A program made the position numbers and the translations under genes. The notes under the pieces were generated by a model, which saw only the letters and a list, made by a program, of their open reading frames with translations, did no database searches and was not told where the DNA came from. Source: Halieaceae bacterium (GTDB lineage Bacteria > Pseudomonadota > Gammaproteobacteria > Pseudomonadales > Halieaceae). From it: a stretch of 64,000 nucleotides of DNA. Shown piece by piece: positions 1 to 64,000 of the stretch (its first letter is position 1; the number at the start of each line of letters is the position of its first letter). Location of the stretch: the NCBI GenBank assembly GCA_902547755.1, contig CACCPA010000002.1, positions 1-64,000 on the forward strand, in the 5' to 3' direction.

Positions 1-66
1 GCGGGTCATCGGGCGGCGGTGCGTCGGGCGGAGGCTCATCGAGCTCCGGCGGGTCATCGGGCGGCG
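1..66 (+). repeat. Short direct repeat in the Gly/Ser-rich coding region
   Basis: An 18-base unit, gcgggtcatcgggcggcg, occurs at 1-18 and again at 49-66, a spacing of 48 bases (16 codons). It is embedded in other ggc/tca/tcg-rich sequence encoding Gly-Ser runs. The period is a whole number of codons, so expansion or contraction would keep the frame. It may extend left of the window. Confidence 0.7.
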
Positions 67-893
67 CATCGTCTGGCGGTGGCGCCCCGGGTGGCGGAAG
101 CCAGGGAGGCGGCTCCGGCGGCATGGAAAGCGGAGACCCTGGTGGATCGGGCGATGGTGCGATGGCAGGCGGTGACCCAGGATTCGGTGACTCCATTGGC
201 GGCGATCTCTCACTGCCCAGCCTAGTGGATGAAGAGCCGGTCTACACTGCGTCATCGAGTAGTAGCGGCAGCGGTAGTGGTTCGAGCAGTGGCTCCAGCG
301 AGGGGGGTGGTAGCTCATCAAGCAGCGGTTCGAGTGGCACCAACAATGAAAACTCATCGTCAAGCGACTCCACCGGGCAAGTTGCATCTAATGCAGGACA
401 GGCAGGCGGTACGCGCGCGCAAGGTGGTTTAGAGCCTGACTGGGGCGCCACCGACACCATGACAACAGCAGAGCGCGTTGCCGTGCTGGATAGGCAGCTC
501 GAAGAGAGCACAGGCGTATTTGATGCCATTATCCGGGAAGAGCAACGTCAGCAGCGGGAAAGCCAGCGGGAACAAGGCGCAAATACCCAAAGCTCGTCGC
601 AAAGCTCAGATGGCTCGGGAACCGAGACAAGCTCCGGCGGTCGAAATCCTTATGAAGCAGACGATCAAGGTGGATATGGCTCCGTGGGCGGCGGTATGGG
701 TGGCCGCTCCGGAGGGGCACCTGATGCCCCAGCTGTCTACGAGGCACCTGAGGACATTCCATCGGGCAATGATGATGACATTGTTGCGCGCCAGCTTCGC
801 GAGGCTGCGATGCGGGAACCTGATCCCGACATTCGTGAAGCGCTATGGAACGAATACCGAAAGTACAAAGGTATTGAGATACCCGAAGAATGA
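3..893 (+). CDS. Gly/Ser-rich low-complexity protein, 5' end outside the window
   Basis: The frame is open to the left edge, so the true start lies upstream. The visible part begins with about 110 residues dominated by Gly and Ser, with runs such as GGGSSSSSG, then a short helical stretch around TAERVAVLDRQLEEST, another Gly/Ser/Gln-rich linker, and a charged C-terminus containing DIVARQLREAAMREPDPDIR and WNEYRKYKG. The structured C-terminal 40 residues probably carry the conserved function, and the rest looks disordered. No enzyme motif is visible. The stop codon overlaps the start of the next gene by four bases (ATGA), so it belongs to the same operon as the lipoprotein and VWA genes downstream. 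Whether it has a signal peptide or membrane anchor cannot be judged because the N-terminus is missing. I do not recognise a named family. Confidence 0.8.
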   Translation, partial: GSSGGGASGGGSSSSGGSSGGASSGGGAPGGGSQGGGSGGMESGDPGGSGDGAMAGGDPGFGDSIGGDLSLPSLVDEEPVYTASSSSSGSGSGSSSGSSEGGGSSSSSGSSGTNNENSSSSDSTGQVASNAGQAGGTRAQGGLEPDWGATDTMTTAERVAVLDRQLEESTGVFDAIIREEQRQQRESQREQGANTQSSSQSSDGSGTETSSGGRNPYEADDQGGYGSVGGGMGGRSGGAPDAPAVYEAPEDIPSGNDDDIVARQLREAAMREPDPDIREALWNEYRKYKGIEIPEE

Positions 894-2080
894 TTAATCG
901 TCTTACGACACTGCTGACTCTGCTGGCATTACTCAGCGGTTGTGTTACCGAGACCGTAAAAACAACGGCAGTGCCAACACTAAGCACCTACGAGACCTCA
1001 CTCCCCAGTGATGAGGTGCTAGATATTGCGGTGGTAGTTTTTGATCCGGGCATCGCGGACATAGACCCTGAAGAAGGCATCTATCCCGAAATTAGGCGCG
1101 CTGAGGCGACGTTTATGGCGCGCGAACTCGCTCTCGTATTGGATGATCAAGGCGTTTGGGGGGCTAGTCGGGTTGTGCCCTCCTCCGAGCACATCACCGA
1201 TGTCCTAGTCACGGGGGCAATAGAGCAGTCAGATGGAGAGGCACTCTCCCTAGCGATAAGGGCGGTAGATACTCAGGGACGTATCTGGCTCGATAAACAG
1301 TACGCCGGGACGACCAGTCGGTATGCCTATCAGCAGACCCAGCGGGTCAAGAAAGATCCGTTTCTCGCTGTTTACAGGGATATCGCTAACGACTTAATTG
1401 CGGTCTTCAAATCGTTAGCGCGCAGTGATCGGCTGGCAATCAGGAATGTATCCAAGCTGAGGTTTGCCCAGAGCTTTGCGCCCGAGGCCTTCGAAGGCTA
1501 TCTCAGTGACGGCGAGGGCGCGCTGACGCGCGCGGTCCGTCTACCGGCAGAGAGTGACCCCATGATGGCCCGTATCGGTGCCATTCAGCAGCGCAACCAT
1601 ATCTTCGTCGATACGCTCCAAGGCCACTACGATAACTTCTCTGGCTCGATGGATGGCCCCTATAACGAATGGCGTCGCTTGAGCTATGAGGAAACAGTCG
1701 CACTGCGTGAGCTTGAGAACGAGGCACAGACCCAGTTAATCATGGGTGGGATTTCTTTATTGGCCGGTATCGCGGCAGCCACTTCCGACGATCGCAATGT
1801 GAGAACCGCGGGCGCCGTTGGAATTTACGCGGGCGGTGGTCTGATCAAGAGCGGCCTCGAACGCAGGGCCGAAGCCAATATTCACTCACTGGCACTCGAG
1901 GAGTTAGGGCAGTCATTGGAGGCTGAAATCACGCCACAAGTCATCGAGTTAGAAGACAGAACTATCCAGCTTTCAGGTACGATTGAGGATCAATACGGTC
2001 AGTGGCGAGAGATTCTAAGCGATATCTACGCCGCCGAAATTGCTGAGCTTCCAACCGAGTTAAGCCAGCCCTCTCCATAA
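890..2080 (+). CDS. Predicted outer-membrane lipoprotein of the VWA/ExbB-like cluster
   Basis: A 396-residue protein starting with a lipoprotein signal: a short N-region, a hydrophobic stretch LTTLLTLLALLSG, and a lipobox LLSGC with the cysteine near residue 18. The mature part has a predicted alpha/beta segment (VLDIAVVVFDPG, then DVLVTGAIEQSDGEALSLAIRAVD) that resembles periplasmic lipoproteins measuring envelope components. A Gly/Ala-rich hydrophobic segment LIMGGISLLAGIAAAT lies near residues 284-300. I do not recognise a named family. The ATG overlaps the upstream stop by four bases and the next gene starts 17 bases downstream, so it is co-transcribed with the cluster. The residue after the lipobox Cys is Val, not Asp, which does not predict inner-membrane retention, so an outer-membrane location is inferred. 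Confidence 0.85.
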   Translation: MINRLTTLLTLLALLSGCVTETVKTTAVPTLSTYETSLPSDEVLDIAVVVFDPGIADIDPEEGIYPEIRRAEATFMARELALVLDDQGVWGASRVVPSSEHITDVLVTGAIEQSDGEALSLAIRAVDTQGRIWLDKQYAGTTSRYAYQQTQRVKKDPFLAVYRDIANDLIAVFKSLARSDRLAIRNVSKLRFAQSFAPEAFEGYLSDGEGALTRAVRLPAESDPMMARIGAIQQRNHIFVDTLQGHYDNFSGSMDGPYNEWRRLSYEETVALRELENEAQTQLIMGGISLLAGIAAATSDDRNVRTAGAVGIYAGGGLIKSGLERRAEANIHSLALEELGQSLEAEITPQVIELEDRTIQLSGTIEDQYGQWREILSDIYAAEIAELPTELSQPSP

Positions 2081-2097
2081 ACGAGTCTTGCCGATAG

Positions 2098-3642
2098 ATG
2101 ACAGACGATAGCAAAGACGCTTTGCGCGCAGCGTCCTTTGAACCGAGAGCCGCCACTCATAGTACCCAAGAGGTTTCCGATACTCCTCGCCCCGTAGGCA
2201 CATGGGTAGCGCTAGCAACAGGTGCGGTGTTGCTCGGGTTTGTAGTCTTCATTTTGCCTCAGTTTGCCCCTACACCTGACAGTCAGTCTTCAGCTGCACC
2301 AAGCACTATTTCGGAAGACGCGCAAACGGCGCCTGCATCATCGACCAGTGCAGCGCAGGAGAATGCCTCGGAACGAAGCCCATTTGCGGAAGCGCAGCTG
2401 GCCAAATTCAGGCGCTCAGCGCAGGAAGCACTGCAATCATTGTTGGAGACACAGTCTCGACTCGAGTCGCGCGGTGTTGATCAATGGGCCGCTGATGACT
2501 TTTTAGCCGCTAGTGCCGTCGCTTTAGAAGGTGATTCCTTATACCGAGCACAAGATTTTGATGCGGCCGAAGCTCTGTATCAGCAGGCACTTGATTCGTT
2601 GAACGGCCTCGAAGCAAGGCTAAGCGGCGAAATCGATAGGAGGCTGGCGTTGCTACTCGACGCGATCGAGTCAGGCGATGAAGCCACAGCAGGCACTATC
2701 GCTCCGTTGCTTCAACAAATGGCGCCTGATAGCGATGCAGTGTTCGATGCTGTCGAACGCGTACCCCTCATGCCGGCCATTACAGAGCTCGAAACAGCCG
2801 CGAAGGCAAGCTTCGAGCAAGGTCGTTTGAGTAGTGCGGTATCTCAAGTCGGTGAGGCTTTGGGGCTCGACCCAGCACACCAGCGTTTGGCAAAGGTAGC
2901 TCGGCAGTACAAGTCGGCACTAACCCAGCAGCGTTTTGAAGATGCCATGACGAAAGGTTTCGCGTTATTGAGTGACAATGATTTCGCTGGCGCACGGGCT
3001 TCCTTTCAGTCGGCAAGAAATATTCTTCCCGCCGCTGATGGTCCGAAGGCGGCGCTGGCACAGCTCGGAGAGGCAGAGACCTTATCGCGCCTCAATGACT
3101 TACTTAGTCAGGCCGCTGATCTTGCGGCAAAGGAGCAGTGGGCGAAGACAGTCGAGGTTTTAGAGGCGGCGCTCGCCATTGATGCCAGTCTTGTTGAAGC
3201 GTCAGACGGCCTTAATCAAGCCCGACCGTTGGCAGAGCTCTTTGCAAAACTCGATACGATCGTCGAACAGCAAGCGCGGCTGGTTGATCCCGTTGTACTC
3301 AGCGAGGCGCAACTTTCTCTGTCAGAGGCCGAGGCCGCGCTGGCAGCGAGCGCCCAAACATCGCCTGTGCTCAAAGACAAAGTAGCGGCGGTTCGATCGG
3401 CAGTGGCTACGGCCAGTACACCGCTACCAGTGGTCATCACCTCCGATGGTCTGACGGAGATAACCATCAAGCGTGTTGCCCGCCTGGGTCCCGTCTCATC
3501 AAGAACAGTCTCGCTACGGCCCGGCCAATATCAATTTCTGGGTAGCCGCGACGGTTACCGAGACGTGTTGATCACTGCCAGTATCAACGCCACATCCGAT
3601 AATCGTATTGACGTTCGATGCGAGGAGGCGATCATTCGCTAA
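2098..3642 (+). CDS. Membrane-anchored periplasmic helical-repeat protein
   Basis: A 514-residue protein. Residues 1-32 are hydrophilic and presumably cytoplasmic. Residues about 33-54 form a single transmembrane helix (TWVALATGAVLLGFVVFIL), and the remainder is predicted periplasmic. The body from about 95 to 440 is strongly helical and alanine-rich, with TPR-like units such as DFDAAEALYQQALDSLNGL, QGRLSSAVSQVGEALGLDP and NDFAGARASFQSARNILPA. The last 70 residues switch to beta character (PVVITSDGLTEITI, SLRPGQYQFLGSRDGYRDV), which resembles a PEGA-type module like those in the next gene. It ends with TAA overlapping the next ATG by one base (TAATG), implying translational coupling. A scaffold role in the envelope complex is inferred from architecture and context only. 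Confidence 0.85.
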   Translation: MTDDSKDALRAASFEPRAATHSTQEVSDTPRPVGTWVALATGAVLLGFVVFILPQFAPTPDSQSSAAPSTISEDAQTAPASSTSAAQENASERSPFAEAQLAKFRRSAQEALQSLLETQSRLESRGVDQWAADDFLAASAVALEGDSLYRAQDFDAAEALYQQALDSLNGLEARLSGEIDRRLALLLDAIESGDEATAGTIAPLLQQMAPDSDAVFDAVERVPLMPAITELETAAKASFEQGRLSSAVSQVGEALGLDPAHQRLAKVARQYKSALTQQRFEDAMTKGFALLSDNDFAGARASFQSARNILPAADGPKAALAQLGEAETLSRLNDLLSQAADLAAKEQWAKTVEVLEAALAIDASLVEASDGLNQARPLAELFAKLDTIVEQQARLVDPVVLSEAQLSLSEAEAALAASAQTSPVLKDKVAAVRSAVATASTPLPVVITSDGLTEITIKRVARLGPVSSRTVSLRPGQYQFLGSRDGYRDVLITASINATSDNRIDVRCEEAIIR

Positions 3643-5723
3643 TGTCTAACGAGCGCAACCCATCCGAGTCTTTATCACCCACTGCATTTCAACCTCGCAG
3701 TGAAACGACAGTGGCGACAACCCGACGCATAACGCCAGCCGCCACATTACTGGTCGTAGCGGGCTTGGTCATCGCCTATGTCCTGTTCTTCTTGCTTACG
3801 GCTAGATCGGTATCAGTCACTGTGGAGTCAGAAACGACACCTACTATCGACATCTCGGGACTGCATTTACCCTTCGGTGAGCGTTTCCTGATGAGACCCG
3901 GCTCCTATGAACTCAATGTCACCGCAGAGGGATATCAGACCTACACCGGGTCTTTACGCGTAGACGATGCCGAGGTGCAGACACGGGCAGTGGTGTTAAC
4001 GCCTCTGCCCGGGACATTGATTATCGAGTCCATACCGCCATCAGCGACTGTGTCATTGAGCGGGACCGTAATCGGCGTCACGCCCTTGACCATCGATGAG
4101 ATAGACGCGGGCGAGGTAACTGTGAACTTGGTGGCCGAGCGTTATCTCCCCTATGAGACCACTATTGAGGTGACGGGAAGAACCCAAACACAGCGGTTCT
4201 CTGCCAACCTGACTCCGGGCTGGGCCCGAGTATCTGTGGAAACCATTCCTACCGAGGTCTCAGTAAGCATTGATCAGCAGAACGTTGATTGGTCGGCGGT
4301 CACATCCAGCAAACAAGTACTCGAAGTCATGCAAGGAGCGCGCGAAATCACTTTCAGTGCGCCGGGCTATATCGACGAGCTGGTCGAGCTAAAGACCGTC
4401 GCTGATACCGATGTCGACCTCGGTACTATCGAACTCACACCGGCGGCGGGGATACTTCGTTTAACTTCTGTCCCGGCGGGCGCTGTTGTCACCCGCGATG
4501 GTCGCTTTGTCGGCGCCACTCCAACTGACGTGACTATGGAACCCGCGGCACGACATCGCATCGAGCTAAGACGGGCGGGCTACTTACCCGAATCATTTAG
4601 CCTCTCGCTGGAAAAGGGTGCGAGCGTAGACCGACAAGTCGTTTTGTCGCCAGCACTTGGCGAAGTCGATATTCAGGTGACCCCCCGCAATGCCACCATT
4701 CAGGTCAATGGCGATGACCGCGGTAAGGGAAGCCAGATACTGGCCTTACCCGGTGTAGAGCAAGTAATCACCATCAGAGCGCCTGGGTATGCAAGTGTGG
4801 AACGACGGGTCACGCCGCGAGCAGGACTGAAACAGCGGATTAATGTGGCGCTGCTCACTGAAGAAGAGGCGAGAAAGGCCGCCATCAAGCCGGAGATCAC
4901 CAGCTCGGTGGGCCAAACATTGGTCTTAATCGATCCTCAGGTGAGTCCAGTCAACCAGTTCACTATGGGCGCTCCTAGACGCGATGCGGGACGAGGTGCC
5001 AACGAAGTCGAGCGACCTGTGCGTCTGACACGTGCGTTTTACATGGCGACCACCGAAGTTACGAATGCGCAGTTCCGCCAATTCACACAGAATCATGAGT
5101 CAGGACAGGCGGGAGGTAAGAGCCTAAACCGCGAACACCAACCCGCCGTGCAGCTCTCTTGGCAGCAGGCCGCCAGCTTCTGTAATTGGCTAAGCGCGCG
5201 CGAGGGGTTGCCGCTCTTTTATACCGAGCGCGATGGCATCGTCACGGGATTTGACAGCGCTTCTACCGGATACCGTCTTCCGACTGAGGCTGAGTGGGCG
5301 TTCGCTACCCGGGTACAAGGCGAAGACATCTGGCGATTTTCCTGGGGCGAAGCCTGGCCACCCGAAGATGGAAGTGCCAACCTTGCCGACGCCTCTTCCG
5401 CACTGGTCACAGGGCGTATCCTCAATGGTTACACTGACAACGTTGTGGTTAGCGCCGAGGTCGGAAAGTTTCCGCCCAACCCGAGAGGTCTATACGATAT
5501 GGGTGGTAATGTCGCTGAGTGGGTGAATGACGTGTATCGAATACCCGTGCCCAGTGAGGCGATCGAAGGGGATCCGCTAGGGGACCGTCAGGGCGATAAC
5601 TACACGATTAGGGGCGCCAGTTGGAGCTTGAGCCGTTTGCGAGAGCTTCGACTGACCTACCGTGATTATGGTGAGCGTGGGCGTGATGACGTTGGATTTA
5701 GGGTGGCCAGGTATGCAGAGTAA
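3642..5723 (+). CDS. PEGA-repeat protein with C-terminal formylglycine-generating-enzyme-like domain
   Basis: A 693-residue protein from the ATG that overlaps the upstream stop (TAATG); an in-frame ATG 24 bases earlier is less likely. One transmembrane helix at about 32-53 is followed by a periplasmic region with four or five PEGA-type repeats, recognisable by recurring units such as GTLIIESIPPSATVSLSG, ILRLTSVPAGAVVTRDGRFV and VDIQVTPRNATIQVNG, each ending in a GY or RYLP turn. From about residue 425 there is an FGE/SUMF1 fold: FTMGAPRR, ATTEVTNAQFRQF, PAVQLSWQQAASFCNWLS, YRLPTEAEWAFA, YDMGGNVAEWVND, GFRVAR. The segment that carries the two catalytic cysteines in true FGE reads GASWSLSRLRELRLTYR here and has none, so sulfatase maturation is unlikely. 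A structural or ligand-binding use of the fold is inferred. Confidence 0.9.
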   Translation: MSNERNPSESLSPTAFQPRSETTVATTRRITPAATLLVVAGLVIAYVLFFLLTARSVSVTVESETTPTIDISGLHLPFGERFLMRPGSYELNVTAEGYQTYTGSLRVDDAEVQTRAVVLTPLPGTLIIESIPPSATVSLSGTVIGVTPLTIDEIDAGEVTVNLVAERYLPYETTIEVTGRTQTQRFSANLTPGWARVSVETIPTEVSVSIDQQNVDWSAVTSSKQVLEVMQGAREITFSAPGYIDELVELKTVADTDVDLGTIELTPAAGILRLTSVPAGAVVTRDGRFVGATPTDVTMEPAARHRIELRRAGYLPESFSLSLEKGASVDRQVVLSPALGEVDIQVTPRNATIQVNGDDRGKGSQILALPGVEQVITIRAPGYASVERRVTPRAGLKQRINVALLTEEEARKAAIKPEITSSVGQTLVLIDPQVSPVNQFTMGAPRRDAGRGANEVERPVRLTRAFYMATTEVTNAQFRQFTQNHESGQAGGKSLNREHQPAVQLSWQQAASFCNWLSAREGLPLFYTERDGIVTGFDSASTGYRLPTEAEWAFATRVQGEDIWRFSWGEAWPPEDGSANLADASSALVTGRILNGYTDNVVVSAEVGKFPPNPRGLYDMGGNVAEWVNDVYRIPVPSEAIEGDPLGDRQGDNYTIRGASWSLSRLRELRLTYRDYGERGRDDVGFRVARYAE

Positions 5724-6057
5724 ATTTTGGGTTGGCGTGTTCTCATTTGTGGGTCTTGCACTCGTTGCCTTCGCGCAGGATGAAGGTACCAACGCTACGG
5801 CAACTAAGGCCGGAGCAACTCAAGCCGCACCCGCTTCTAATGGCGCCGACCCCACTACCGAGGGTAATACAGACACTACGGAAACGGCTTTGGTTAGTAT
5901 TGCAGGCGCTGTTATCGATAGCGTTGGTGGCACCCAACCGGAGGCAGCTGACCGAAACTCGGAAGAACCGGCCTCGTCGGAAACAGCGGATGACAACTAC
6001 ACTCCCACTGAGCGGATTAGCGAAGATCGATCCGTGTCTTTTCCGGTCGATATCTAA
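5713..6057 (+). CDS. Small secreted, probably disordered protein
   Basis: A 114-residue protein. I chose the ATG at 5713, which overlaps the end of the PEGA/FGE gene by 11 bases, because the sequence from there is a clean signal peptide: QSKFWVGVFSFVGLALVAFA followed by QDEG, with a type I cleavage site after AFA. The mature part is about 90 residues rich in Ala, Thr, Glu, Asp, Ser and Gly with only one hydrophobic patch (ALVSIAGAVIDSVGG). It looks acidic and largely unstructured. No family is recognised. The position between the PEGA/FGE gene and the ExbB-like gene suggests a periplasmic accessory component, which is inference. Confidence 0.7.
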   Translation: MQSKFWVGVFSFVGLALVAFAQDEGTNATATKAGATQAAPASNGADPTTEGNTDTTETALVSIAGAVIDSVGGTQPEAADRNSEEPASSETADDNYTPTERISEDRSVSFPVDI

Positions 6058-6068
6058 GGGGAATGCGC

Positions 6069-6872
6069 ATGTCTAAACCGAGAATCCCGTCAGAGTTTGC
6101 ATTCCAGGTCCTAGCATTACTCGCGGCCGTCATCGTCGTGCATGCCTTTTACGTGGGTTTGATCCGACCCTCTGCCGACGCTCAGTTGGCGGCACAAGCC
6201 GCCCTGCAAGCATCAGGAGCCGCCTTCGTACCCGAGCGATCAATCTACGTTGTCATTCGTGATTTTGAGCAGGAGGCCTGTTTCATCCTGATGATCTGGG
6301 CACTGGTGATCATGGGTCTCAAAGCATGGACGACGCGACAGGAAGCGACCATGCTCGAGCGCAACCTCATTCAGGTCACCGAGGGCACGACGCTCCTACC
6401 CCAAGATGCAAGAAATTACGCTCGCGGCATCGAAGCACTCCCGGAAACAGAGCAGGAACTGCTGTTACCACGCACACTGCTCAATGCTCTCAGCCGCTTC
6501 TCGACGACAGCGAGCATCCCTGCCGTCTCCGAGGCAGTGCGCGAACAATGCGACATTGAGGCCGACAAGCTCGACTCCGAATTATCGATGGTTCGCTACA
6601 TCAGTTGGGCCATCCCGTCGATCGGGTTTATTGGCACCGTGCGCGGCATCGGTGATGCACTTGGGCAAGCCTATAAGGCGGTTGAAGGCGATATTTCAGG
6701 TGTGACGGTAAGCCTCGGCGTCGCCTTTAACAGCACCTTCGTGGCGCTGGTCTTATCCATTGTCATCATGTTTGCGCTACATCAATTGCAGCTATCTCAG
6801 GAGCGACTGGTACTCAGTACCCAGCGTTACGTGGATAAGAAGCTTATTCGACATCTGGCGGCGCCTAAATGA
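6069..6872 (+). CDS. MotA/TolQ/ExbB-family proton channel protein
   Basis: A 267-residue protein. The ATG at 6069 is preferred over the in-frame ATG at 6063 because the purine-rich aagggg ends seven bases before it. Hydrophobic helices lie near residues 7-30 (VLALLAAVIVVHAFYVGLI) and 75-93 (CFILMIWALVIMGLKAW). A later pair carries the family signature: SWAIPSIGFIGTVRGIGDAL followed by the VSLGVAFNSTFVALVLSIVI helix. This matches the conserved channel-forming region of TolQ/ExbB/MotA, which conducts protons with an ExbD/TolR/MotB partner. The stop overlaps the next gene by four bases (ATGA). No classical ExbD, TolR or MotB gene is present, and the two membrane-anchored VWA proteins downstream are the obvious candidate partners. 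Confidence 0.88.
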   Translation: MSKPRIPSEFAFQVLALLAAVIVVHAFYVGLIRPSADAQLAAQAALQASGAAFVPERSIYVVIRDFEQEACFILMIWALVIMGLKAWTTRQEATMLERNLIQVTEGTTLLPQDARNYARGIEALPETEQELLLPRTLLNALSRFSTTASIPAVSEAVREQCDIEADKLDSELSMVRYISWAIPSIGFIGTVRGIGDALGQAYKAVEGDISGVTVSLGVAFNSTFVALVLSIVIMFALHQLQLSQERLVLSTQRYVDKKLIRHLAAPK

Positions 6873-8149
6873 GTCGCGCCTTTCTTGATCTGACGGATGC
6901 CAGCCTGACACTCAGCGTCGGCCAGCAGATCGTTCGATCTCCGGGTATTGTCCTATCTCAGGCAAATGACTTCCTTTTCGGCGACGGGGCCTTCGCGCAA
7001 CTCAAACGCAGACCCTTGGACGTGCGAACGGACATGCTCAGTCAGCTTGCTACCACGCCACTCGGCAGCACATTTGGCAACGCGCGTCACACGGCCGATT
7101 TAGTCTATGAACACCTCAAAGGCCTGTTCGAATCGAGCGATGGGGTGAATAACCTTTGCCTTATCGCACCTGGAAACCTTGAGCAGCCCCAACTGGAGTT
7201 GCTTCTGGGTATCTTGAGCTCGCTGGGAGTAAACCCCAGTGCAGTCGTCGACAGAGCGCTTCTCGCACACCCCGCGGAACTAGGCTCGGGCCTCAACCTA
7301 AACTTGCAATGGCGACAACTCGTCGTGAGCGAGGTCACTGTTGACGCCAATCTCTGTCAGGTCGACAAGATCACAGCTGTACCAGGCCTTGGCTATCTCG
7401 ATTTACTGGAACTATGCCTTGAGGAATGCGCTGATGCCTGCGTCGATCAAACACGCTTCGATCCGCGGCGAAGTGCTGAATCCGAGCAAACCCTGCTCGA
7501 TGCTCTCCCAGGCGTTCTTGCAGCACTCAAAGATCGCCCCGAAGTCTCAGTTGAGCTCGGGACAACATCATTCAAAGTCTCGAGAAGTCGTCTTGAGAAA
7601 GCAGGGCAAAAAATCACGTCGGCCATCAATGCGAAAGCAGGAGCGCTGAGCATCGACGAATCGCTATCGGTCTTTCCGGGCATCGCATTCGATGCAGTTG
7701 CCTCTATCGATTCCCTAACAGCCACCGGAGAGGATCTATTACTCGATCACTCAGATGATCAGCCGCTGACCCGCATTTCCAAACGACGGACAGCCAGCGC
7801 TGTAACACCAGCTGATGAATCAGCCGACACATCGGCAAGTGGCGACGCCATGACCGCGCCTGCCGCGAGCGACAAGATCGACAAAACGATGGTGACGGCA
7901 AGCGCTGTCCAAGGTGCGCAGCCTACGCACGTCCTTATCGACGCTGTCGCGCATCGCATTGCAGATACAGATGAGCAGGGCCTTGGCTTTGGCGTAATTA
8001 AGCGCGACGGTGTTCCCTGCATTGACGAGGCACTGCGCGACCAAATCAATGTCTTGTCGGTCTCCGGTTCGCATGATCGGCTCACGGTCGGCAGTCGTTT
8101 GTATCGTAACGACGGCAAAGAAGCCGTGCTCATTATCGTTGAGTCGTAA
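6869..8149 (+). CDS. Predicted actin/Hsp70-fold protein with C-terminal beta domain
   Basis: A 426-residue protein without signal peptide or membrane helix, so probably cytoplasmic. The first 270 residues look like a diverged actin/Hsp70 ATPase fold: AFLDLTDASLTLS near the start resembles a phosphate-1 strand, and LCLIAPGNLEQPQLELLLG with the Gly-rich GLGYLDLLELCLEEC and FDPRRSAESEQTLLDALPG resemble regions seen in Hsp70-like proteins. This is pattern recognition without alignment. Residues about 285-330 are an Ala/Ser/Asp-rich linker, and the last 80 residues form a separate compact domain with QINVLSVSGSHDRLTVGSRL. The start overlaps the channel gene's stop by four bases. It could be the cytoplasmic ATP-dependent regulator or assembly factor of the membrane complex. 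An unknown family remains possible. Confidence 0.75.
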   Translation: MSRAFLDLTDASLTLSVGQQIVRSPGIVLSQANDFLFGDGAFAQLKRRPLDVRTDMLSQLATTPLGSTFGNARHTADLVYEHLKGLFESSDGVNNLCLIAPGNLEQPQLELLLGILSSLGVNPSAVVDRALLAHPAELGSGLNLNLQWRQLVVSEVTVDANLCQVDKITAVPGLGYLDLLELCLEECADACVDQTRFDPRRSAESEQTLLDALPGVLAALKDRPEVSVELGTTSFKVSRSRLEKAGQKITSAINAKAGALSIDESLSVFPGIAFDAVASIDSLTATGEDLLLDHSDDQPLTRISKRRTASAVTPADESADTSASGDAMTAPAASDKIDKTMVTASAVQGAQPTHVLIDAVAHRIADTDEQGLGFGVIKRDGVPCIDEALRDQINVLSVSGSHDRLTVGSRLYRNDGKEAVLIIVES

Positions 8150-8152
8150 TCC

Positions 8153-9244
8153 ATGCCCCGGCGGAAACGACAGGCCAATACATTCAACCTCAGTTTTCTG
8201 GACATCATGTCCTGTGGCTTCGGTGCTGTTGTTCTCGTATTTCTGATTATCGATCACTCCATCGAGATTCAAATTCAGTCGGTAAACGCCGAGGTGCTGT
8301 CGGAGGTCGATCTGCTTGAAGAGGACATTCGAGAAGGCGAAGAGGGTCTCGTGCGGTTACGTAATGCCATTAGCAGCACCGATCTCGAGATTGTTGAAGC
8401 GCAGGGACGCGCCCGAGTTGTCACCGAGGAGCTTGATCGACTGGAGGCGTTAATCGCCTCACTGGAAGAATCGGATGTCAGTGAAACCACCGACCTTGAG
8501 GCGCTAAAAGCTGAGATCAACTCACTGGAAGAGCGTATACAGCAATTGCGCGAGGCAGCAGAGGCAGACGGTGGCCGAAGCGCGCGTGAGTTCCAAGGCG
8601 AGGGTAATCGTCAGTATCTGACCGGTCTCAAGCTCGGCGGCAACCGAATCGCGATCATGATCGATGCCTCGGCCAGCATGTTGGCGCCAGAGGTCGTCAA
8701 CGTTATCCGCTTGCGAAATCAGTCGAGTGATCGACAACGCGCCGCTCGAAAATGGGTTCAGGCCCTGGATACCGTCGATTGGCTAACGGCTCAACTGCCT
8801 ACAGGATCGCGCTACCAGATCATTCTGTTCAATACCGAAGCCCGTTTTGCCCTACCGGAGACTCAGGGCAGATGGCTTGAAGTGGCCAATAGTGATCAGG
8901 TCGAGCGAGTAATCACTTCAGTCCGCGAGACCTTGCCGTCAGGCGGCACCTCGCTTTACAACGCGTTTGAATTTCTCGATGAGCTCGATAGCAAGCCCGA
9001 TAACATTTTCATTATCACCGATGGTCTACCCACTCAGGGAAAAGATACGCCGCGAAAAAATACGGTTTCGGGTCCGGCCCGACTGAAACACTACCGCGAT
9101 GCTATCGATAAGTTACCGGCCAACGTTCCAGTCAACGTGGTGCTTTCACCCATGGAAGGTGACCCAATGGCGGCGTCCGAGTTCTGGAAGTTGGCGCAGA
9201 ATACAGGTGGGAGCTTCATGGCGCCCGCGGAGGATTGGCCGTAA
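8153..9244 (+). CDS. Membrane-anchored von Willebrand factor A protein, ExbD-like N-terminal helix (paralogue 1)
   Basis: A 363-residue protein. The N-terminus is basic (PRRKR) and is followed by one helix at about 13-33, FNLSFLDIMSCGFGAVVLVF, which carries an acidic residue (Asp17) in an F-L-D-I context. ExbD/TolR helices carry their essential Asp in a very similar F-[IL]-D-V context. Residues 40-140 are a long Glu-rich coiled coil. From about 160 a VWA domain follows with a complete metal-ion-dependent adhesion site: DASAS starting at Asp171, the Thr of PSGGTSLYNAF, and the Asp of IFIITDGLP. The basic flank predicts N-in topology with coiled coil and VWA in the periplasm. The stop overlaps the next start by one base. 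A stator-like role with the upstream channel is inferred. Confidence 0.87.
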   Translation: MPRRKRQANTFNLSFLDIMSCGFGAVVLVFLIIDHSIEIQIQSVNAEVLSEVDLLEEDIREGEEGLVRLRNAISSTDLEIVEAQGRARVVTEELDRLEALIASLEESDVSETTDLEALKAEINSLEERIQQLREAAEADGGRSAREFQGEGNRQYLTGLKLGGNRIAIMIDASASMLAPEVVNVIRLRNQSSDRQRAARKWVQALDTVDWLTAQLPTGSRYQIILFNTEARFALPETQGRWLEVANSDQVERVITSVRETLPSGGTSLYNAFEFLDELDSKPDNIFIITDGLPTQGKDTPRKNTVSGPARLKHYRDAIDKLPANVPVNVVLSPMEGDPMAASEFWKLAQNTGGSFMAPAEDWP

Positions 9245-10242
9245 TGCCCAAGCGTCGACCCGCACCTGAGATTTCACTGTCGTTTTTGGACGTCATTTGC
9301 TGTGGCTTCGGCGCTGTCATCTTGCTTCTGATGATCACCAAAACGGTGGAGCCGCAGGTCCTCGAAGAGTCCACTGTCATCGCAGAGGGGCGCGTCGCTG
9401 AGCTAACCGAACAGCTCTTTGAAATTAGAGGCGAAACAACGGTGCTCAATAGAGACCTGACGGCAAAGCGAGAGCAGATATCTGAATTTGAAGAACAGAT
9501 TGCGATTCTGCAGGGCTCGCTGGCGTCATCGAAGTCGCGTTATGACTCGCTGCAAACAACCCGCAATTCGAACAGCATCGTCGCTGAGCAACTTGCTATT
9601 GCACGACAGGAGTTAAGCGACGAAGAGGAGCGACTACTTGGACGCGATGCCGAGAAAAAGAATCAACTGATTGGCGGCATTCCCGTCGACAGCGAGTACA
9701 TCATCTTCATTATCGACACCTCGGGCTCGATGTTCTCCTATGCCTGGCAACGCATGCTCGGCGAGATGGAGGCCACACTTAACATCTACCCCAACGTGAA
9801 GGGCATTCAGGTCATGAACGACATGGGCAACTACCTTTTCTCGCGATACGCCAGGCAGTGGATACCCGATACACCCGCTCGCCGACAGCTGATCCTCCGT
9901 AATCTAGCGAACTGGAATGCGTTTTCTAACTCGTCGCCGGTCGAGGGCATTACGCAGGCTGTCCGATCCTTTTATGACCGAGACAAGAAAATCTCCATCT
10001 ACGTCTTTGGCGATGAATTTACGGGCAGATCGATTGAAGAAGTCGTGCTGACCGTCGATCGGCTGAACGCCGAGGCAGGCACTGGGGAGCGACGTGTGCG
10101 CATCCACGCGGTGGGCTTCCCCGTACAGTTTATTAGGCCGCCCGAGTTGCAGGACACGGGCATTCGTTTTGCTACACTCATGAGAGAACTGACGCATCGG
10201 AATGGTGGAACGTTTGTTGGACTCAATGACTTTAGGCCGTAA
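9244..10242 (+). CDS. Membrane-anchored von Willebrand factor A protein, ExbD-like N-terminal helix (paralogue 2)
   Basis: A 332-residue paralogue of the preceding gene, starting at the ATG that overlaps its stop (TAATG). The layout is the same: basic start PKRRP, helix EISLSFLDVICCGFGAVILL with Asp16 in F-L-D-V, coiled coil at about 40-145, then a VWA domain with DTSGS beginning at Asp158, a Thr in VEGITQAV and an Asp in VFGDEF. Outside the TM motif and the VWA core the two copies are quite different in sequence, suggesting an old duplication and a heteromeric arrangement. The downstream lipoprotein start lies inside the end of this gene. Together with paralogue 1 it could form the periplasmic part of a channel-driven complex, which is inference from motif and order. 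Confidence 0.87.
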   Translation: MPKRRPAPEISLSFLDVICCGFGAVILLLMITKTVEPQVLEESTVIAEGRVAELTEQLFEIRGETTVLNRDLTAKREQISEFEEQIAILQGSLASSKSRYDSLQTTRNSNSIVAEQLAIARQELSDEEERLLGRDAEKKNQLIGGIPVDSEYIIFIIDTSGSMFSYAWQRMLGEMEATLNIYPNVKGIQVMNDMGNYLFSRYARQWIPDTPARRQLILRNLANWNAFSNSSPVEGITQAVRSFYDRDKKISIYVFGDEFTGRSIEEVVLTVDRLNAEAGTGERRVRIHAVGFPVQFIRPPELQDTGIRFATLMRELTHRNGGTFVGLNDFRP

Positions 10243-10894
10243 GGTGCAGCGTATACTGACGCTCATTATTCTCCTCGTACTGGCGGCATGTACCAGTCGA
10301 GAAGTCATTGTGGAAGGAACATTCCCGACGCCCTTGGTGGATCCTGTGCCGGTATCGGTAGGTGTTCTGTTCACCCAGGAATTTAGAGAGCACGAGCTCG
10401 TCGATGATGCCACGGGTCGTGGTGAGGTCAGCTGGCGGGTCAGCACAGGCACAGCACAAGTTGAGTTCTGGTCTACCCTCTTCCCAGCGTTCTTCCAGAA
10501 TGTGGTGTTCATTGAGAGCTACGAAGATCTGCAGACCTATGATGTCGACGCTGTTCTCATTCCACAGGTGGCCGATGTGCAGTACGCCATTCCCTTGTAC
10601 ACCAACGTTAAAGTGTACGAGATCTGGATGCGCTACAACCTAGCACTGGTTGAGCCCGAGCAAATTATCGATGAAGAAAATGCCACCATCTCGCTAGAAA
10701 ACATGCAGCCCTTTGCCGAGTGGCCACTGACAGCCTACGGAAAAACGCCCACCGCCTTCATGCAGTCAGACATCGATGCCGTCAACTTGGCTGCCGTCAT
10801 GGCCCTCCGCGATGCAGGTGCCAATTTTATCACTAGCTTCCTGCGTGTGCCGGGCGTAATGGATTGGATTGAAAACCCCGAGGAGGCTCAATGA
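10226..10894 (+). CDS. Predicted lipoprotein of the VWA/ExbB-like cluster
   Basis: A 222-residue protein starting at the ATG inside the end of the upstream VWA gene; another in-frame ATG at 10202 would add eight residues. The N-terminus has KVQRILTLIILLVLAAC, a lipoprotein signal with lipobox LAAC. The mature protein has an alternating beta pattern (VPVSVGVLFTQEF, VEFWSTLFPAFFQNVVFIESY, VDAVLIPQVADVQYAIPLY) reminiscent of small lipoproteins that associate with envelope assemblies. The pattern of a short conserved strand, FPAFFQNVV and a final helix resembles predicted outer-membrane lipoproteins of unknown function. The stop overlaps the next gene by four bases (ATGA). No named family is recognised. 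Confidence 0.82.
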   Translation: MTLGRKVQRILTLIILLVLAACTSREVIVEGTFPTPLVDPVPVSVGVLFTQEFREHELVDDATGRGEVSWRVSTGTAQVEFWSTLFPAFFQNVVFIESYEDLQTYDVDAVLIPQVADVQYAIPLYTNVKVYEIWMRYNLALVEPEQIIDEENATISLENMQPFAEWPLTAYGKTPTAFMQSDIDAVNLAAVMALRDAGANFITSFLRVPGVMDWIENPEEAQ

Positions 10895-11550
10895 GGCGCA
10901 CATTGCTCTCTGGCTTGATGCTCGGTGGTCTACTTGGCGGCTGTGTGACCGCCAATGTCGATGAAATGACATTCGATGCACCTGTCGCGGGTATGACGGA
11001 TGGCAGCATTGTCATTCTTGGTCGGCGTCATGCGCCTGACTACGATACCGAGCCCGATTTTATCGACTGCATTGGCAATCACATCAGTCGCGGCAGCGAG
11101 AGCATCAGCGTGATCCCCGAGCGACAATTTGTCGATGCCCTATACCCATGGTTTGAGCCGAGGACTGCGCCTCTCAGTATTGAGAGCGTTGGCCGACTAA
11201 TGATCCTCCCCAGCGTAGCAAACAAACTGGAGGATCTGGGCCTCAATTACATGATCTGGATTGATGGCCGAACCCAAGACACCAACAGCAGTGGCTCCAT
11301 GACCTGTGGTATTGGACCAACGGGCGCCGGATGCTTTGGTTTTGGTACCTGGGGCACCGAGTCCGAATACGAAGCCACTATATGGAACTTTGACGACGGG
11401 GCGGAGGTCGGAAAGATGAGTGCCTTAACCAGTGGACAAAGCTACATGCCTGCCGTTGTTGTTCCGATTCCGATCATTGCGCCCGTTCAGGACACCGCCT
11501 GCGACAGCCTGGGCACCCAGCTACTGCAGTACCTGTCTGCCGGGTCGTAA
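10891..11550 (+). CDS. Predicted lipoprotein of the VWA/ExbB-like cluster
   Basis: A 219-residue protein with a lipoprotein signal, RRTLLSGLMLGGLLGGC, whose lipobox cysteine is near residue 18. The mature part includes DGSIVILGRRHAPDYDTEPD, then CIGNHISRGSESISVIPERQ, and a Gly/Cys-rich strand region MTCGIGPTGAGCFGFG. The four cysteines besides the lipobox may form disulfides in the periplasm. No enzyme motif is seen and no family name can be given. The start overlaps the upstream lipoprotein by four bases and only three bases separate it from the M48 protease gene, so it is part of the same transcript. Confidence 0.82.
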   Translation: MRRTLLSGLMLGGLLGGCVTANVDEMTFDAPVAGMTDGSIVILGRRHAPDYDTEPDFIDCIGNHISRGSESISVIPERQFVDALYPWFEPRTAPLSIESVGRLMILPSVANKLEDLGLNYMIWIDGRTQDTNSSGSMTCGIGPTGAGCFGFGTWGTESEYEATIWNFDDGAEVGKMSALTSGQSYMPAVVVPIPIIAPVQDTACDSLGTQLLQYLSAGS

Positions 11551-11553
11551 GCC

Positions 11554-12963
11554 ATGAAACGACTTTTAGTCTCGCTCTGCTTCACCACCCTGATCGCAGG
11601 CTGCGCAGGTTCATCGACGGTTACCGTCGGTGGGCGGCCTGTCAGTATTCCAACCGATGCTGCTGAAGAGCACGAGAAGCTGATTGAGAGCATCGGGATC
11701 TATGACGACCCCGAGTTACAGGCCTATATTGACGAGATCGGTGCGCGATTAGTCGCTAACTCCAGCATGCCCAACCAGGAGTTCACCTTTACGCTGCTAG
11801 ACTCGCCTGACATCAATGCGTTCGCCCTGCCCGGCGGTCTCATCTATATCAACCGAGGTTTGCTCGCCTACCTCGATAACGAGGCAGAACTCGCGGGCGT
11901 GATTGCGCACGAGATTGGGCATATCACCGAGCGGCACCACTCCCGCAGAAAAACGCAAACCATCACCAATCAGATAGCGGCGGTCTCAGCCGGTATCCTA
12001 ACCGGCTCGGGTGACTTGGTTGACGCAGTAAGCATGTATGGCGCAGAAATCATCTCGGGCTTCGGTCGCGATATGGAGCTCGAGGCGGATGCGGCCGGCG
12101 CTGAATTCATGCACAAAAGCGGATACGACGCCGATGCCTTGTTATCGGTCATCGGTGTTCTTAAAGATCAGGAGCGCTACCGCAAAGCGGTCGCCAAGGC
12201 CTCGGGTAAACCCTCTGGCACCTACCACGGGCTGTATGCCAGCCACCCAAGAAATGACTTGCGACTGCAAACCGTGATTAAGACAGCCAACAGCCTGGAT
12301 CTCGACACGATGCCCGAGAACCCAGAGTTGCCTGGCCGGTTCAGGCAAGAAACCGAAGGAATGGTCATCGGTGCGAGCGCCGAGGCGCAAAGTGATCCTC
12401 TTCGGTACTACCACAACAAACTGGATTTTACGTTTGAGCACCCTGAGGACTGGGTTGTCACGGCGACGACGCGGGAAATTGTGGCGAAAGCCCCTGATTC
12501 CGATGCAGCGCTCAAAATCAAAATTGCTAAGGTAGACCCCGATAAAAGCCCCGATGACGCACTTTCCGAACTTGCCTCTGGCGAGGTCAGTGGGCAGGAG
12601 TCGATCGAGAACGAAGGCCTGAAGGGAGCGACCGGCCTGGCAAGCGCTGGCGAGGTTCAGAAGCGTTTAGGAATTGTTGATCACCGATTCCGCTTTTTGT
12701 TTGAAGGCGAAGCCAGCGACTTCAGTGCTGCTGACGAGGGCTTCAAAACCATCATCACCTCTTTCCGACCCCTCTTTGCGCGAGAGAAAAAGCGTGGCGA
12801 AAGCCACGTCCTAAACTACGTACAAGTACCGAGGGGTGCCACTTTCGGATCGCTGAGCTCGGGCGTTCGAGTGCCCGACGCGGAGAACCAATTGCGCTTG
12901 ATCAACGGCTACTACCCCAGCGGCGAGCCACGCACCGGAGATTGGTTAAAAGTTCTTCGATAG
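11554..12963 (+). CDS. M48-family metalloprotease lipoprotein (BepA/LoiP-like)
   Basis: A 469-residue protein with a lipoprotein signal (KRLLVSLCFTTLIAGC). The peptidase domain follows at about 40-250: the zinc motif is HEIGH in GVIAHEIGHITERHH, with the downstream glutamate in GFGRDMELEADAAG and the family's SHPRNDLRLQ signature. Family members such as BepA degrade or assemble outer-membrane proteins, including LptD, from the periplasm. Residues 270-400 form an added domain of unknown type, and the C-terminal 60 residues (VPRGATFGSLSSGV, ENQLRLINGYYPSGEPRTGD) resemble the small C-terminal module of other M48 lipoproteins. It sits three bases after the last lipoprotein of the VWA cluster and is the last gene before a 59-base gap containing a weak hairpin. 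It may be a quality-control protease for that complex, or simply adjacent. Confidence 0.9.
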   Translation: MKRLLVSLCFTTLIAGCAGSSTVTVGGRPVSIPTDAAEEHEKLIESIGIYDDPELQAYIDEIGARLVANSSMPNQEFTFTLLDSPDINAFALPGGLIYINRGLLAYLDNEAELAGVIAHEIGHITERHHSRRKTQTITNQIAAVSAGILTGSGDLVDAVSMYGAEIISGFGRDMELEADAAGAEFMHKSGYDADALLSVIGVLKDQERYRKAVAKASGKPSGTYHGLYASHPRNDLRLQTVIKTANSLDLDTMPENPELPGRFRQETEGMVIGASAEAQSDPLRYYHNKLDFTFEHPEDWVVTATTREIVAKAPDSDAALKIKIAKVDPDKSPDDALSELASGEVSGQESIENEGLKGATGLASAGEVQKRLGIVDHRFRFLFEGEASDFSAADEGFKTIITSFRPLFAREKKRGESHVLNYVQVPRGATFGSLSSGVRVPDAENQLRLINGYYPSGEPRTGDWLKVLR

Positions 12964-13022
12964 GTCTACTGCTGTCATCCCACATTTCATGACATCATGG
13001 CGTGGCGATACAGGGAGGTCTC

Positions 13023-14729
13023 ATGCGCCCAATAACGATAATGGTTGCTCTTGCATTGCTGTCCTTAACGCACGGCATCCAAGCAGAAACAGTGGTCTAT
13101 TCGGCCAAGCTCATTCGAACCATGGAACCCGCACTACCCGAGGCAACCGCCGTAGCGGTAGAAGACGGAAAAGTCTTAGCCGTTGGCTCCTTGGGTAGCC
13201 TGAGCCCGCTGATTGCTGCACGCTGTGCGCGGATCGACCGACAGTTCGAAGACAAGGTCATGACACCGGGCTTCATTGACCCTCATGTCCACCCTACTGT
13301 GCCTGCGGTTTTGACACAGTTCCCCTTTCTTGCACCCGATGACTGGTACCTACCCACCGGTGATTTCCCGGGAGCGACAACGCCCGAGGGCTACCGAAGT
13401 GCACTGCAAAATTTGGTCGCGCAACATGATGATGCGTCAGTACCGTTTGTCGCTTTTGGCTATCACCCGCTGTGGCACGGCGAGGTGTGGCGGGACGATC
13501 TCAACGCTTGGTTCGGCGATACGCCGGTCATGCTTTGGCACCGCTCGTTTCATGAGCTCATTGGCAATGATGCGGCCTGGGAACTCCTGGGCGTTACCAA
13601 GGATGATGCGGATGCCATTCCTCATGGAGCCAGTTGGGAACGAGGACACTTCTATGAACTGGGCCTGAGAGCAGTATTCCCCCGCATGGGATTTCTCTTT
13701 GAGCCCGCTCGCTACATGAAGGGCATGCAGAACTTCCTCTCCATGATGCACGAATCAGGGGTGACGACTGCTGCGGATATGGGTACCGGTATTTTTGGTA
13801 ACCCCGTTGCTGAAATTCAGGCTGTAAAAGCCGCCGTAGCCAGTGACCCTGTCGGTGTTCGAGTGCTTCTCACACCCATCATTACCGATTTCATCACACG
13901 GCAAAAATCCGCGGAGCAAGCGCTTGCTGAAGTCCGCGAATGGCAAACCATGAATGATGATCAAGTGACGGTGGGTAATCACTTCAAACTCATGATTGAT
14001 GGTGCGATCTTTTCGGGCCTTTCCCAGATGGGGTCACCCGGCTACCTCGACGGGCATACGGGTGTATGGATGGTCGACGTCCCCACACTCGAGACATTCG
14101 CCAAAACGTTTTGGGACGCAGGATTCCAGATTCACGCCCACAGTAATGGCGATGCCGCCACGGCACGCTTCATCGATCTTCTCGACTACCTGTTGCGCGA
14201 GAGTCCTCGTGTTGATCACCGCATGACACTAGAGCACTTTGCCTACAGTACGGAAGATCAAAATCGAAAACTCGCAGCCCTGGGTGCAGCCGTCTCGGCA
14301 AACCCTTACTACCATTACATCCTTTCGGAGATGTACAGCAGCGAGTGGTTAGGCCCTGATCGGGGGCCACAAATGGTGCGACTCGGCTCATTGGAAGCAA
14401 AAGGTGTTCCCGTCGGACTCCACTCAGACAGTCCAATGGCGCCGCTCTCACCGCTTACGCTGATGTGGACCGCGGTCGCGCGTGAAAATATATCGGGCGA
14501 AAAAACCGGGCAAGGTGAAGTAATGAGTCGATACGGCGCCCTGAAAGCCATTACCATCGATGCGGCGTGGGTCTTGGGGCTCGAGGACTCTATTGGTTCA
14601 ATACGGGCAGGAAAGGCGGCGGACTTTACTGTGCTGTCGGCTGATCCCATGACCGTGCCGCTAGAACAATTACGATCAATTGAGGTCATCGGTACCGTCT
14701 TCGCCGGCACCGCACACCGAAACCAGTAA
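13023..14729 (+). CDS. Secreted YtcJ-type amidohydrolase
   Basis: A 568-residue protein starting at the ATG with ggagg six bases upstream; an earlier in-frame ATG at 13002 lacks such a site. It begins with a signal peptide ending near GIQA-ETVV, so it is exported. The amidohydrolase_3 (YtcJ-like) pattern is clear: VEDGKVLAVG, the metal-binding DPHVHP, a QIHAHSNGDAAT strand-7 histidine, and the late GLHSDSPMAPLSP and ITIDAAWVLGLEDSIGSI elements. Family members hydrolyse C-N bonds in cyclic amides and N-acyl compounds; the substrate cannot be read from sequence. The gene is separated from the M48 gene by 59 bases holding a small inverted repeat (CATGA-CA-TCATG at 12988-12999). The next gene follows 14 bases later. 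Confidence 0.9.
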   Translation: MRPITIMVALALLSLTHGIQAETVVYSAKLIRTMEPALPEATAVAVEDGKVLAVGSLGSLSPLIAARCARIDRQFEDKVMTPGFIDPHVHPTVPAVLTQFPFLAPDDWYLPTGDFPGATTPEGYRSALQNLVAQHDDASVPFVAFGYHPLWHGEVWRDDLNAWFGDTPVMLWHRSFHELIGNDAAWELLGVTKDDADAIPHGASWERGHFYELGLRAVFPRMGFLFEPARYMKGMQNFLSMMHESGVTTAADMGTGIFGNPVAEIQAVKAAVASDPVGVRVLLTPIITDFITRQKSAEQALAEVREWQTMNDDQVTVGNHFKLMIDGAIFSGLSQMGSPGYLDGHTGVWMVDVPTLETFAKTFWDAGFQIHAHSNGDAATARFIDLLDYLLRESPRVDHRMTLEHFAYSTEDQNRKLAALGAAVSANPYYHYILSEMYSSEWLGPDRGPQMVRLGSLEAKGVPVGLHSDSPMAPLSPLTLMWTAVARENISGEKTGQGEVMSRYGALKAITIDAAWVLGLEDSIGSIRAGKAADFTVLSADPMTVPLEQLRSIEVIGTVFAGTAHRNQ

Positions 14730-14743
14730 CTGAGGATACATTT

Positions 14744-15820
14744 ATGACTGCTCTGGCAGCCCCCTTTACCTTTTCTAACGGATCGACCATCAAGAATCGC
14801 TACATGCTCGCCGCTTTAACCAATCTGCAAAGCGGTGCTGACGGCGTACTCAGTGATGATGAATACCACTGGCTCACCCGCAGGGCCGAGGGCGGGTTTG
14901 GGGTAACCATGACCTGTGCGACCTCAGTACAGCACCGAGGCGTTGGCTTTCCGGGTCAGCTAGGCGCACACGAAGATCTGCACATGGAAGGTCTCACGCG
15001 GCTCGCAGAGGGGATAAAGGCACACGACAGCCATGCGGTGGTCCAACTTCACCACGGCGGTATGCGTGCCATGGGTAGCTACTGCGACGATGTGCCAATG
15101 TGCCCCTCTGACGATGAGTCTACCGGATCAAAAGCCATGACCGTCGAAGAAGTGGAAGGGTTTATCGAGGACTGTATTGCTGCCGCCGTTCGTAGTCAGC
15201 GAGCAGGATTCGATGGCGTTCAGCTCCACGGTGCACACGGCTACCTACTCGCACAGTTTCTCAGCCCCCAGTTCAATCGTCGCGACGACACGTACGGCGG
15301 CTCTCCCGAGAAGCGAGCAAAAGTGCTGTTCGACATCATTGCTGGGATAAACCAAGCCTGTGGTCGAGAGTTCAGTCTGGGTGTGCGGCTGTCACCGGAA
15401 CGCTTTGGCCAAAGGACAGAGGAAATACGAGACCTAGCATCAGAACTTTTGGTCGATCCGCGTCTGGACTACCTCGATATGTCGCTCTGGGACGTTTTCA
15501 AAGACGCACACGATGAAGCCTTTGCAGGACAGTCGCTGCTCAAAGTGTTCGCCGACTTACCTCGAAAAGGGGTCGCTCTAGGTGCAGCCGGTAAGCTGTA
15601 TTCGGCGGAGGCCTGTGAGAAAGCCATAGAAAGCGGTCTGGACTTTGTCTTGGTAGGCCGTGCCGCCGTTATCCACGCCGACTTCCCCAACCAAGCACTG
15701 GCAAACCCCGATTTCGAAATGCACGCCTTACCTGTCACCAGAGATCACCTGGCGGCTCAGGGGTTAGGACCCAAGTTCATCGATTACATGGCGACTTGGG
15801 ATGGATTCGTGGCCGCCTAA
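14744..15820 (+). CDS. Old Yellow Enzyme family NADH:flavin oxidoreductase
   Basis: A 358-residue cytoplasmic flavoprotein of the OYE family, which reduces activated C=C bonds using FMN. The TIM-barrel pattern includes FSNGSTIKNRYMLAAL at the start, VVQLHHGG, GFDGVQLHGAHGYLLAQFLS, RRDDTYGGSPEKRAK and a FMN-phosphate segment LVGRAAVIHADFPNQAL. The usual LSP(Q)xNxRxDxYGGS core is intact. Length is normal. It lies 14 bases after the amidohydrolase and is probably co-transcribed with it; they may act in the same catabolic route, which is inference. The stop codon sits in the loop of a short hairpin (GCCGC-CTAA-GCGGC, 15812-15825). Confidence 0.9.
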   Translation: MTALAAPFTFSNGSTIKNRYMLAALTNLQSGADGVLSDDEYHWLTRRAEGGFGVTMTCATSVQHRGVGFPGQLGAHEDLHMEGLTRLAEGIKAHDSHAVVQLHHGGMRAMGSYCDDVPMCPSDDESTGSKAMTVEEVEGFIEDCIAAAVRSQRAGFDGVQLHGAHGYLLAQFLSPQFNRRDDTYGGSPEKRAKVLFDIIAGINQACGREFSLGVRLSPERFGQRTEEIRDLASELLVDPRLDYLDMSLWDVFKDAHDEAFAGQSLLKVFADLPRKGVALGAAGKLYSAEACEKAIESGLDFVLVGRAAVIHADFPNQALANPDFEMHALPVTRDHLAAQGLGPKFIDYMATWDGFVAA

Positions 15821-15825
15821 GCGGC
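15812..15825. terminator. Short hairpin at the convergent end of the OYE and metallo-hydrolase genes
   Basis: A perfect five-base-pair stem, GCCGC / GCGGC, with a CTAA loop containing the oxidoreductase stop codon. The facing minus-strand gene ends at 15833. There is no T-run on either side, so an efficient intrinsic terminator is doubtful. Confidence 0.25.
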
Positions 15826-15832
15826 GTTCGAC

Positions 15833-16483
15833 TCAGCCAAACTGGGTATCGGCAACAAACGGGTTGGTTGCACGTTCGCGACCGAACGTGGAATCCGGCC
15901 CATGTCCAGGAACGAATTGAACGTTATCACCGAGCGGAAATAGCTTCTCTCTTATCGAGTGAATGAGTTCGTCGTGGTTGCCTTTTGGAAAGTCGGTGCG
16001 TCCAATGGAGCCCGCAAAAATAACATCGCCCACCCATGCCAATCGCTGTGCTCCGTCAAAAAAGACCACATGTCCCGGGGTGTGGCCCGGACAATGGATA
16101 ACCGCGAACTCAAGGGCGCCGACTGTTACGGTGTCACCATCCACAAGCCAACGGTCAGGCTCAAAAGCTTCAGCCATGGGAAAGCCTGACATCTCGCACC
16201 ACTTGGGCAGATTATCGATCCAAAACCGATCACCCTCCTCCGGGCCTTCAATGGGTACCTGCCACTCTTTACGCAAGACATCCGCTGCGGCGCAATGGTC
16301 CATGTGCCCGTGAGTGAGCAAAATCTTCTCTACCTTAGCGCCCATCTTTTCGATGGCGGCCTTGATGCGATCGGTATCACCACCCGGATCCACCACCGCG
16401 GCCAGTCCTGTGGTCTCGCACTTGATAATCGAGCAGTTCTGTTGGTATGGCGTGACGGGGACGACGGTGACCGACAGGCTCAT
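15833..16483 (-). CDS. Metallo-beta-lactamase-fold hydrolase (YcbL / glyoxalase II-like)
   Basis: A 216-residue metallo-hydrolase. The zinc-binding signature is LTHGHMDHCAA (HxHxDH); the later metal ligands lie in HCPGHTPGHVVFF, DVIFAGSIGRTDFP and VPGHGP. The size and the GSIGRTDFPxGN segment match the YcbL-type single-domain glyoxalase II-like group rather than full-length GloB. Substrates of that group are thiolesters such as S-lactoylglutathione. The ATG overlaps the stop of the upstream symporter by four bases, so it is the last gene of that short minus-strand unit. Confidence 0.9.
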   Translation of the reverse strand: MSLSVTVVPVTPYQQNCSIIKCETTGLAAVVDPGGDTDRIKAAIEKMGAKVEKILLTHGHMDHCAAADVLRKEWQVPIEGPEEGDRFWIDNLPKWCEMSGFPMAEAFEPDRWLVDGDTVTVGALEFAVIHCPGHTPGHVVFFDGAQRLAWVGDVIFAGSIGRTDFPKGNHDELIHSIREKLFPLGDNVQFVPGHGPDSTFGRERATNPFVADTQFG

Positions 16484-17784
16484 GATGCTGCCCTCTGTGT
16501 CTCATCGTCACCCTCAATATCGGCGTCCGGATCATTGAACACCACTTCATCGAGTTGCCCTTCATGGTAGGCGACCACGGTCGATACCGTGGCATCACCC
16601 GTGACATTAACGGCTGTTCTAACCATATCCAGTAAACGATCAACACCAAGAATCAGCGCAATCCCCTCGACCGGTAGTCCCGCCTGCGTCAAGACGAGTG
16701 ACAGCATAATCAAGCCTGCGCTGGGCACCGCGGCGGTCCCAATGGACGCCAACGTGGCGGTGAGCACAACCATCAGAAGCTGGCTGCTGGACAGGTCAAT
16801 GCCGTAGACCTGCGCAATGAAAACAGTGGCAACACCTTGCATGATAGCAGTGCCATCCATATTGATGGTTGCGCCTAAAGGCACAGAAAAACCAGCGACA
16901 CTTTTATTCACGCCAAGGCGCTTCTCAACGGTTCTTAGCGTCACGGGCAAGGTGGCCCCCGACGATGAAGTAGAAAATGCAAAGGCCCAGACGCGGCGCA
17001 TCTTTTGCCGCAACATCGCGGGAGACAGCGGCGTGAGTGTTCTTAAAACCAGACCGTAAACCACCAATCCATGGAACAGGAGCACACCGAGCAGAGTAAA
17101 GAAGTAGGCTGCCAAATCGAAAATGGTACCGAATCCCATGGTGGCAAAAAGCTTGGTCAGCAGCGCGAAAACACCGTAAGGCGCAAGTTCAATCAGCACT
17201 CCCACCATTTTCATCACAACAACTTCCATATCCTGGAACCAGGCAATCAAACGCTGGCCGGCCTCACCGGCTCTTGTCAGTGCGAAGCCTACGAGTAAAG
17301 CGAACACGATCACCTGAAGCATGTTGCCTTCGGCCATGGCGGCGACAGGGTTGGTCGGGAAAATATTGATCAATGTTTCTTTGATGGGCGGCGCTTCTTT
17401 GGGAACAAAGTCGGAACTCGCAACGGCATTAACGCCTTCGCCAGGGCCAACAGCCAAGGCAATCGCCAAACCTAAGCTCACAGCGATACAGGTCGTGATG
17501 AGGTAAAGCCCCAAGGTCTTTCCTGCGATGGGTCCCATGCGGCTACTGGCACCGAGGGCTGCCATACCACATATCAGAGACACCAGAACCAAAGGCACGA
17601 CGAGCAACTTGAGCGACGCAATGAAAATCCGGCCGAGGACATCGAACAGGCCCATCACCATGCCGTTGTACAAAAACCCGTAAAGGCCACTGTCCGGGCT
17701 GAGTGATCCCAAGACCACCTCTAGGACTGACCCAAGACCAATCCCCAAAACCATTGCCAGCAAAATTCGGTTGGTTAATGACAT
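16480..17784 (-). CDS. Dicarboxylate/amino-acid:cation symporter (DAACS family)
   Basis: A 434-residue integral membrane transporter. Family marks: the serine-rich hairpin FSTSSSGATLPVT, the NMDGTA substrate/cation motif, and a hydrophobic profile with about eight helices plus the two re-entrant loops. It imports acidic substrates such as glutamate, aspartate or C4-dicarboxylates with Na+ or H+; specificity cannot be assigned. A strong ribosome-binding site, gaggag, lies seven bases before the ATG. It starts two bases after the Kazal-like lipoprotein gene and overlaps the metallo-hydrolase by four bases. Confidence 0.93.
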   Translation of the reverse strand: MSLTNRILLAMVLGIGLGSVLEVVLGSLSPDSGLYGFLYNGMVMGLFDVLGRIFIASLKLLVVPLVLVSLICGMAALGASSRMGPIAGKTLGLYLITTCIAVSLGLAIALAVGPGEGVNAVASSDFVPKEAPPIKETLINIFPTNPVAAMAEGNMLQVIVFALLVGFALTRAGEAGQRLIAWFQDMEVVVMKMVGVLIELAPYGVFALLTKLFATMGFGTIFDLAAYFFTLLGVLLFHGLVVYGLVLRTLTPLSPAMLRQKMRRVWAFAFSTSSSGATLPVTLRTVEKRLGVNKSVAGFSVPLGATINMDGTAIMQGVATVFIAQVYGIDLSSSQLLMVVLTATLASIGTAAVPSAGLIMLSLVLTQAGLPVEGIALILGVDRLLDMVRTAVNVTGDATVSTVVAYHEGQLDEVVFNDPDADIEGDDETQRAAS

Positions 17785-17786
17785 GT

Positions 17787-18095
17787 TTACTCCTCGCAGG
17801 GTTCAGGTCGCCAGGCGCTGGCAGCGATATCAGCACAGGCATTACAGGCCGAAGGGTACGTGTTAATGGACCCCGACTCCATCACGGCGCAGACCGGTTC
17901 GTATTGCATCGTACATATTTTGGGTCGCGGCTCCTCGCATTGAACGGTTTGCAGTACGGGAGCCTCCGATACCTCAAGATCAGCGGGTCCTTGCCCAAAA
18001 AGATCTGCGGGCAAAGAGGTACAGGCGGTCACTGCCATCAGACAGCCCAGAGCAACCAACCTAATGCTTAAGAAACGTACCAAGTCGATATTCAT
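17787..18095 (-). CDS. Lipoprotein with a Kazal-like disulfide domain
   Basis: A 102-residue protein. Residues 1-25 form a lipoprotein signal (RLVALGCLMAVTAC with lipobox VTAC). The C-terminal half, about 52-102, has six cysteines spaced like a Kazal or Kazal-like serine-protease-inhibitor domain: ICTMQYEPVCAV, then NTYPSACNACADI and a terminal PEPCEE. The Tyr and Cys placement fits the bacterial Kazal-like pattern. An inhibitor activity is family inference only. The start lies inside the 3' end of the pirin gene with a 35-base overlap, and the symporter gene begins two bases after its stop, so expression is probably coupled to both. Confidence 0.72.
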   Translation of the reverse strand: MNIDLVRFLSIRLVALGCLMAVTACTSLPADLFGQGPADLEVSEAPVLQTVQCEEPRPKICTMQYEPVCAVMESGSINTYPSACNACADIAASAWRPEPCEE

Positions 18096-18918
18096 TGAGC
18101 GCAGTTTCTACCTCTTCACGTGTATTCATAACAAAAGGACCGTACTGCACGACCGGCTCCCCAATGGGTTCTCCAGTCAGCAGCAAACATCGCGCGCCCT
18201 CTTTGGATGCGCGAATCACCAACGAGTTCCCCGCTTCAAACACCGCTAAACCCGGTGATCGTAAATCTTGCACATTGGCCTGCAGTGAGCCTTCAAACGC
18301 AAACGCCATGGTATTGGCTGTCGCCGGAACATCACACACATATTCAGCATCAGGCGCGAGTTGCAAATCGGCCATTTGTGCAATCGGTGAAAGCTCGTGT
18401 AAGGGGCCTTGTAATGACTCCTCACCCACAGACCATACCCCGGCAATAGCAATAAGGGTTACATCATTTACCGATACTGACGGCAACTCCTTACCCGCAA
18501 TATCACGATACCGAGGTGCACTCATCTTCAGACTAGCGGGCAAATTGAACCAGAGCTGAAAACCATGAAGCCCCGTCGTATCTTGCGTGGGCATCTCGGA
18601 ATGAATGACGCCCGAGCCCGCGGACATCCACTGAACACCACCTTCGCGGATCTCGCCACGATTCCCCATGCTGTCCTCGTGTGCAATGCCACCCGACAAC
18701 ATGTAAGTGAGCGTCTGCATACCGCGGTGTGGATGCGGTGGGAACCCGGCCTGAAAATCTTTTCGGTAGGGCGACTTTAGTTCGTCGATCATTAGCACGG
18801 GATCGACACTGCCCACCCCCATAAGCGCGACCCGTTTAATGGCAACGCCAGCACCGTCGGTTGTCGGTTGAGCGGGATTGAAAGAAGTTATGGTTCGGTT
18901 ACTCAATGGTCTTAACAC
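18061..18918 (-). CDS. Pirin-family cupin protein
   Basis: A 285-residue pirin with GTG as start codon (the in-frame codon before LRPLSNRTIT). The N-terminal cupin carries the metal site FPPHPHRGMQTLTYML and the matching IHSEMPT segment, which supply the His/His/His/Glu ligands in pirins. The C-terminal cupin is less conserved, as usual. Some pirins are quercetin dioxygenases and others are redox-sensitive regulators; no choice is possible here. It follows nagZ by 63 bases that contain two hairpins. Its last 35 bases overlap the Kazal-like lipoprotein gene. Confidence 0.9.
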   Translation of the reverse strand: MLRPLSNRTITSFNPAQPTTDGAGVAIKRVALMGVGSVDPVLMIDELKSPYRKDFQAGFPPHPHRGMQTLTYMLSGGIAHEDSMGNRGEIREGGVQWMSAGSGVIHSEMPTQDTTGLHGFQLWFNLPASLKMSAPRYRDIAGKELPSVSVNDVTLIAIAGVWSVGEESLQGPLHELSPIAQMADLQLAPDAEYVCDVPATANTMAFAFEGSLQANVQDLRSPGLAVFEAGNSLVIRASKEGARCLLLTGEPIGEPVVQYGPFVMNTREEVETALNEYRLGTFLKH

Positions 18919-18942
18919 TCTCAGGCAGGACTTTTTGGTTAA

Positions 18943-18976
18943 CTTTGACTACCAAAGGCTCACAGGCCTAGTGAGC
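18943..18976 (-). terminator. Tandem hairpins between nagZ and pirin
   Basis: Read on the minus strand just after the nagZ stop: GCTCAC-TAGGCCT-GTGAGC (18976-18958), then immediately CTTTG-GTAGT-CAAAG (18957-18943). Both stems are perfect. No clear T-run follows, so this is either a weak terminator/attenuator that separates nagZ from the pirin unit or an RNA-processing element. Confidence 0.35.
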
Positions 18977-18981
18977 GATAC

Positions 18982-20001
18982 TCATTTGCACGACATTAGC
19001 TCATCGCGTCTTTCGATCAATGCTGTCTGACGCTCGCTGATTGTCGCGGAACTCCCGGCTAACGCCAATTCCGCGCAGACACGTGACATGCGATCTTGTG
19101 CCTGAATCGAGGGAACAGAGAGTTTCTCCATGATAGAAACCATGTCAGTCATGTTTGCCCAGCAGTTCAGGACGACATCACAACCCGCGCGCTGCGACGC
19201 GAGGGCAAGCTCACCTATTTGACCCGACAACGCTTTCATATCGAGATCGTCACTCATCAAGAGACCATCGAACCCGATCTTTTTGCGGATGACCTCATTA
19301 ATGACAAAAGACGACAAAGTGGCGCATTGGTCGACATCCCAGGCCTCAAAAATGACATGGGCGGTCATGGCCATCAGTGCGCCGCTCAATGCGTGAAACG
19401 GTAGGAGGTCCGACGCCAGTTCGGCGTCTGATGCGCTTACGCGCGGTAAGTCTTTATGTGAGTCCACTGCCGAGCGGCCGTGACCGGGTATGTGTTTAAT
19501 CACACCCTCAACCCCGCCGTTTCTCAAACCCGTTAAACAGGCCTCGCCAAGTGCCGAGACGTGATCTGGGTTTTGTGAAAAGGCGCGATCGCCAATGACG
19601 TCGTGAGCGCCCGCTACAGGCACATCGAGCACCGGTGCACAGGTCACTGTGATACCAACCTCGGCCAAGTCGAGCGCTAGGGCCTCGAAGTTCAACGCAC
19701 AGGCTTCTAAACCGCGCAACGGATCACGGGCATACAGCGCTTCAAAGATGGCGGCGGGAGGATAGGCTAGCCACTCTGGCGCTTGCATGCGGGCTACTCT
19801 GCCACCTTCCTGATCGATCAGTATCGGCAATTGGTCCCGTCGGGTAAGCGAGCGCAAGTCATCGGTCAGCGCGCGCAGCTGACTTCGCTGCTCTACATTG
19901 CGGCCAAACAAGATAAAGCCAAATGGCTCACTTTCCTTGAAAAAATCTCGCTCGTCGGCTGAGAGCATCGTTCCTGCCAAGCCAAAAATCGCGGGTGTCA
20001 T
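18982..20001 (-). CDS. nagZ: Beta-N-acetylhexosaminidase, peptidoglycan recycling
   Basis: A 339-residue cytoplasmic glycoside hydrolase family 3 enzyme. It removes N-acetylglucosamine from GlcNAc-anhydroMurNAc-peptides imported during wall recycling. Marks: FGFILFGRNVE near the start, PILIDQEGGRVARM, VIKHIPGHGRSAVDSH (the loop carrying the His of the catalytic dyad), and LLMSDDLDMKAL with the nucleophile Asp. Length is normal for single-domain NagZ. Its product feeds AnmK, whose gene is at 23502 in this window. The phosphatase gene lies 136 bases upstream. Confidence 0.96.
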   Translation of the reverse strand: MTPAIFGLAGTMLSADERDFFKESEPFGFILFGRNVEQRSQLRALTDDLRSLTRRDQLPILIDQEGGRVARMQAPEWLAYPPAAIFEALYARDPLRGLEACALNFEALALDLAEVGITVTCAPVLDVPVAGAHDVIGDRAFSQNPDHVSALGEACLTGLRNGGVEGVIKHIPGHGRSAVDSHKDLPRVSASDAELASDLLPFHALSGALMAMTAHVIFEAWDVDQCATLSSFVINEVIRKKIGFDGLLMSDDLDMKALSGQIGELALASQRAGCDVVLNCWANMTDMVSIMEKLSVPSIQAQDRMSRVCAELALAGSSATISERQTALIERRDELMSCK

Positions 20002-20137
20002 CGCGCCAAACCTTCGCTAGAGGACCCCGTGATTATGGAGCCACTGATCACAACGCGCGTAAGCTTGAGAACAGCGCTCAATCCTTCAGTGAATAGGAGA
20101 TACTGAGAGACTTTCATCTGACTCCGTAGCGAGCCTT

Positions 20138-20662
20138 TCACAGCAATTTCCCTGACTTTGGTGTGTATAAAGTATGGCAACGGCCCCTTCCGGGCGATTG
20201 CACGGACGCGTTCCATGAGTCGTCATCAAAACAGAACCAAAGCCAACCCGCTGTCGGGAGGTTGGAAAGCGCCAGCGTTGGGCATAGAAAATTGGCAAGC
20301 TCAGTCATGGCAGGATTGTGGCCGATGAGCGCAATACTGTCTAAGCCATCATTGGCAGCGGCTATCCAATCGATAAGATCTGCCTCATCAAAGGTGTAGA
20401 GGGCGTCGTCGTAATTCGGCAACTGCTCGCCCAATAATGGCCAGCCAATGGTCAAGCCATCGAAAGTCTCGCGCGCACGTTGGGCAGTGCTGACAAAAAA
20501 TTGCGGTGTCTCGCGCCCGCTAACCTCAATCTCCGCATGCATAGCCCGGCCAACGAGGGGCGCTGCATGACGGCCACGTTCATTCAGCGGTCGTTGATGA
20601 TCGGACAGCTCGGGGTGGTCCCAGGAGGATTTGGCGTGGCGAATAAGGTGTAGCTGCTTCAA
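20138..20662 (-). CDS. SixA-like histidine phosphatase
   Basis: A 174-residue histidine-phosphatase-superfamily protein. The catalytic RHG-type motif is at the very N-terminus (LHLIRHAKSSW) and the second histidine is in IALIGHNPAMTEL. Length and the RHAKSxW form match the SixA group, which dephosphorylates phosphohistidine or small phosphorylated substrates. The start codon is TTG: no in-frame ATG or GTG lies upstream, and the motif is too close to the N-terminus for a later start. It lies 43 bases from the end of tyrS on the same strand. The 136 bases between it and nagZ show no gene. Confidence 0.85.
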   Translation of the reverse strand: MKQLHLIRHAKSSWDHPELSDHQRPLNERGRHAAPLVGRAMHAEIEVSGRETPQFFVSTAQRARETFDGLTIGWPLLGEQLPNYDDALYTFDEADLIDWIAAANDGLDSIALIGHNPAMTELANFLCPTLALSNLPTAGWLWFCFDDDSWNASVQSPGRGRCHTLYTPKSGKLL

Positions 20663-20704
20663 AAGAACAGGCGTCCAAATGCCAACATAGATTCAGTCCA
20701 CCAT

Positions 20705-21991
20705 TCATTCCACAATGAACAGGTGCACCTTTTTCTTGCCCAGACGTGTAATGAAATAACGCCCGTGCATAGCAGCTCCAGGCGCAAAGCAGAACGCAGG
20801 GTCGGCATTATTCTCCGCCGATACTGAGACGCCGTTAATCGATACCGCCGACCGACCCAGTGCATCTTTGACCTGTTTACCCGACGTAGCCATACCCGCG
20901 TCGGTCAACAATTGCGTGAGCGTCTCCGGCATGGCTTCTCGGGTGATCACCGAGCTGGGCAAGCCATCGAGGCTCAGCTGGGCGAGATCTGACTCCGATA
21001 AGCTCGACTCATCGCCACTGAACATCGCGGATGTGATGCGCTCGGCTGCCTCTAGTCCACCATCGCCATGAACGAGCCTTGTTACCTCACGCGCCAGTAC
21101 ACGCTGAGCCTCAGGCCGGCCCTCGCGTTCAGCATCCTCCTGCGCCAGGGCATCGATGGCCTCGACCGTCAAAAAGGTAAAGTATTTGAGGAATTTGTAG
21201 ACGTCGGCATCCGCTGTGCTCAGCCAGAACTGATAGAAGGCGTACGGTGATGTCTTTCTAGCATCTAGCCAAATCGTTCCTGATTCAGTCTTACCGAACT
21301 TGGTGCCGTCGGCCTTGGTAACCAGTGGCATGGTCAGTCCCTGCACCGATGCTCCGTTCATTCTACGAGTGAGGTCAATCCCGCCCGTGATATTGCCCCA
21401 TTGATCGGAACCGCCAATTTGAAGTTCGCAGTTAAAGCGTTTGTTCAGCTCAGCAAAGTCAAACGACTGCAGAATCATGTAGGTGAATTCAGTGAAACTA
21501 ATCCCGGCACCCTCGCGCTCGATTCGCTGCTTCACCGACTCCTTTGCAATCATGTTATTGACGGAAAAATGCTTACCGACATCGCGCAAAAAGGTCAGTA
21601 CATCAACATCGGCCGTCCAATCGAGGTTATTAGCCATGATGGCAGCGGCATCGCCATCGAATGAAAGAAAGCGAGACATCTGGCGACACAGGCGTTCAAC
21701 CCAGCCGGCCACCACCTCGGGCGTTTTCAATGAGCGCTCTTGAGCTTTAAAGCTCGGATCGCCGATTAAACCCGTTGCACCACCAACGAGTGCGATGGGC
21801 GTATGGCCTGCCAATTGAAATCGCTTCAGGGTGAGCAAAGGAACGAGTGAGCCAATATGCAAACTGTCAGCTGTAGGATCGAACCCGCAATATAGGGTGC
21901 GCGGCTTCTCGGCTAACCATGCCTCAAATGTTTCATCGCCTGTGGTCTGAAACACTAAGCCTCGCGCCTTCAGATCCTGAAAAAGACCCAT
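20705..21991 (-). CDS. tyrS: Tyrosyl-tRNA synthetase
   Basis: A 428-residue class I aminoacyl-tRNA synthetase. The HIGH-like motif is in FDPTADSLHIGSLVPLLT; the KMSKS-like motif is KFGKTES in KADGTKFGKTESGTIW. The tyrosine-binding QIGGSDQWGNI segment is present. The C-terminal S4 RNA-binding domain is seen in KQVKDALGRSAVSINGVSV. It is divergent from the M23 peptidase gene, an arrangement common in gammaproteobacteria. Confidence 0.97.
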   Translation of the reverse strand: MGLFQDLKARGLVFQTTGDETFEAWLAEKPRTLYCGFDPTADSLHIGSLVPLLTLKRFQLAGHTPIALVGGATGLIGDPSFKAQERSLKTPEVVAGWVERLCRQMSRFLSFDGDAAAIMANNLDWTADVDVLTFLRDVGKHFSVNNMIAKESVKQRIEREGAGISFTEFTYMILQSFDFAELNKRFNCELQIGGSDQWGNITGGIDLTRRMNGASVQGLTMPLVTKADGTKFGKTESGTIWLDARKTSPYAFYQFWLSTADADVYKFLKYFTFLTVEAIDALAQEDAEREGRPEAQRVLAREVTRLVHGDGGLEAAERITSAMFSGDESSLSESDLAQLSLDGLPSSVITREAMPETLTQLLTDAGMATSGKQVKDALGRSAVSINGVSVSAENNADPAFCFAPGAAMHGRYFITRLGKKKVHLFIVE

Positions 21992-22113
21992 GTCTTCACC
22001 TTCTACTTAAGTCCTTACATCTCAACGAGGTAACCAATAAAACTGAAGTCGAGCCATCGGTCCGCCTCGCAAGCCATTAATGTCCGCTCTATTGTCGGTT
22101 ATGATGCAGGGCA

Positions 22114-23505
22114 ATGAATAGCCCATCAACCGGGGCGGGAACCGTAACAACCTTGCAACGTAAACCCAGAGGCGCCACACGTCGCCAGGACAATGCACCG
22201 TTAGAGCTGGATCGCGACCAACTTCTGTGGGGTGGCGTGAGTCTACTCGTCTTGGTGTTGCTATCACAGCTTTTCATCGGCATGTTCGACGTCGACTCTG
22301 ACGACGAAACGTTGCTGGCGCGTGATCCACTCGTCACCGCGACGACACAAGTCGCCTGGGACGCCGTCACCGAGGGACAGATACTGAAACCGGACGAACC
22401 TCCCATCATCTGGAACGATGTGACAGTAAGGAATGGGGATAACTTGAGTCTTATCTTCAATCGCGCGGGATTTTCAGATCGAGATGTCTACGACGTGACA
22501 TCGAGTGAGAAGGGAAGCGCATTAAGAAAAATCTTCCCGGGGCAACTGATTGGTTTTGCCGCCAACGACGACAGCGCGTTAGTCGCGGTGAGACATATCG
22601 AGTCGCCTCTCAAGCAGACGGTCTATTCAAAGAATGAGGGGCAGTTCGTTTCCGAAATCATTACGCGAGAGACACAAACGCGAGAGCGTTCAGTAGCACT
22701 GACTATCGACAGTTCTCTCTTCCTTGCGGGCGATCGAGCCGGATTGTCAGGCGGCATCATCATGGAGCTGGCCGCTATTTTGGGCGGAGTTATCGACTTC
22801 GCACTGGACCCTCGGCGAGGGGATGAAATCATTATTTTGTTCGAGGAGAACTATCTGGACGGCGAGAAATTTTCCGATGGCAATATTCTCGCTGCCTCGT
22901 TCAATAACAACGGTAGGCTGGTTGAGGCCTATCGCTATACTGATAGCTTAGGTGACACCGGATACTTTGACGCTGAGGGCGTAAGCATGCGCAAAGCCTT
23001 TCTGAAGGCTCCCCTCGACTTCACTCGGGTAAGTTCGAGCTTCAATCCTAATCGCCTGCACCCAATCTACAAGACCAAGCGCCCCCACCGGGGAACGGAT
23101 TACGCTGCCCCAAGGGGCACGCCAGTCTACGCAGCGGGGGATGGCCGCGTTGTTGAAGCAGGTTATACGCAGCCCAATGGTAATTATGTGTTTATTCAGC
23201 ATGGTGAGGGTTTCAAGACCCACTATTTGCATTTGAACAGGAAACGAGTGAAACGTGGCGATCGCGTCAAGCAGGGACAAGTAATCGGCACCGTAGGTTC
23301 AACCGGTGCTGCAACCGGTCCACACCTGCACTACGAATTTTTGGTCAATGGCGTCCACCGCAATCCGAGGACCGTGCACAAGATTTTGCCGAAAGCGAAA
23401 TCACTACCGGACGCGGAGCTTGAACAATTCAAAGACGCGATCAAGCAACCTATCCAGCGCTTAGCAACTTTAAAAATGACGAGTGCTAGTACGGGGGCTG
23501 AGTGA
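22114..23505 (+). CDS. M23-family peptidoglycan endopeptidase (MepM-like)
   Basis: A 463-residue protein with a cytoplasmic N-tail of about 35 residues, then a signal anchor (LLWGGVSLLVLVLLSQLFI). A LysM/OapA-like region follows at about 95-180 (VTVRNGDNLSLIFNRAGFSD, KIFPGQLIGFAAN). The C-terminal M23 domain carries the zinc motif HRGTDYAAPRGTPVYAAGDG and the catalytic HLHYEF, with HYLHLN between. All zinc ligands are present. Such enzymes cleave D,D- or D,L-crosslinks in the periplasm to allow wall growth. It is divergent from tyrS, and its stop overlaps anmK by four bases (GTGA), coupling it to muropeptide recycling. Confidence 0.93.
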   Translation: MNSPSTGAGTVTTLQRKPRGATRRQDNAPLELDRDQLLWGGVSLLVLVLLSQLFIGMFDVDSDDETLLARDPLVTATTQVAWDAVTEGQILKPDEPPIIWNDVTVRNGDNLSLIFNRAGFSDRDVYDVTSSEKGSALRKIFPGQLIGFAANDDSALVAVRHIESPLKQTVYSKNEGQFVSEIITRETQTRERSVALTIDSSLFLAGDRAGLSGGIIMELAAILGGVIDFALDPRRGDEIIILFEENYLDGEKFSDGNILAASFNNNGRLVEAYRYTDSLGDTGYFDAEGVSMRKAFLKAPLDFTRVSSSFNPNRLHPIYKTKRPHRGTDYAAPRGTPVYAAGDGRVVEAGYTQPNGNYVFIQHGEGFKTHYLHLNRKRVKRGDRVKQGQVIGTVGSTGAATGPHLHYEFLVNGVHRNPRTVHKILPKAKSLPDAELEQFKDAIKQPIQRLATLKMTSASTGAE

Positions 23506-24602
23506 GTCAGCTTCGTTACTTTATTGGATTGATGTCCGGCACCAGCGCGGACGCCATTGATGCGGCCCTGGTGGGGTTTGAATCCGATGGAACAACGCAT
23601 CTGGTTTGTACCCATACACTCGAACTACCAGCGGATCTCAAAGCGCGTATCATCGCGGCGCAAACACGCGTGAATACAACACTTCGAGATATCTGTGAAC
23701 AGGACGTGGCGCTCTCGCTACTATACGCAGCGGCGGTAAAGTCCCTTCTTGAAAAGGCCAACATATCTGCATCCGAGATTGAAGCCATCGGCAATCACGG
23801 GCAGACGCTACTGCACGCTCCTGAGGCTGATCACGCCTTCACCTTACAGATTGGCGACAACCACCGCTTGGCAGAGCTCTCGGGGATCACCGTCGTTGGT
23901 GATTTCCGCCGACGCGATATCGCCGCCGGTGGTCAAGGCGCGCCACTAGTTCCCGCATTTCACCGCACACTGGTTGCTCAGACTGAAACGGCTGCCTTCC
24001 TTAATGTGGGCGGTATTGCCAATGTCAGCGTCATTGCTCCCGACCGAGTTAGCGGTTTTGATACTGGTCCAGGAAATACCTTGTCCGATGCCTGGATTCG
24101 TAAGCACCGGCAACAAGCCTTCGACGCAGGTGGTGCATGGGCGCGCACTGGTACGGTGAATGAGCCATTGCTTGAGCGCATGCTCGCCGACCCCTACTTC
24201 AGTCGGCCTGCGCCCAAGAGCACTGGGCAGGATTATTTCAACCTTACCTGGCTTGAAAACCTGAAGGTTGACGAACTAGTGCCGGTTGATGTTCAACGAA
24301 CACTCGTGGAGTTGACCGCTCGATCGTCCTCGGACGCCCTTAAAGCCTCAGGATGCGAGCGGGTGTATCTATGTGGTGGGGGGCGTCATAACAACCTGCT
24401 GACCCAGCGAATAAGATCGCTCGTTGAACCCATTGAGGTCACAGACACCTGTGCGCTGCGTGTCGATGCTGATTTTATGGAAGCGGTGGCTTTTGCCTGG
24501 CTAGCTAAGCAGCGCCTAGACCGCGTCTCAGGCAATGTCCCTACAGTGACTGGAGCGCAGTCAGAACGAGTACTAGGCGTGATTTATCCTCGAGCTGATT
24601 GA
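23502..24602 (+). CDS. anmK: Anhydro-N-acetylmuramic acid kinase
   Basis: A 366-residue kinase of the ASKHA fold. It phosphorylates 1,6-anhydroMurNAc released by NagZ and opens its anhydro ring, giving MurNAc-6-phosphate. Marks: GLMSGTSADAIDAALV at the start, GNHGQTLLHAPE, RRRDIAAGGQGAPLVPAFH, VSGFDTGPGNTLSDAW and YLCGGGRHNNLL. The start is GTG in a GTGA overlap with the M23 peptidase gene; no in-frame ATG fits. Length is normal. Confidence 0.96.
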   Translation: MSQLRYFIGLMSGTSADAIDAALVGFESDGTTHLVCTHTLELPADLKARIIAAQTRVNTTLRDICEQDVALSLLYAAAVKSLLEKANISASEIEAIGNHGQTLLHAPEADHAFTLQIGDNHRLAELSGITVVGDFRRRDIAAGGQGAPLVPAFHRTLVAQTETAAFLNVGGIANVSVIAPDRVSGFDTGPGNTLSDAWIRKHRQQAFDAGGAWARTGTVNEPLLERMLADPYFSRPAPKSTGQDYFNLTWLENLKVDELVPVDVQRTLVELTARSSSDALKASGCERVYLCGGGRHNNLLTQRIRSLVEPIEVTDTCALRVDADFMEAVAFAWLAKQRLDRVSGNVPTVTGAQSERVLGVIYPRAD

Positions 24603-24659
24603 GCTCACGAGCAAAACCCTAATCGTCACTGGCCAGCGATGAACTAGAGAGAAGGTGAA

Positions 24660-25013
24660 CTAAATAGAAAAAGACGCGCCGCAGCCGCAGGTTGTCGTCG
24701 CGTTCGGGTTGTTGACGACAAACTTAGAGCCTTCGAGCCCCTCGACATAATCTATTTCGGAACCCATTAGGTACTGGTAACTCATTGCATCGATGAGTGC
24801 CGCCACACCCTCTCGCTCAATGATCCAGTCATCCTCCGCCATATTTTCATCGAAGGTAAAGCCGTATTGAAACCCTGAGCATCCGCCGCCAGTAATATAG
24901 ACGCGGAAGCGCAAGGACGGATTGTCTTCGTCCTCTATCAGGTGCTGAAGTTTGCTGACCGCATTATCAGAGAGGCGTATTTCTGTGGGATCAAAACCGG
25001 CGACTACTGTCAT
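24660..25013 (-). CDS. erpA: Iron-sulfur cluster insertion protein (A-type carrier)
   Basis: A 117-residue A-type Fe-S carrier. The three cluster-binding cysteines are in [11 protein letters not shown] and the terminal [11 protein letters not shown]. Neighbours (anmK, M23 peptidase, tyrS, argC) match the usual erpA context rather than an isc operon. It delivers Fe-S clusters to apo-proteins, including isoprenoid-synthesis enzymes. It lies 14 bases after the bactofilin gene on the same strand. Confidence 0.95.
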
Positions 25014-25027
25014 CGATAACTCCGGAT

Positions 25028-25453
25028 CTAGGACTTGTCCGCTGAAAAAACCGGACTGGCTGATGAAATCTGTTCCACCTTGGCCGACGCCGTTGAGTGC
25101 TTCAAGTTACCGTCAATTTTACTACCCATCGACATATCAATCAGGTTGTAGAAAACATCGCCGGTGACAACAGCCCCCTTCGTCAACTCCAGGTTCTCGG
25201 CACTGTAAATGTTGCCTTTAACCGAGCCACTAATCGACACCGATGGCACGCGAATTTCACCCTCAACCGAGCCACCCGCTACGACACGCAACAACGCCGA
25301 AGCGCCTGGCTCAGCACCGATCGATCCTACAACGCGGCCTTCAACATCTAAGTTACCGGAAAACGTAATATCGCCTGACACAGTAGTGCCCGCTGAGATG
25401 AGCGTTGTTGCACCATTTGCCGTTGTGGGCATTTGTGATTGTTTGTTTCTCAT
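25028..25453 (-). CDS. Bactofilin-family polymer-forming protein
   Basis: A 141-residue protein with the right-handed beta-helix pattern of bactofilins (DUF583): [20 protein letters not shown], then [20 protein letters not shown] and [18 protein letters not shown], repeating at about 17-18 residues. The flanking N- and C-termini are Thr/Ser/Ala-rich and disordered. Bactofilins form cytoplasmic or membrane-associated filaments that position wall enzymes. It is probably co-transcribed with the upstream DUF6776-type gene and downstream erpA. Confidence 0.92.
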
Positions 25454-25468
25454 AACCCTAATCCTACT

Positions 25469-26143
25469 CTACTGGGTGCTGTAGACAATCGATGTACTCC
25501 AGTCGAAGATCTGCTCATAGGTCCGCTTTCGCGGGGCTACCAATTCTATGTCAAACCGCACTGAAGCGGGAATAACTGTTTCTGCGAGCTCTATGGTGCC
25601 TGAAATTCGCTGAAAATACTTAAACGATAGGTCGTGGCTATTTTCGGAGGACATGGCTGTAATGGCCTCGCCCTCAGAATCGACAATCTGAACGGTCAAT
25701 CTACCCCGGTAAAATTGAGTACCGGGTGCGAGTCGTTGAACGACGCCACGATACTCAAGACTGCGCTGCTCGGGGTCCCAACTGAGGTCAGGTGGCCGAA
25801 GTTTTACGGCGCTCACATCCTCTGACGAGGACATAATATCTCGGTAGAACACGAGCTCTTTTTCCAGCTCATCCACTTGCCTTTCGGAGTCGGCTAGCTC
25901 CGTGCGAAATCGATTGAGCGTCTCTGAATCTACGGCAAGTCGAGTTTCAAGCGTTGAAATTGTGTCTTTTAAACCGGCTTCATCCAGAACTAAAGGCACT
26001 CGATCATCAAATCCCTGCTGATAGCCCAGCGCGTAAATACCTATCCCCAAGACGGCAAGCAGCACCGCCAACCCCACACGAAGCCTTCGCTGCCTTACAA
26101 CGTTGACGCGCGTTACAACGGTCTTAAAGTCTTCGGAGGCCAT
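25469..26143 (-). CDS. Single-pass membrane protein, DUF6776-type
   Basis: A 224-residue protein. An N-terminal cytoplasmic stretch, basic near the membrane (VRQRRLR), leads to one helix at about 23-42 (VGLAVLLAVLGIGIYALGY). A coiled coil follows at about 58-105 (LKDTISTLETRLAVDSETLN), then a beta-rich periplasmic domain. Size, layout and position between argC and a bactofilin gene match the DUF6776 proteins of Pseudomonas and relatives; function unknown. A role in envelope or filament organisation with the bactofilin is suggested only by adjacency. Confidence 0.82.
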   Translation of the reverse strand: MASEDFKTVVTRVNVVRQRRLRVGLAVLLAVLGIGIYALGYQQGFDDRVPLVLDEAGLKDTISTLETRLAVDSETLNRFRTELADSERQVDELEKELVFYRDIMSSSEDVSAVKLRPPDLSWDPEQRSLEYRGVVQRLAPGTQFYRGRLTVQIVDSEGEAITAMSSENSHDLSFKYFQRISGTIELAETVIPASVRFDIELVAPRKRTYEQIFDWSTSIVYSTQ

Positions 26144-26149
26144 CGTCGG

Positions 26150-27178
26150 TTAGGGATTGACGGCCGGTGCCATGAGACCTGTTGTCTCATCCCAGCCCTG
26201 CATGAGATTCATAGCCTGCACTGCCTGACCCGATGCACCTTTAATGAGGTTATCGATAGCAACCGTGATCACAACGACATCTCCCGGGGGTTGCGTGACG
26301 TCGATTTCACACACGTTGGTCCCTCTCACATGCCGTGTCTCGGGCTCGTAATGACCACCGGTGAGTCGAACAAACGGTTCATCGGCGAACCGCGACTCGA
26401 AAAGATCTCGAACATTGGTCGAGGGCTCGGTCAAAGTAGCGAACAAGGTCGCATGAATACCCCGCGTCATGGGCGCCAGATGGGGCACAAAGGTCAAGGA
26501 TACATCGCCGCCTGTTGCCCGAGAGAGCCCCTGTTCCATCTCAGGTAAATGGCGGTGGCCCTGCACGCCGTAAGACTTCATTGTCTCGGTCGACTCTGCG
26601 AGCAGGAGATTCACTTTCGCGCTGCGGCCCGCCCCGCTCGTACCGGATGCGCAGGAGGCAATTAACCGACCGGGATCGATAACACCTGCTTCCAAGAGCG
26701 GCAGAAAGCCCAACTGGACAGCCGTTGGATAACAGCCGGGGCAAGCGACCAAGCTCGCGTCGCGCAAGGCAGTGCGGTTCACTTCAGGCAACCCATAGAC
26801 GGCGGTCGAAACAAGTTCGGGTGCCGCATGCGCTGCCCCGTACCAGGACTCCCAGACGCCGACGTCGCTCAAGCGAAAATCCGCAGAGAGGTCGATAATT
26901 TTAATCCCTCGATCCAACAGTGCAGGTACTGTGTTCATCGAAACGGCATGTGGCGTTGCGAAAAACACGAGATCGCAGTCTGCAAAATCTACCGCGCCCG
27001 GATCCTCGAACGCCAAGTCGATGTGATCTCGAAGGCTGGGGAACAAGCGGTCGACGCGCACACCCGCCTCGGCCCGCGACGTCAGGCGCTGTATAGCGGC
27101 ATAAGGATGCCCCGAGAGCAAACGAATGAGTTCCACGCCGGCGTAACCGGTAGCGCCAACAATCCCAACTTTAATCAT
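26150..27178 (-). CDS. argC: N-acetyl-gamma-glutamyl-phosphate reductase
   Basis: A 342-residue NADPH-dependent enzyme of arginine biosynthesis. Marks: the Rossmann [17 protein letters not shown], the catalytic cysteine in [18 protein letters not shown], and [16 protein letters not shown]. Length is normal. It begins the minus-strand unit argC-DUF6776-bactofilin-erpA. The 72 bases between its start and hemJ must hold divergent promoters, though no confident -35/-10 pair was found. Confidence 0.97.
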
Positions 27179-27250
27179 TTCAGGCCTAAGATCTGATATT
27201 GTGCGGCTAGTTTACTTGCTGTTCAGTTTGAAACCAGCACGGAGTAGTGA

Positions 27251-27670
27251 ATGGTTTGGATTCAGGGTCTTCATGTCATCTTTGTCGTGACATGGTTTGC
27301 CGGTCTTTTTTACCTGCCGAGAATATTTGTTTACTACGCGCAGGCAGAAGACGACACAACGCGGACGACGCTGGCGATTATGGCACGCAAGCTATATAAA
27401 TTTGTCACACCACTAATGATGCTGGCGGTAATCCTAGGGCTGTGGCGCCTGAGCTACGCATTGGATTACTACCTGAGTAGCCTGTGGATGCAGCTTAAGC
27501 TGCTAGGGGTTGTTTGCCTTCTCGCCTACCACGTCCAATGCGGCCGCTACGTTGCTCGCATTAACGGTGGCGATGACAGCAAAAGCCATGTGTTTTATCG
27601 ATTTTTTAACGAGGTACCCGTGTTATTTTTGTTCGCAATCGTACTGTTAGTCTATGTACGACCGGCCTAG
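27251..27670 (+). CDS. hemJ: Protoporphyrinogen IX oxidase, HemJ type
   Basis: A 139-residue membrane protein with four helices. The N-terminal helix has the conserved histidine (His8 in VWIQGLHVIFVVTWFAGL), followed by LPRIFVYY with the conserved Arg and LYKFVTPLM. The length matches HemJ (formerly UPF0093), which oxidises protoporphyrinogen IX in bacteria lacking HemY/HemG. It lies directly upstream of hemL and hemB, which strongly supports the haem role. The 53 bases before hemL show no terminator. Confidence 0.9.
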   Translation: MVWIQGLHVIFVVTWFAGLFYLPRIFVYYAQAEDDTTRTTLAIMARKLYKFVTPLMMLAVILGLWRLSYALDYYLSSLWMQLKLLGVVCLLAYHVQCGRYVARINGGDDSKSHVFYRFFNEVPVLFLFAIVLLVYVRPA

Positions 27671-27723
27671 CAACGCGGCAACAACACTATAAAAACGACG
27701 GTTAAGTCGGGGGAAAATGGTCA

Positions 27724-29004
27724 ATGACCAAATCTGAAGCGTTATTTCAGCGCGCACAAACTCGTATTCCGGGCGGCGTCAATTCGCCAGTCCGAGCCTT
27801 CAAAGCTGTTGGCGGAACACCACGATTCATGGAGCGATCCGACGGCGCCTATATCTTCGATGCCGATGGCAATAAGCACATCGACTATGTGCTCTCGTGG
27901 GGTCCTATGATCATGGGCCATAACCATCCTCAGGTTCGCGATGCGGTCGTTCAGACAGCGCAGGACGGCTTGAGCTTTGGTTGCCCGACCGAAATCGAAA
28001 TTGAACTGGCCGAGCGTCTGTGCGCCATGGTACCCAGTCTTGAGCAAGTTCGAATGACAAGCTCGGGTACCGAAGCAACTATGAGCGCCATCCGCCTCGC
28101 GCGGGGCGCGACCGGGCGGGACAAAATCATCAAGTTTGAGGGGTGCTATCACGGCCACTCCGACTCCCTTTTGATCAAAGCGGGATCAGGTGCGCTCACC
28201 TTCGGTGTACCAAGCTCACCAGGCGTCCCCGATGTGCTTGCCCAGCACACCGTGACACTGCCCTTCAACGATCTGGACGCACTCAAAGAAGCTTTCGATC
28301 AGCTCGGCGATGAGATCGCTTGTGTTATCACCGAGCCCGTCACAGGGAATATGAACTGCATCTTGCCAGAACCCGGCTACCTCGAGGGTATGCGTGAACT
28401 CTGCACCGAGCACGGCGCTATTCTGATTTTCGATGAAGTCATGACCGGGTTCCGGTTTGGCACACATTGCGCGCAGGGGCACCTCGGCATCGACCCAGAT
28501 CTCACCTGCCTAGGCAAAGTGATCGGCGGTGGTATGCCAGTCGGTGCTTTTGGTGGCAAAAAAGACATCATGGCACATATTTCGCCCTTAGGACCGGTCT
28601 ATCAAGCCGGCACCCTGTCCGGTAATCCCGTGGCTATGGCCTCTGGCCTCGCAACCCTTGATATTATCTCGCAGCCCAACTTCTACGATGATCTGTTCCG
28701 TCACACCACAGAACTGTGCGAGGGGATGCAGCAGGTCGCGGACGAAGCGGGCATTCCCTTTACCACCAATCATATGGGTAGCATGTTCGGCTTCTTTTTC
28801 ACGGAAGATGAAAAAGTTACCCAGTATCCGCAGGTCATTGGGGCGAACGTCGAGCGGTTTAACAAGTTCTTCCACCTGATGCTCAACGAGGGTGTTTATT
28901 TAGCGCCCGCCTCTTTTGAAGCGGGCTTTATGTCATCGGCGCACACCGATGGCGACATTGCCGATACCATTGATGCTGCTCGACGTGCATTCAAAGCGCT
29001 ATAG
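27724..29004 (+). CDS. hemL: Glutamate-1-semialdehyde 2,1-aminomutase
   Basis: A 426-residue PLP enzyme of class III aminotransferases. It makes 5-aminolevulinate from glutamate-1-semialdehyde in the C5 haem pathway. Marks: [42 protein letters not shown] with the PLP-binding Asp, [18 protein letters not shown] carrying the Schiff-base lysine, and [16 protein letters not shown]. Length is normal. The start codon is 53 bases after hemJ and hemB begins 85 bases downstream. Confidence 0.98.
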
Positions 29005-29014
29005 ACAGTAATAG

Positions 29015-30093
<1,079 letters not shown>

Positions 30094-30094
<1 letters not shown>

Positions 30095-30774
30095 TGGCGA
30101 CCGCTGTACTGCCAATGGCAGGTCATCACGTTGCAGGGCTGCTTGTCGCTGCCATCATTGGACTTTACGCACCTGCAAGCTCGGCCTGTGAGTGTTTATG
30201 GGAAGGTAGCTTTGCCGAAGTGGCGCCCGAGTCAGATCTCGTCATACTCGGCAGCGTCAGCGGCAAAAAAGGTAATGCGATTGATGTCGAGGTCGACGTC
30301 ACTCTGGCGGGACCAGACTGGGAATCCTTCCCTCGGGTCTGGCTCAAGACCGGCGACTACTGTCGACCCGACGCCGATCAGTTCAGCGAGGGTCAACGAC
30401 TGATCCTGGCGCTCAAAAAGCTAACCGAACTGCCCGACAACGGTTTCAATCCGTCTACGCCCAACCTTAGCTACGGGCGAGTTGGCGACTATGAGCTTTC
30501 GAGTTGCGGTGGCTATTGGTTGACGGTCAAGGGGCTGCGGGCATCAGGCAATCTTGTCCCTGGTATGCCGCGGTACTCGCATGAGCCCAAAATGGCGCCC
30601 GTGTTAGTGGGTCACGTGATTGCTTATCTCAAAGGTGCAGCGAGCTTGGCGTCGCTGATAAAGGCGAGCGAGGAAGATCCAAAATTGGAAGCGCTGCGCC
30701 GAGACTCACGAGGGTTTTTAAGGGGCTTACCGCTCATTGAAGCGGAACCTGAAGTCGACGCTACGCCCGAGTAA
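30094..30774 (+). CDS. Secreted cysteine-containing protein, possibly TIMP/NTR-like
   Basis: A 226-residue protein starting at the ATG that overlaps the hemB stop. Residues 1-30 are a signal peptide ending ASSA, so the mature protein probably begins CECLWEG. A C-x-C at the mature N-terminus followed by FAEVAPESDLVILGSVSGKK (a beta strand of the form DLVxxGxV) is the pattern of tissue-inhibitor-of-metalloproteinase/NTR folds. Further cysteines lie in GDYCRPDADQF and ELSSCGGYWL. The resemblance is weak and the family call is tentative. Translational coupling to hemB is seen, but a functional link to haem synthesis is not evident. Its last 14 bases overlap the end of the convergent Nudix gene. 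Confidence 0.7.
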
Positions 30775-31372
30775 CACGGGCCGCTGTACTTTCCCTACCG
30801 CCAATGATCTCCAGTAGCTCATCAATCATCATCAGCGAGAGACCCCAAATCAAGCGCCCATCATAAGTAAAGGCATCGGATTCAAGCACTTCGCCTCGCC
30901 AATCCCACTGGTGACGACCACGGTTTGCATCGTCGAGTAAAAAACTCAATGGAACCCACAAGGTATAGTCGACCTCATGGTTAAGCTCGAAGGACGGCGT
31001 ACTGTCCACTTTAAAAATAAAAGGCGCCACCAACATCTCTGGGCGACCTGCACGCCAGCCCGTATTCACATCAGATAACTGACAGACAAGCTCACCATGG
31101 GTGTCGAGGTCAAAGCTGATCTCCTCTCGCGTTTCCCGTTTAGCGCAGGCCACATCGGTAACATCGGAGGCGTCCTTGCGTCCCCCCGGGAAACCCATGT
31201 GACCCGACCAGGGGTCGCCCTCCCTGATGGCACGCTGAATCATGAGAATCTCAGGACCCGAGACACCCGATCGCAAACTAATCGCAACCGCTGCACGCTT
31301 GGACAGCAAGGGCTCCGAGGGCGCCTCCACGGCGGATAAACGATCAATAACTTCTTGAAAACTTGGATACAC
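30761..31372 (-). CDS. CoA pyrophosphatase-type Nudix hydrolase
   Basis: A 203-residue Nudix protein. The Nudix box is in MGFPGGRKDASD followed by CAKRETREEISFDL (G-x5-E-x7-REUxEExGU, slightly relaxed). The preceding ILMIQRAIREGDPWSGH matches the NuCoA motif of the CoA pyrophosphatase (NudL/YeaB) group, which hydrolyses CoA and related diphosphates. The start is GTG, with gagaggt six bases upstream. It is convergent with the secreted protein gene (14-base overlap) and divergent from the PfkB kinase gene (126-base gap). Confidence 0.88.
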   Translation of the reverse strand: MYPSFQEVIDRLSAVEAPSEPLLSKRAAVAISLRSGVSGPEILMIQRAIREGDPWSGHMGFPGGRKDASDVTDVACAKRETREEISFDLDTHGELVCQLSDVNTGWRAGRPEMLVAPFIFKVDSTPSFELNHEVDYTLWVPLSFLLDDANRGRHQWDWRGEVLESDAFTYDGRLIWGLSLMMIDELLEIIGGRESTAARVTRA

Positions 31373-31498
31373 GGGTCACCTCTCTGGTACTGCGAGTCTA
31401 TCGGAAACTTATCGCGTAAGCTTGATTACAATCGAGACAAGTAATGATCCTGATCACCCAGCGTGCGATAATGTAAAGATCCGAAACCACTCTAGGGA

Positions 31499-32506
31499 AT
31501 GACTGTGTCTGATTACTTCGTTTACGCGATTGGCGCTGCTTTGGTCGATACTGAAATCGATGTATCTGACAATGATCTTGATCAGCTCTCGATTGAAAAA
31601 GGCATGATGACGCTGGTTGACGAAGCCCGTCAGGCAGAAATTAAAGATCATCTTTCCGATAAGCTCTCGTCGGCTAATCACGCCTGCGGTGGCAGCGCAG
31701 GCAATAGCGTGATTGCCGCTTCCCAGTTTGGTGCACCGACCTACATGAGCTGTTTGGTCGCAAATGATGAGGATGGCGACATCTACATCACAGATCTCGA
31801 GGCCTGTGGTGTAGACCACGGTTTCAAAAGTGAGCGTCGCGCAGGAACAACGGGAAAGTGTTTGGTTCTCATCACGCCCGATGCCGAGCGGAGTATGAAC
31901 ACCTTCCTCGGTGTATCCGAAACGCTCTCGGTAACCGAGGTAAACGAGGCTGCCATTTGTGCATCAACGTGGGTTTACCTAGAAGGGTACTTGGTCACCT
32001 CCCCAACCGGTCATGCAGCGGCGCTCAAAACCAAGCAAGTTGCCGAGGCAAACGACACAAAAATCGCGGTCAGCTTTTCTGATCCCGGCATGGTCACGTT
32101 TTTCCGCGACAACATGAACGCCATGCTCGAGGGCGGCGTGGACTTTGTGTTCTGTAACGAGATCGAAGCCCTGGAGTGGGCACAGACCGATAATTTGGAC
32201 GAGGCGGCTGAGCGGCTGAAAGCGATCTGTCAAAGCTTTGTGATCACACGCGGCGCCGATGGTGCCATTCTGTATGATGGAACGAGCACGCATCAGGTGG
32301 CATCGGAGAAGGTAATGGCGGTGAATACCAATGGCGCGGGCGATATGTTCGCTGGCGCCTTTTTCTACGCACTCTGGCGAGGGGCAGCTATGCTGAGTGC
32401 CTGCGAATTTGCGGCCAAAGCCGCAGGCGCCGTTGTCTGCCAAGCGGGTCCGCGACTCAGCTTGGGCGCGACCAGTGCCCTTCGCGATGCGTATTTTAGT
32501 CATTAG
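31499..32506 (+). CDS. PfkB-family kinase, probably adenosine kinase
   Basis: A 335-residue ribokinase-superfamily kinase. Marks: CGGSAGNSVIAASQFGAP (substrate-binding GGxxxN loop), VSFSDPGMVTFFRDNM, CNEIEALEWAQ and the anion-hole/catalytic NTNGAGDMFAGAFFYAL. The N-terminal AIGAALVDTEIDV form matches the proteobacterial adenosine kinase-like group. The exact nucleoside or sugar cannot be proven from motifs. The 126 bases upstream separate it from the divergent Nudix gene and must contain its promoter. Confidence 0.88.
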   Translation: MTVSDYFVYAIGAALVDTEIDVSDNDLDQLSIEKGMMTLVDEARQAEIKDHLSDKLSSANHACGGSAGNSVIAASQFGAPTYMSCLVANDEDGDIYITDLEACGVDHGFKSERRAGTTGKCLVLITPDAERSMNTFLGVSETLSVTEVNEAAICASTWVYLEGYLVTSPTGHAAALKTKQVAEANDTKIAVSFSDPGMVTFFRDNMNAMLEGGVDFVFCNEIEALEWAQTDNLDEAAERLKAICQSFVITRGADGAILYDGTSTHQVASEKVMAVNTNGAGDMFAGAFFYALWRGAAMLSACEFAAKAAGAVVCQAGPRLSLGATSALRDAYFSH

Positions 32507-32565
32507 CACCGATATTTAAGCGCCAAGCTCTTTAGAAAGTAGCAAGGCACGTCGAGGAGAAATCG

Positions 32566-32919
32566 ATGAGCAACAGAGAAATCAAACCCGAGATTAAAGA
32601 CGATCCGTTGTTTCAGATGCTGCGACACGAAGACGTCGATAGCTTCAATAAGCATCGCGACACCATGGACTGTGGTCAGCTGACAGGTGGCGATTACCGA
32701 GGGCGTGACCTGCGCAAAATGAATGCAAGAGGTCTAGATTTCTCAAACGCTTACTTTAGAAATTGCGACTTATCAGGTATCGATTTTCGCGAGACCAACC
32801 TTGAGGGCGCGAGCCTACTTGATGCGAAAGTATCAGGAGTCTACTTCCCTGACGAACTGAGTCCTGAAGAGATTCGTCTCTCTCTCGATCACGGCACACG
32901 TCTGCGCTATAACAAGTAG
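32566..32919 (+). CDS. Pentapeptide-repeat protein
   Basis: A 117-residue cytoplasmic protein. The centre is a run of A(D/N)LXX-type pentapeptides from about 43 to 85: GGDYRGRDLRKMNARGLDFS, then NAYFRNCDLSGIDFRETNLE and GASLLDAKVSG. They would form two to three coils of a right-handed quadrilateral beta-helix. The N- and C-terminal parts are charged. No enzymatic role is evident. It starts 59 bases after the kinase and ends nine bases before dsbD. Confidence 0.9.
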   Translation: MSNREIKPEIKDDPLFQMLRHEDVDSFNKHRDTMDCGQLTGGDYRGRDLRKMNARGLDFSNAYFRNCDLSGIDFRETNLEGASLLDAKVSGVYFPDELSPEEIRLSLDHGTRLRYNK

Positions 32920-32928
32920 GAACACCTC

Positions 32929-34662
32929 ATGAGCGTGGCGATTCGCCGAACACTAAAACTCTGCCTCCTGCTATCACTGTGGTTGCCGCTCACTGCACTG
33001 GCGCAGAATGCGCTCTCCGCGTACACGCAACAACAAACCCAGTTCTTGCCCGTCGATGAAGCCTACCAACTGACGCTCGTAGCCGACGGCGATCAGCGGT
33101 TGATGTTGCAGTGGGTGATCGCGCCGGAGTACTACCTCTATCGCCATGCCTTCAAGACGCAAGCGTCTGACTCGGAGGGCAGTATTACCGCGAACTTAGT
33201 TGTACCCGATGGCCTCTCCAAAACAGATGAGTTTTTCGGTGACGTCGAAGTCTACTACGACGCTCTTGAGGCCATGGTCACCTTGGAGAGAACTACCGAG
33301 CTCTCACAAATTAAAGTGACCTACCAGGGCTGTGCCGATGCCGGACTCTGCTACCCGCCTGAAACCAAATCTTTCCTTTGGCACATGGCATCCGGCGAGA
33401 TTCAAGCTGGCTCCCTCGCACCAACATCAAGCGCATTAGACTCGGGTGACGACACCTCAAGCAGTGCAGGCATAGGTCTGCTAGCAGCCATTGCTTTCGC
33501 GTTTCTCGGGGGCATTATCCTCAACATCATGCCCTGCGTTTTTCCCATTCTGTCGCTCAAAGCCTTGAGCTTTACACACGGCAGTGCAGACCAGCATCGT
33601 CGAGCGAGCCTGGTCTACGCCGCGGGCGTCATCGTGAGCTTCATGGCCTTAGCAAGTGTGCTCGTGGCCATCCAGCAAACGGGCCAGCTCATCGGTTGGG
33701 GCTTTCAGCTGCAAAATACTGGATTCGTCATTGGGCTAGCCTATCTGTTCACCGTCATGGGCCTCAGCCTCAACGGACTGATTCATTTCGGAACGTCAAT
33801 GATGAATGTTGGACAGTCTTTGACCGAACAGGACGGTGATGCCGGTAACTTTTTTACCGGTGTACTCGCCGTTGTTGTCGCCAGCCCGTGTACGGCACCT
33901 TTCATGGGTACCGCGTTGGGATACGCGTTAACCCAACCTATTATGGTAACGCTCATAGTATTCGCGGCGCTTGGCGCGGGTATGGCACTACCGATGGTCA
34001 TCCTAAGCCACAGTAGTGCCGCCGTCCGCGCACTTCCAAAACCCGGACTCTGGATGGATACGGCAAAGAATGTGCTCGCGTTCCCGCTCTATTTGACCTC
34101 GGTTTGGCTGCTCTGGGTCGCTGGCAATCAGGCTGGGGTTAACACCATGGCACTGGCGCTTTCTGGCTTGGTGTTACTCGCGCTGGCGGCCTACCTGTAT
34201 GGTGATACCAGCTTGCGTAAGGGACTCAGCATTATCCTTGTCGTTGGCGTTGTTTTCCTCGCAATACCGTCGGATAATAAGCCTGTTAGCGATGCTTCAA
34301 GCCGCACACTAAGCGACGGTCAAATTGAGTGGTCTACCTCCGTTTTGGATGACTACATTAAACGTGGCGATCCGATTTTCGTTGATGTCACAGCCGACTG
34401 GTGTATCACCTGCCTTGCGAACGAGGCTGCGGTACTCTTCACACCAGAGATGGAGCAGGCCTTCGTCGATGCAGATATTCCCTACATGATTGCAGACTGG
34501 ACCGACTACGATGCAGATATTGGACGCTTCGTTCAGTCGCACGGTAGAAGCGGCATCCCACTGTATGTCATGTACCCAAGAGGGATCGGGAGCACGCCCG
34601 TGATACTTCCCCAGCTGTTGACGCGGGATATCGTCCTGAGTGCCATTGAAAACGCGCGTTGA
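32929..34662 (+). CDS. dsbD: Thiol:disulfide interchange protein DsbD
   Basis: A 577-residue inner-membrane electron carrier that passes reducing power from cytoplasmic thioredoxin to periplasmic DsbC/DsbG and cytochrome-maturation proteins. All three parts are present. After a signal peptide ending TALAQ there is the N-terminal alpha domain with YQGCADAGLCYPPETK. A transmembrane beta domain with NIMPCVFPILSLK and VASPCTAPFMG follows. The C-terminal thioredoxin-like gamma domain has VDVTADWCITCLANE. Every cysteine pair of the relay is intact. It is followed by a periplasmic copper chaperone gene. Confidence 0.96.
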   Translation: MSVAIRRTLKLCLLLSLWLPLTALAQNALSAYTQQQTQFLPVDEAYQLTLVADGDQRLMLQWVIAPEYYLYRHAFKTQASDSEGSITANLVVPDGLSKTDEFFGDVEVYYDALEAMVTLERTTELSQIKVTYQGCADAGLCYPPETKSFLWHMASGEIQAGSLAPTSSALDSGDDTSSSAGIGLLAAIAFAFLGGIILNIMPCVFPILSLKALSFTHGSADQHRRASLVYAAGVIVSFMALASVLVAIQQTGQLIGWGFQLQNTGFVIGLAYLFTVMGLSLNGLIHFGTSMMNVGQSLTEQDGDAGNFFTGVLAVVVASPCTAPFMGTALGYALTQPIMVTLIVFAALGAGMALPMVILSHSSAAVRALPKPGLWMDTAKNVLAFPLYLTSVWLLWVAGNQAGVNTMALALSGLVLLALAAYLYGDTSLRKGLSIILVVGVVFLAIPSDNKPVSDASSRTLSDGQIEWSTSVLDDYIKRGDPIFVDVTADWCITCLANEAAVLFTPEMEQAFVDADIPYMIADWTDYDADIGRFVQSHGRSGIPLYVMYPRGIGSTPVILPQLLTRDIVLSAIENAR

Positions 34663-34702
34663 TACCCCCACGTCGGCGCCAGTACTGAAAGGAAATTACT
34701 CC

Positions 34703-35149
34703 ATGACGCTGCGAGCCCTATTCGTTATTGCATTGACGCTGGCATCCAGCGGCTCGGGCGCCTCCGACAACCTAATCATCTCGGATGCATGGGTGCGCGC
34801 GACACCGCCCGGAAAAATGATGACCGCGGGCTATGCATCGATCGAAAACGTTGGCAAAGACGTCATCACTATTACCGGTGTGTCAGCAGAGGTTGCAGGT
34901 CACACCTCACTCCATGAGACCCGTATTGAGCGTGATCGATCGACCATGCGGCCGGTAGCACAATTATCAATTAAGGCGGGAGAGCGCGTCAGTCTGAAGC
35001 CAGGCGGCCTTCACATCATGCTAATGAAGCTGAGCGAGCTCCTAACTGATGGACAAAGCATCGACATCTGCCTCGAGCTGGAGAACAATGACAGCCTATG
35101 CAGTGCGTTCTCTGTGGCGAGGCACCGTAAAGCGGCGCACCACCATTGA
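34703..35149 (+). CDS. Periplasmic PCu(A)C-type copper chaperone
   Basis: A 148-residue protein. The ATG at 34703 has gaaagga about ten bases upstream, whereas the longer frame from 34640 has no signal. It starts with a signal peptide (LRALFVIALTLASSGSGA). The cupredoxin-like fold carries the PCu(A)C copper motif: a His and Met pair in SLHETRIERDRSTMRPV and LHIMLM in PGGLHIMLMKL. A C-terminal KAAHHH tail could add metal binding. Family members carry Cu(I) to cytochrome oxidase assembly. Adjacent DsbD would keep thiols reduced, consistent with oxidase maturation. Confidence 0.92.
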   Translation: MTLRALFVIALTLASSGSGASDNLIISDAWVRATPPGKMMTAGYASIENVGKDVITITGVSAEVAGHTSLHETRIERDRSTMRPVAQLSIKAGERVSLKPGGLHIMLMKLSELLTDGQSIDICLELENNDSLCSAFSVARHRKAAHHH

Positions 35150-35183
35150 GAATGGCATCACCGCGTAAGGAGCGGCATAGCAA

Positions 35184-36251
35184 ATGACACTGAGCGAGCG
35201 GTTATCGCAAGCGTTGAAAAAGATCCGGGGGGTTCTCCCGTCGGTCGATTCTCTTGTCCTGCTTCAAACTAAAGGCGGTAGACGTGCCGTCATTGCCGCC
35301 GTTGCCATCTACCTAACGCTCTCGCTCGGACTTGGCTTTTATTGGAGCATGACACCCGACTCTTTTGACGTGGTGGAGAACAGAGCCAAGTATCTGAAAT
35401 CATCTGATCAATCCATCACGGGCGCTGCAACCACCGCTGCATTGCTCGAGGTTACACGCCTCCTGTTGGAAAAAGACGGCGGCTACATCAGCAACGATAT
35501 TACCCCCCCGGGGGCCTTTATGGACAACATGCCGAACTGGGAGTACGGCGCCTTAATCCAGTCTCGCGACTTAGCTAGAGCCTTGAGAGAAGTGCTAAGC
35601 CGGTCGCAATCGCAATCCCAAGAGGACGTTGATCTGACGCTCGCCGAGCCCCGCATCAACTTCCAAAACTCAAGCTGGGCCTTACCCGCCACCGAATCCG
35701 AATATCGCGATGCTCGACGGTATTTGCAGGCCTATCTCGATCGCCTGCCGCAGAGTGGTGAAGACTCAGCACAGTTCTATGCAAGAGCAGACAACCTCAG
35801 CTTCTGGCTGGCTATGGTTGAAAAGCGTTTGGGCAGCTTATCTCAGCGCCTATCGGCCAGCGTGGGTCAGCGACGGATAAATACCGACCTAGCAGGTGAC
35901 GCAGCAGCGACTCAGTCCACGCGAGAAAACCAGGAGCTTGTGGTGAAAACGCCCTGGAATGAAATTGATGATGTCTATTACGAGTCGCGTGGCGCCGCCT
36001 TTGCGTTGATCCATTTTCTAAAAGCCGCCGAGGTCGATTTCGCGGATGTGCTAGAAAAGAAAAATGCTACGGTTAGTCTGAGACAAATCATTCGCGAACT
36101 TGAGGCGACGCAACAGACCGTCTGGAGTCCAGTCATTCTCAATGGATCGGGATTTGGGATCTGGGCGAACCACTCTCTGGTTATGGCCAGCTATCTTTCT
36201 CGGGCTAATGCGGCGCTTATCGACTTAAGAGAATTGCTCGCACAGGGTTAA
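35184..36251 (+). CDS. DUF2333 family membrane protein
   Basis: A 355-residue protein with a basic N-terminus and one transmembrane helix at about 37-56 (VIAAVAIYLTLSLGLGFYWS), then a helical periplasmic domain. LEKDGGYISNDITPPGAFMD and NWEYGALIQSRDLARALRE are hallmark segments of DUF2333. Function is unknown. It follows the copper chaperone by 34 bases on the same strand. Its stop overlaps the convergent prmA stop by four bases inside a 9-bp inverted repeat. Confidence 0.9.
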   Translation: MTLSERLSQALKKIRGVLPSVDSLVLLQTKGGRRAVIAAVAIYLTLSLGLGFYWSMTPDSFDVVENRAKYLKSSDQSITGAATTAALLEVTRLLLEKDGGYISNDITPPGAFMDNMPNWEYGALIQSRDLARALREVLSRSQSQSQEDVDLTLAEPRINFQNSSWALPATESEYRDARRYLQAYLDRLPQSGEDSAQFYARADNLSFWLAMVEKRLGSLSQRLSASVGQRRINTDLAGDAAATQSTRENQELVVKTPWNEIDDVYYESRGAAFALIHFLKAAEVDFADVLEKKNATVSLRQIIRELEATQQTVWSPVILNGSGFGIWANHSLVMASYLSRANAALIDLRELLAQG

Positions 36252-36274
36252 CTTGCTTTTTTACCTGCGAGCAA
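36234..36274. repeat. Perfect 9-bp inverted repeat spanning two convergent gene ends
   Basis: TTGCTCGCA at 36234-36242 pairs with TGCGAGCAA at 36266-36274, with a 23-base loop that includes both stop codons and a run of six T. The same nine bases encode Leu-Leu-Ala near the C-terminus of both convergent genes. It could act as a bidirectional transcription stop. The T-run lies in the loop, not after the stem, so the call is uncertain. Confidence 0.4.
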
Positions 36275-37147
36275 TACCCATCCGTCACGCTGCTGATTCA
36301 CTTCAAGATTAACGTTGCGATAGCGCTCGATGAGTTCAGGCGCCTGCGCTTCCAAAACACCTGTGAGCAGTATTGTGCCGCCCGGCGCGGTCAGGCTAAT
36401 CAGTTGATCAGCGAGCTCCATTAAAGGCCCGGCAAGAATATTAGCAACCATCAGATCGGCGCTACCATCCCACTGGACGATAACCTCGTCGTCCGGCATC
36501 ACCACGGTTAAGTCGTCGGGCTCAATGCCATTGCGCTGCGCATTGTCTCGACTGGCAAAGACCGCTTGCGGGTCGTTATCAACACCCAGCGCGCACCCAG
36601 CTCCTAGCTTGAGTGCGGCAATGGCCAAAATACCGGATCCGCACCCAAAGTCGATGATGAATTCGTTACCCCTGATCAATCGATCGAGTGCGTTGAGACA
36701 CATGGCGGTCGTTGCATGTGTGCCGGTGCCAAATGCCAACCCCGGATCAAGTAACACAGACACGAGCGCCTCTTCGGGAGGGGGCGTCCAGCTGGGACAA
36801 ATCCAGAGCCGCGGTCCCATCCGAATCGGCGTAAAGTCCTCCATCCAAACCCGCTCCCAATCGCGAGCTTCAAGCGTTGAGATGTCGTTTCTGGAGTTAC
36901 TCGCCAGTAGCGAGCTAGGCAACGCCTGCTTGATGGGCGAGAGATTGATCGACCCCGCAAACAGGGCCGTCACCTTCACGTTTTGCCAGAGCGGCGTCTC
37001 GCCCGGACCGGGTTCTAGTAGTGGCTCATCAGCATTGTCCTCGAGGGAGACCGCCAACGCGCCTTGCTCAAACAGCCATTCCTCCAGCAGTTCGACTAGG
37101 TGCGAGTAGGTCTCAACGACCCACTCTTGCCAGTCGCTGGAACTCAA
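36248..37147 (-). CDS. prmA: Ribosomal protein L11 methyltransferase
   Basis: A 299-residue SAM-dependent methyltransferase that trimethylates ribosomal protein L11. The SAM-binding motif is [20 protein letters not shown], preceded by [15 protein letters not shown], and the substrate motif is [11 protein letters not shown]. The start is TTG in a TTGA overlap with the accC stop, which places the N-terminal Trp and the [13 protein letters not shown] segment as in homologues. Length is normal. It appears translationally coupled to accC. Confidence 0.95.
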
Positions 37148-38490
37148 TGCTCGTGTTCCAGCTTGCTCTCGAGATAGTGAATGCTGACACCGCCAGCAAC
37201 AAAGGACGAGTCGACAACCAACTCGCGGTGGAGTGCAGCGTTCGTCCGAATGCCCTCGACAATGAATTCATCGAGTGCCTGACGCATTTTCTTCAAGGCG
37301 ATGTCGCGTGAATCGCCGTGGGTTATGAGCTTGCCAATCAAACTGTCGTAGTGTGGTGGCACCGCGTAACCGCTGTAGATGTGAGAGTCTACACGAACAC
37401 CATGGCCGCCCGGCGCATGGAAGGTTTTGATGGTGCCGGGTGATGGCATGAAGGTTCGCGGATCTTCAGCGTTGATCCGACACTCGATCGCATGCCCATT
37501 AAATTTGATATCGCTCTGCTTGATCGACAATGGCTGACCACCTGCGATCAACAACTGCTCCTTCACGATATCAACACCGGTGATCATTTCGGTCACTGGG
37601 TGCTCAACCTGTACGCGCGTATTCATCTCAATAAAGAAGAAGCGACCGTCCTCGTAGAGGAATTCAAAGGTCCCAGCGCCGGTATAGCCGATGTCGATAC
37701 ATGCCTGAACGCACGCGGCGCCGACCTCTTCGCGCACGTCATCTGGGATACCAGGAGCCGGTGCTTCCTCGATGATTTTTTGGTGGCGACGCTGTAATGA
37801 ACAATCTCGATCCCCCAAATGCACCGCATTGCCCTGCCCGTCTGCTAAAACCTGAATTTCCACGTGACGAGGCCGTTGCAAAAACTTTTCCATGTAGACC
37901 ACAGGTGAACCAAAGGCCGCCGCGGCTTCAGACTGGGTAACTTCTATAGATGATAGAAGTACTTCTTCGTTGTGCACCACGCGCATACCTCGGCCACCAC
38001 CGCCAGCTGCTGCTTTTACGATCACCGGGTAACCGATGTCGCGCGCGATTCGCAAAATCTCATCGGGATCATCAGGTAGGGCTCCGTCCGATCCGGGCAC
38101 CGTAGGCACACCGGACTTACGCATCTGATGCTTGGCCGACACCTTGTCACCCATCAGACGAATGGTCTCTGACCGCGGACCGATAAATTTGAATCCGCTG
38201 CGCTCCACTTGCTCAGCAAAATCAGCATTCTCGGATAAGAAGCCATAGCCCGGGTGAATACCATCAGCTCCGGTAACCTCTGCGGCGCTGAGAATCGCGT
38301 GCGCTTGCAAGTAGCTTTGCGTCGACAGAGCGGGTCCAATGCAGACCGCCTCATCAGCGAGTCGAACGTGCTTCAAACTGCTGTCGGCAGTTGAGTGCAC
38401 CGCAACCGTGGGAATATCCAGTTCACGACAGGCTCGCAAGATTCGCAACGCGATCTCACCGCGGTTCGCAATGAGTACCTTTTCCAACAT
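37144..38490 (-). CDS. accC: Biotin carboxylase subunit of acetyl-CoA carboxylase
   Basis: A 448-residue ATP-grasp enzyme that carboxylates biotin on AccB for fatty-acid synthesis. Marks: [19 protein letters not shown], the glycine-rich [32 protein letters not shown], and [18 protein letters not shown] with the catalytic Glu/Asn/Arg group. Length is normal. It is 30 bases downstream of accB and four bases overlap prmA. Confidence 0.98.
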
Positions 38491-38520
38491 GGCGTTAATC
38501 CTTAAACGAGATGCGAGCGT

Positions 38521-38973
38521 TTATTCAACGGTAATGAGTGGCTGATCGAATTCTACGGGTTCACCGTTTTCAGCGTGGACAGCGGTGACGGTTCCCGCAC
38601 GATCCGCTTCGATCTGATTCATCATCTTCATGGCTTCTACAATACACAGAACATCTCCGGCACGGACGCTTTGTCCAACCTCAACGAACGGTGCTGCATC
38701 AGGACTTGGCGAGCGATAGAACGTACCCACCATTGGCGATTTCACAGCGTTGGCTGTGTTCGGGGCAGCCGCTTCGGGAGCGGCAGGCGCCGGTGCTGGC
38801 ACGGCAGGTACGGGCGCAGGCATAGCCGGTGCCGCGACGGGCGCTGCCATTGCGATCGGAGCCGCCGTATTTCGGCTTATTCGGACCGACTCCTCACCTT
38901 CCTTGATCTCAATTTCGTCAACGCTGGAAGCCTCCAGAAGCTCGATTAATTTTTTTACTTTACGAATATCCAT
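38521..38973 (-). CDS. accB: Biotin carboxyl carrier protein of acetyl-CoA carboxylase
   Basis: A 150-residue protein. An N-terminal helix ([18 protein letters not shown]) leads to an Ala/Pro linker at about 38-70. The biotinyl domain has the biotinylation site EAMKMMNQI and the preceding [20 protein letters not shown] thumb region. It carries the carboxyl group between AccC and AccAD. It follows aroQ by 35 bases on the same strand, the common aroQ-accB-accC order. Confidence 0.97.
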
Positions 38974-39008
38974 AGGGTCACCTTTACAATCTCTTGTAAT
39001 TACTCACT

Positions 39009-39446
39009 TCAGTGATTTCGGTTCAATAAAAACTGCAATGCGTAGTCATAACCAGCACTTCCAAAACCAGAGATGACACCTACGGCCAAATCTGAAAAGA
39101 AGCTGTGGTGTCTGAAGGGTTCACGCGCATAGACGTTGGATAAGTGAACCTCAACGAACGGGATGGCAACACCTGCAATAGCATCACGCAGTGAGACGCT
39201 GGTATGCGTGAGACCAGCGGGGTTGATGATGATGGCCTGTGTCTGCTCGGTTTGCGCCGCATGTACCTTTTCAATCAGCTCCGCTTCCGAATTGCTCTGA
39301 AAGCTGTCCAGCGATCGCCCAGACGCCGCGGCCGCCTCTGCCAGGCGTTCATTAATCGAGGCTAAGTCCTCAGTGCCGTAGACATCAGGCTCGCGAATAC
39401 CCAAAAGGTTCAGGTTGGGGCCGTGTAACACCAAAATGTCAGCCAT
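39009..39446 (-). CDS. aroQ: 3-dehydroquinate dehydratase, type II
   Basis: A 145-residue dodecameric shikimate-pathway enzyme. The ATG at 39446 is chosen; the frame can be extended 15 bases to a TTG, but family members begin just before [13 protein letters not shown]. Active-site segments: the Tyr/Arg loop [27 protein letters not shown] with His, and [15 protein letters not shown]. Length is normal. It is divergent from dusB across a 244-base intergenic region. Confidence 0.96.
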
Positions 39447-39690
39447 GCGCAGACCATTCAAAAATAAAAGACAGACCGAGGAGTCTCCACGAGCACCCCT
39501 GCTCTGTCTACCGTTTTCGAAAAAAGCCGACTAATCTGTGCTGTTTTACCGAAGATAGCTACTTTTACACGTGACTCACGAAACATAACGCGGTCGATAT
39601 AAAAGGCCACATAAAACGACCGCCAGCGGACTTCAACAGAGCGCAGGGCTTCTTTAAACTACGGGTTTTCTTTCAAACAGTGTCCCACGC
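39447..39690. other. Intergenic region between aroQ and dusB
   Basis: No open gene is supported. The region is AT-richer than its surroundings and must hold divergent promoters for aroQ-accBC-prmA and dusB-fis. It contains a nested palindrome: AGACAGA at 39469-39475 pairs with TCTGTCT at 39503-39509, and inside it lies a GAGCA-CCCC-TGCTC hairpin (39491-39504). A TATAAA-like element is at 39597-39602 but lacks a convincing -35. The dusB-fis promoter is heavily regulated in other gammaproteobacteria, so these may be operators; that is inference. Confidence 0.5.
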
Positions 39691-40707
39691 ATGCAGCTCG
39701 GCCCGTTCTCAACTGAGACTCCGGTATTCCTCGCACCCATGGCAGGAGTAACGGACCTACCTATGCGTCAGCTCGCCGTGAAGCACGGTGCCGACGTCGC
39801 TGTAGGCGAGATGATGGCCTCCGACTTATCCCTCAGTGAGTCGCGTAAAAGTACACTGCGCGCTCGGCACAGTACCGAGGCCGGACTACGAACGATTCAG
39901 CTTGTCGGGAATGATCCCAGCGCGCTGGCAGCAGCGGCACGGTATAACGTAGAGCGCGGAGCCGAGGTCATCGATATCAACATGGGCTGTCCCGCCAAAA
40001 AAATTTGCAAGAAAGCGGCGGGATCTGCGTTGCTGGCAGATCCGCAGCTGGTAGAGACCTTGTTAACCGCCGTCACTGAGGCGGTCTCGGTACCAGTGAC
40101 TCTGAAAATTCGGACGGGCGTGGCGCCCGATCAACGAAACGGTGTCGAAATTGCGCGCATCGCTGAGGCAAGTGGCATTGCGATGCTGACCGTGCACGGA
40201 CGCACGCGTGCCGATAAATTTAATGGATCTGCGGAGTACGAGACACTTCGCCAAATCGTCTCGGCAGTCAACATCCCGGTCATTGCTAACGGTGACATCA
40301 CCTGCACCGATACGGCAAAACGGGTGCTGACCTACACCGGAGCTGAAGGCATCATGATTGGCAGGGCTGCGCAAGGCCGACTGTGGCTTCCCGGCACAAT
40401 AGCGAGGGCCTTACGCCAAAGTGAAGAGAGCGCGCCCTCTCGGGATGAGCGTTTTGCCATCATGCGCGAGCATATCCAGCTAGTGCAGGCATTTCATGGG
40501 GCTGTCATGGGCCATAAAATTGCGCGTAAGCACGCTGGCTGGTTTTTCGAGGCCGAGCTAGGCGAGGCCTACCTCCCGATCAGGCGAGCCTTTAATGCTC
40601 TCGAAAATGCTGATGCGCAAGAAGGCTTTTTAGATGCTCAGCAAGGTGCCATCATCAATTTAATGAGCCGGTTTCACGAGACATCCGTGGGGAGATTGGC
40701 AGCGTGA
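39691..40707 (+). CDS. dusB: tRNA-dihydrouridine synthase B
   Basis: A 338-residue flavoenzyme that reduces uridine to dihydrouridine in tRNA D-loops. Marks: VFLAPMAGVTDLPMRQL, INMGCPAKKICKKAAGSALL with the catalytic cysteine, MLTVHGRTRADKFNG, and PVIANGDITCTDTA with EGIMIGRAAQGRLW. It is upstream of and overlapping fis, the conserved bicistronic arrangement. Length is normal. Confidence 0.97.
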   Translation: MQLGPFSTETPVFLAPMAGVTDLPMRQLAVKHGADVAVGEMMASDLSLSESRKSTLRARHSTEAGLRTIQLVGNDPSALAAAARYNVERGAEVIDINMGCPAKKICKKAAGSALLADPQLVETLLTAVTEAVSVPVTLKIRTGVAPDQRNGVEIARIAEASGIAMLTVHGRTRADKFNGSAEYETLRQIVSAVNIPVIANGDITCTDTAKRVLTYTGAEGIMIGRAAQGRLWLPGTIARALRQSEESAPSRDERFAIMREHIQLVQAFHGAVMGHKIARKHAGWFFEAELGEAYLPIRRAFNALENADAQEGFLDAQQGAIINLMSRFHETSVGRLAA

Positions 40708-40946
40708 CAACGAACACAAAAGGCGCTCTTAAGACCGCCGCCGAAGACGCGATCAGACAGTTTATTGACACATTGGACGGCGAGGAGGCCAGCGAATTCT
40801 ATAATCTGGTCCTAGCGGAAGTCGAAGAGCCCCTTTTACGCGTAGTCATGGAATACACTGCCAACAACCAAAGTCGTGCGGCAGCCATGCTCGGACTCAA
40901 TCGCGGCACGCTGAGAAAAAAACTGCGGCAATACAATCTTTTATGA
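40704..40946 (+). CDS. fis: Nucleoid protein and global regulator Fis
   Basis: An 80-residue protein slightly shorter than E. coli Fis (98). It starts with GTG in a GTGA overlap with dusB. The C-terminal helix-turn-helix is NQSRAAAMLGLNRGTLRKKL, preceded by PLLRVVMEYTANN; the N-terminal beta-hairpin arm of E. coli Fis is reduced. It controls rRNA, tRNA and growth-phase genes. Overlap suggests translation depends on dusB translation, as reported for the E. coli pair. Confidence 0.95.
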   Translation: MTTNTKGALKTAAEDAIRQFIDTLDGEEASEFYNLVLAEVEEPLLRVVMEYTANNQSRAAAMLGLNRGTLRKKLRQYNLL

Positions 40947-41007
40947 CCTAGCTTTTGTAATAGCTAACTTCGACAACTGAGAGTTATCAGACCCCAGAGG
41001 TAATCAC

Positions 41008-42582
41008 ATGACCGAGGCGAGAGTCGCCCCTATCAACAGCGCTTTGATTAGCGTTTCCGACAAAACAGGTGTTGTACACTTTGCCCAGGCCCTCGCGGCA
41101 CAGGGCGTAAAGATTCTCTCAACGGGAGGCACATGCCGGCTCTTACTATCCGAAGGCATAACAGTAACTGAGGTTGCTGATCACACGGGCTTTCCCGAGA
41201 TGATGGACGGTCGAGTCAAAACGCTGCATCCAAAAGTTCATGGTGGCATTTTAGGCCGTAGAGGAACCGATGATGCCGTAATGTCAGAGAACGCGATCGA
41301 TGGCATCGATCTGGTTGTGGTCAACCTCTACCCGTTCGAATCCACCGTCGCCAATCCTGACTGCTCGCTCGAAGACGCCATCGAGAATATTGATATCGGC
41401 GGTCCAACCATGGTGCGCGCAGCCGCCAAAAACCATCGCGATGTCACCATCGTTGTCGATAACATTGACTTCGATCGTGTGCTTTCAGAAATTGCCTCGA
41501 GCGGCGGCACATCCGATGCGCTGCGATTCGACCTTGCCGTAAAGGCTTTTGAACACACCGCAGGCTACGATGGGGCGATTGCAAATTATCTAGGTCGCCG
41601 AGTCGGTGTTGAAGAGCCAGACGCATTTCCACGCAAGGCCAATTTCCAATTCAGTCGAAACTCAGTCATGCGGTACGGCGAAAATCCGCATCAAAGCGCT
41701 GCGTTCTACATCGATCGGAATGTCACTGAAGCCGGTGTTGGAACGGCGACGTTACATCAAGGGAAGCCGCTAAGTTACAACAACGTCGCTGACGCCGATG
41801 CGGCCATCGAGTGCGTTAAATTATTTGATGAACCTGCGTGTGTCATTGTTAAACACGCGAATCCCTGCGGTGTTGCTGTCGCCCCGACCCTTCTGGAAGC
41901 CTATCGAGAGGCCTTCGAAACCGATACCGAGTCTGCTTTCGGTGGAATCATTGCCTTTAACAGAGAGCTAGATGAGGAAACATTAACCAACATCATTGAC
42001 TCGCAGTTTGTTGAGGTCATTACCGCGCCAGCCATCGCGGAAAATGCATTGAGTGCGGCCGCCAGCAAGCCCAATGTCCGCGTCATGTCCACGGGATACT
42101 GGGGCGAGAGAACACCAACCTGGGACCTGAAGAAAGTGAACGGCGGATTGCTCATCCAAGATCGGGATGACCACGTCCTCACTGCTGATGATCTCAGTGT
42201 TGTCTCGGAGCGCGCACCCACCGAGCAGGAGATGGAGGACCTTTTGTTTGCTTGGCGAGTCGCTAAGTTTGTGAAATCGAATGCCATCATCTACGCCTCG
42301 AGTCAGCGCACAATCGGTGTCGGTGCAGGTCAAATGTCGCGAGTAAATTCAGCGCGTATTGCGGCCATAAAAGCTCAGCATGCAGGACTTGAAGTTGCCG
42401 GCGCCGTTATGGCCTCGGACGCGTTTTTCCCCTTCCGCGATGGCATTGATAATGCCGCTGAGCGGGGTATCCGCGCTGTCATCCAACCGGGCGGATCGAT
42501 TCGAGATGACGAGGTAATAGCCGCGGCGAATGAAGCTGGCATTGCCATGGTGTTTACTGGCGTCCGTCACTTTAGGCACTGA
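41008..42582 (+). CDS. purH: Bifunctional AICAR formyltransferase / IMP cyclohydrolase
   Basis: A 524-residue enzyme for the last two steps of IMP synthesis. The N-terminal cyclohydrolase has [40 protein letters not shown] and [15 protein letters not shown]. The C-terminal formyltransferase has [29 protein letters not shown] and [16 protein letters not shown], with the catalytic Lys-His present. Length is normal. purD starts one base after its stop codon. The 61 bases upstream contain no fis terminator that I could identify. Confidence 0.98.
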
Positions 42583-42583
42583 T

Positions 42584-43858
42584 ATGAACGTATTGATGAT
42601 AGGCAGCGGCGGCCGAGAACACGCGCTCGCATGGAAGCTGGCACAGTCGACATCCGTGGAGGCTGTGTTTGTGGCACCGGGTAATGCGGGGACAGCCAAC
42701 GAGCCGAACTGTCACAATGTGGATATCAGCCCTTCTGACTTCGGCGCACTCGCTCAGTTTGCGCGCGACAACGATTGCAGACTAACCGTGGTTGGTCCGG
42801 AAGCACCGCTTGTCGATGGCATTGTTGATCACTTCTCATCAGAGGGATTGGCTTGTTTTGGTCCCACGGCTGCTGCAGCCCAACTTGAGGGCTCAAAAGC
42901 GTTTACAAAAGATTTCCTAGCGCGTCACCGCATACCTACAGGTGCCTACGAGACGTTTACCGATGCCGACGCGGCATGCGCCTGCATCCGTACTCAAGGC
43001 GCCCCCATTGTGGTTAAGGCTGATGGCCTCGCTGCGGGTAAAGGCGTGATCGTCGCGTCCAGCGTTGATCAGGCAGAAGAAGCAGCTCGCGACATGCTGT
43101 CAGGGAACGCATTTGGGGATGCTGGTGCGAGAGTCGTTATCGAAGAATTCTTGGATGGTGAGGAAGCAAGTTTTATTGTCATGGTCGACGGCACTGATGT
43201 GCTTACGATGGCAACGTCGCAGGACCACAAACGGGTTGGTGAAGGCGATACTGGCCCTAACACCGGAGGCATGGGAGCTTATTCCCCAGCGCCCGTAGTG
43301 ACCACAGAGATCCACCAGCGTGTCATGACAGAGATCATTTACCCGACAGTCCAAGGCATGCTCGATGATGGCAATCGCTACCGCGGCTTTTTGTATGCGG
43401 GTCTCATGATCGACAGCAGCGGTGCACCCAAAGTGATTGAGTTCAACTGTCGTTTTGGTGACCCCGAGACCCAGCCCATTATGATGCGCCTGGAATCAGA
43501 TCTTGCTGAGCATTGCCTGGCCGCATGCGAAGGCCGACTCGCAAATGAAACGGCCATTTGGAGTGACGAGGCGACCATTGGTGTCGTTCTAGCCTCAGAG
43601 CACTACCCAAGCTCCAGCCCCACGGGGCTTCCCATCGCTGGTTTAAGTACATCGCGCCCCTCAAGCAAAGTATTTCATGCCGACACTCGTCAAGAAGGTG
43701 ATGCGACAGTGACGGCCGGTGGTCGCGTGCTTTGCGTGACGGCGAAGGCTGAGACACTCGCTACTGCCGCGCAGCGTGCCTATGAAGCTGCCGGTGATAT
43801 CAGTTGGGATGGCATGAAATATCGGTCTGACATTGGATGGCGCGCACTACAGCGTTAA
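42584..43858 (+). CDS. purD: Phosphoribosylamine-glycine ligase
   Basis: A 424-residue ATP-grasp enzyme forming GAR in purine synthesis. The start at ATG 42584 gives the canonical MNVLMIGSGGREHALAW; the longer frame upstream is the tail of purH. Marks: VVKADGLAAGKGVIVA, QDHKRVGEGDTGPNTGGMGA and EFNCRFGDPETQ. It is one base after the purH stop, so the two are co-expressed. Confidence 0.97.
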   Translation: MNVLMIGSGGREHALAWKLAQSTSVEAVFVAPGNAGTANEPNCHNVDISPSDFGALAQFARDNDCRLTVVGPEAPLVDGIVDHFSSEGLACFGPTAAAAQLEGSKAFTKDFLARHRIPTGAYETFTDADAACACIRTQGAPIVVKADGLAAGKGVIVASSVDQAEEAARDMLSGNAFGDAGARVVIEEFLDGEEASFIVMVDGTDVLTMATSQDHKRVGEGDTGPNTGGMGAYSPAPVVTTEIHQRVMTEIIYPTVQGMLDDGNRYRGFLYAGLMIDSSGAPKVIEFNCRFGDPETQPIMMRLESDLAEHCLAACEGRLANETAIWSDEATIGVVLASEHYPSSSPTGLPIAGLSTSRPSSKVFHADTRQEGDATVTAGGRVLCVTAKAETLATAAQRAYEAAGDISWDGMKYRSDIGWRALQR

Positions 43859-43882
43859 CCTATGGTCCTGAATTTCACGGTT

Positions 43883-44536
43883 ATGACCATGCAACGACGA
43901 CTCAGCAGCCTTGATCGCCTCATATCCACACTCGACACCGCGATGCGGGAGTTGAGCCATGGCACGAATGCCATGGCGGGTGAGCGACCGTCGCCTGCAA
44001 CCGAACATACAGAGGCCGAGCTTACCGAGGCGGAGCGCAAGCATGCCGGTGGTTTAATGCGCATTAATCATACGGGTGAGGTCTGCGCCCAGGCGCTCTA
44101 CCGTGGTCAGGCGCTTGTTGCCAAGACAGAGGAAACACGCATTGCGTTACTTGATGCCGCTCAAGAAGAGAAAGATCACCTCGATTGGTGTGAAGAACGA
44201 ATCGACGAGTTGGGCACTAACACCAGCCGACTTAATCCGCTCTTTTTCGCAAGTTCCTACGCGTTGGGAGCACTCACCGGAGCTATCGGCGACAAGGTGA
44301 GTCTAGGCTTTGTTCACGCGACAGAGGAAGGCGTGGCAATGCACTTGAAGGAACACCTGCAGAAGCTCCCTGCGGATGACCGCAAGTCGCAACTGGTACT
44401 GCAGCAAATGCTCGCTGAGGAAGAGCGACATGGGGAGCACGCCTTAGAGCAAGGTGGCGAGGAATTTTCAGATCCCGTGAAACGCATGATGCGCACCGCC
44501 AGCCAGGTGATGACCAAAACCACTTATTGGCTGTAG
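43883..44536 (+). CDS. coq7: Demethoxyubiquinone hydroxylase (COQ7 family)
   Basis: A 217-residue diiron monooxygenase that makes the C6 hydroxylation in ubiquinone synthesis. The first iron-ligand helix has GLMRINHTGEVCAQALYRGQ; the second has AAQEEKDHLDWCEE; the remaining ligands are in VHATEEGVAMHL and LAEEERHGEHALE. All Glu and His ligands are intact. The N-terminus is uncertain: ATGs at 43862, 43883 and 43889 are in frame and none has a strong ribosome-binding site. I use 43883 since homologues begin shortly before LDRLI. It lies 24 bases after purD. Confidence 0.94.
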   Translation: MTMQRRLSSLDRLISTLDTAMRELSHGTNAMAGERPSPATEHTEAELTEAERKHAGGLMRINHTGEVCAQALYRGQALVAKTEETRIALLDAAQEEKDHLDWCEERIDELGTNTSRLNPLFFASSYALGALTGAIGDKVSLGFVHATEEGVAMHLKEHLQKLPADDRKSQLVLQQMLAEEERHGEHALEQGGEEFSDPVKRMMRTASQVMTKTTYWL

Positions 44537-44565
44537 CAATAAACCCAGTGTGTCGCGCCCCTGTC

Positions 44566-44579
44566 CTTCGCGAGCGAAG
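44566..44579. terminator. Perfect palindrome between the convergent coq7 and OsmC-family genes
   Basis: CTTCGCGAGCGAAG can form a five- or six-base-pair stem between the two converging genes. No T-run follows on either strand, so it is at best a weak bidirectional terminator. Confidence 0.3.
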
Positions 44580-44585
44580 CCATCC

Positions 44586-45005
44586 TTATAGGGTGTGTGT
44601 CTCGTGAGAGTGAGTTACCTCGACACCACCCGTCGCCAACATGATAGAAGCAGAACAGTATTTTTCCGCTGACAGTTGTACGGCTCGTGCTACCTGGTTG
44701 TCCTTAAGACCCTCGCCCTCGACAACGAAGTGTAAATTGATAGCAGTGAACACCGCGGGCACACCATCCGCTCGCTCTGCCTGCAGTTCAACTCGACATT
44801 TTGAAATCGATTGCCGAGACTTTATGAGCATAGTGATGACGTCGAAAAGTGCGCACCCGCCCGTTCCCAGAAGCAGCATCTCCATAGGACGCAACCCATG
44901 ATTTTTGCCTCCAAGCTCCGGCGGACCATCCATAATAACACTGTGTCCCGAGCCTGACTCGGCGAGCGTCATGACGCCATCTATCCACTTCACTGTCCCG
45001 TGCAT
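44586..45005 (-). CDS. OsmC-family protein (YhfA-like)
   Basis: A 139-residue protein. I chose the ATG at 45005, which aligns with YhfA, whose N-terminus reads as a strand HGTVKWIDGVMTL; a GTG-initiated frame 54 bases longer also exists. The OsmC fold is shown by GLRPMEMLLLGTGGCALFDV, with the first reactive Cys, and LSAEKYCSASIML, with the second. OsmC proteins reduce organic peroxides through these cysteines, though the YhfA subgroup is not functionally defined. In E. coli, yhfA is divergent from crp, and the same divergence is seen here. Confidence 0.92.
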   Translation of the reverse strand: MHGTVKWIDGVMTLAESGSGHSVIMDGPPELGGKNHGLRPMEMLLLGTGGCALFDVITMLIKSRQSISKCRVELQAERADGVPAVFTAINLHFVVEGEGLKDNQVARAVQLSAEKYCSASIMLATGGVEVTHSHETHTL

Positions 45006-45090
45006 ACTAATCTTCTCGATCAAATCAATGGAAACTTTCGGCGCGGCAGTGTGTGGCACCGCGCCGCGCGGCTCGCTATGCTACTGTAAC

Positions 45091-45106
45091 TGTGCGATAA
45101 ATCACA
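45091..45106. promoter_or_regulatory. Predicted CRP-binding site
   Basis: TGTGCGATAAATCACA matches the CRP consensus TGTGA-N6-TCACA at nine of ten defined positions. It lies between the OsmC-family gene and the crp-type gene, centred about 23 bases before the crp ATG. In E. coli the divergent crp and yhfA promoters share CRP sites, so an autoregulatory role is expected if a functional CRP exists in the cell. Confidence 0.75.
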
Positions 45107-45120
45107 TAACGGCGATCCCG

Positions 45121-45786
45121 ATGAACTACCTAGTGAGTAAGCGTATTCCCAATGCCGAGGCATTCCTCGTGCATTGCGAGCGACTCTCGATGAAATCGAG
45201 GTCGGTCATATTCCGTCAGGGTGAACCCAGTGAGGACCTCTAACTCATTCTTGATGGTTCGGTGTCTGTGATCGTTGACGATATCGAAGACCCAGAGCAG
45301 GAAATGGTGGTGAGCTATCTCAACCCGGGTGAATTCTTTGGTGAGATGGGGCTAGTTGGCGAAGAGCACCGTACGGCTAACCTTGTCACGCGCACACCGT
45401 GCGAGTTTGGTCGCATCAGCTATCAAGACTTCCACGCAATTCGGCAGCAGTTCCCGGATGTGCTGTATGCGCTGACAACCCAAATTGGGCAACGCCTAAA
45501 AAATACGACCCGCAAGCTTGCCGACCTGACGTTTATCGATGTCTAGGGGCGTATCCACCGATCGCTCATTCAGCTCACCACATTGCCCGAGGCCATGACC
45601 CACCCTGATGGGATGCAAATTCGGGTGACACGGCAAGAGCTGGGAAAACTGGTTGTCTGTTCTCGCGAGATGGCGGGAAGAGTACTAAAAATGCTCGAGG
45701 GTGACGGCTACATCACCGTAGCGGAAAAAACGATCGTCGTTCTTCGGGAGCCCGCCAACAGCACCGGCAGCAAAATCAACCAGTAG
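45121..45786 (+). pseudogene. crp: CRP/Vfr-type cAMP receptor protein gene with two in-frame stop codons
   Basis: One continuous frame of 222 codons encodes a CRP-like protein. The nucleotide-binding part includes VIFRQGEPSEDL and YLNPGEFFGEMGLVGEEHRT; the C-terminal domain has [20 protein letters not shown] and the recognition helix [19 protein letters not shown]. Two stop codons interrupt it: TAA at 45241-45243 (codon 41, where E. coli CRP has Tyr40 of the LYYI segment) and TAG at 45544-45546 (codon 142, where it has Thr140 of DVTGRI). There is no frameshift. Each could arise from one base change, for example TAC or TAT to TAA. As written, three fragments of 40, 100 and 79 residues would result, so it is scored as a pseudogene. 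Sequencing error and readthrough are alternatives. It is divergent from the OsmC gene, as in E. coli, and its 3' end overlaps trpC by 11 bases. Confidence 0.85.
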
Positions 45787-46588
45787 CGTCACTCACCATG
45801 GCTGATAGTGCGTCTCCGGGTGACGGCTGACGCATAAACGACTCTCCGATCAAAAACGTTGAAACACCGTGATCTAGCATCAGCTTCATATCGGCCGCTG
45901 TGTGCAACCCACTTTCGGTTACAACGGTAACGCCTGCAGGGACGTCCGATAGCAGATCGAGCGTGGTCTGAAGGCTCGTATCAAACGTGTGTAAATCGCG
46001 GTTGTTGATACCAACCAGATCGAGATCAAGCGCCAACGCACTCTCAAGCTCCACACGATCATGGACCTCCACCAACACATCCAGTCGTGCCTCGCGCGCC
46101 TCGGCATAGAGATCCGCCAACTGCGCGTCGTCCAAGCAGGCAACTATAAGCAAAAGGGCGTCCGCGCCCAGCGCACGGGACTCCCAAATCTGATAAGGGT
46201 CCAAAGTGAAATCTTTGCGTATCGCGGGCAGCTGACACGCCGCTCTCGCTGACTTCAGATAGTCGTCAGCACCTTGGAAAAAATCGATGTCAGTAAGTAC
46301 TGACAAACATGTAGCACCAGCATTTTCATAGCTTTTAGCGATCTCAGCTGGATTAAACTCCTCGCGGATCACGCCCTTGCTTGGACTTGCTTTCTTCACC
46401 TCTGCGATAACTGCCGGATGACCCACGCTCGCTCGGGCCCGGAGTGCCTCAATAAATCCACGTGGCGCTGGCTGAGCGAGTGCTTGCTCTTTTAATGTGT
46501 CCAGCGTTTGGAGGGTCTTCCGCTCCCGAATTTCTTCGAGCTTGCGGTCGCAAATTCGGCGCAGAACCGTGGGCGTATCGCTCAACAT
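45776..46588 (-). CDS. trpC: Indole-3-glycerol phosphate synthase
   Basis: A 270-residue TIM-barrel enzyme of tryptophan synthesis. Marks: [57 protein letters not shown] with the catalytic Lys, and [12 protein letters not shown]. It is monofunctional, without a fused TrpF. The ATG overlaps the trpD stop by one base. It ends the minus-strand amgK-murU-rpe-trpEGDC run and overlaps the broken crp gene at its 3' end. Confidence 0.97.
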
Positions 46589-47625
46589 TAGGCGCCTCCA
46601 GCGGCCTGAGTTAGCTCAGCAAACGCCTCGAGGGTTTGCAGTGCCTTACCCGAATGTATGGCGTCCATCGCCAACTCAATACCGGTCTCGAGAGAGTCAG
46701 CTTGACCACCAACGTACAGGCCCGCACCCGCGTTCATGGCAATGATCGAACGGGCTTTTGCTGATCGATCGGATGTGTCACCACCCAATGCTGCGCGGAT
46801 CAGGGCAGCTGATTCATCGGCATCTTCAACACACAAGTCAGAGACTGAATCGTAAGCATGCCCGAGGGCTGCGGGGTCAATTTCGTAATGTGTCAGCTCG
46901 CCATTAGCAAGCTCACAGACCGTGGTCTTTGCCGACACAGAAATCTCATCCAAACCATCAAGCCCATGAACCACCATCACATGTTCACTCCCCAAATCGC
47001 CCAGGGCAGAGGCCATAACATCACATAAGACGGGTGAGAATACGCCGAGCACCTGTCGTCGTGCGCCGGCAGGATTAGTCAGCGGACCCAGGACATTGAA
47101 TATGGTTCGCATCGCCAGTTGTTGTCGCGGACCAATAGCGTGCTTCATTGCACTGTGATGCATGGGGGCAAACATAAAGCCAACGCCAATCGACGCAATA
47201 GAGTCCGCGATCACGGCAGGACTTACAGAGAGATCAACACCCAGCGCTGAGAGCACATCAGAGGAACCTGATGAACTCGAGACCGAACGGTTACCATGCT
47301 TGGCGATTCGACCGCCTGCGCCTGCCACAACAAAGGTAGCAGCCGTCGATACGTTAAATAGGTTCGCGCCATCGCCACCTGTGCCCGCCAGATCGATCAA
47401 TCCATCGGTGTCGATATCGACAGGCGTCGCAAGCGATCGCATCACGCTCGCGGCACCCACGATTTCATCAATGGTCTCGCCCTTCATACGAAGACCCACC
47501 AGCAGGCCTCCGATTTGGGCCTCCGTCGCTTCCCCCTGCATGACAGTGCGCATAACCGTTTCCATGTCAGCGCGCGACAGGGACTGTCCGGCTACAACCT
47601 GCGCGATGGCTGCTTGAATATTCAT
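46588..47625 (-). CDS. trpD: Anthranilate phosphoribosyltransferase
   Basis: A 345-residue enzyme attaching phosphoribosyl to anthranilate. The PRPP-binding loop is [17 protein letters not shown], followed by [20 protein letters not shown] and the late [14 protein letters not shown]. It is a stand-alone form, not fused to TrpG. It lies ten bases after trpG and overlaps trpC by one base. Confidence 0.97.
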
Positions 47626-47634
47626 TGCATTACC

Positions 47635-48231
47635 TCAGCTGGCTTGCTTCAGGAAGTTTTGCAGCATGGCATGACCATGCTCCGTCAGAATCGACTCGGG
47701 GTGAAACTGCACACCCTCAACGCTGAGGTCGCGGTGGCGAAGACCCATGATCACATCGAGTTTACCGGAGTCGTCTAGTGTCCACGCTGTTATCTCCAGA
47801 CAATCGGGCAGCGTCGCAGGATCGACCACAAGCGAGTGATATCGCGTTGCCGTAAAGGGCGATGGCAGCCCCTCGAAAACACCAATACCCTTGTGGTGAA
47901 CATCGCTTGTTTTGCCATGCATGACCTCAGGCGCCCTGACAATGTCGCCACCGTAGGCAGCGCCAATGCTTTGCATGCCCAAGCAGATACCAAAAATAGG
48001 CATCTCACCGGCGAATCGCTCGATCGACGCGATGGAAACGCCCGCTTCGGTTGGCGAGCAGGGTCCCGGAGACACACAGAGCAGCGCAGGCGCCGCCGAT
48101 GCAATCTCATCCGTCGTAATTTCATCATTACGATGTACGGCAACGTCTGCCCCGAGTTCCCAGAGATATTGAACAACATTCCAAGTGAAGGAATCGTAGT
48201 TGTCGATCATTAAAACGTTAGGAGCAGTCAT
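47635..48231 (-). CDS. trpG: Anthranilate synthase component II (glutamine amidotransferase)
   Basis: A 198-residue class I glutamine amidotransferase giving ammonia to TrpE. The triad is complete: nucleophile Cys in [17 protein letters not shown], and His/Glu in [34 protein letters not shown] is the standard start. The same subunit may also serve PabB. It lies four bases after trpE and ten before trpD. Confidence 0.95.
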
Positions 48232-48235
48232 CTAA

Positions 48236-49726
48236 TCAACTCGCCTCTACCATGGCTGCAGCTCGCAGGACCGCTCTGGCCTTGTTGAGCGTCTCTTCCC
48301 ACTCGGATGCAGGTACTGAGTCGGCAACGACACCCGCACCGGCTTGCACCACCAGGGTGTTGTCTTTCACCACGGCCGTTCGTATCGCGATCGCCGTGTC
48401 CATATCGCCGGACCAAGTCAGATAACCCACAGCACCACCGTATACACCGCGCTTTACGGGCTCTAGTTCATCAATAATTTCCATGGCACGGATCTTAGGT
48501 GCCCCGCTCAGCGTTCCCGCAGGCAGAGTCGCTCTCAACGAGTCAATGGCCGTAACGTCATCGCGAGACTCTCCGGTCACGTTCGATACAATGTGCATCA
48601 CGTGCGAGTATTTCTCGATGACCATCTTATCGGTTAGCTCCACGCTCCCAGGCGTCGCAACACGACCCACATCGTTGCGCCCAAGATCGATCAACATCAG
48701 ATGCTCAGCACGCTCTTTTTCATCAGTGAGCAGCTTGTCCGCGAGCGCAGCATCCTCCGCTTCCGTTGCGCCGCGTCGAATCGTGCCTGCGATGGGGCGT
48801 ACGGTAATTTGACCGCGTTCGGCGCGGACCAGAATCTCAGGTGAACTCCCAACGACATGAAAATCGTCAAGATCGAGGAAGAACAGATAAGGAGAAGGGT
48901 TTAAATGACGCAATGCGCGGTAGAGATTTAGCGGCTCTGCCTCAAAAGGCAAAGTCATTCGCTGCGAGATGACAACCTGCATGACGTCGCCATCCAAAAT
49001 GTAGTCTTTTACTCGCGCAACCCAGGTCTCAAATGTCGCTTGATCGGTCTCAAACGTCACTCGTGATTCGATGTCCGCTGTGTCGGTGGCCCCTAATTCA
49101 AAACGCGCCAATGATGGCATTGGCTTGGAAAGACGTGCTTCAAGCTCCCACAAGCGATGATTAGATCGCTCGAGAGCGTCTTCCTGCGACGTATCCGCGC
49201 TGACGATCAAGGTCAACGTGCCCCGCAAGTTGTCAAAAACAACCACTTCCTCAGCGAGCATCAGCAAAATATCAGGCGTATTAAGAGTGTCCCAATTTGC
49301 CGTCTGCGCCAACCTTGGCTCGACGTACCGAACCGTATCATACGAAAAATAACCAACCCATCCACCATGGAATACGGGTAGTGAATCAAGCGGCGCGCTG
49401 TTGGTCGACTCGTGAAGTCGTTCGACTTCAGCGAGCGGATCATCGACCTCGTAGCGCTCGACAAGTTGATCTTGCTGGTAGTGGGAAATCTGTTTGCCAG
49501 ATACGACAAATCGCTCTCGCGACGAGAGCCCCACAATGGAGTAGCGACTCCATTTCTCACCGCCTTCTACTGACTCGAAGAGAAAGGAATAAGGTTGATC
49601 ACACAGTTTGGTATACGTCGACAACGGTGTCTCGGTATCAGCCAGCAAGGTTCTCGTCACGGGAATGCGCGAGTAACCCTCAGCCGCTAGGGCATCAAAC
49701 GCTACTTGACTCAGGGTTTGGGTCAT
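48236..49726 (-). CDS. trpE: Anthranilate synthase component I
   Basis: A 496-residue chorismate-binding enzyme. The C-terminal catalytic region has [44 protein letters not shown]-type [25 protein letters not shown] and [18 protein letters not shown]. The N-terminal half carries the tryptophan feedback region. Translation couples to rpe by a four-base overlap. No leader peptide with Trp codons was found, since the preceding gene overlaps it. Confidence 0.96.
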
Positions 49727-50394
49727 TTGACCTTGGCCAACTCGTCGCGCATCGATTGGATAACCGCCGCATAATCGGGCTTACCGAAAATAGCAGAGCC
49801 TGCGACAAAGGTATCGGCACCAGCTTCTGCAACCGCCGCGATGTTAGCTGGACCCACACCACCATCGACCTCAAGGCGAATATCTAGGCCTGACTCATCG
49901 ATGAGCGCGCGCGCCTCGCGCAACTTGTCGAGCGTCGATGGAATAAACGATTGGCCACCGAACCCGGGATTAACTGACATCAACAAAATCATGTCGACCT
50001 TATCGAGTACATATTTGAGCGCGTCAAGACTCGAGGCTGGATTAAATACCAAGCCGGCCTTGCAACCCGCATTGCGAATGAGCTGCAAGGTCCGATCGAC
50101 ATGGGTCGACGCGTCAGGATGAAACGTTATGTAAGAAGCACCCGCATCGGCAAACATTCCTACCAATGCATCTACCGGCTGCACCATCAAATGAACGTCA
50201 ATCGGAGCTGAAATACCGTAATCTCGGAGCGCGCTACAAACCATGGGCCCAATGGTTAAATTGGGGACATAGTGGTTGTCCATCACGTCAAAATGAACAA
50301 TATCTGCGCCTGCATCCAAGACTGCTTCAACGTCTTGCCCCAAGCGCGCAAAATCTGCCGCAAGGATTGACGGAGCAATTAAGTAATCACGCAT
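49723..50394 (-). CDS. rpe: Ribulose-phosphate 3-epimerase
   Basis: A 223-residue TIM-barrel metalloenzyme that interconverts ribulose-5-phosphate and xylulose-5-phosphate. The ATG at 50394 gives the canonical [18 protein letters not shown]; two in-frame ATGs further upstream are less likely. Marks: [43 protein letters not shown] and LEVDGGV. It overlaps trpE, with no gph gene between them, unlike the common rpe-gph-trpE order. Confidence 0.97.
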
Positions 50395-50461
50395 GAGAAG
50401 TTCCATCGGTATCAAAGTGCGTAGTGTAAAGCGGGACGGCCCAAGCCACCACCCAGGTCCC

Positions 50462-51139
50462 CTATCGAGCGTTACTGCTCAGCCACAACTCGAGCTGCGA
50501 TAAACGCTGCGGTGTTCCCACATCCGACCAAACTCCCGACCACAACTCACCCGATACCTGCCCAGATGCAATCGCACGATCAAACAACGGGCGAAGTGGC
50601 GCAAAGTCGTGCTCCAGACCATCAAAGAGCCGATGACTCATGACCGACAATCCAGAAAAAGTTGCCTTGTCAGACTCGCCAGTAACGACACGCGCGTCAG
50701 TGACAGCAAAGTCACCGCTCGGATGATATTCAGGGTTGGGAACCATGACCAGATGCGCCGCATCGTCGCCCAGTTCCACTTCTGTTAGACGGGCAAGCGG
50801 GTAGTCGGTGAAGACATCGCCGTTCACGACCGCAAACGACTCTTCCTTGAGCAGCGGTAAAGCTTTCCGAATACCCCCCGCAGTTTCTAGGGGCGTCTCC
50901 TCGAGCGAAAGATGAACGCGACAGCCCCATTGCTGACCATCACCACAAAAAGCAACCACCTGATCAGAGAGGTAGGAGGCGTTGATCACCAAGTCCGTAA
51001 AACCAACACTTACCAAACCCTCAATGTGGCGCTCCAACAATGTTTTGCCCGCCACCTGAATAAGGGGTTTCGGCATTTTGTCGGTCAGAGGACGCATACG
51101 CCGACCCTCGCCTGCCGCAAGAATCATCGCGAATTTCAT
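50462..51139 (-). CDS. murU: N-acetylmuramate-1-phosphate uridylyltransferase
   Basis: A 225-residue nucleotidyltransferase. The nucleotide-binding signature is [19 protein letters not shown], with [17 protein letters not shown] and [14 protein letters not shown]. Its size and overlap with amgK match MurU of the MurNAc recycling route found in Pseudomonas, in which MurNAc-1-phosphate is turned into UDP-MurNAc, bypassing de novo synthesis. The ATG overlaps amgK by four bases. Confidence 0.92.
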
Positions 51140-52164
51140 GACACGCTATACCAATCTTGGCGCTCTACTGTTGGCATAACCGAACCTTCAAACCAGTCCC
51201 AGAACCCGCCGATAGCTGGTTGACTTCCGCGATACAAAAGACAGGCCTCGCGAATGTAGGCGATTACCACGGAGATATCTCTCATGTAACTGGGTTTGTC
51301 GTCCCTCAACCAAAGCCGCGAAAAGACACCCAAGATTTTCACATGACGCTGCAAACCGATGAGGTCAAACCACACAATAAACTGTGGCCAGGAGCCCTCA
51401 TCCAGCTGACCCTCGCGTACCAAGCGATCCCAATAATACTCAAGCCAAACTAACTGTCTCTCCCGCGGCCAAACCACATAGACATCTTTAAGCAGCGAAA
51501 CGGGGTCATAAGCCACCGGGCCCATGATGGCATCCTGAAAATCGATAACGGCTAATGGCGTATCTCCGGCGGACACCATCAGGTTTCTACTGTGATAATC
51601 CCGATGCACCAATCCTTGAGGCTGCTGATGCGCAGCGTCGATGACGCAGGCACTCAGCTCCGCAAAAATCGAGAGCGCGTTACTGTCTGAGGGCAAGCCC
51701 AGTGCCTTGGAAAAGAACCACTCTGGGCAGACGTCCAGCTCGCGCTGAAGCTCCTTTTGATCGTAATGCGGGAGCTCTGACTCCACCGTGCGAATGGCGC
51801 GAATCACCGCCAAGGTATCCAACGCCTCTGCATACAACGCATCTACATCATTCTGCTCTAACGCCAGGGAAAAGGTGGTATTACCCAAGTCCTCAAGTAA
51901 AAAGTAGCCTAATGCCAGATTAGCCCGGGGCATAGATGGGACCCGCACTCCACCGGCCTCTAGGGTGCGCTGTATCAGCACAAATCGCTGATTATTCTCG
52001 GTTGGCGGTGACACCATCAGCACTCGGGAGTCAGAAGCAGGGCCAGAGACCCGATAGAATTTTCGAGGGCTCGCATCGCCGGCAATAAGCTGCAATGCCA
52101 CATCTTCCGCATCACACTGCAGTATCTCTGCCAGCCAACTGCGTTGTTCTTGCCCGTCTGACAC
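51136..52164 (-). CDS. amgK: N-acetylmuramate/N-acetylglucosamine kinase
   Basis: A 342-residue aminoglycoside-phosphotransferase-fold kinase that makes MurNAc-1-phosphate for MurU. I place the start at GTG 52164 because aaaggag lies eight bases upstream; the open frame runs 147 bases further but enters the lptD promoter region. Catalytic segments: GLVHRDYHSRNLMV with the HxD, and LAVIDFQDAIMGPVAYD with the metal-binding Asp. It is divergent from lptD. Confidence 0.92.
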   Translation of the reverse strand: MSDGQEQRSWLAEILQCDAEDVALQLIAGDASPRKFYRVSGPASDSRVLMVSPPTENNQRFVLIQRTLEAGGVRVPSMPRANLALGYFLLEDLGNTTFSLALEQNDVDALYAEALDTLAVIRAIRTVESELPHYDQKELQRELDVCPEWFFSKALGLPSDSNALSIFAELSACVIDAAHQQPQGLVHRDYHSRNLMVSAGDTPLAVIDFQDAIMGPVAYDPVSLLKDVYVVWPRERQLVWLEYYWDRLVREGQLDEGSWPQFIVWFDLIGLQRHVKILGVFSRLWLRDDKPSYMRDISVVIAYIREACLLYRGSQPAIGGFWDWFEGSVMPTVERQDWYSVS

Positions 52165-52327
52165 CTCAGCTTCTCCTTTATAGGCTGATAAACCCGCAGC
52201 ATTGCCAAAAAAACCCGAGAACAACCAAGCCTTCCGCGCGTTACACTGTCGAAGACCATAATAACCTGAACCTTGCGCTGAAACGCTTTTGTACGAGCTT
52301 TTGAACTCCAAAAATCTTTCCGGACTG

Positions 52328-54667
52328 ATGCAACGAATTATCGGCGCAGCGCTTCTAGTTATGTCAGCGTTGCCGCTGGCTTATGCTAACGACGCGATTG
52401 AGGAAGAACGGATTCAGGCCAGGCTCAACTGGGTACCGCTTGCCCAGGTAAAGCCAGAGGATCGCGATGAGCGCTGCTTGAAGTGCCGAGGCCAATACCA
52501 GGACCCCTTGGCCAACGTTGATCGCTCAACGCCACCAAACCAACTAGATCTAGAGGTCAGTGCGGGCGACAGCGATATCACTGACGACACTCTGTATTTC
52601 TCGGATGACGTCACCGTGTCCCAGGGCTATCGAACCCTGAAAGCGCAGGAGGTCATCATCGACCGCGTCGAGCAAACAGTATCTGCTCAAGGCCCCATCG
52701 AAGTTCGCGAGCCGGGGATTGTCATGTACGGCGATCAGATTACCTACGATAGCGTTAGCGAACGCGCATCGCTCAGCGACGCCGAATTTGTCATGTACGA
52801 GCAGCAGCTCTACGGTATTGCTGAGAGCGTGACACGCGATGCCAATGGGTCACTTGAAATTGAAGACGGTCAGCTCACTTTCTGTGCGCCCACAGATCCA
52901 AGCTGGCTAGTCACGGCCGAGGCATTAAATGTCGACCCTAACACCAACACAGGCGAAGCCTGGGGCGCCCGTATCGATATCAAAGGCATTCCCGTCGCCT
53001 ATTTACCATGGGTGCAGTTTCCGCTGAATGATCGCCGCAAAACCGGCCTGCTCTTTCCTGATATTAGCAGTGACACGCGAGGCGGCCTCGATGTCACCGT
53101 TCCGATATATATAAATCTGGCGCCAAACTACGACGCTACCTACTCACCCCGCCTTATCCAGGACCGCGGCCTCGTGCATCAGCTCAACACCCGATTCTTG
53201 GGCAAGCAAACCGGATTCTGGGACGTTTCGGGCACCTACTTACGAGATGACGATCTCGATGTATCTGACGGGGACAACAACCGCTGGCTTCTCAATGTTC
53301 TGCAATCAAGCGATCCGTCGGCTCGACTGCGCACGTCCATCGACTTCTCAAAGGTTAGCGATAATGAATACCTTCGAGACCTTGAAAACAACACCCTCAG
53401 CGCGCAGAGACAAACGGCGCTTTTGCAGAGGGCAAGAGTGGACTGGCTCGCAGACAATTGGCTTTTTGGTTTGGAAGCTCAGCAATTCCAGAGCATTGCT
53501 GAAGATCTGACCGACAATTATAAGCGGCTACCTCAGGTCAGCGCGGTTTGGCGGGGCGACACTAAATTGGGTCCGCTCGAACCACTCCTGAAACTGCAGG
53601 CGGCGAACTTCGATACCGACCTCGATAAGGTGAAGGGTCAACGGGTTTATCAGGAGTTGGGGGTTAATTTACCCATCACTCGCGACCATGGATTCTTAAA
53701 TACCAGCTTGATGCACAGAAGCATCCAATATCGACTGAAAACGCCCGATACGGGTGAGACGCGGAATGAATCAGTGTCCTCATGGCTGGGCAGGATCGAG
53801 GGCGGGTTGGAGTTCGAGCGAGATACCGAGCTCTTTGGTTTGTCTTTCACACAAACACTCGAACCGCGTATTCAGTATCTTTATGCCGGGTACGATGACC
53901 ATGCGGGCATTCCCGATTTTGATAGTGCAGAGCTGACCTTCAGCTACCGGCAGCTGTTCCGAAATACGCGCTTCTCGGGCTACGACCGACTGGCGGACGC
54001 TAACCAGCTCTCGCTTGGCGTCACGTCACGCCTGATTGATACCGCGACGGGCACAGAACGTGTGTCAGCGAGTTTTGGTCAGGTGATCAATTTCAAAGAC
54101 CAACGCGTGCGCTTGAAGGAGAGCGACGCCGCCCTGACCGACGAAGGCTCAGCGCTCGCATTTGCTCTCAACGTGCGAACCAGTGAGCGCTGGAGTATTC
54201 ATAGTAATCTCTTATTCGACAGCTATGAGGACAAACTCGACGCAGCCAATGTCCGCGTTGGATTCAGGCCAAACAAGGATGCCATTGTAAATGTCGGCTA
54301 CACGTTGCGAGAGCCACCGGCATCGTTTGCTGCGAGACCCGTTACCGAACAAGTGAATACATCAGCCTACATCCCCATTAATGACAACTGGAGCGCTTTT
54401 GGCGCACTGCGGTACTCGCTGGAGATCGGCAGCAGCGTGGAAGATATGATCGGTGTCGAGTACGATGGCTGCTGTTGGCGCGTGAGGTTGATTTATATGA
54501 GTTACCTCGACACGCTTCGGGACGTCGATGTGTTCATGCCAGAACCGGAACTTACACGGGATCGAGCGTTCCAATTTCAGTTCGTTTTAAAGGGATTAGG
54601 CGGCTTCGGGAATCGAGTTGATAATCTCATGCAGGATATGATCAGAGGATTCAATGCTAAACGCTAA
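52328..54667 (+). CDS. lptD: LPS-assembly outer-membrane protein LptD
   Basis: A 779-residue outer-membrane barrel that inserts lipopolysaccharide. The ATG at 52328 gives a clean signal peptide (RIIGAALLVMSALPLAYA); a TTG 39 bases earlier is in frame but not needed. An LptA/OstA-like jellyroll at about 70-190 precedes the barrel. Disulfide cysteines match the family: Cys50 and Cys53 in ERCLKCRGQY, one in LTFCAPTDPSWL, and a CC pair in VEYDGCCWRVRL. The N-terminal pair CxxC is a variant of the usual single Cys31. It is followed by surA and pdxA in the usual order. Confidence 0.97.
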   Translation: MQRIIGAALLVMSALPLAYANDAIEEERIQARLNWVPLAQVKPEDRDERCLKCRGQYQDPLANVDRSTPPNQLDLEVSAGDSDITDDTLYFSDDVTVSQGYRTLKAQEVIIDRVEQTVSAQGPIEVREPGIVMYGDQITYDSVSERASLSDAEFVMYEQQLYGIAESVTRDANGSLEIEDGQLTFCAPTDPSWLVTAEALNVDPNTNTGEAWGARIDIKGIPVAYLPWVQFPLNDRRKTGLLFPDISSDTRGGLDVTVPIYINLAPNYDATYSPRLIQDRGLVHQLNTRFLGKQTGFWDVSGTYLRDDDLDVSDGDNNRWLLNVLQSSDPSARLRTSIDFSKVSDNEYLRDLENNTLSAQRQTALLQRARVDWLADNWLFGLEAQQFQSIAEDLTDNYKRLPQVSAVWRGDTKLGPLEPLLKLQAANFDTDLDKVKGQRVYQELGVNLPITRDHGFLNTSLMHRSIQYRLKTPDTGETRNESVSSWLGRIEGGLEFERDTELFGLSFTQTLEPRIQYLYAGYDDHAGIPDFDSAELTFSYRQLFRNTRFSGYDRLADANQLSLGVTSRLIDTATGTERVSASFGQVINFKDQRVRLKESDAALTDEGSALAFALNVRTSERWSIHSNLLFDSYEDKLDAANVRVGFRPNKDAIVNVGYTLREPPASFAARPVTEQVNTSAYIPINDNWSAFGALRYSLEIGSSVEDMIGVEYDGCCWRVRLIYMSYLDTLRDVDVFMPEPELTRDRAFQFQFVLKGLGGFGNRVDNLMQDMIRGFNAKR

Positions 54668-55928
54668 GCTCAAGGGGTGGCTTTTCGCTGCTCTTGCATC
54701 GTCAATATCTTCGTTTGCATGGTCGCAGGTCGTCCAACTCGATAGTGTCGTGGCCATTGTCGATGAAGACATTATTCTTGCGAGTGAGGTGCGCGAGCGC
54801 GTCGAGCAGGTGAAGGCGACCGCTGTCCAGCGCAACATGACGCTTCCGGATGATGAAACCGTGGTGCAGGAAACGCTCGACCGATTAATCCTCGAGAGCA
54901 TCCAACTGCAATTGGCCGATCGCTACGGTGTTCGCGTGCCCGACGCACAGCTCGATCAATCGATGGCGAGGATCGCTGCCCAAAACGGCCTCACCCTCGA
55001 GCAATTCCGGGATGCCCTAATTCAAAACGGTCAAAATTACGTCGAGATGCGTGAAGGCCTCCGCGATGAACTCGCGATTCAGCGAGTTCAGCAGGGCAGC
55101 GTGATGCGAGATATCAATATCACCGAGAAAGAAATAGATAACTTCATGGCGACGGAGGAAGGCAGTGCGCTGACTGAACCGGAATACCGAGTAGTACAGG
55201 CGTTGCTACCGATTCCACGATCCGATAGCGCTGAGCAGCGAACCGCCAAAGAAGACTACGTCGATGGCGTACTCGCCAATATTCTTGCCGGAGCAGACTT
55301 TTCCGAGGCAGTCAGTGTTCAAGAGCCCTATACCTTTCAAGGTGGTGACCTTGGTTGGCGAAAACTCAGTGACATCCCCAGCATGTTTGCTGACATTCTC
55401 CCTAGCCTGAAGGCGGGCGACACTGGCAAGGTTCAGTCCAACTCAGGGCTACACCTTGTCCACTTGGCCGAGGCTCGTGGTTTAGAGCGTCTCGTCGAGC
55501 AAACCAACGTCCGTCATATCCTCGTCACGCCCAATGAAGTATTGGATGATGAAGCGGCGCGTAAATTTGTCCTTGGTCTCAAAGAGCGAGTCAACAGCGG
55601 AGAAGACTTTACAGATCTCGCTAAAGAGCATTCGGACGACATCGGATCGGCGCAGGAAGGCGGCGAACTCGGATGGACCAATCCAGGTCAGATGGTTCCC
55701 GAATTTGAGGCCGCCATGGCAAGCGCAGAAATCGGCGTGGTGACAGAGCCCGTCCGCAGCGAATTCGGATGGCATATCCTCGAGGTCACAGGACGTCGCA
55801 CCGAGAATTTCGCTGAGCAAGTAAGGCGCAACCAGATAGCAAACTACCTTCGTGAAGCGAAATACGAGGAAGAGCTGGAAAACTGGCTCAGAGAAATTCG
55901 CGACGAGGCGTTTGTCGATATCAAATAA
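54654..55928 (+). CDS. surA: Periplasmic chaperone and peptidyl-prolyl isomerase SurA
   Basis: A 424-residue periplasmic chaperone for outer-membrane proteins including LptD. After a signal peptide (LFAALASSISSFAWSQ) comes the SurA N-domain (VVAIVDEDIILASEVRERV). Two parvulin domains follow: the first at about 180-280 with FQGGDLGWRKLSDIP and SGLHLVHL, the second at about 290-395 with VRHILVTPNEV, GGELGWTNPGQMVPEFE and GWHILEVTGRR. The start overlaps lptD by 14 bases. Confidence 0.97.
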   Translation: MLNAKLKGWLFAALASSISSFAWSQVVQLDSVVAIVDEDIILASEVRERVEQVKATAVQRNMTLPDDETVVQETLDRLILESIQLQLADRYGVRVPDAQLDQSMARIAAQNGLTLEQFRDALIQNGQNYVEMREGLRDELAIQRVQQGSVMRDINITEKEIDNFMATEEGSALTEPEYRVVQALLPIPRSDSAEQRTAKEDYVDGVLANILAGADFSEAVSVQEPYTFQGGDLGWRKLSDIPSMFADILPSLKAGDTGKVQSNSGLHLVHLAEARGLERLVEQTNVRHILVTPNEVLDDEAARKFVLGLKERVNSGEDFTDLAKEHSDDIGSAQEGGELGWTNPGQMVPEFEAAMASAEIGVVTEPVRSEFGWHILEVTGRRTENFAEQVRRNQIANYLREAKYEEELENWLREIRDEAFVDIK

Positions 55929-55941
55929 CAATGCAGTTGCT

Positions 55942-56934
55942 ATGACGGAGCGTGCCCGTCTAGTCATTACTGCGGGTGATCCCGCAGGTATTGGGCCCGA
56001 TGTTGTTCTCGGTGCCCTTCGGTCACCCTTTGATGCGCAGATTGCTGTCGTTGGCGATATTCAGGTATTGGAGCAGCGAGCCAAAGCACTCGGTATGGAC
56101 CTGCACTTAAACCAGTTACAGCCCGACGCGGCACCACCGCCGCATATCCCCGGAAAAGTGAGTGTGTACCACGTGCCCTGCGCTAGCCCGGTCGAGCCTG
56201 GTCGGCTCGATGTAGCGAACGCCAGCCATGTCGTGCAGACCTTACGGACATCGGTTCAATTACTAAAAGACAAGCGGTTTGACGCAGTCGTCACGGCACC
56301 CGTGCAGAAGTCCGTGATAAACGACAGCGGACTGAGCTTCACTGGCCACACCGAATTCTTCAGCGAGCAGTTTGGCTGCGAGGACGTGGTCATGTTACTG
56401 GTGAATGATGGGCTACGCGTGGCGCTTGCGACAACACACCTGTCCCTGCGAGAGGTCCCAGATGCGATCACTCAGGAATCCCTCCTTCGTAAGCTCGAGA
56501 TCATCCACAACGACCTAATGCGTCTTTACGGCATTACTAAGCCTCGGATCGCGATGTTGGGACTCAACCCTCACGCGGGTGAAAGCGGGCACTTAGGACG
56601 CGAAGAGATAGAAACCATCACGCCGGCACGCGAGGAAGCGCTGCGCCGCGGCATCGATGTGACTGCCCCTATTCCGGCGGATACGGCTTTTACGTCCAAA
56701 CAGGTGCTTGATGCCGACGTTGTGCTGGCCATGTTTCATGACCAAGGGCTGCCAGTACTCAAAGCGCGAGGATTTGGCTCGTCCGTCAACATTACACTGG
56801 GGTTGCCCACGATCCGCACATCCGTTGACCACGGCACTGCCTTGGAGCTTGCGGCCACCGGTAAGGCTTCATCTGAGAGTATGAAAGCAGCGATAATCGA
56901 AGCGATCACCTGTAGTCGACACCGAAACTCATGA
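55942..56934 (+). CDS. pdxA: 4-hydroxythreonine-4-phosphate dehydrogenase
   Basis: A 330-residue enzyme of pyridoxal-phosphate synthesis. The ATG at 55942 gives the normal LVITAGDPAGIGPDVVLGAL; an earlier in-frame ATG lies inside surA. Metal ligands sit in FTGHTEFFSEQF, ALATTHLSLREV and VLAMFHDQGLPVLKA, and GLNPHAGESGHLGREE is intact. It ends six bases inside the facing patatin gene, which displaces its usual neighbour ksgA. Confidence 0.97.
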   Translation: MTERARLVITAGDPAGIGPDVVLGALRSPFDAQIAVVGDIQVLEQRAKALGMDLHLNQLQPDAAPPPHIPGKVSVYHVPCASPVEPGRLDVANASHVVQTLRTSVQLLKDKRFDAVVTAPVQKSVINDSGLSFTGHTEFFSEQFGCEDVVMLLVNDGLRVALATTHLSLREVPDAITQESLLRKLEIIHNDLMRLYGITKPRIAMLGLNPHAGESGHLGREEIETITPAREEALRRGIDVTAPIPADTAFTSKQVLDADVVLAMFHDQGLPVLKARGFGSSVNITLGLPTIRTSVDHGTALELAATGKASSESMKAAIIEAITCSRHRNS

Positions 56935-57858
56935 ACTAAGCGACAGAATGCGTCTCAGCGTCAACTCGTTTTCATTGATAAGTCGATCCGCAATTCGCTT
57001 CAGGTTTTCAATATTAGTCTCGGAAGCGTCATCCATGTCGTCATTGGCTTCGTCGAGCGTCACCTGCAAACGGATATACCGATCACCCAAAAACATACGC
57101 ATTTGGTGATTAGCCGCTTTGGTTGCGCCGTCGAACATACAGTCAAGCAGGGGCATCACCCAACCAGCCTGCCCCCAATCTTTTGCACTTTCATACGGAA
57201 TCGGTCTTACCAACTCGCCGGTCCCCAGTGAAACAACCATCAGAGATTCGTTAGGGTATAGCTTCAATGCTTCTGCATATGCCGATACAACGGGCGAATT
57301 TACGAACACCCCACCGTCTATCAGCGCTCGCTGATTTCCCTGAACATCAATAAGCGCGGGCTCGAAATAAGTAGGTGCTGCGCTGGTGGCGCGAGCGGCA
57401 TCGCGACACCTGACCGTTTCATGGTCTGGATGCCAGCTCTTCAAAAAGAGCGTGCGTCTCTCCTCGATGTCGTAGGTGGTCACCATAGTCGAGCCTAGCG
57501 TCTCGCCCAGTCGCGCATTAGAAAAATATTTTCTCAGGGCTGCCTCAAGTGGTTTTGCTGAATAAAGCTCATCGAGAACGCCCCCAGCGGAGCGAATATT
57601 TCGCCAAATAGTCCGCTCAAATATTTTATCGCCACTATTTTCAAAAAAATCCGCAAGATCGTGCGCCGAGTATTTTGGCGCGCCCGCTGCATCCGCCTGA
57701 GCAAGACCAAGCGCGATAATGCCGCCAGAAGACGTCCCAACACAAAGATCAAACAACTCAGAGATTGGCTTACCTGACTCACGTTCCAAGTAATCCAGTA
57801 CAAGCGAAGGAATAATCCCTCGAATACCACCACCATCAATGGATAGAACTTTTCGCAT
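56929..57858 (-). CDS. Patatin-like phospholipase
   Basis: A 309-residue serine lipid acyl hydrolase. The start is the ATG at 57858; a TTG six bases upstream is also in frame. All patatin motifs are present: the oxyanion loop LSIDGGGIRG (residues 5-14), the nucleophile elbow GTSSG with Ser43, and the dyad aspartate Asp181 in ALIDGGVFVNSP. No signal peptide, so cytoplasmic. It most resembles stand-alone patatins related to CBASS CapV effectors, but no cyclic-nucleotide synthase is adjacent. The gene opposes its neighbours, is preceded by a very AT-rich stretch shared with an H-NS-family gene, and appears inserted between pdxA and ksgA. Confidence 0.92.
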   Translation of the reverse strand: MRKVLSIDGGGIRGIIPSLVLDYLERESGKPISELFDLCVGTSSGGIIALGLAQADAAGAPKYSAHDLADFFENSGDKIFERTIWRNIRSAGGVLDELYSAKPLEAALRKYFSNARLGETLGSTMVTTYDIEERRTLFLKSWHPDHETVRCRDAARATSAAPTYFEPALIDVQGNQRALIDGGVFVNSPVVSAYAEALKLYPNESLMVVSLGTGELVRPIPYESAKDWGQAGWVMPLLDCMFDGATKAANHQMRMFLGDRYIRLQVTLDEANDDMDDASETNIENLKRIADRLINENELTLRRILSLSS

Positions 57859-57977
57859 ATTCAATTGTTTAATTTATTCGCATTATGCAGACTATGTCTT
57901 AGATTTTAAATACGAGTTTATTTTAAAACCGGTTAATATTACACTACGACAATAGCGACAATTAAGGTTACATTTTC
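57859..57977. promoter_or_regulatory. AT-rich divergent promoter region between patatin and H-NS-family genes
   Basis: The 119 bases between two divergent starts are strikingly AT-rich; by hand count 57881-57960 has 24 G or C out of 80, against roughly half or more elsewhere. It includes runs such as agattttaaatacgagttta. Such DNA is the typical target of H-NS-type proteins, and one is encoded immediately to the right. No single -35/-10 pair stands out. Confidence 0.55.
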
Positions 57978-58394
57978 ATGAACGAAGGACTTGCTCTTCT
58001 ATCTATTGCTAAATCAAAAGCTGCGGCAAACCGCGCAGTTAAATCGCTCGAAATTCAACAAATTGAGCGAGCCCTCGCTAATTTATCAGCCGCTGCAGAA
58101 ACAATTAGAGAGCGTGAATCAATACGCGCTAAACGAAAGAAAGAAGTGGCAGTAAAAAAACTAAAATCGATGATGGACGAGTTGGGAATATCCGCTGCGG
58201 ATATTACTGGGTCATCGAAACCAAAAACTAACGGTAAGCGGGCGACCGGTCCGAAGAAGGGCAACAAGGTTGCACCCAAATATCAAATCACGGTGGACGG
58301 CGTGACTCACCAATGGACGGGGCGGGGTCGCACACCTGTTGTCTTCAGGTCGTACGTTGAAAACGGTGGCTCTCTCGACGCCTGTCTCATCTAA
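57978..58394 (+). CDS. H-NS-family nucleoid-associated protein
   Basis: A 138-residue protein. The N-terminal half is helical and would oligomerise (IQQIERALANLSAAAETIRE, then a basic AKRKKEVAVKKLKSMMDELG). A Lys/Gly linker (KPKTNGKRATGPKKGNK) leads to an H-NS C-terminal DNA-binding domain with the signature WTGRGRTP and FRSYVENGGSLDACLI. H-NS proteins silence AT-rich horizontally acquired DNA. The gene starts after the AT-rich promoter region and ends 13 bases before ksgA. It may regulate the adjacent patatin, which is inferred from context. Confidence 0.9.
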   Translation: MNEGLALLSIAKSKAAANRAVKSLEIQQIERALANLSAAAETIRERESIRAKRKKEVAVKKLKSMMDELGISAADITGSSKPKTNGKRATGPKKGNKVAPKYQITVDGVTHQWTGRGRTPVVFRSYVENGGSLDACLI

Positions 58395-58407
58395 GACACA
58401 GACGACC

Positions 58408-59232
58408 ATGCCCAAGGCATCAAAACGCGGCGGCGCATCGCGTCCGAAAACGCATGCGCCCCGAAAGCGTTTTGGTCAGAACTTTTTAACCGATCAGGGT
58501 GTGATTTCTGCGATCGCCCGTGCAATCAATCCGCAGAAAGATGACAACGTCGTCGAAATTGGGCCCGGCCAGGGTGCACTGACTGATGCGCTATTTGAAA
58601 GCGGTTGTGCCATCAAAGCGATTGAAATAGATCGTGACTTACAATCTCAGTTGCGAGTCATGTTTTTTAATCGGGACTTCACACTGTTCAATTTCGATGC
58701 GCTTAAATTTGATTTCAAAGAATTTTCAGATGGTGATCACGATTTAAGAATCGTCGGAAACCTTCCTTATAATATTTCGACTCCCTTGATATTCAAGCTA
58801 CTCACGCATTTACCTATCGTTCGTGACATGCACTTCATGTTACAGAAAGAAGTGGTCGATAGATTAGCGGCTCGCCCCGGTAATAAACACTGGGGAAGAT
58901 TAAGCGTAATGACTCAGGTCGATTGTGATGTTGAATATTTATTCGACGTGCCACCGGAGGCTTTTTATCCGCAACCCAAAGTGCAGTCGGCGATCGTGCG
59001 GCTAACGCCCAAGATGACATCTCGCCGTCCTGAGTGTGTTCGCGAGGAGCTTGGAAAACTCGTTCAATTGGCGTTTGCGCAACGACGAAAAACACTGCGG
59101 AATAATCTTCGGGGTGTTATTGACGATTCTGTCATGCTGCGGCTGGGGATTGATCCGGCCTGCCGTGCGGAGATGCTGACGCTAGATCAACTGATGGACT
59201 TGAGCCTGGAGCTTCCCCGAGCGGCTATCTGA
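58408..59232 (+). CDS. ksgA: 16S rRNA (adenine1518/1519-N6) dimethyltransferase
   Basis: A 274-residue enzyme that dimethylates two adenines near the 3' end of 16S rRNA. The ATG at 58408 is chosen; a longer TTG frame overlaps the H-NS gene. Marks: RKRFGQNFLTD, VVEIGPGQGALTDAL, and the catalytic IVGNLPYNISTPL. The first half uses more AT-rich codons than neighbouring housekeeping genes, perhaps because it adjoins the inserted segment. Confidence 0.96.
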   Translation: MPKASKRGGASRPKTHAPRKRFGQNFLTDQGVISAIARAINPQKDDNVVEIGPGQGALTDALFESGCAIKAIEIDRDLQSQLRVMFFNRDFTLFNFDALKFDFKEFSDGDHDLRIVGNLPYNISTPLIFKLLTHLPIVRDMHFMLQKEVVDRLAARPGNKHWGRLSVMTQVDCDVEYLFDVPPEAFYPQPKVQSAIVRLTPKMTSRRPECVREELGKLVQLAFAQRRKTLRNNLRGVIDDSVMLRLGIDPACRAEMLTLDQLMDLSLELPRAAI

Positions 59233-59289
59233 TTCTCCGCCGCCCAGTTACACTTTGGACGAATCAAATCTGCACCAACAGGATTTAAC

Positions 59290-60102
59290 ATGGCGACCTA
59301 CGTGGTGGGCGACATTCAAGGATGCTTTGACCAGTTCCAGTGTGTGCTGGAAAAGGTCAGTTTTAATCCTGACATGGACGTGATTTGGAGTGTGGGTGAT
59401 TTAGTCAATCGCGGACCCAACAACCTTGCAACACTCCGCTGGTTTCACGAGCGGCGTGATAATGCATTGGTTGTTCTGGGTAATCACGACCTTCACCTGA
59501 TGGCTGTTTCAGCAGGCGCACGAAAAATGAGTAAGTCAGATAATTTTGACGACATTCTCGATGCGCCAGACCGAGAGATGCTGATCGAATGGCTTCATCA
59601 TCAACCGCTAATGCACCACGAGCATGGTGTGACCCTGGTACACGCAGGCATCCCCCCCATGTGGTCGGTGAGCGAAGCGCTTGGTCGCGCGGCCGAAGTC
59701 GAGAAGGTCTTGCAAGGGCCTGATTGCATTCGATTCTTCAATGCCATGTATGGCAATGATCCAATTGTCTGGGACGATCACCTCACGGGCATGACTCGGC
59801 TTCGGGTTATCACGAATTACCTCACACGCATGCGGTATTGCACAAAGAAAGGAAAGTTGGACCTTATTAATAAAGGGGCAACGCCGACGGCCAATGCGCT
59901 CAAAGGAAAGAAAGTCGCACCCTGGTTTAGTCACGAGGCTAGACGCACAAAAGACGATGTTGTGATTTTCGGTCACTGGGCGTCTATTGATGGCGTGACT
60001 GACTCACCCAACGTCATCGGACTCGATACCGGCTGTGTCTGGGGAAATAAAATGACACTCATGGCGCTCGAGACCCGGACCTTCTATCGGTGCAATTGCT
60101 AA
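59290..60102 (+). CDS. apaH: Diadenosine tetraphosphatase
   Basis: A 270-residue symmetrical Ap4A hydrolase of the metallophosphatase superfamily. Metal-binding motifs are intact: [32 protein letters not shown], and the late VIFGHWAS. The usual upstream neighbour apaG is absent; only 57 bases separate it from ksgA. The stop overlaps cca by one base (TAATG). Confidence 0.96.
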
Positions 60103-61208
60103 TGATGACCTTTGATCTAGCGCCAACAGCACGGATCTATAAGGTAGGCGGAGCAGTTAGAGACACACTCTTGAACTACCCACACAGTGAAACCGACTGG
60201 GTAGTCGTCGGCGCCACTCCTGAGGCTCTGCTGGCATCAGGATTTAGACAGGTGGGCGCCGACTTTCCGGTTTTTCTCCATCCGGAAACCGGTGAGGAAT
60301 TCGCTCTGGCGAGAACCGAGCGTAAGTCAGGTCGGGGTTACCACGGCTTTACGATTCATGCTGACCCATCGGTGACGCTTGAAGAAGATCTTCTCCGGCG
60401 CGACCTCACCATAAACGCCATGGCGTTGGATGAGCACGGTGATCTCATCGATCCCTATGGAGGGCAGCGTGACCTCGACGCAAAGGTGTTGCGACACGTT
60501 TCCGCTAACTTCTCAGAGGATCCGTTGAGGGTGCTTCGTACCTGCCGGTTCGCTGCACGCTACCACCACCTAGGCTTCACAGTGGCCGGGAAAACCATGC
60601 AGCTGATGCGCGATATTGTCACAAGCGGCGAGTTATTGGCGCTGGCTCCCGATCGAGTATGGCGTGAGACAGAGAAAGCGCTTAACGAGAACACGCCTCG
60701 GACCTATTTTTCGCTGCTACGAACACTAGGCGCAGACAATATCGTTCTCCCCTTCGTAGTCACTGACAACTCGCTGGACGCACTCGACTCAATGGCTTCT
60801 ATGTCGCCAAATAGTCTTCACCGGTGGGCTGGGCTCGCGTCATCTGCGGCCCCGAATAAGCAAGCAGTGACGCCAGTCATCAATATTCCAAAACGCTACG
60901 ACCAATTGGCCGCGCGAGTTCAACTTTATCGAGGCAGCGCTCCAGAAAGCTCTGAAGATACGCTGGCATTTCTTGAGCATTTCGATGCATTTAGGCAAAG
61001 CTCCCAGATAGCAGATGGGCTCGCGGTACTTGGCGCCATCGATGCATCCTTCCACAAGACACTTGTGGCCCGTATTGAGAAAGGAAATCAGCTGGTGGCA
61101 GGTATTCGCGGCGAGCAGTTTATTAAGCTGGGTTTAAAAGGGCCTGAGATCAAAGCAGCCATATCAGCAGAGCGCCTCCGTAAGTTGGATGCGCTGCTTA
61201 ATGACTAA
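60102..61208 (+). CDS. cca: CCA-adding tRNA nucleotidyltransferase, shortened C-terminus
   Basis: A 368-residue class II nucleotidyltransferase. The head domain has [13 protein letters not shown], a DW metal pair in [11 protein letters not shown], and [14 protein letters not shown]; the neck has [19 protein letters not shown]. coli Cca is about 412 residues with a C-terminal HD phosphohydrolase domain; here the tail from about 210 lacks any H...HD motif and is shorter, so only the nucleotidyl transfer activity is expected. Start: the ATG overlapping the apaH stop; a second ATG follows directly. It is convergent with folB. Confidence 0.92.
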
Positions 61209-61217
61209 TCCTTCCCA

Positions 61218-61577
61218 CTAAAGACTGCGAGCACGCGTCAGTGATACGCCAACGCATGAAGCGGCTGGAACGGCGCCCGGCTTTCTGATATGCACGGTTA
61301 CTTCACTTACCGGCCAACGGTCAAAAATCTCATCGATGATTGCCTTGGATAAAGCCTCGAGTAACTGGAATTGCGAGGCGGACACGAACGACATCAAATG
61401 TTCGGATATTGCGGCGTAGTCGAGCGCGTGACACAGATCATCGGTGTGAGCAGCCAAACCGAAATCTGCCGTCAACTCCAAGTCGACTTCTAGGCGCTGC
61501 TTTACGGTCCGCTCCCAGTCATAGCAACCAATAATTGTCTCGGGCTGCAATCCACGAATCGTAACTATTCCGTTCAT
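61218..61577 (-). CDS. folB: Dihydroneopterin aldolase
   Basis: A 119-residue enzyme of folate synthesis. Marks: [20 protein letters not shown] with the substrate-binding Glu region, [18 protein letters not shown] and the C-terminal [12 protein letters not shown] with the catalytic Lys. Some FolB proteins also epimerise. The ATG overlaps the tsaD stop by four bases. Confidence 0.95.
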
Positions 61578-62617
61578 GCGGCCTCACCATTAACCGGTGG
61601 TACCAGCTCAGTGATTGGCCAGCGCGCACGAACCGCTGGTGACTCCAAATCGCGCTCACCGCGAGCAAGACGAAGCGCCCCTGCATAGGCGATCATGGCG
61701 CCGTTATCCGTGCATAGACTCGGGGCTGGATATATCACCTGCACCCCATCTTTGCCCAGTGCTTCTGCAAGACGCTCACGCAATCGCCGGTTTGCACTGA
61801 CGCCGCCTGCCATGACGAGAGTGGATACCCCCTCCTGCTTGAGCGCCCTTCTGCACTTAATGAGTAATGTGTCCACAACCGCCTCCTCGAAGCAGCGGGC
61901 GACATCAGCCCTGGCTTGCTCATCGAGTGAGTCAGCATCCGATAGCTGCTTGATGCAGGTGCCTATATGAGTTTTTAATCCCGAAAAACTAAAGTCCAGC
62001 CCAGGGTGCTTCACCATGGGTCGCGGGAAATCGAAGCGATCCGGATCGCCTGTTTGAGCCAAGGCTGCCACATGCGGACCGCCCGGATAGGGTAAATCAA
62101 GCAATTTAGCCGTCTTGTCGAAAGCCTCCCCTGCCGCATCGTCAACAGACTCACCCAAAAGCCGATAATCTCCGAACGCATCCGCTCTAATGAGCTGCGT
62201 ATGGCCACCCGACACCAGGAGGGCTACGAAGGGATAGCCGGGCGGTTCGTCGGATAAAAGGGGCGCCATTAAATGCCCCTCCATGTGATGAACACCCAAA
62301 GAGGGTACCCCCAGTCCCGCGGCAATGGATCGAGCGACAGTTGCACCAACGATAAGCGCACCGAGCAACCCTGGGCCCGACGTGTAAGCAACCGCATCGA
62401 TATCGGTCTTATTAAGACACGCATCACACAGAACGCGGTCGATGAGCGGCAAGGTCTTTCGAATATGGTCTCGAGACGCCAGCTCAGGCACCACGCCACC
62501 ATACTCTGCGTGCACTGCCACTTGCGAATAGAGTGCCTCGGACAATAAACCCCGCTGAGTGTCATACAGTGCAACACCTGTCTCGTCGCAACTGGTTTCT
62601 AAGCCCAAAACAACCAA
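61574..62617 (-). CDS. tsaD: tRNA N6-threonylcarbamoyladenosine transferase TsaD
   Basis: A 347-residue ASKHA-fold protein needed for t6A37 in tRNAs. The metal-binding histidines are in [14 protein letters not shown], and the nucleotide-binding segments [17 protein letters not shown] and [16 protein letters not shown] are intact. The start codon is TTG at 62617, which puts the conserved N-terminus one residue from its usual place; gaggg lies about ten bases upstream. It is divergent from rpsU, the conserved order. Confidence 0.97.
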
Positions 62618-62664
62618 AATTCAGTGTCCCTCAAAAAATGCGGAAGTTAGCACGATGTTAGCCT

Positions 62665-62693
62665 TTGCAAAACGTCGCTGGCCTACCTATACT
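62665..62693 (+). promoter_or_regulatory. Sigma-70-type promoter for the rpsU operon
   Basis: TTGCAA at 62665-62670 and TATACT at 62688-62693 are separated by 17 bases. Each differs from the consensus hexamer at two or fewer positions. The expected transcription start is about 55 bases before the rpsU ATG. This is the only promoter in the window that stands out by eye. Confidence 0.75.
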
Positions 62694-62754
62694 GCGCGCC
62701 CTTAAATTTGATGTGGCGACTACCCGCTCATCAGTTAACGACAGGATTAGTTTA

Positions 62755-62970
62755 ATGCCTTCAGTAAAGGTAAAAGAGAACGAGCCCTTTGACGTTGCTT
62801 TACGCCGATTCAAGCGTTCGTGCGAAAAAGCCGGTCTTCTGGCCGAAGTTCGCAAGCGCGAGCACTACGAAAAGCCGACCACGGTTCGCAAGCGTGCCGC
62901 TGCTGCAGCTGTGAAGCGTCACCTAAAGAAAATGTCTCGGGAAAACCGCAAGCGTCAGCGTTTGTACTAA
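62755..62970 (+). CDS. rpsU: 30S ribosomal protein S21
   Basis: A 71-residue basic protein; the ATG at 62755 gives the exact usual length. Marks: [20 protein letters not shown] at the start and the Arg/Lys-rich tail [14 protein letters not shown]. It is the first gene of the macromolecular-synthesis operon with yqeY and dnaG downstream; only 19 bases separate it from the next gene and no attenuator hairpin is seen there. Confidence 0.98.
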
Positions 62971-62989
62971 AACCCTACCGACTAGCGAG

Positions 62990-63448
62990 ATGACGGATTC
63001 CGAAAATTTAGTCGCCCGAATCAAGGCCTCAATGAAAGAGGCCATGAAGGCACGAGCAAAAGAGCGTCTCGCCACCATCCGGCTAATTCAGGCCGAATTC
63101 AAACGCGTTGAAGTTGACGAGCGAATCGAAATCGACGACGCGAGAGCGCTTGCGATCATGGACAAGATGGTCAAGCAGCGTCGGGATTCCATTAGCCAGT
63201 TTGAGAGCGCAGGCCGTGACGAATTAGCCGCTATTGAGCGAGCCGAAATCAGCGTCATTCAAGAATTCCTCCCACAGCAGCTCAGCGAAGATGAAATCCT
63301 CGCTATCATCGACGATGCGCTTAGCGGTATCGATGCAACGGGCATGGCTGCCATGGGGCCGCTGATGGGTCTCATCAAGCCCAAATTGCAGGGTCGCGCC
63401 GACATGGGTGCCGTATCCAAGTTAGTTAAGGCTAAACTGACGGCTTAA
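62990..63448 (+). CDS. GatB/YqeY domain protein
   Basis: A 152-residue YqeY-type protein. It is helical throughout, with ARIKASMKEAMKARAKERL and the tail-domain segment AMGPLMGLIKPKLQGRADMG and VSKLVKAKL, which matches the tRNA-binding tail of GatB. The precise role is not established. Its place between rpsU and dnaG is the common order in gammaproteobacteria. Confidence 0.95.
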   Translation: MTDSENLVARIKASMKEAMKARAKERLATIRLIQAEFKRVEVDERIEIDDARALAIMDKMVKQRRDSISQFESAGRDELAAIERAEISVIQEFLPQQLSEDEILAIIDDALSGIDATGMAAMGPLMGLIKPKLQGRADMGAVSKLVKAKLTA

Positions 63449-63470
63449 TCACCGGCTAAGGTCATCCAAC

Positions 63471-64000
63471 ATGGCCCGACTTCCACAGGCATTTATCGAC
63501 CAAGTCCTTGACCGGACCGATATCGTTGATGTGGTTGATCGCCGGGTAAAACTAAAAAAGGCGGGTAAGAACTACTCAGCTTGCTGCCCATTCCATCAGG
63601 AAAAAACCCCTTCCTTTTCTGTTAATCCCGAAAAGCAGTTCTACTACTGCTTTGGCTGCGGTGCAGGCGGCAACGCGTTGGGCTTTGTAATGGATTACGA
63701 GCGGATGGAGTTTCGCGAGGCCATTGAGTCCCTCGCACAAGCGGCCGGCATGGAACTGCCAGTAGAAGAAGCCGACGCTACTACTCAGATAGATCATCAA
63801 AAACCCCTTTATGAGTCCATGGATAAAGCGACGCGATTGTATGAGTCGCTTCTGCGGAAGCATCCCACTCGGGGGCGTGTTGTCGACTACCTGAAACAAC
63901 GCGGTTTGTCAGGTGAGATAGCCCGAGACTTTCGACTGGGTTTTGCGCCTGAAGGGTGGGATAACCTCATGACCACCCTGTCGTCGGAAGAAGATATTGA
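63471..64000 (+). CDS. dnaG: DNA primase, 5' part
   Basis: The first 176 codons of DnaG, cut by the right edge. It begins ARLPQAFIDQVLDRTDIVDV. The CHC2 zinc-binding domain is complete: CCPFHQEKTPSFSVN followed by YYCFGCGAGGNALGFV. The Toprim catalytic core lies beyond the window. It makes RNA primers for replication. The ATG is 22 bases after the yqeY stop. Confidence 0.97.
   Translation, partial: MARLPQAFIDQVLDRTDIVDVVDRRVKLKKAGKNYSACCPFHQEKTPSFSVNPEKQFYYCFGCGAGGNALGFVMDYERMEFREAIESLAQAAGMELPVEEADATTQIDHQKPLYESMDKATRLYESLLRKHPTRGRVVDYLKQRGLSGEIARDFRLGFAPEGWDNLMTTLSSEEDI

Follow-up and report, generated by a model that had tools for sequence, protein, structure and literature searches.

Analysis of the open reading frames in the window (the whole 64,000-nucleotide stretch of DNA under study) revealed a cluster of twelve genes, all on the plus strand, referred to here as g1 to g12. 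Every gene named in the initial annotation is an open plus-strand frame at the position given there, and the cluster corresponds to the region then described plus a gene for an M48 protease; that annotation spoke of ten genes, but its own list held eleven, and with the protease there are twelve. The tight packing it described was confirmed: if the most probable start codons are used, neighboring genes overlap by 1 to 17 bases or are separated by 3 to 17 bases. The contig begins at window base 1, and the first gene, g1 (positions 3 to 893), therefore lacks its 5' part.

Gene g6 (6063 to 6872) encodes a MotA/TolQ/ExbB-type channel, as first annotated. The protein matches the Pfam MotA_ExbB model at 51.5 bits (cut-off 22.9; 1e-13), and its score against the TolQ equivalog model, 30.6 bits, is under the cut-off of 221. 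Two threonines, T192 (6636 to 6638) and T225 (6735 to 6737), are each invariant in 118 of 118 rows; the stretch that holds them aligns with TolQ at an E value of 0.03, and we take them to be the counterparts of the TolQ/ExbB pore residues. The last helices of g6 and the N-terminal helices of the two VWA proteins described below are among the best conserved stretches, and the anchors of g3 and g4 are not. In a comparison with 29 other MotA_ExbB proteins, taken from this genome and its relatives, the channel forms a separate clade.

Genes g8 (VWA1, 8153 to 9244) and g9 (VWA2, 9244 to 10242, with an alternative TTG start at 9235) each encode a protein with a single transmembrane helix at its N-terminus, which bears an aspartate near its start, a coiled coil and a VWA domain. 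The assignment of both as VWA proteins holds above the Pfam cut-off for g8 (VWA_2); for g9 the same model scores below it (16.0 versus 27 bits). Asp17 of VWA1 (8201 to 8203) is present in all 121 rows with a letter at that site (126 rows, five with gaps), and the aspartate of the VWA2 N-terminal helix (9289 to 9291) is invariant in 126 of 126 rows. Four VWA1 loci have a called start in or beside the motif, and in all four the in-frame DNA carries FLDI. Residues of the MIDAS type are conserved, as in the VWA domain of VWA1. These fit the metal-dependent binding that had been suggested for the pair; the adhesion that went with it is at most partly supported.

No ExbD or TolR was detected in the cluster, either with PF02472 at E values up to 10 or by name in the Pfam scan of the cluster, in agreement with the initial annotation; the only two PF02472 matches in this 72%-complete genome both lie on another contig. 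Given the invariant aspartate in each N-terminal helix and the two pore threonines of the channel, the VWA pair probably replaces ExbD. That the twin VWA proteins are partners of the channel, as had been proposed, is supported by gene linkage as well as by the aspartates. Direct sequence comparisons of the helices gave no support for homology to ExbD. In hhalign, the VWA helices scored no better against ExbD proteins than control helices did, and Pfam gave no ExbD match on 10 fragments. With a matrix built from ExbD proteins, 453 of 751 other transmembrane proteins scored above the VWA1 median and 416 of 751 above the VWA2 median; a MotB matrix gave weak support, with 30 and 117 of 751, respectively, above the medians. 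Of 31 ExbD loci, 30 went into the matrices, and of 30 MotB loci, 13 did; the remainder did not fit the motif expression or the choice of open reading frame. Matches to ZorB were weak (E values of 0.024 and 0.049, for two of six VWA fragments), and the VWA2 profile found no informative chain in the PDB.

These comparisons do not prove an ExbD-like helix, and they leave some room for an arrangement in which the VWA proteins flank the channel, as TolA and TonB do, and an ordinary ExbD or TolR of the genome serves as the axle. Another vWA family has been predicted to ride at the side in this way (PMC12204202), and ExbD genes do occur elsewhere in the genome. We nonetheless regard such an arrangement as quite unlikely here, with an aspartate invariant in both helices, no ExbD in the cluster where it was looked for, and a channel distant from the other MotA_ExbB proteins of these genomes.

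A motor of the composition that we favor, with the VWA pair as axle, has been predicted by Williams-Jones et al. in 2025 (PMC12204202) from a tolQ-like gene accompanied by a heterologous vWA pair with no tolR or exbD; AF3 models of such an architecture place the aspartate inside the threonine ring (PMC12204202). The present cluster resembles this TPH-vWA family in its TolQ-like channel, heterologous TM-vWA pair, lack of TolR/ExbD, helix aspartate and occurrence in Proteobacteria, a likeness drawn from the description in PMC12204202 (section 8 and the legend to Fig. 4c,d). As regards membership of the family, the heterologous vWA pair near a tolQ-like gene is present, and tolR and exbD are absent from the cluster as judged in its own genome, which is 72% complete. 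The system had initially been called undescribed. Because the core was already predicted in PMC12204202, that term applies only to the remaining parts. To the published core we add the lipoproteins, the scaffold, the tag protein and the core gene set, with the proviso that Fig. 4c of PMC12204202 may show neighbors; its main text contains no occurrence of PEGA, formylglycine or Hsp70.

The cluster is conserved among marine bacteria, and its carriers include the culturable Microbulbifer, Halioglobus and Colwellia. The channel and VWA2 profiles match the same 12 of 397 genomes, and all twelve genes are present in 46 of 48 long loci, which were chosen by VWA2 from the best 80 of at least 562 loci found with it; one of the other two lacks g7 and one lacks g12. 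VWA2 is in 48 of 48 by construction, the loci having been picked by it. VWA1 accompanies it in all 48 and in all 21 loci of random samples (again chosen by VWA2), and g2, g10 and g11 are likewise each in 48 of 48. The protease gene g12 is found in 47 of the 48, but the two genes that follow it are found in only 11 and 5, respectively, so g12 was taken as part of the unit and those two genes were rejected as members.

The random samples, also picked with the VWA2 profile except for two class matches (G133 and G221) picked by VWA1-type matches near contig ends, contributed 20 of 28 class matches besides this genome and 7 of 11 phylum matches, three more of the eleven being in the collection already. 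Of these 27 loci, six had too little upstream sequence and were left out of the counts. Here the recurring core is g1, g2, g3, g4, the channel, VWA1 and VWA2, in a second class too. Among the 21 loci, g3 occurs in 21, g2 in 19, g7 in 13, g10 in 6, and g11 and g12 in 4 each; the channel was not found in one, g2 in two and g1 in three. Gene order is conserved over the two classes, with the channel placed after VWA2 in two loci. Confinement to one genus is rejected by these matches, and co-occurrence far outside close relatives is borne out by the long loci, the random samples and the second class. Outside Pseudomonadota, where PMC12204202 names Verrucomicrobia, the search covered plasmid records and the best-80 VWA2 list. 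On plasmid records, VWA2 had no match at E≤1e-5, g4 had none covering 80% of its length (the matches shown bore mostly FGE-type names), and four distant channels were matched.

The channel gene is a core gene of its genus, with a strong match in all 12 genomes of the genus whose completeness is 90% or more. This bears on whether the locus might be a defense system of the Zorya type, a reading we consider highly improbable. The channel and the VWA1 helix do match ZorA and ZorB models, though weakly (g6 against ZorA2, E value of 0.033), and related pairs of channel and helix have CRISPR and viperin genes as neighbors on an Anabaena plasmid and methylase and helicase genes on a Microcystis plasmid. 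Against this reading, the channel belongs to the core of its genus, gene order is kept over two classes and the cluster includes lipoproteins, and no other Zorya part was matched in the 9 of 12 cluster proteins scanned.

Genes g3 and g4 encode the putative scaffold, each protein with one transmembrane helix identified by eye. The g3 protein (2098 to 3642) has a TPR-like stretch (TPR_2, 5e-6, 26.7 bits, just under the cut-off of 27). On visual inspection its C-terminal part resembles PEGA, although the C-terminal 68 residues gave no Pfam match. The g4 protein (3642 to 5723, in a frame open from 3618) combines PEGA in five stretches with an FGE domain (Pfam), the combination first annotated. One cysteine is conserved in the FGE part, and the PDB chains nearest to this domain include PorK/GldK (1.2e-16), with FGE enzymes following from 4.5e-10. 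This recalls the type IX system, in which GldLM is a 5:2-type motor with the FGE-fold protein PorK/GldK as its partner. Unlike PorK/GldK, however, g4 carries a transmembrane anchor and PEGA repeats, and it reaches 96 bits against the GldK model, for which the NCBIfam cut-off is 350. GldK and GldJ are the only type IX models that match the cluster, through the g4 FGE domain and under their cut-offs; PorL/M/N, SprA and other type IX parts gave no NCBIfam match in the 10 of 12 proteins scanned (g2 to g4 and g6 to g12).

Gene g5 (5713 to 6057) encodes a small protein with a signal-peptide-like start, a variable linker and a fixed C-terminus of the type SEDxSVSFPxDI; the DI end is found in 105 of 106 members and the longer tag in 86. 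As a general sorting signal the tag was rejected: in four genomes the strict pattern, which omits TAG stops and looser tags, occurs at g5 only.

The lipoprotein g2 (890 to 2080) is predicted to contain, at about residues 36 to 186, a fold like that of FlgT, PelC, the TolB N-terminal domain and CsgG. The model gave Z scores of 10.6 for FlgT, 9.8 for PelC, 9.4 for TolB and 8.8 for CsgG over 102 to 138 residues, with prolyl-tRNA synthetase rows up to about 6.7; the g2 profile found no chain of these four types, and none that was informative, among PDB sequences. Beyond the fold lie long helices and a Gly-rich apolar stretch, modeled with low confidence. The Gly/Ser-rich g1 is probably also a lipoprotein and has a conserved C-terminal stretch, DDDxVARQxREAAMRExDPxxREKLWxEYRKYK. 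Nine full-length relatives were inspected by eye: the six that carry a Ser/Gly linker begin with a lipobox-like sequence, and the three short ones do not. The linker is missing from the second-class members, which are short. Two further lipoproteins, g10 (10226 to 10894) and g11 (10891 to 11550), are accessory. The TolQ-type channel, TPR-like protein and TolB-N-like fold are shared with Tol-Pal, but no TolR, TolA, TolB propeller or Pal was named in the cluster by Pfam or NCBIfam, and the channel lies in a separate clade.

A further possible output, though an unlikely one, is that of an Agl/Glt-like gliding or surface-translocation motor, in which the ion flow would pull on outer-membrane lipoproteins gripping a surface. 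AglR with the two MotB homologues AglQ and AglS sets a precedent for a single channel gene paired with two genes of the axle type (PMC9389320), and the gliding lipoproteins CglB and CglD bear VWA domains (PMC4488436); the conserved MIDAS-type residues would suit such a grip. AglQ and AglS, however, have TolR-like peptidoglycan-binding domains where the pair here has VWA domains. Predicted topology also puts these domains toward the periplasm and not the surface, and the Pfam and NCBIfam scans returned no Glt-type name for the cluster.

The actin/Hsp70 fold suggested for g7 (6869 to 8149) was recovered by structure prediction: the model (mean pLDDT of 86) aligns with the Hsp70 nucleotide-binding domain over 292 residues with a Z score of 23.3 and an rmsd of 3.3. 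In the stretches searched, none of 111 members has the two strict canonical phosphate motifs and 8 have a loose second motif; the loop aspartate D10 is kept in 101 of 106 rows. We class g7 as accessory because it was found in 13 of the 21 loci that were sampled and extend far enough upstream. The cytoplasmic control once assigned to it is thus at most partly supported: the fold fits, but the canonical phosphate motifs were not recovered and the gene is not part of the core. Also accessory is the M48 metalloprotease g12 (11554 to 12963), which lies beyond the region first annotated, has a lipoprotein-like start and is nearest to the NCBIfam BepA model (118 bits, under the cut-off of 570). In many species the cluster is linked to genes for both a protease resembling BepA and a protein of the Hsp70 fold, which could mean that strain in the envelope is reported by the channel with the VWA pair and that these two proteins act on the signal. 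We think such a sensor very unlikely, since g7 and g12 occur in only 13 and 4 of the 21 sampled loci and Pfam named no signaling output domain in the core.

The likeliest reading, and the one proposed initially, is an ion-driven envelope machine. We consider it probable that the cluster encodes a motor reaching from the inner membrane to outer-membrane lipoproteins, with VWA1/VWA2 as the axle in a g6 pentamer. The analysis shows gene linkage, conserved motor residues, predicted folds for g2 and g7 and the nearest relatives of g4; we infer the complex and its stoichiometry, which ion drives it, that the lipoproteins sit in the outer membrane, in what order force is transferred and what the output is. 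A motor of the 5:2 kind would be driven by protons (or sodium), the g6 pentamer enclosing the N-terminal helices of the VWA1/VWA2 heterodimer and the invariant aspartates standing in for the aspartate of ExbD, TolR and MotB. Driven by the ion flow, the VWA pair would rotate or come under strain, and force would pass through the coiled coils and periplasmic VWA heads to the TPR/PEGA/FGE scaffold (g3 and g4) anchored in the inner membrane, as well as to the outer-membrane lipoproteins g2 and g1 and, in many species, g10 and g11. Something at the outer membrane would thereby be moved or remodeled. We found no experiment or phenotype for this system in the literature.

More tentatively, and with somewhat less than even confidence, the cluster may be an entire envelope-spanning machine of a kind separate from Ton, Tol, Agl, T9SS and Zorya. 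In it, an obligate heterodimeric VWA1/VWA2 axle would drive both the FGE/PEGA scaffold and g2, an outer-membrane lipoprotein that would form rings, and g1 would work like TonB in reverse, held in the outer membrane and hooking the motor with its conserved C-terminal helix.

Such a heterodimer would permit the two aspartates of a 5:2 motor to be mutated one at a time, something that is not easy in homodimeric motors, and the parts list extends the published prediction of a motor core to a system whose output one can look for. If the proposal is true, marine bacteria would have a further way to power work at the outer membrane, with two different VWA proteins as the axle.

All genes of the initial annotation were found, on a single strand and as tightly packed as claimed, in contig bases 1-64000 of a host genome that is 72% complete. 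The count of ten does not agree with its own list, which holds 11, and there is a twelfth gene, g12, encoding an M48 protease that is part of the unit in related species; the nearest model to g12 is BepA, at 118 bits versus a cut-off of 570, i.e., far below it. Gene g1 is cut, since the contig starts at window base 1, and its C-terminal stretch is conserved.

Nineteen loci from other genomes, 16 within the genus and 3 in other families, show one uniform order for the genes found; of these, L037 is cut by a contig end and begins only after g5, and L049 stops at g10. A strong match to the channel (g6) is present in 28 of 36 other same-genus genomes, including 12/12 of those at least 90% complete. 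Scanning the VWA2 (g9) alignment against one genome per species (84,980 species) gave at least 562 relatives, of which the best 80 were fetched; these best 80 include Halieaceae, Microbulbifer, Colwellia, Thalassotalea, and Pseudoalteromonas. Gene counts were made on the 48 of these loci longer than 20.5 kb: g1-g6 and g8-g11 are present in all 48, g7 and g12 in 47 each, and the two genes that directly follow g12 in 11 and 5. A second, minimal copy (L050, bases 1-17000 of contig C18 in genome G015) accompanies a full cluster (L044) in the same genome; among the families searched, it holds just g2, g3, g4, g6, g8, and g9, and its channel is 39% identical.

In random samples of genomes, the VWA2 profile matches 29/370 of the class, own genome counted (E up to 1e-10), and 12/397 of the phylum (E up to 1e-7), 7 of the 12 being from one genus of another class. 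The channel profile, run separately (E up to 1e-9), picked out the identical 12 of 397; these are not 12 independent events, because only six genera are involved. Twenty-seven loci were fetched from the samples, and counts rest on the 21 with at least 7 kb upstream of VWA2. The TPR-like g3, the scaffold g4, and VWA1 (g8) occur in 21/21, the channel in 20, g2 in 19, and g1 in 18, followed by g5 (14), g7 (13), g10 (6), g11 (4), and g12 (4). In the second class, g1, g2, g3, g4, g6, g8, and g9 were found in five of six loci (the remaining locus is short), and none of the other member families turned up in the six. The check proposed in the initial annotation, co-occurrence of the families across genomes, shows a core shared beyond the genus, in two classes. 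The order does vary: in L160 and L161, both sampled from the first class, the channel gene follows VWA2 rather than preceding g7. Another protein family lies near the cluster in 5 of 24 loci examined (L144, L148, L155, L158, and L159); its longest member (L144:5572-7257) seems rich in repeats by eye.

The g6 protein carries a MotA_ExbB domain, and its T192 and T225 are invariant (118/118 rows) within the stretch aligning with TolQ. A tree that includes 29 further MotA_ExbB proteins, drawn from this genome and its relatives, sets it far from them, with 100/100 support on a long branch, a result for which the tool cautions that long branches meet. Two MotA_ExbB-type and two ExbD genes lie consecutively elsewhere in the genome (contig C4, bases 6339-8108). 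VWA1 and VWA2 have a common N-terminal helix, preceded by basic residues, with a consensus of about SFLDxxxCGFGAxxLLxxI, and its Asp is invariant in every row with a letter (121/121 for VWA1 and 126/126 for VWA2). These helices and the last helices of the channel rank among the most conserved stretches; the lone helix of g3 and that of g4 do not. MIDAS-type residues are kept in both VWA1 (D171, 125/126; S173 and S175, 126 each; T266, 122; D290, 125) and VWA2 (D161, S163, and S165, 126/126 each; D260, 125).

Homology of these helices to known axles was searched for in several ways. With hhalign, they matched ExbD no better than four control helices did, and with an ungapped ExbD matrix they were not above background, as 453 and 416 of 751 other transmembrane proteins exceed the medians of VWA1 and VWA2, respectively. 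A MotB matrix placed VWA1 in the upper 4% (30/751 above) and VWA2 in the upper 16% (117/751 above), with Asp aligned to Asp in the rows printed. PADLOC on nine fragments gave ZorB matches only, weak ones to two of six VWA fragments (E 0.024 and 0.049) and one to a Rhizobium fragment (0.010), and Pfam found neither ExbD nor MotB on 10 fragments. Because these tests are negative or weak, the axle role rests on position, the Asp, conservation, and linkage, not on detected homology.

No VWA2 match was found at E<=1e-5 among 72,556 plasmid records; related channels do occur on plasmids. In Rhizobium leguminosarum pRlBT01d (L233:3958-15805), a related channel (29% identical over 197 aa) is followed by a 245-aa protein whose N terminus resembles the VWA2 helix, Asp included (BLASTP E 0.014, a single comparison), with no VWA match and no VWA domain recognised. 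Its neighbours are a Ser/Thr-kinase-like ORF (by eye, opposite strand), a PP2C phosphatase, and two ORFs of 180 aa and 1610 aa, the latter Gly/Ser-rich. On Anabaena pANACY.03 (L234:7650-10229), the channel matches ZorA1 (1.7e-8), a 153-aa protein matches ExbD weakly (0.0036), and a third protein, of 231 aa, has an SFLDI helix. Microcystis p1 (L235:5539-8139) has the same arrangement, its proteins assigned by reading; in both, the 153-aa protein has a helix without the Asp, and the third gene (231-236 aa) has the SFLDI helix. Type III-B CRISPR genes adjoin the Anabaena set, and a viperin gene lies farther away; the Microcystis set adjoins DNA methylase, SLATT, and helicase genes. The two sets are possibly a two-axle defence system. 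In the tree, all three plasmid channels form one group, placed on the side of g6. That a similar helix is joined to a different outer domain next to the same kind of channel is consistent, across these three plasmids, with the helix being the channel partner.

The predicted structure of the lipoprotein g2 has a mean pLDDT of 75, with blocks in residues 31-190 mostly >85 and four at 66-74. It matches FlgT (Z 10.6, 134 aligned), PelC (9.8, 113), TolB (9.4, 102), and CsgG (8.8, 138); comparable scores (9.9 to 8.5) come from further proteins, including several lipoproteins, which supports a fold class and no single family. Several of these matched proteins form rings. The top PDB matches of g4 are two "Lipoprotein, putative" chains (8e-17) and two PorK/GldK chains (1.2e-16), and those to FGE enzymes, starting at 4.5e-10, rank below PorK/GldK. 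FGE catalysis uses a Cys pair; the FGE part of g4 keeps one conserved Cys, so enzymatic action is unlikely. For g7, the Hsp70/actin fold proposed from sequence was borne out by a predicted Hsp70-NBD fold (Z 23.3). Asp10 is retained in 101/106 rows; in the stretches searched, strict phosphate motifs occur in 0/111 members and a loose one in 8/111. The small protein g5 ends in DI in 105/106 rows, a longer tag fits 86/106, and a strict DNA pattern of this tag had no occurrence outside g5 in four genomes.

The main text of PMC12204202 describes a vWA family found alongside tolQ homologues where tolR/exbD are absent, mostly as heterologous pairs, and whose AF3 models place a helix through the pore with a conserved Asp ringed by Thr. 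For a second, side-binding vWA family it states that deletion phenotypes have not been reported, and it gives the pair-forming family no function; PEGA, formylglycine, and Hsp70 have 0 occurrences each in that text. The motor core predicted there is the core found here. The initial annotation's claim of an undescribed system therefore does not hold for the motor core and does hold for the assembled machine, of which no description was found; nor did our literature search, whose coverage leaves out most subscription journals and bioRxiv preprints, find another description of the cluster. The cluster is a real, widely conserved envelope system and most likely a motor of the 5:2 type, with a VWA heterodimer as its axle.
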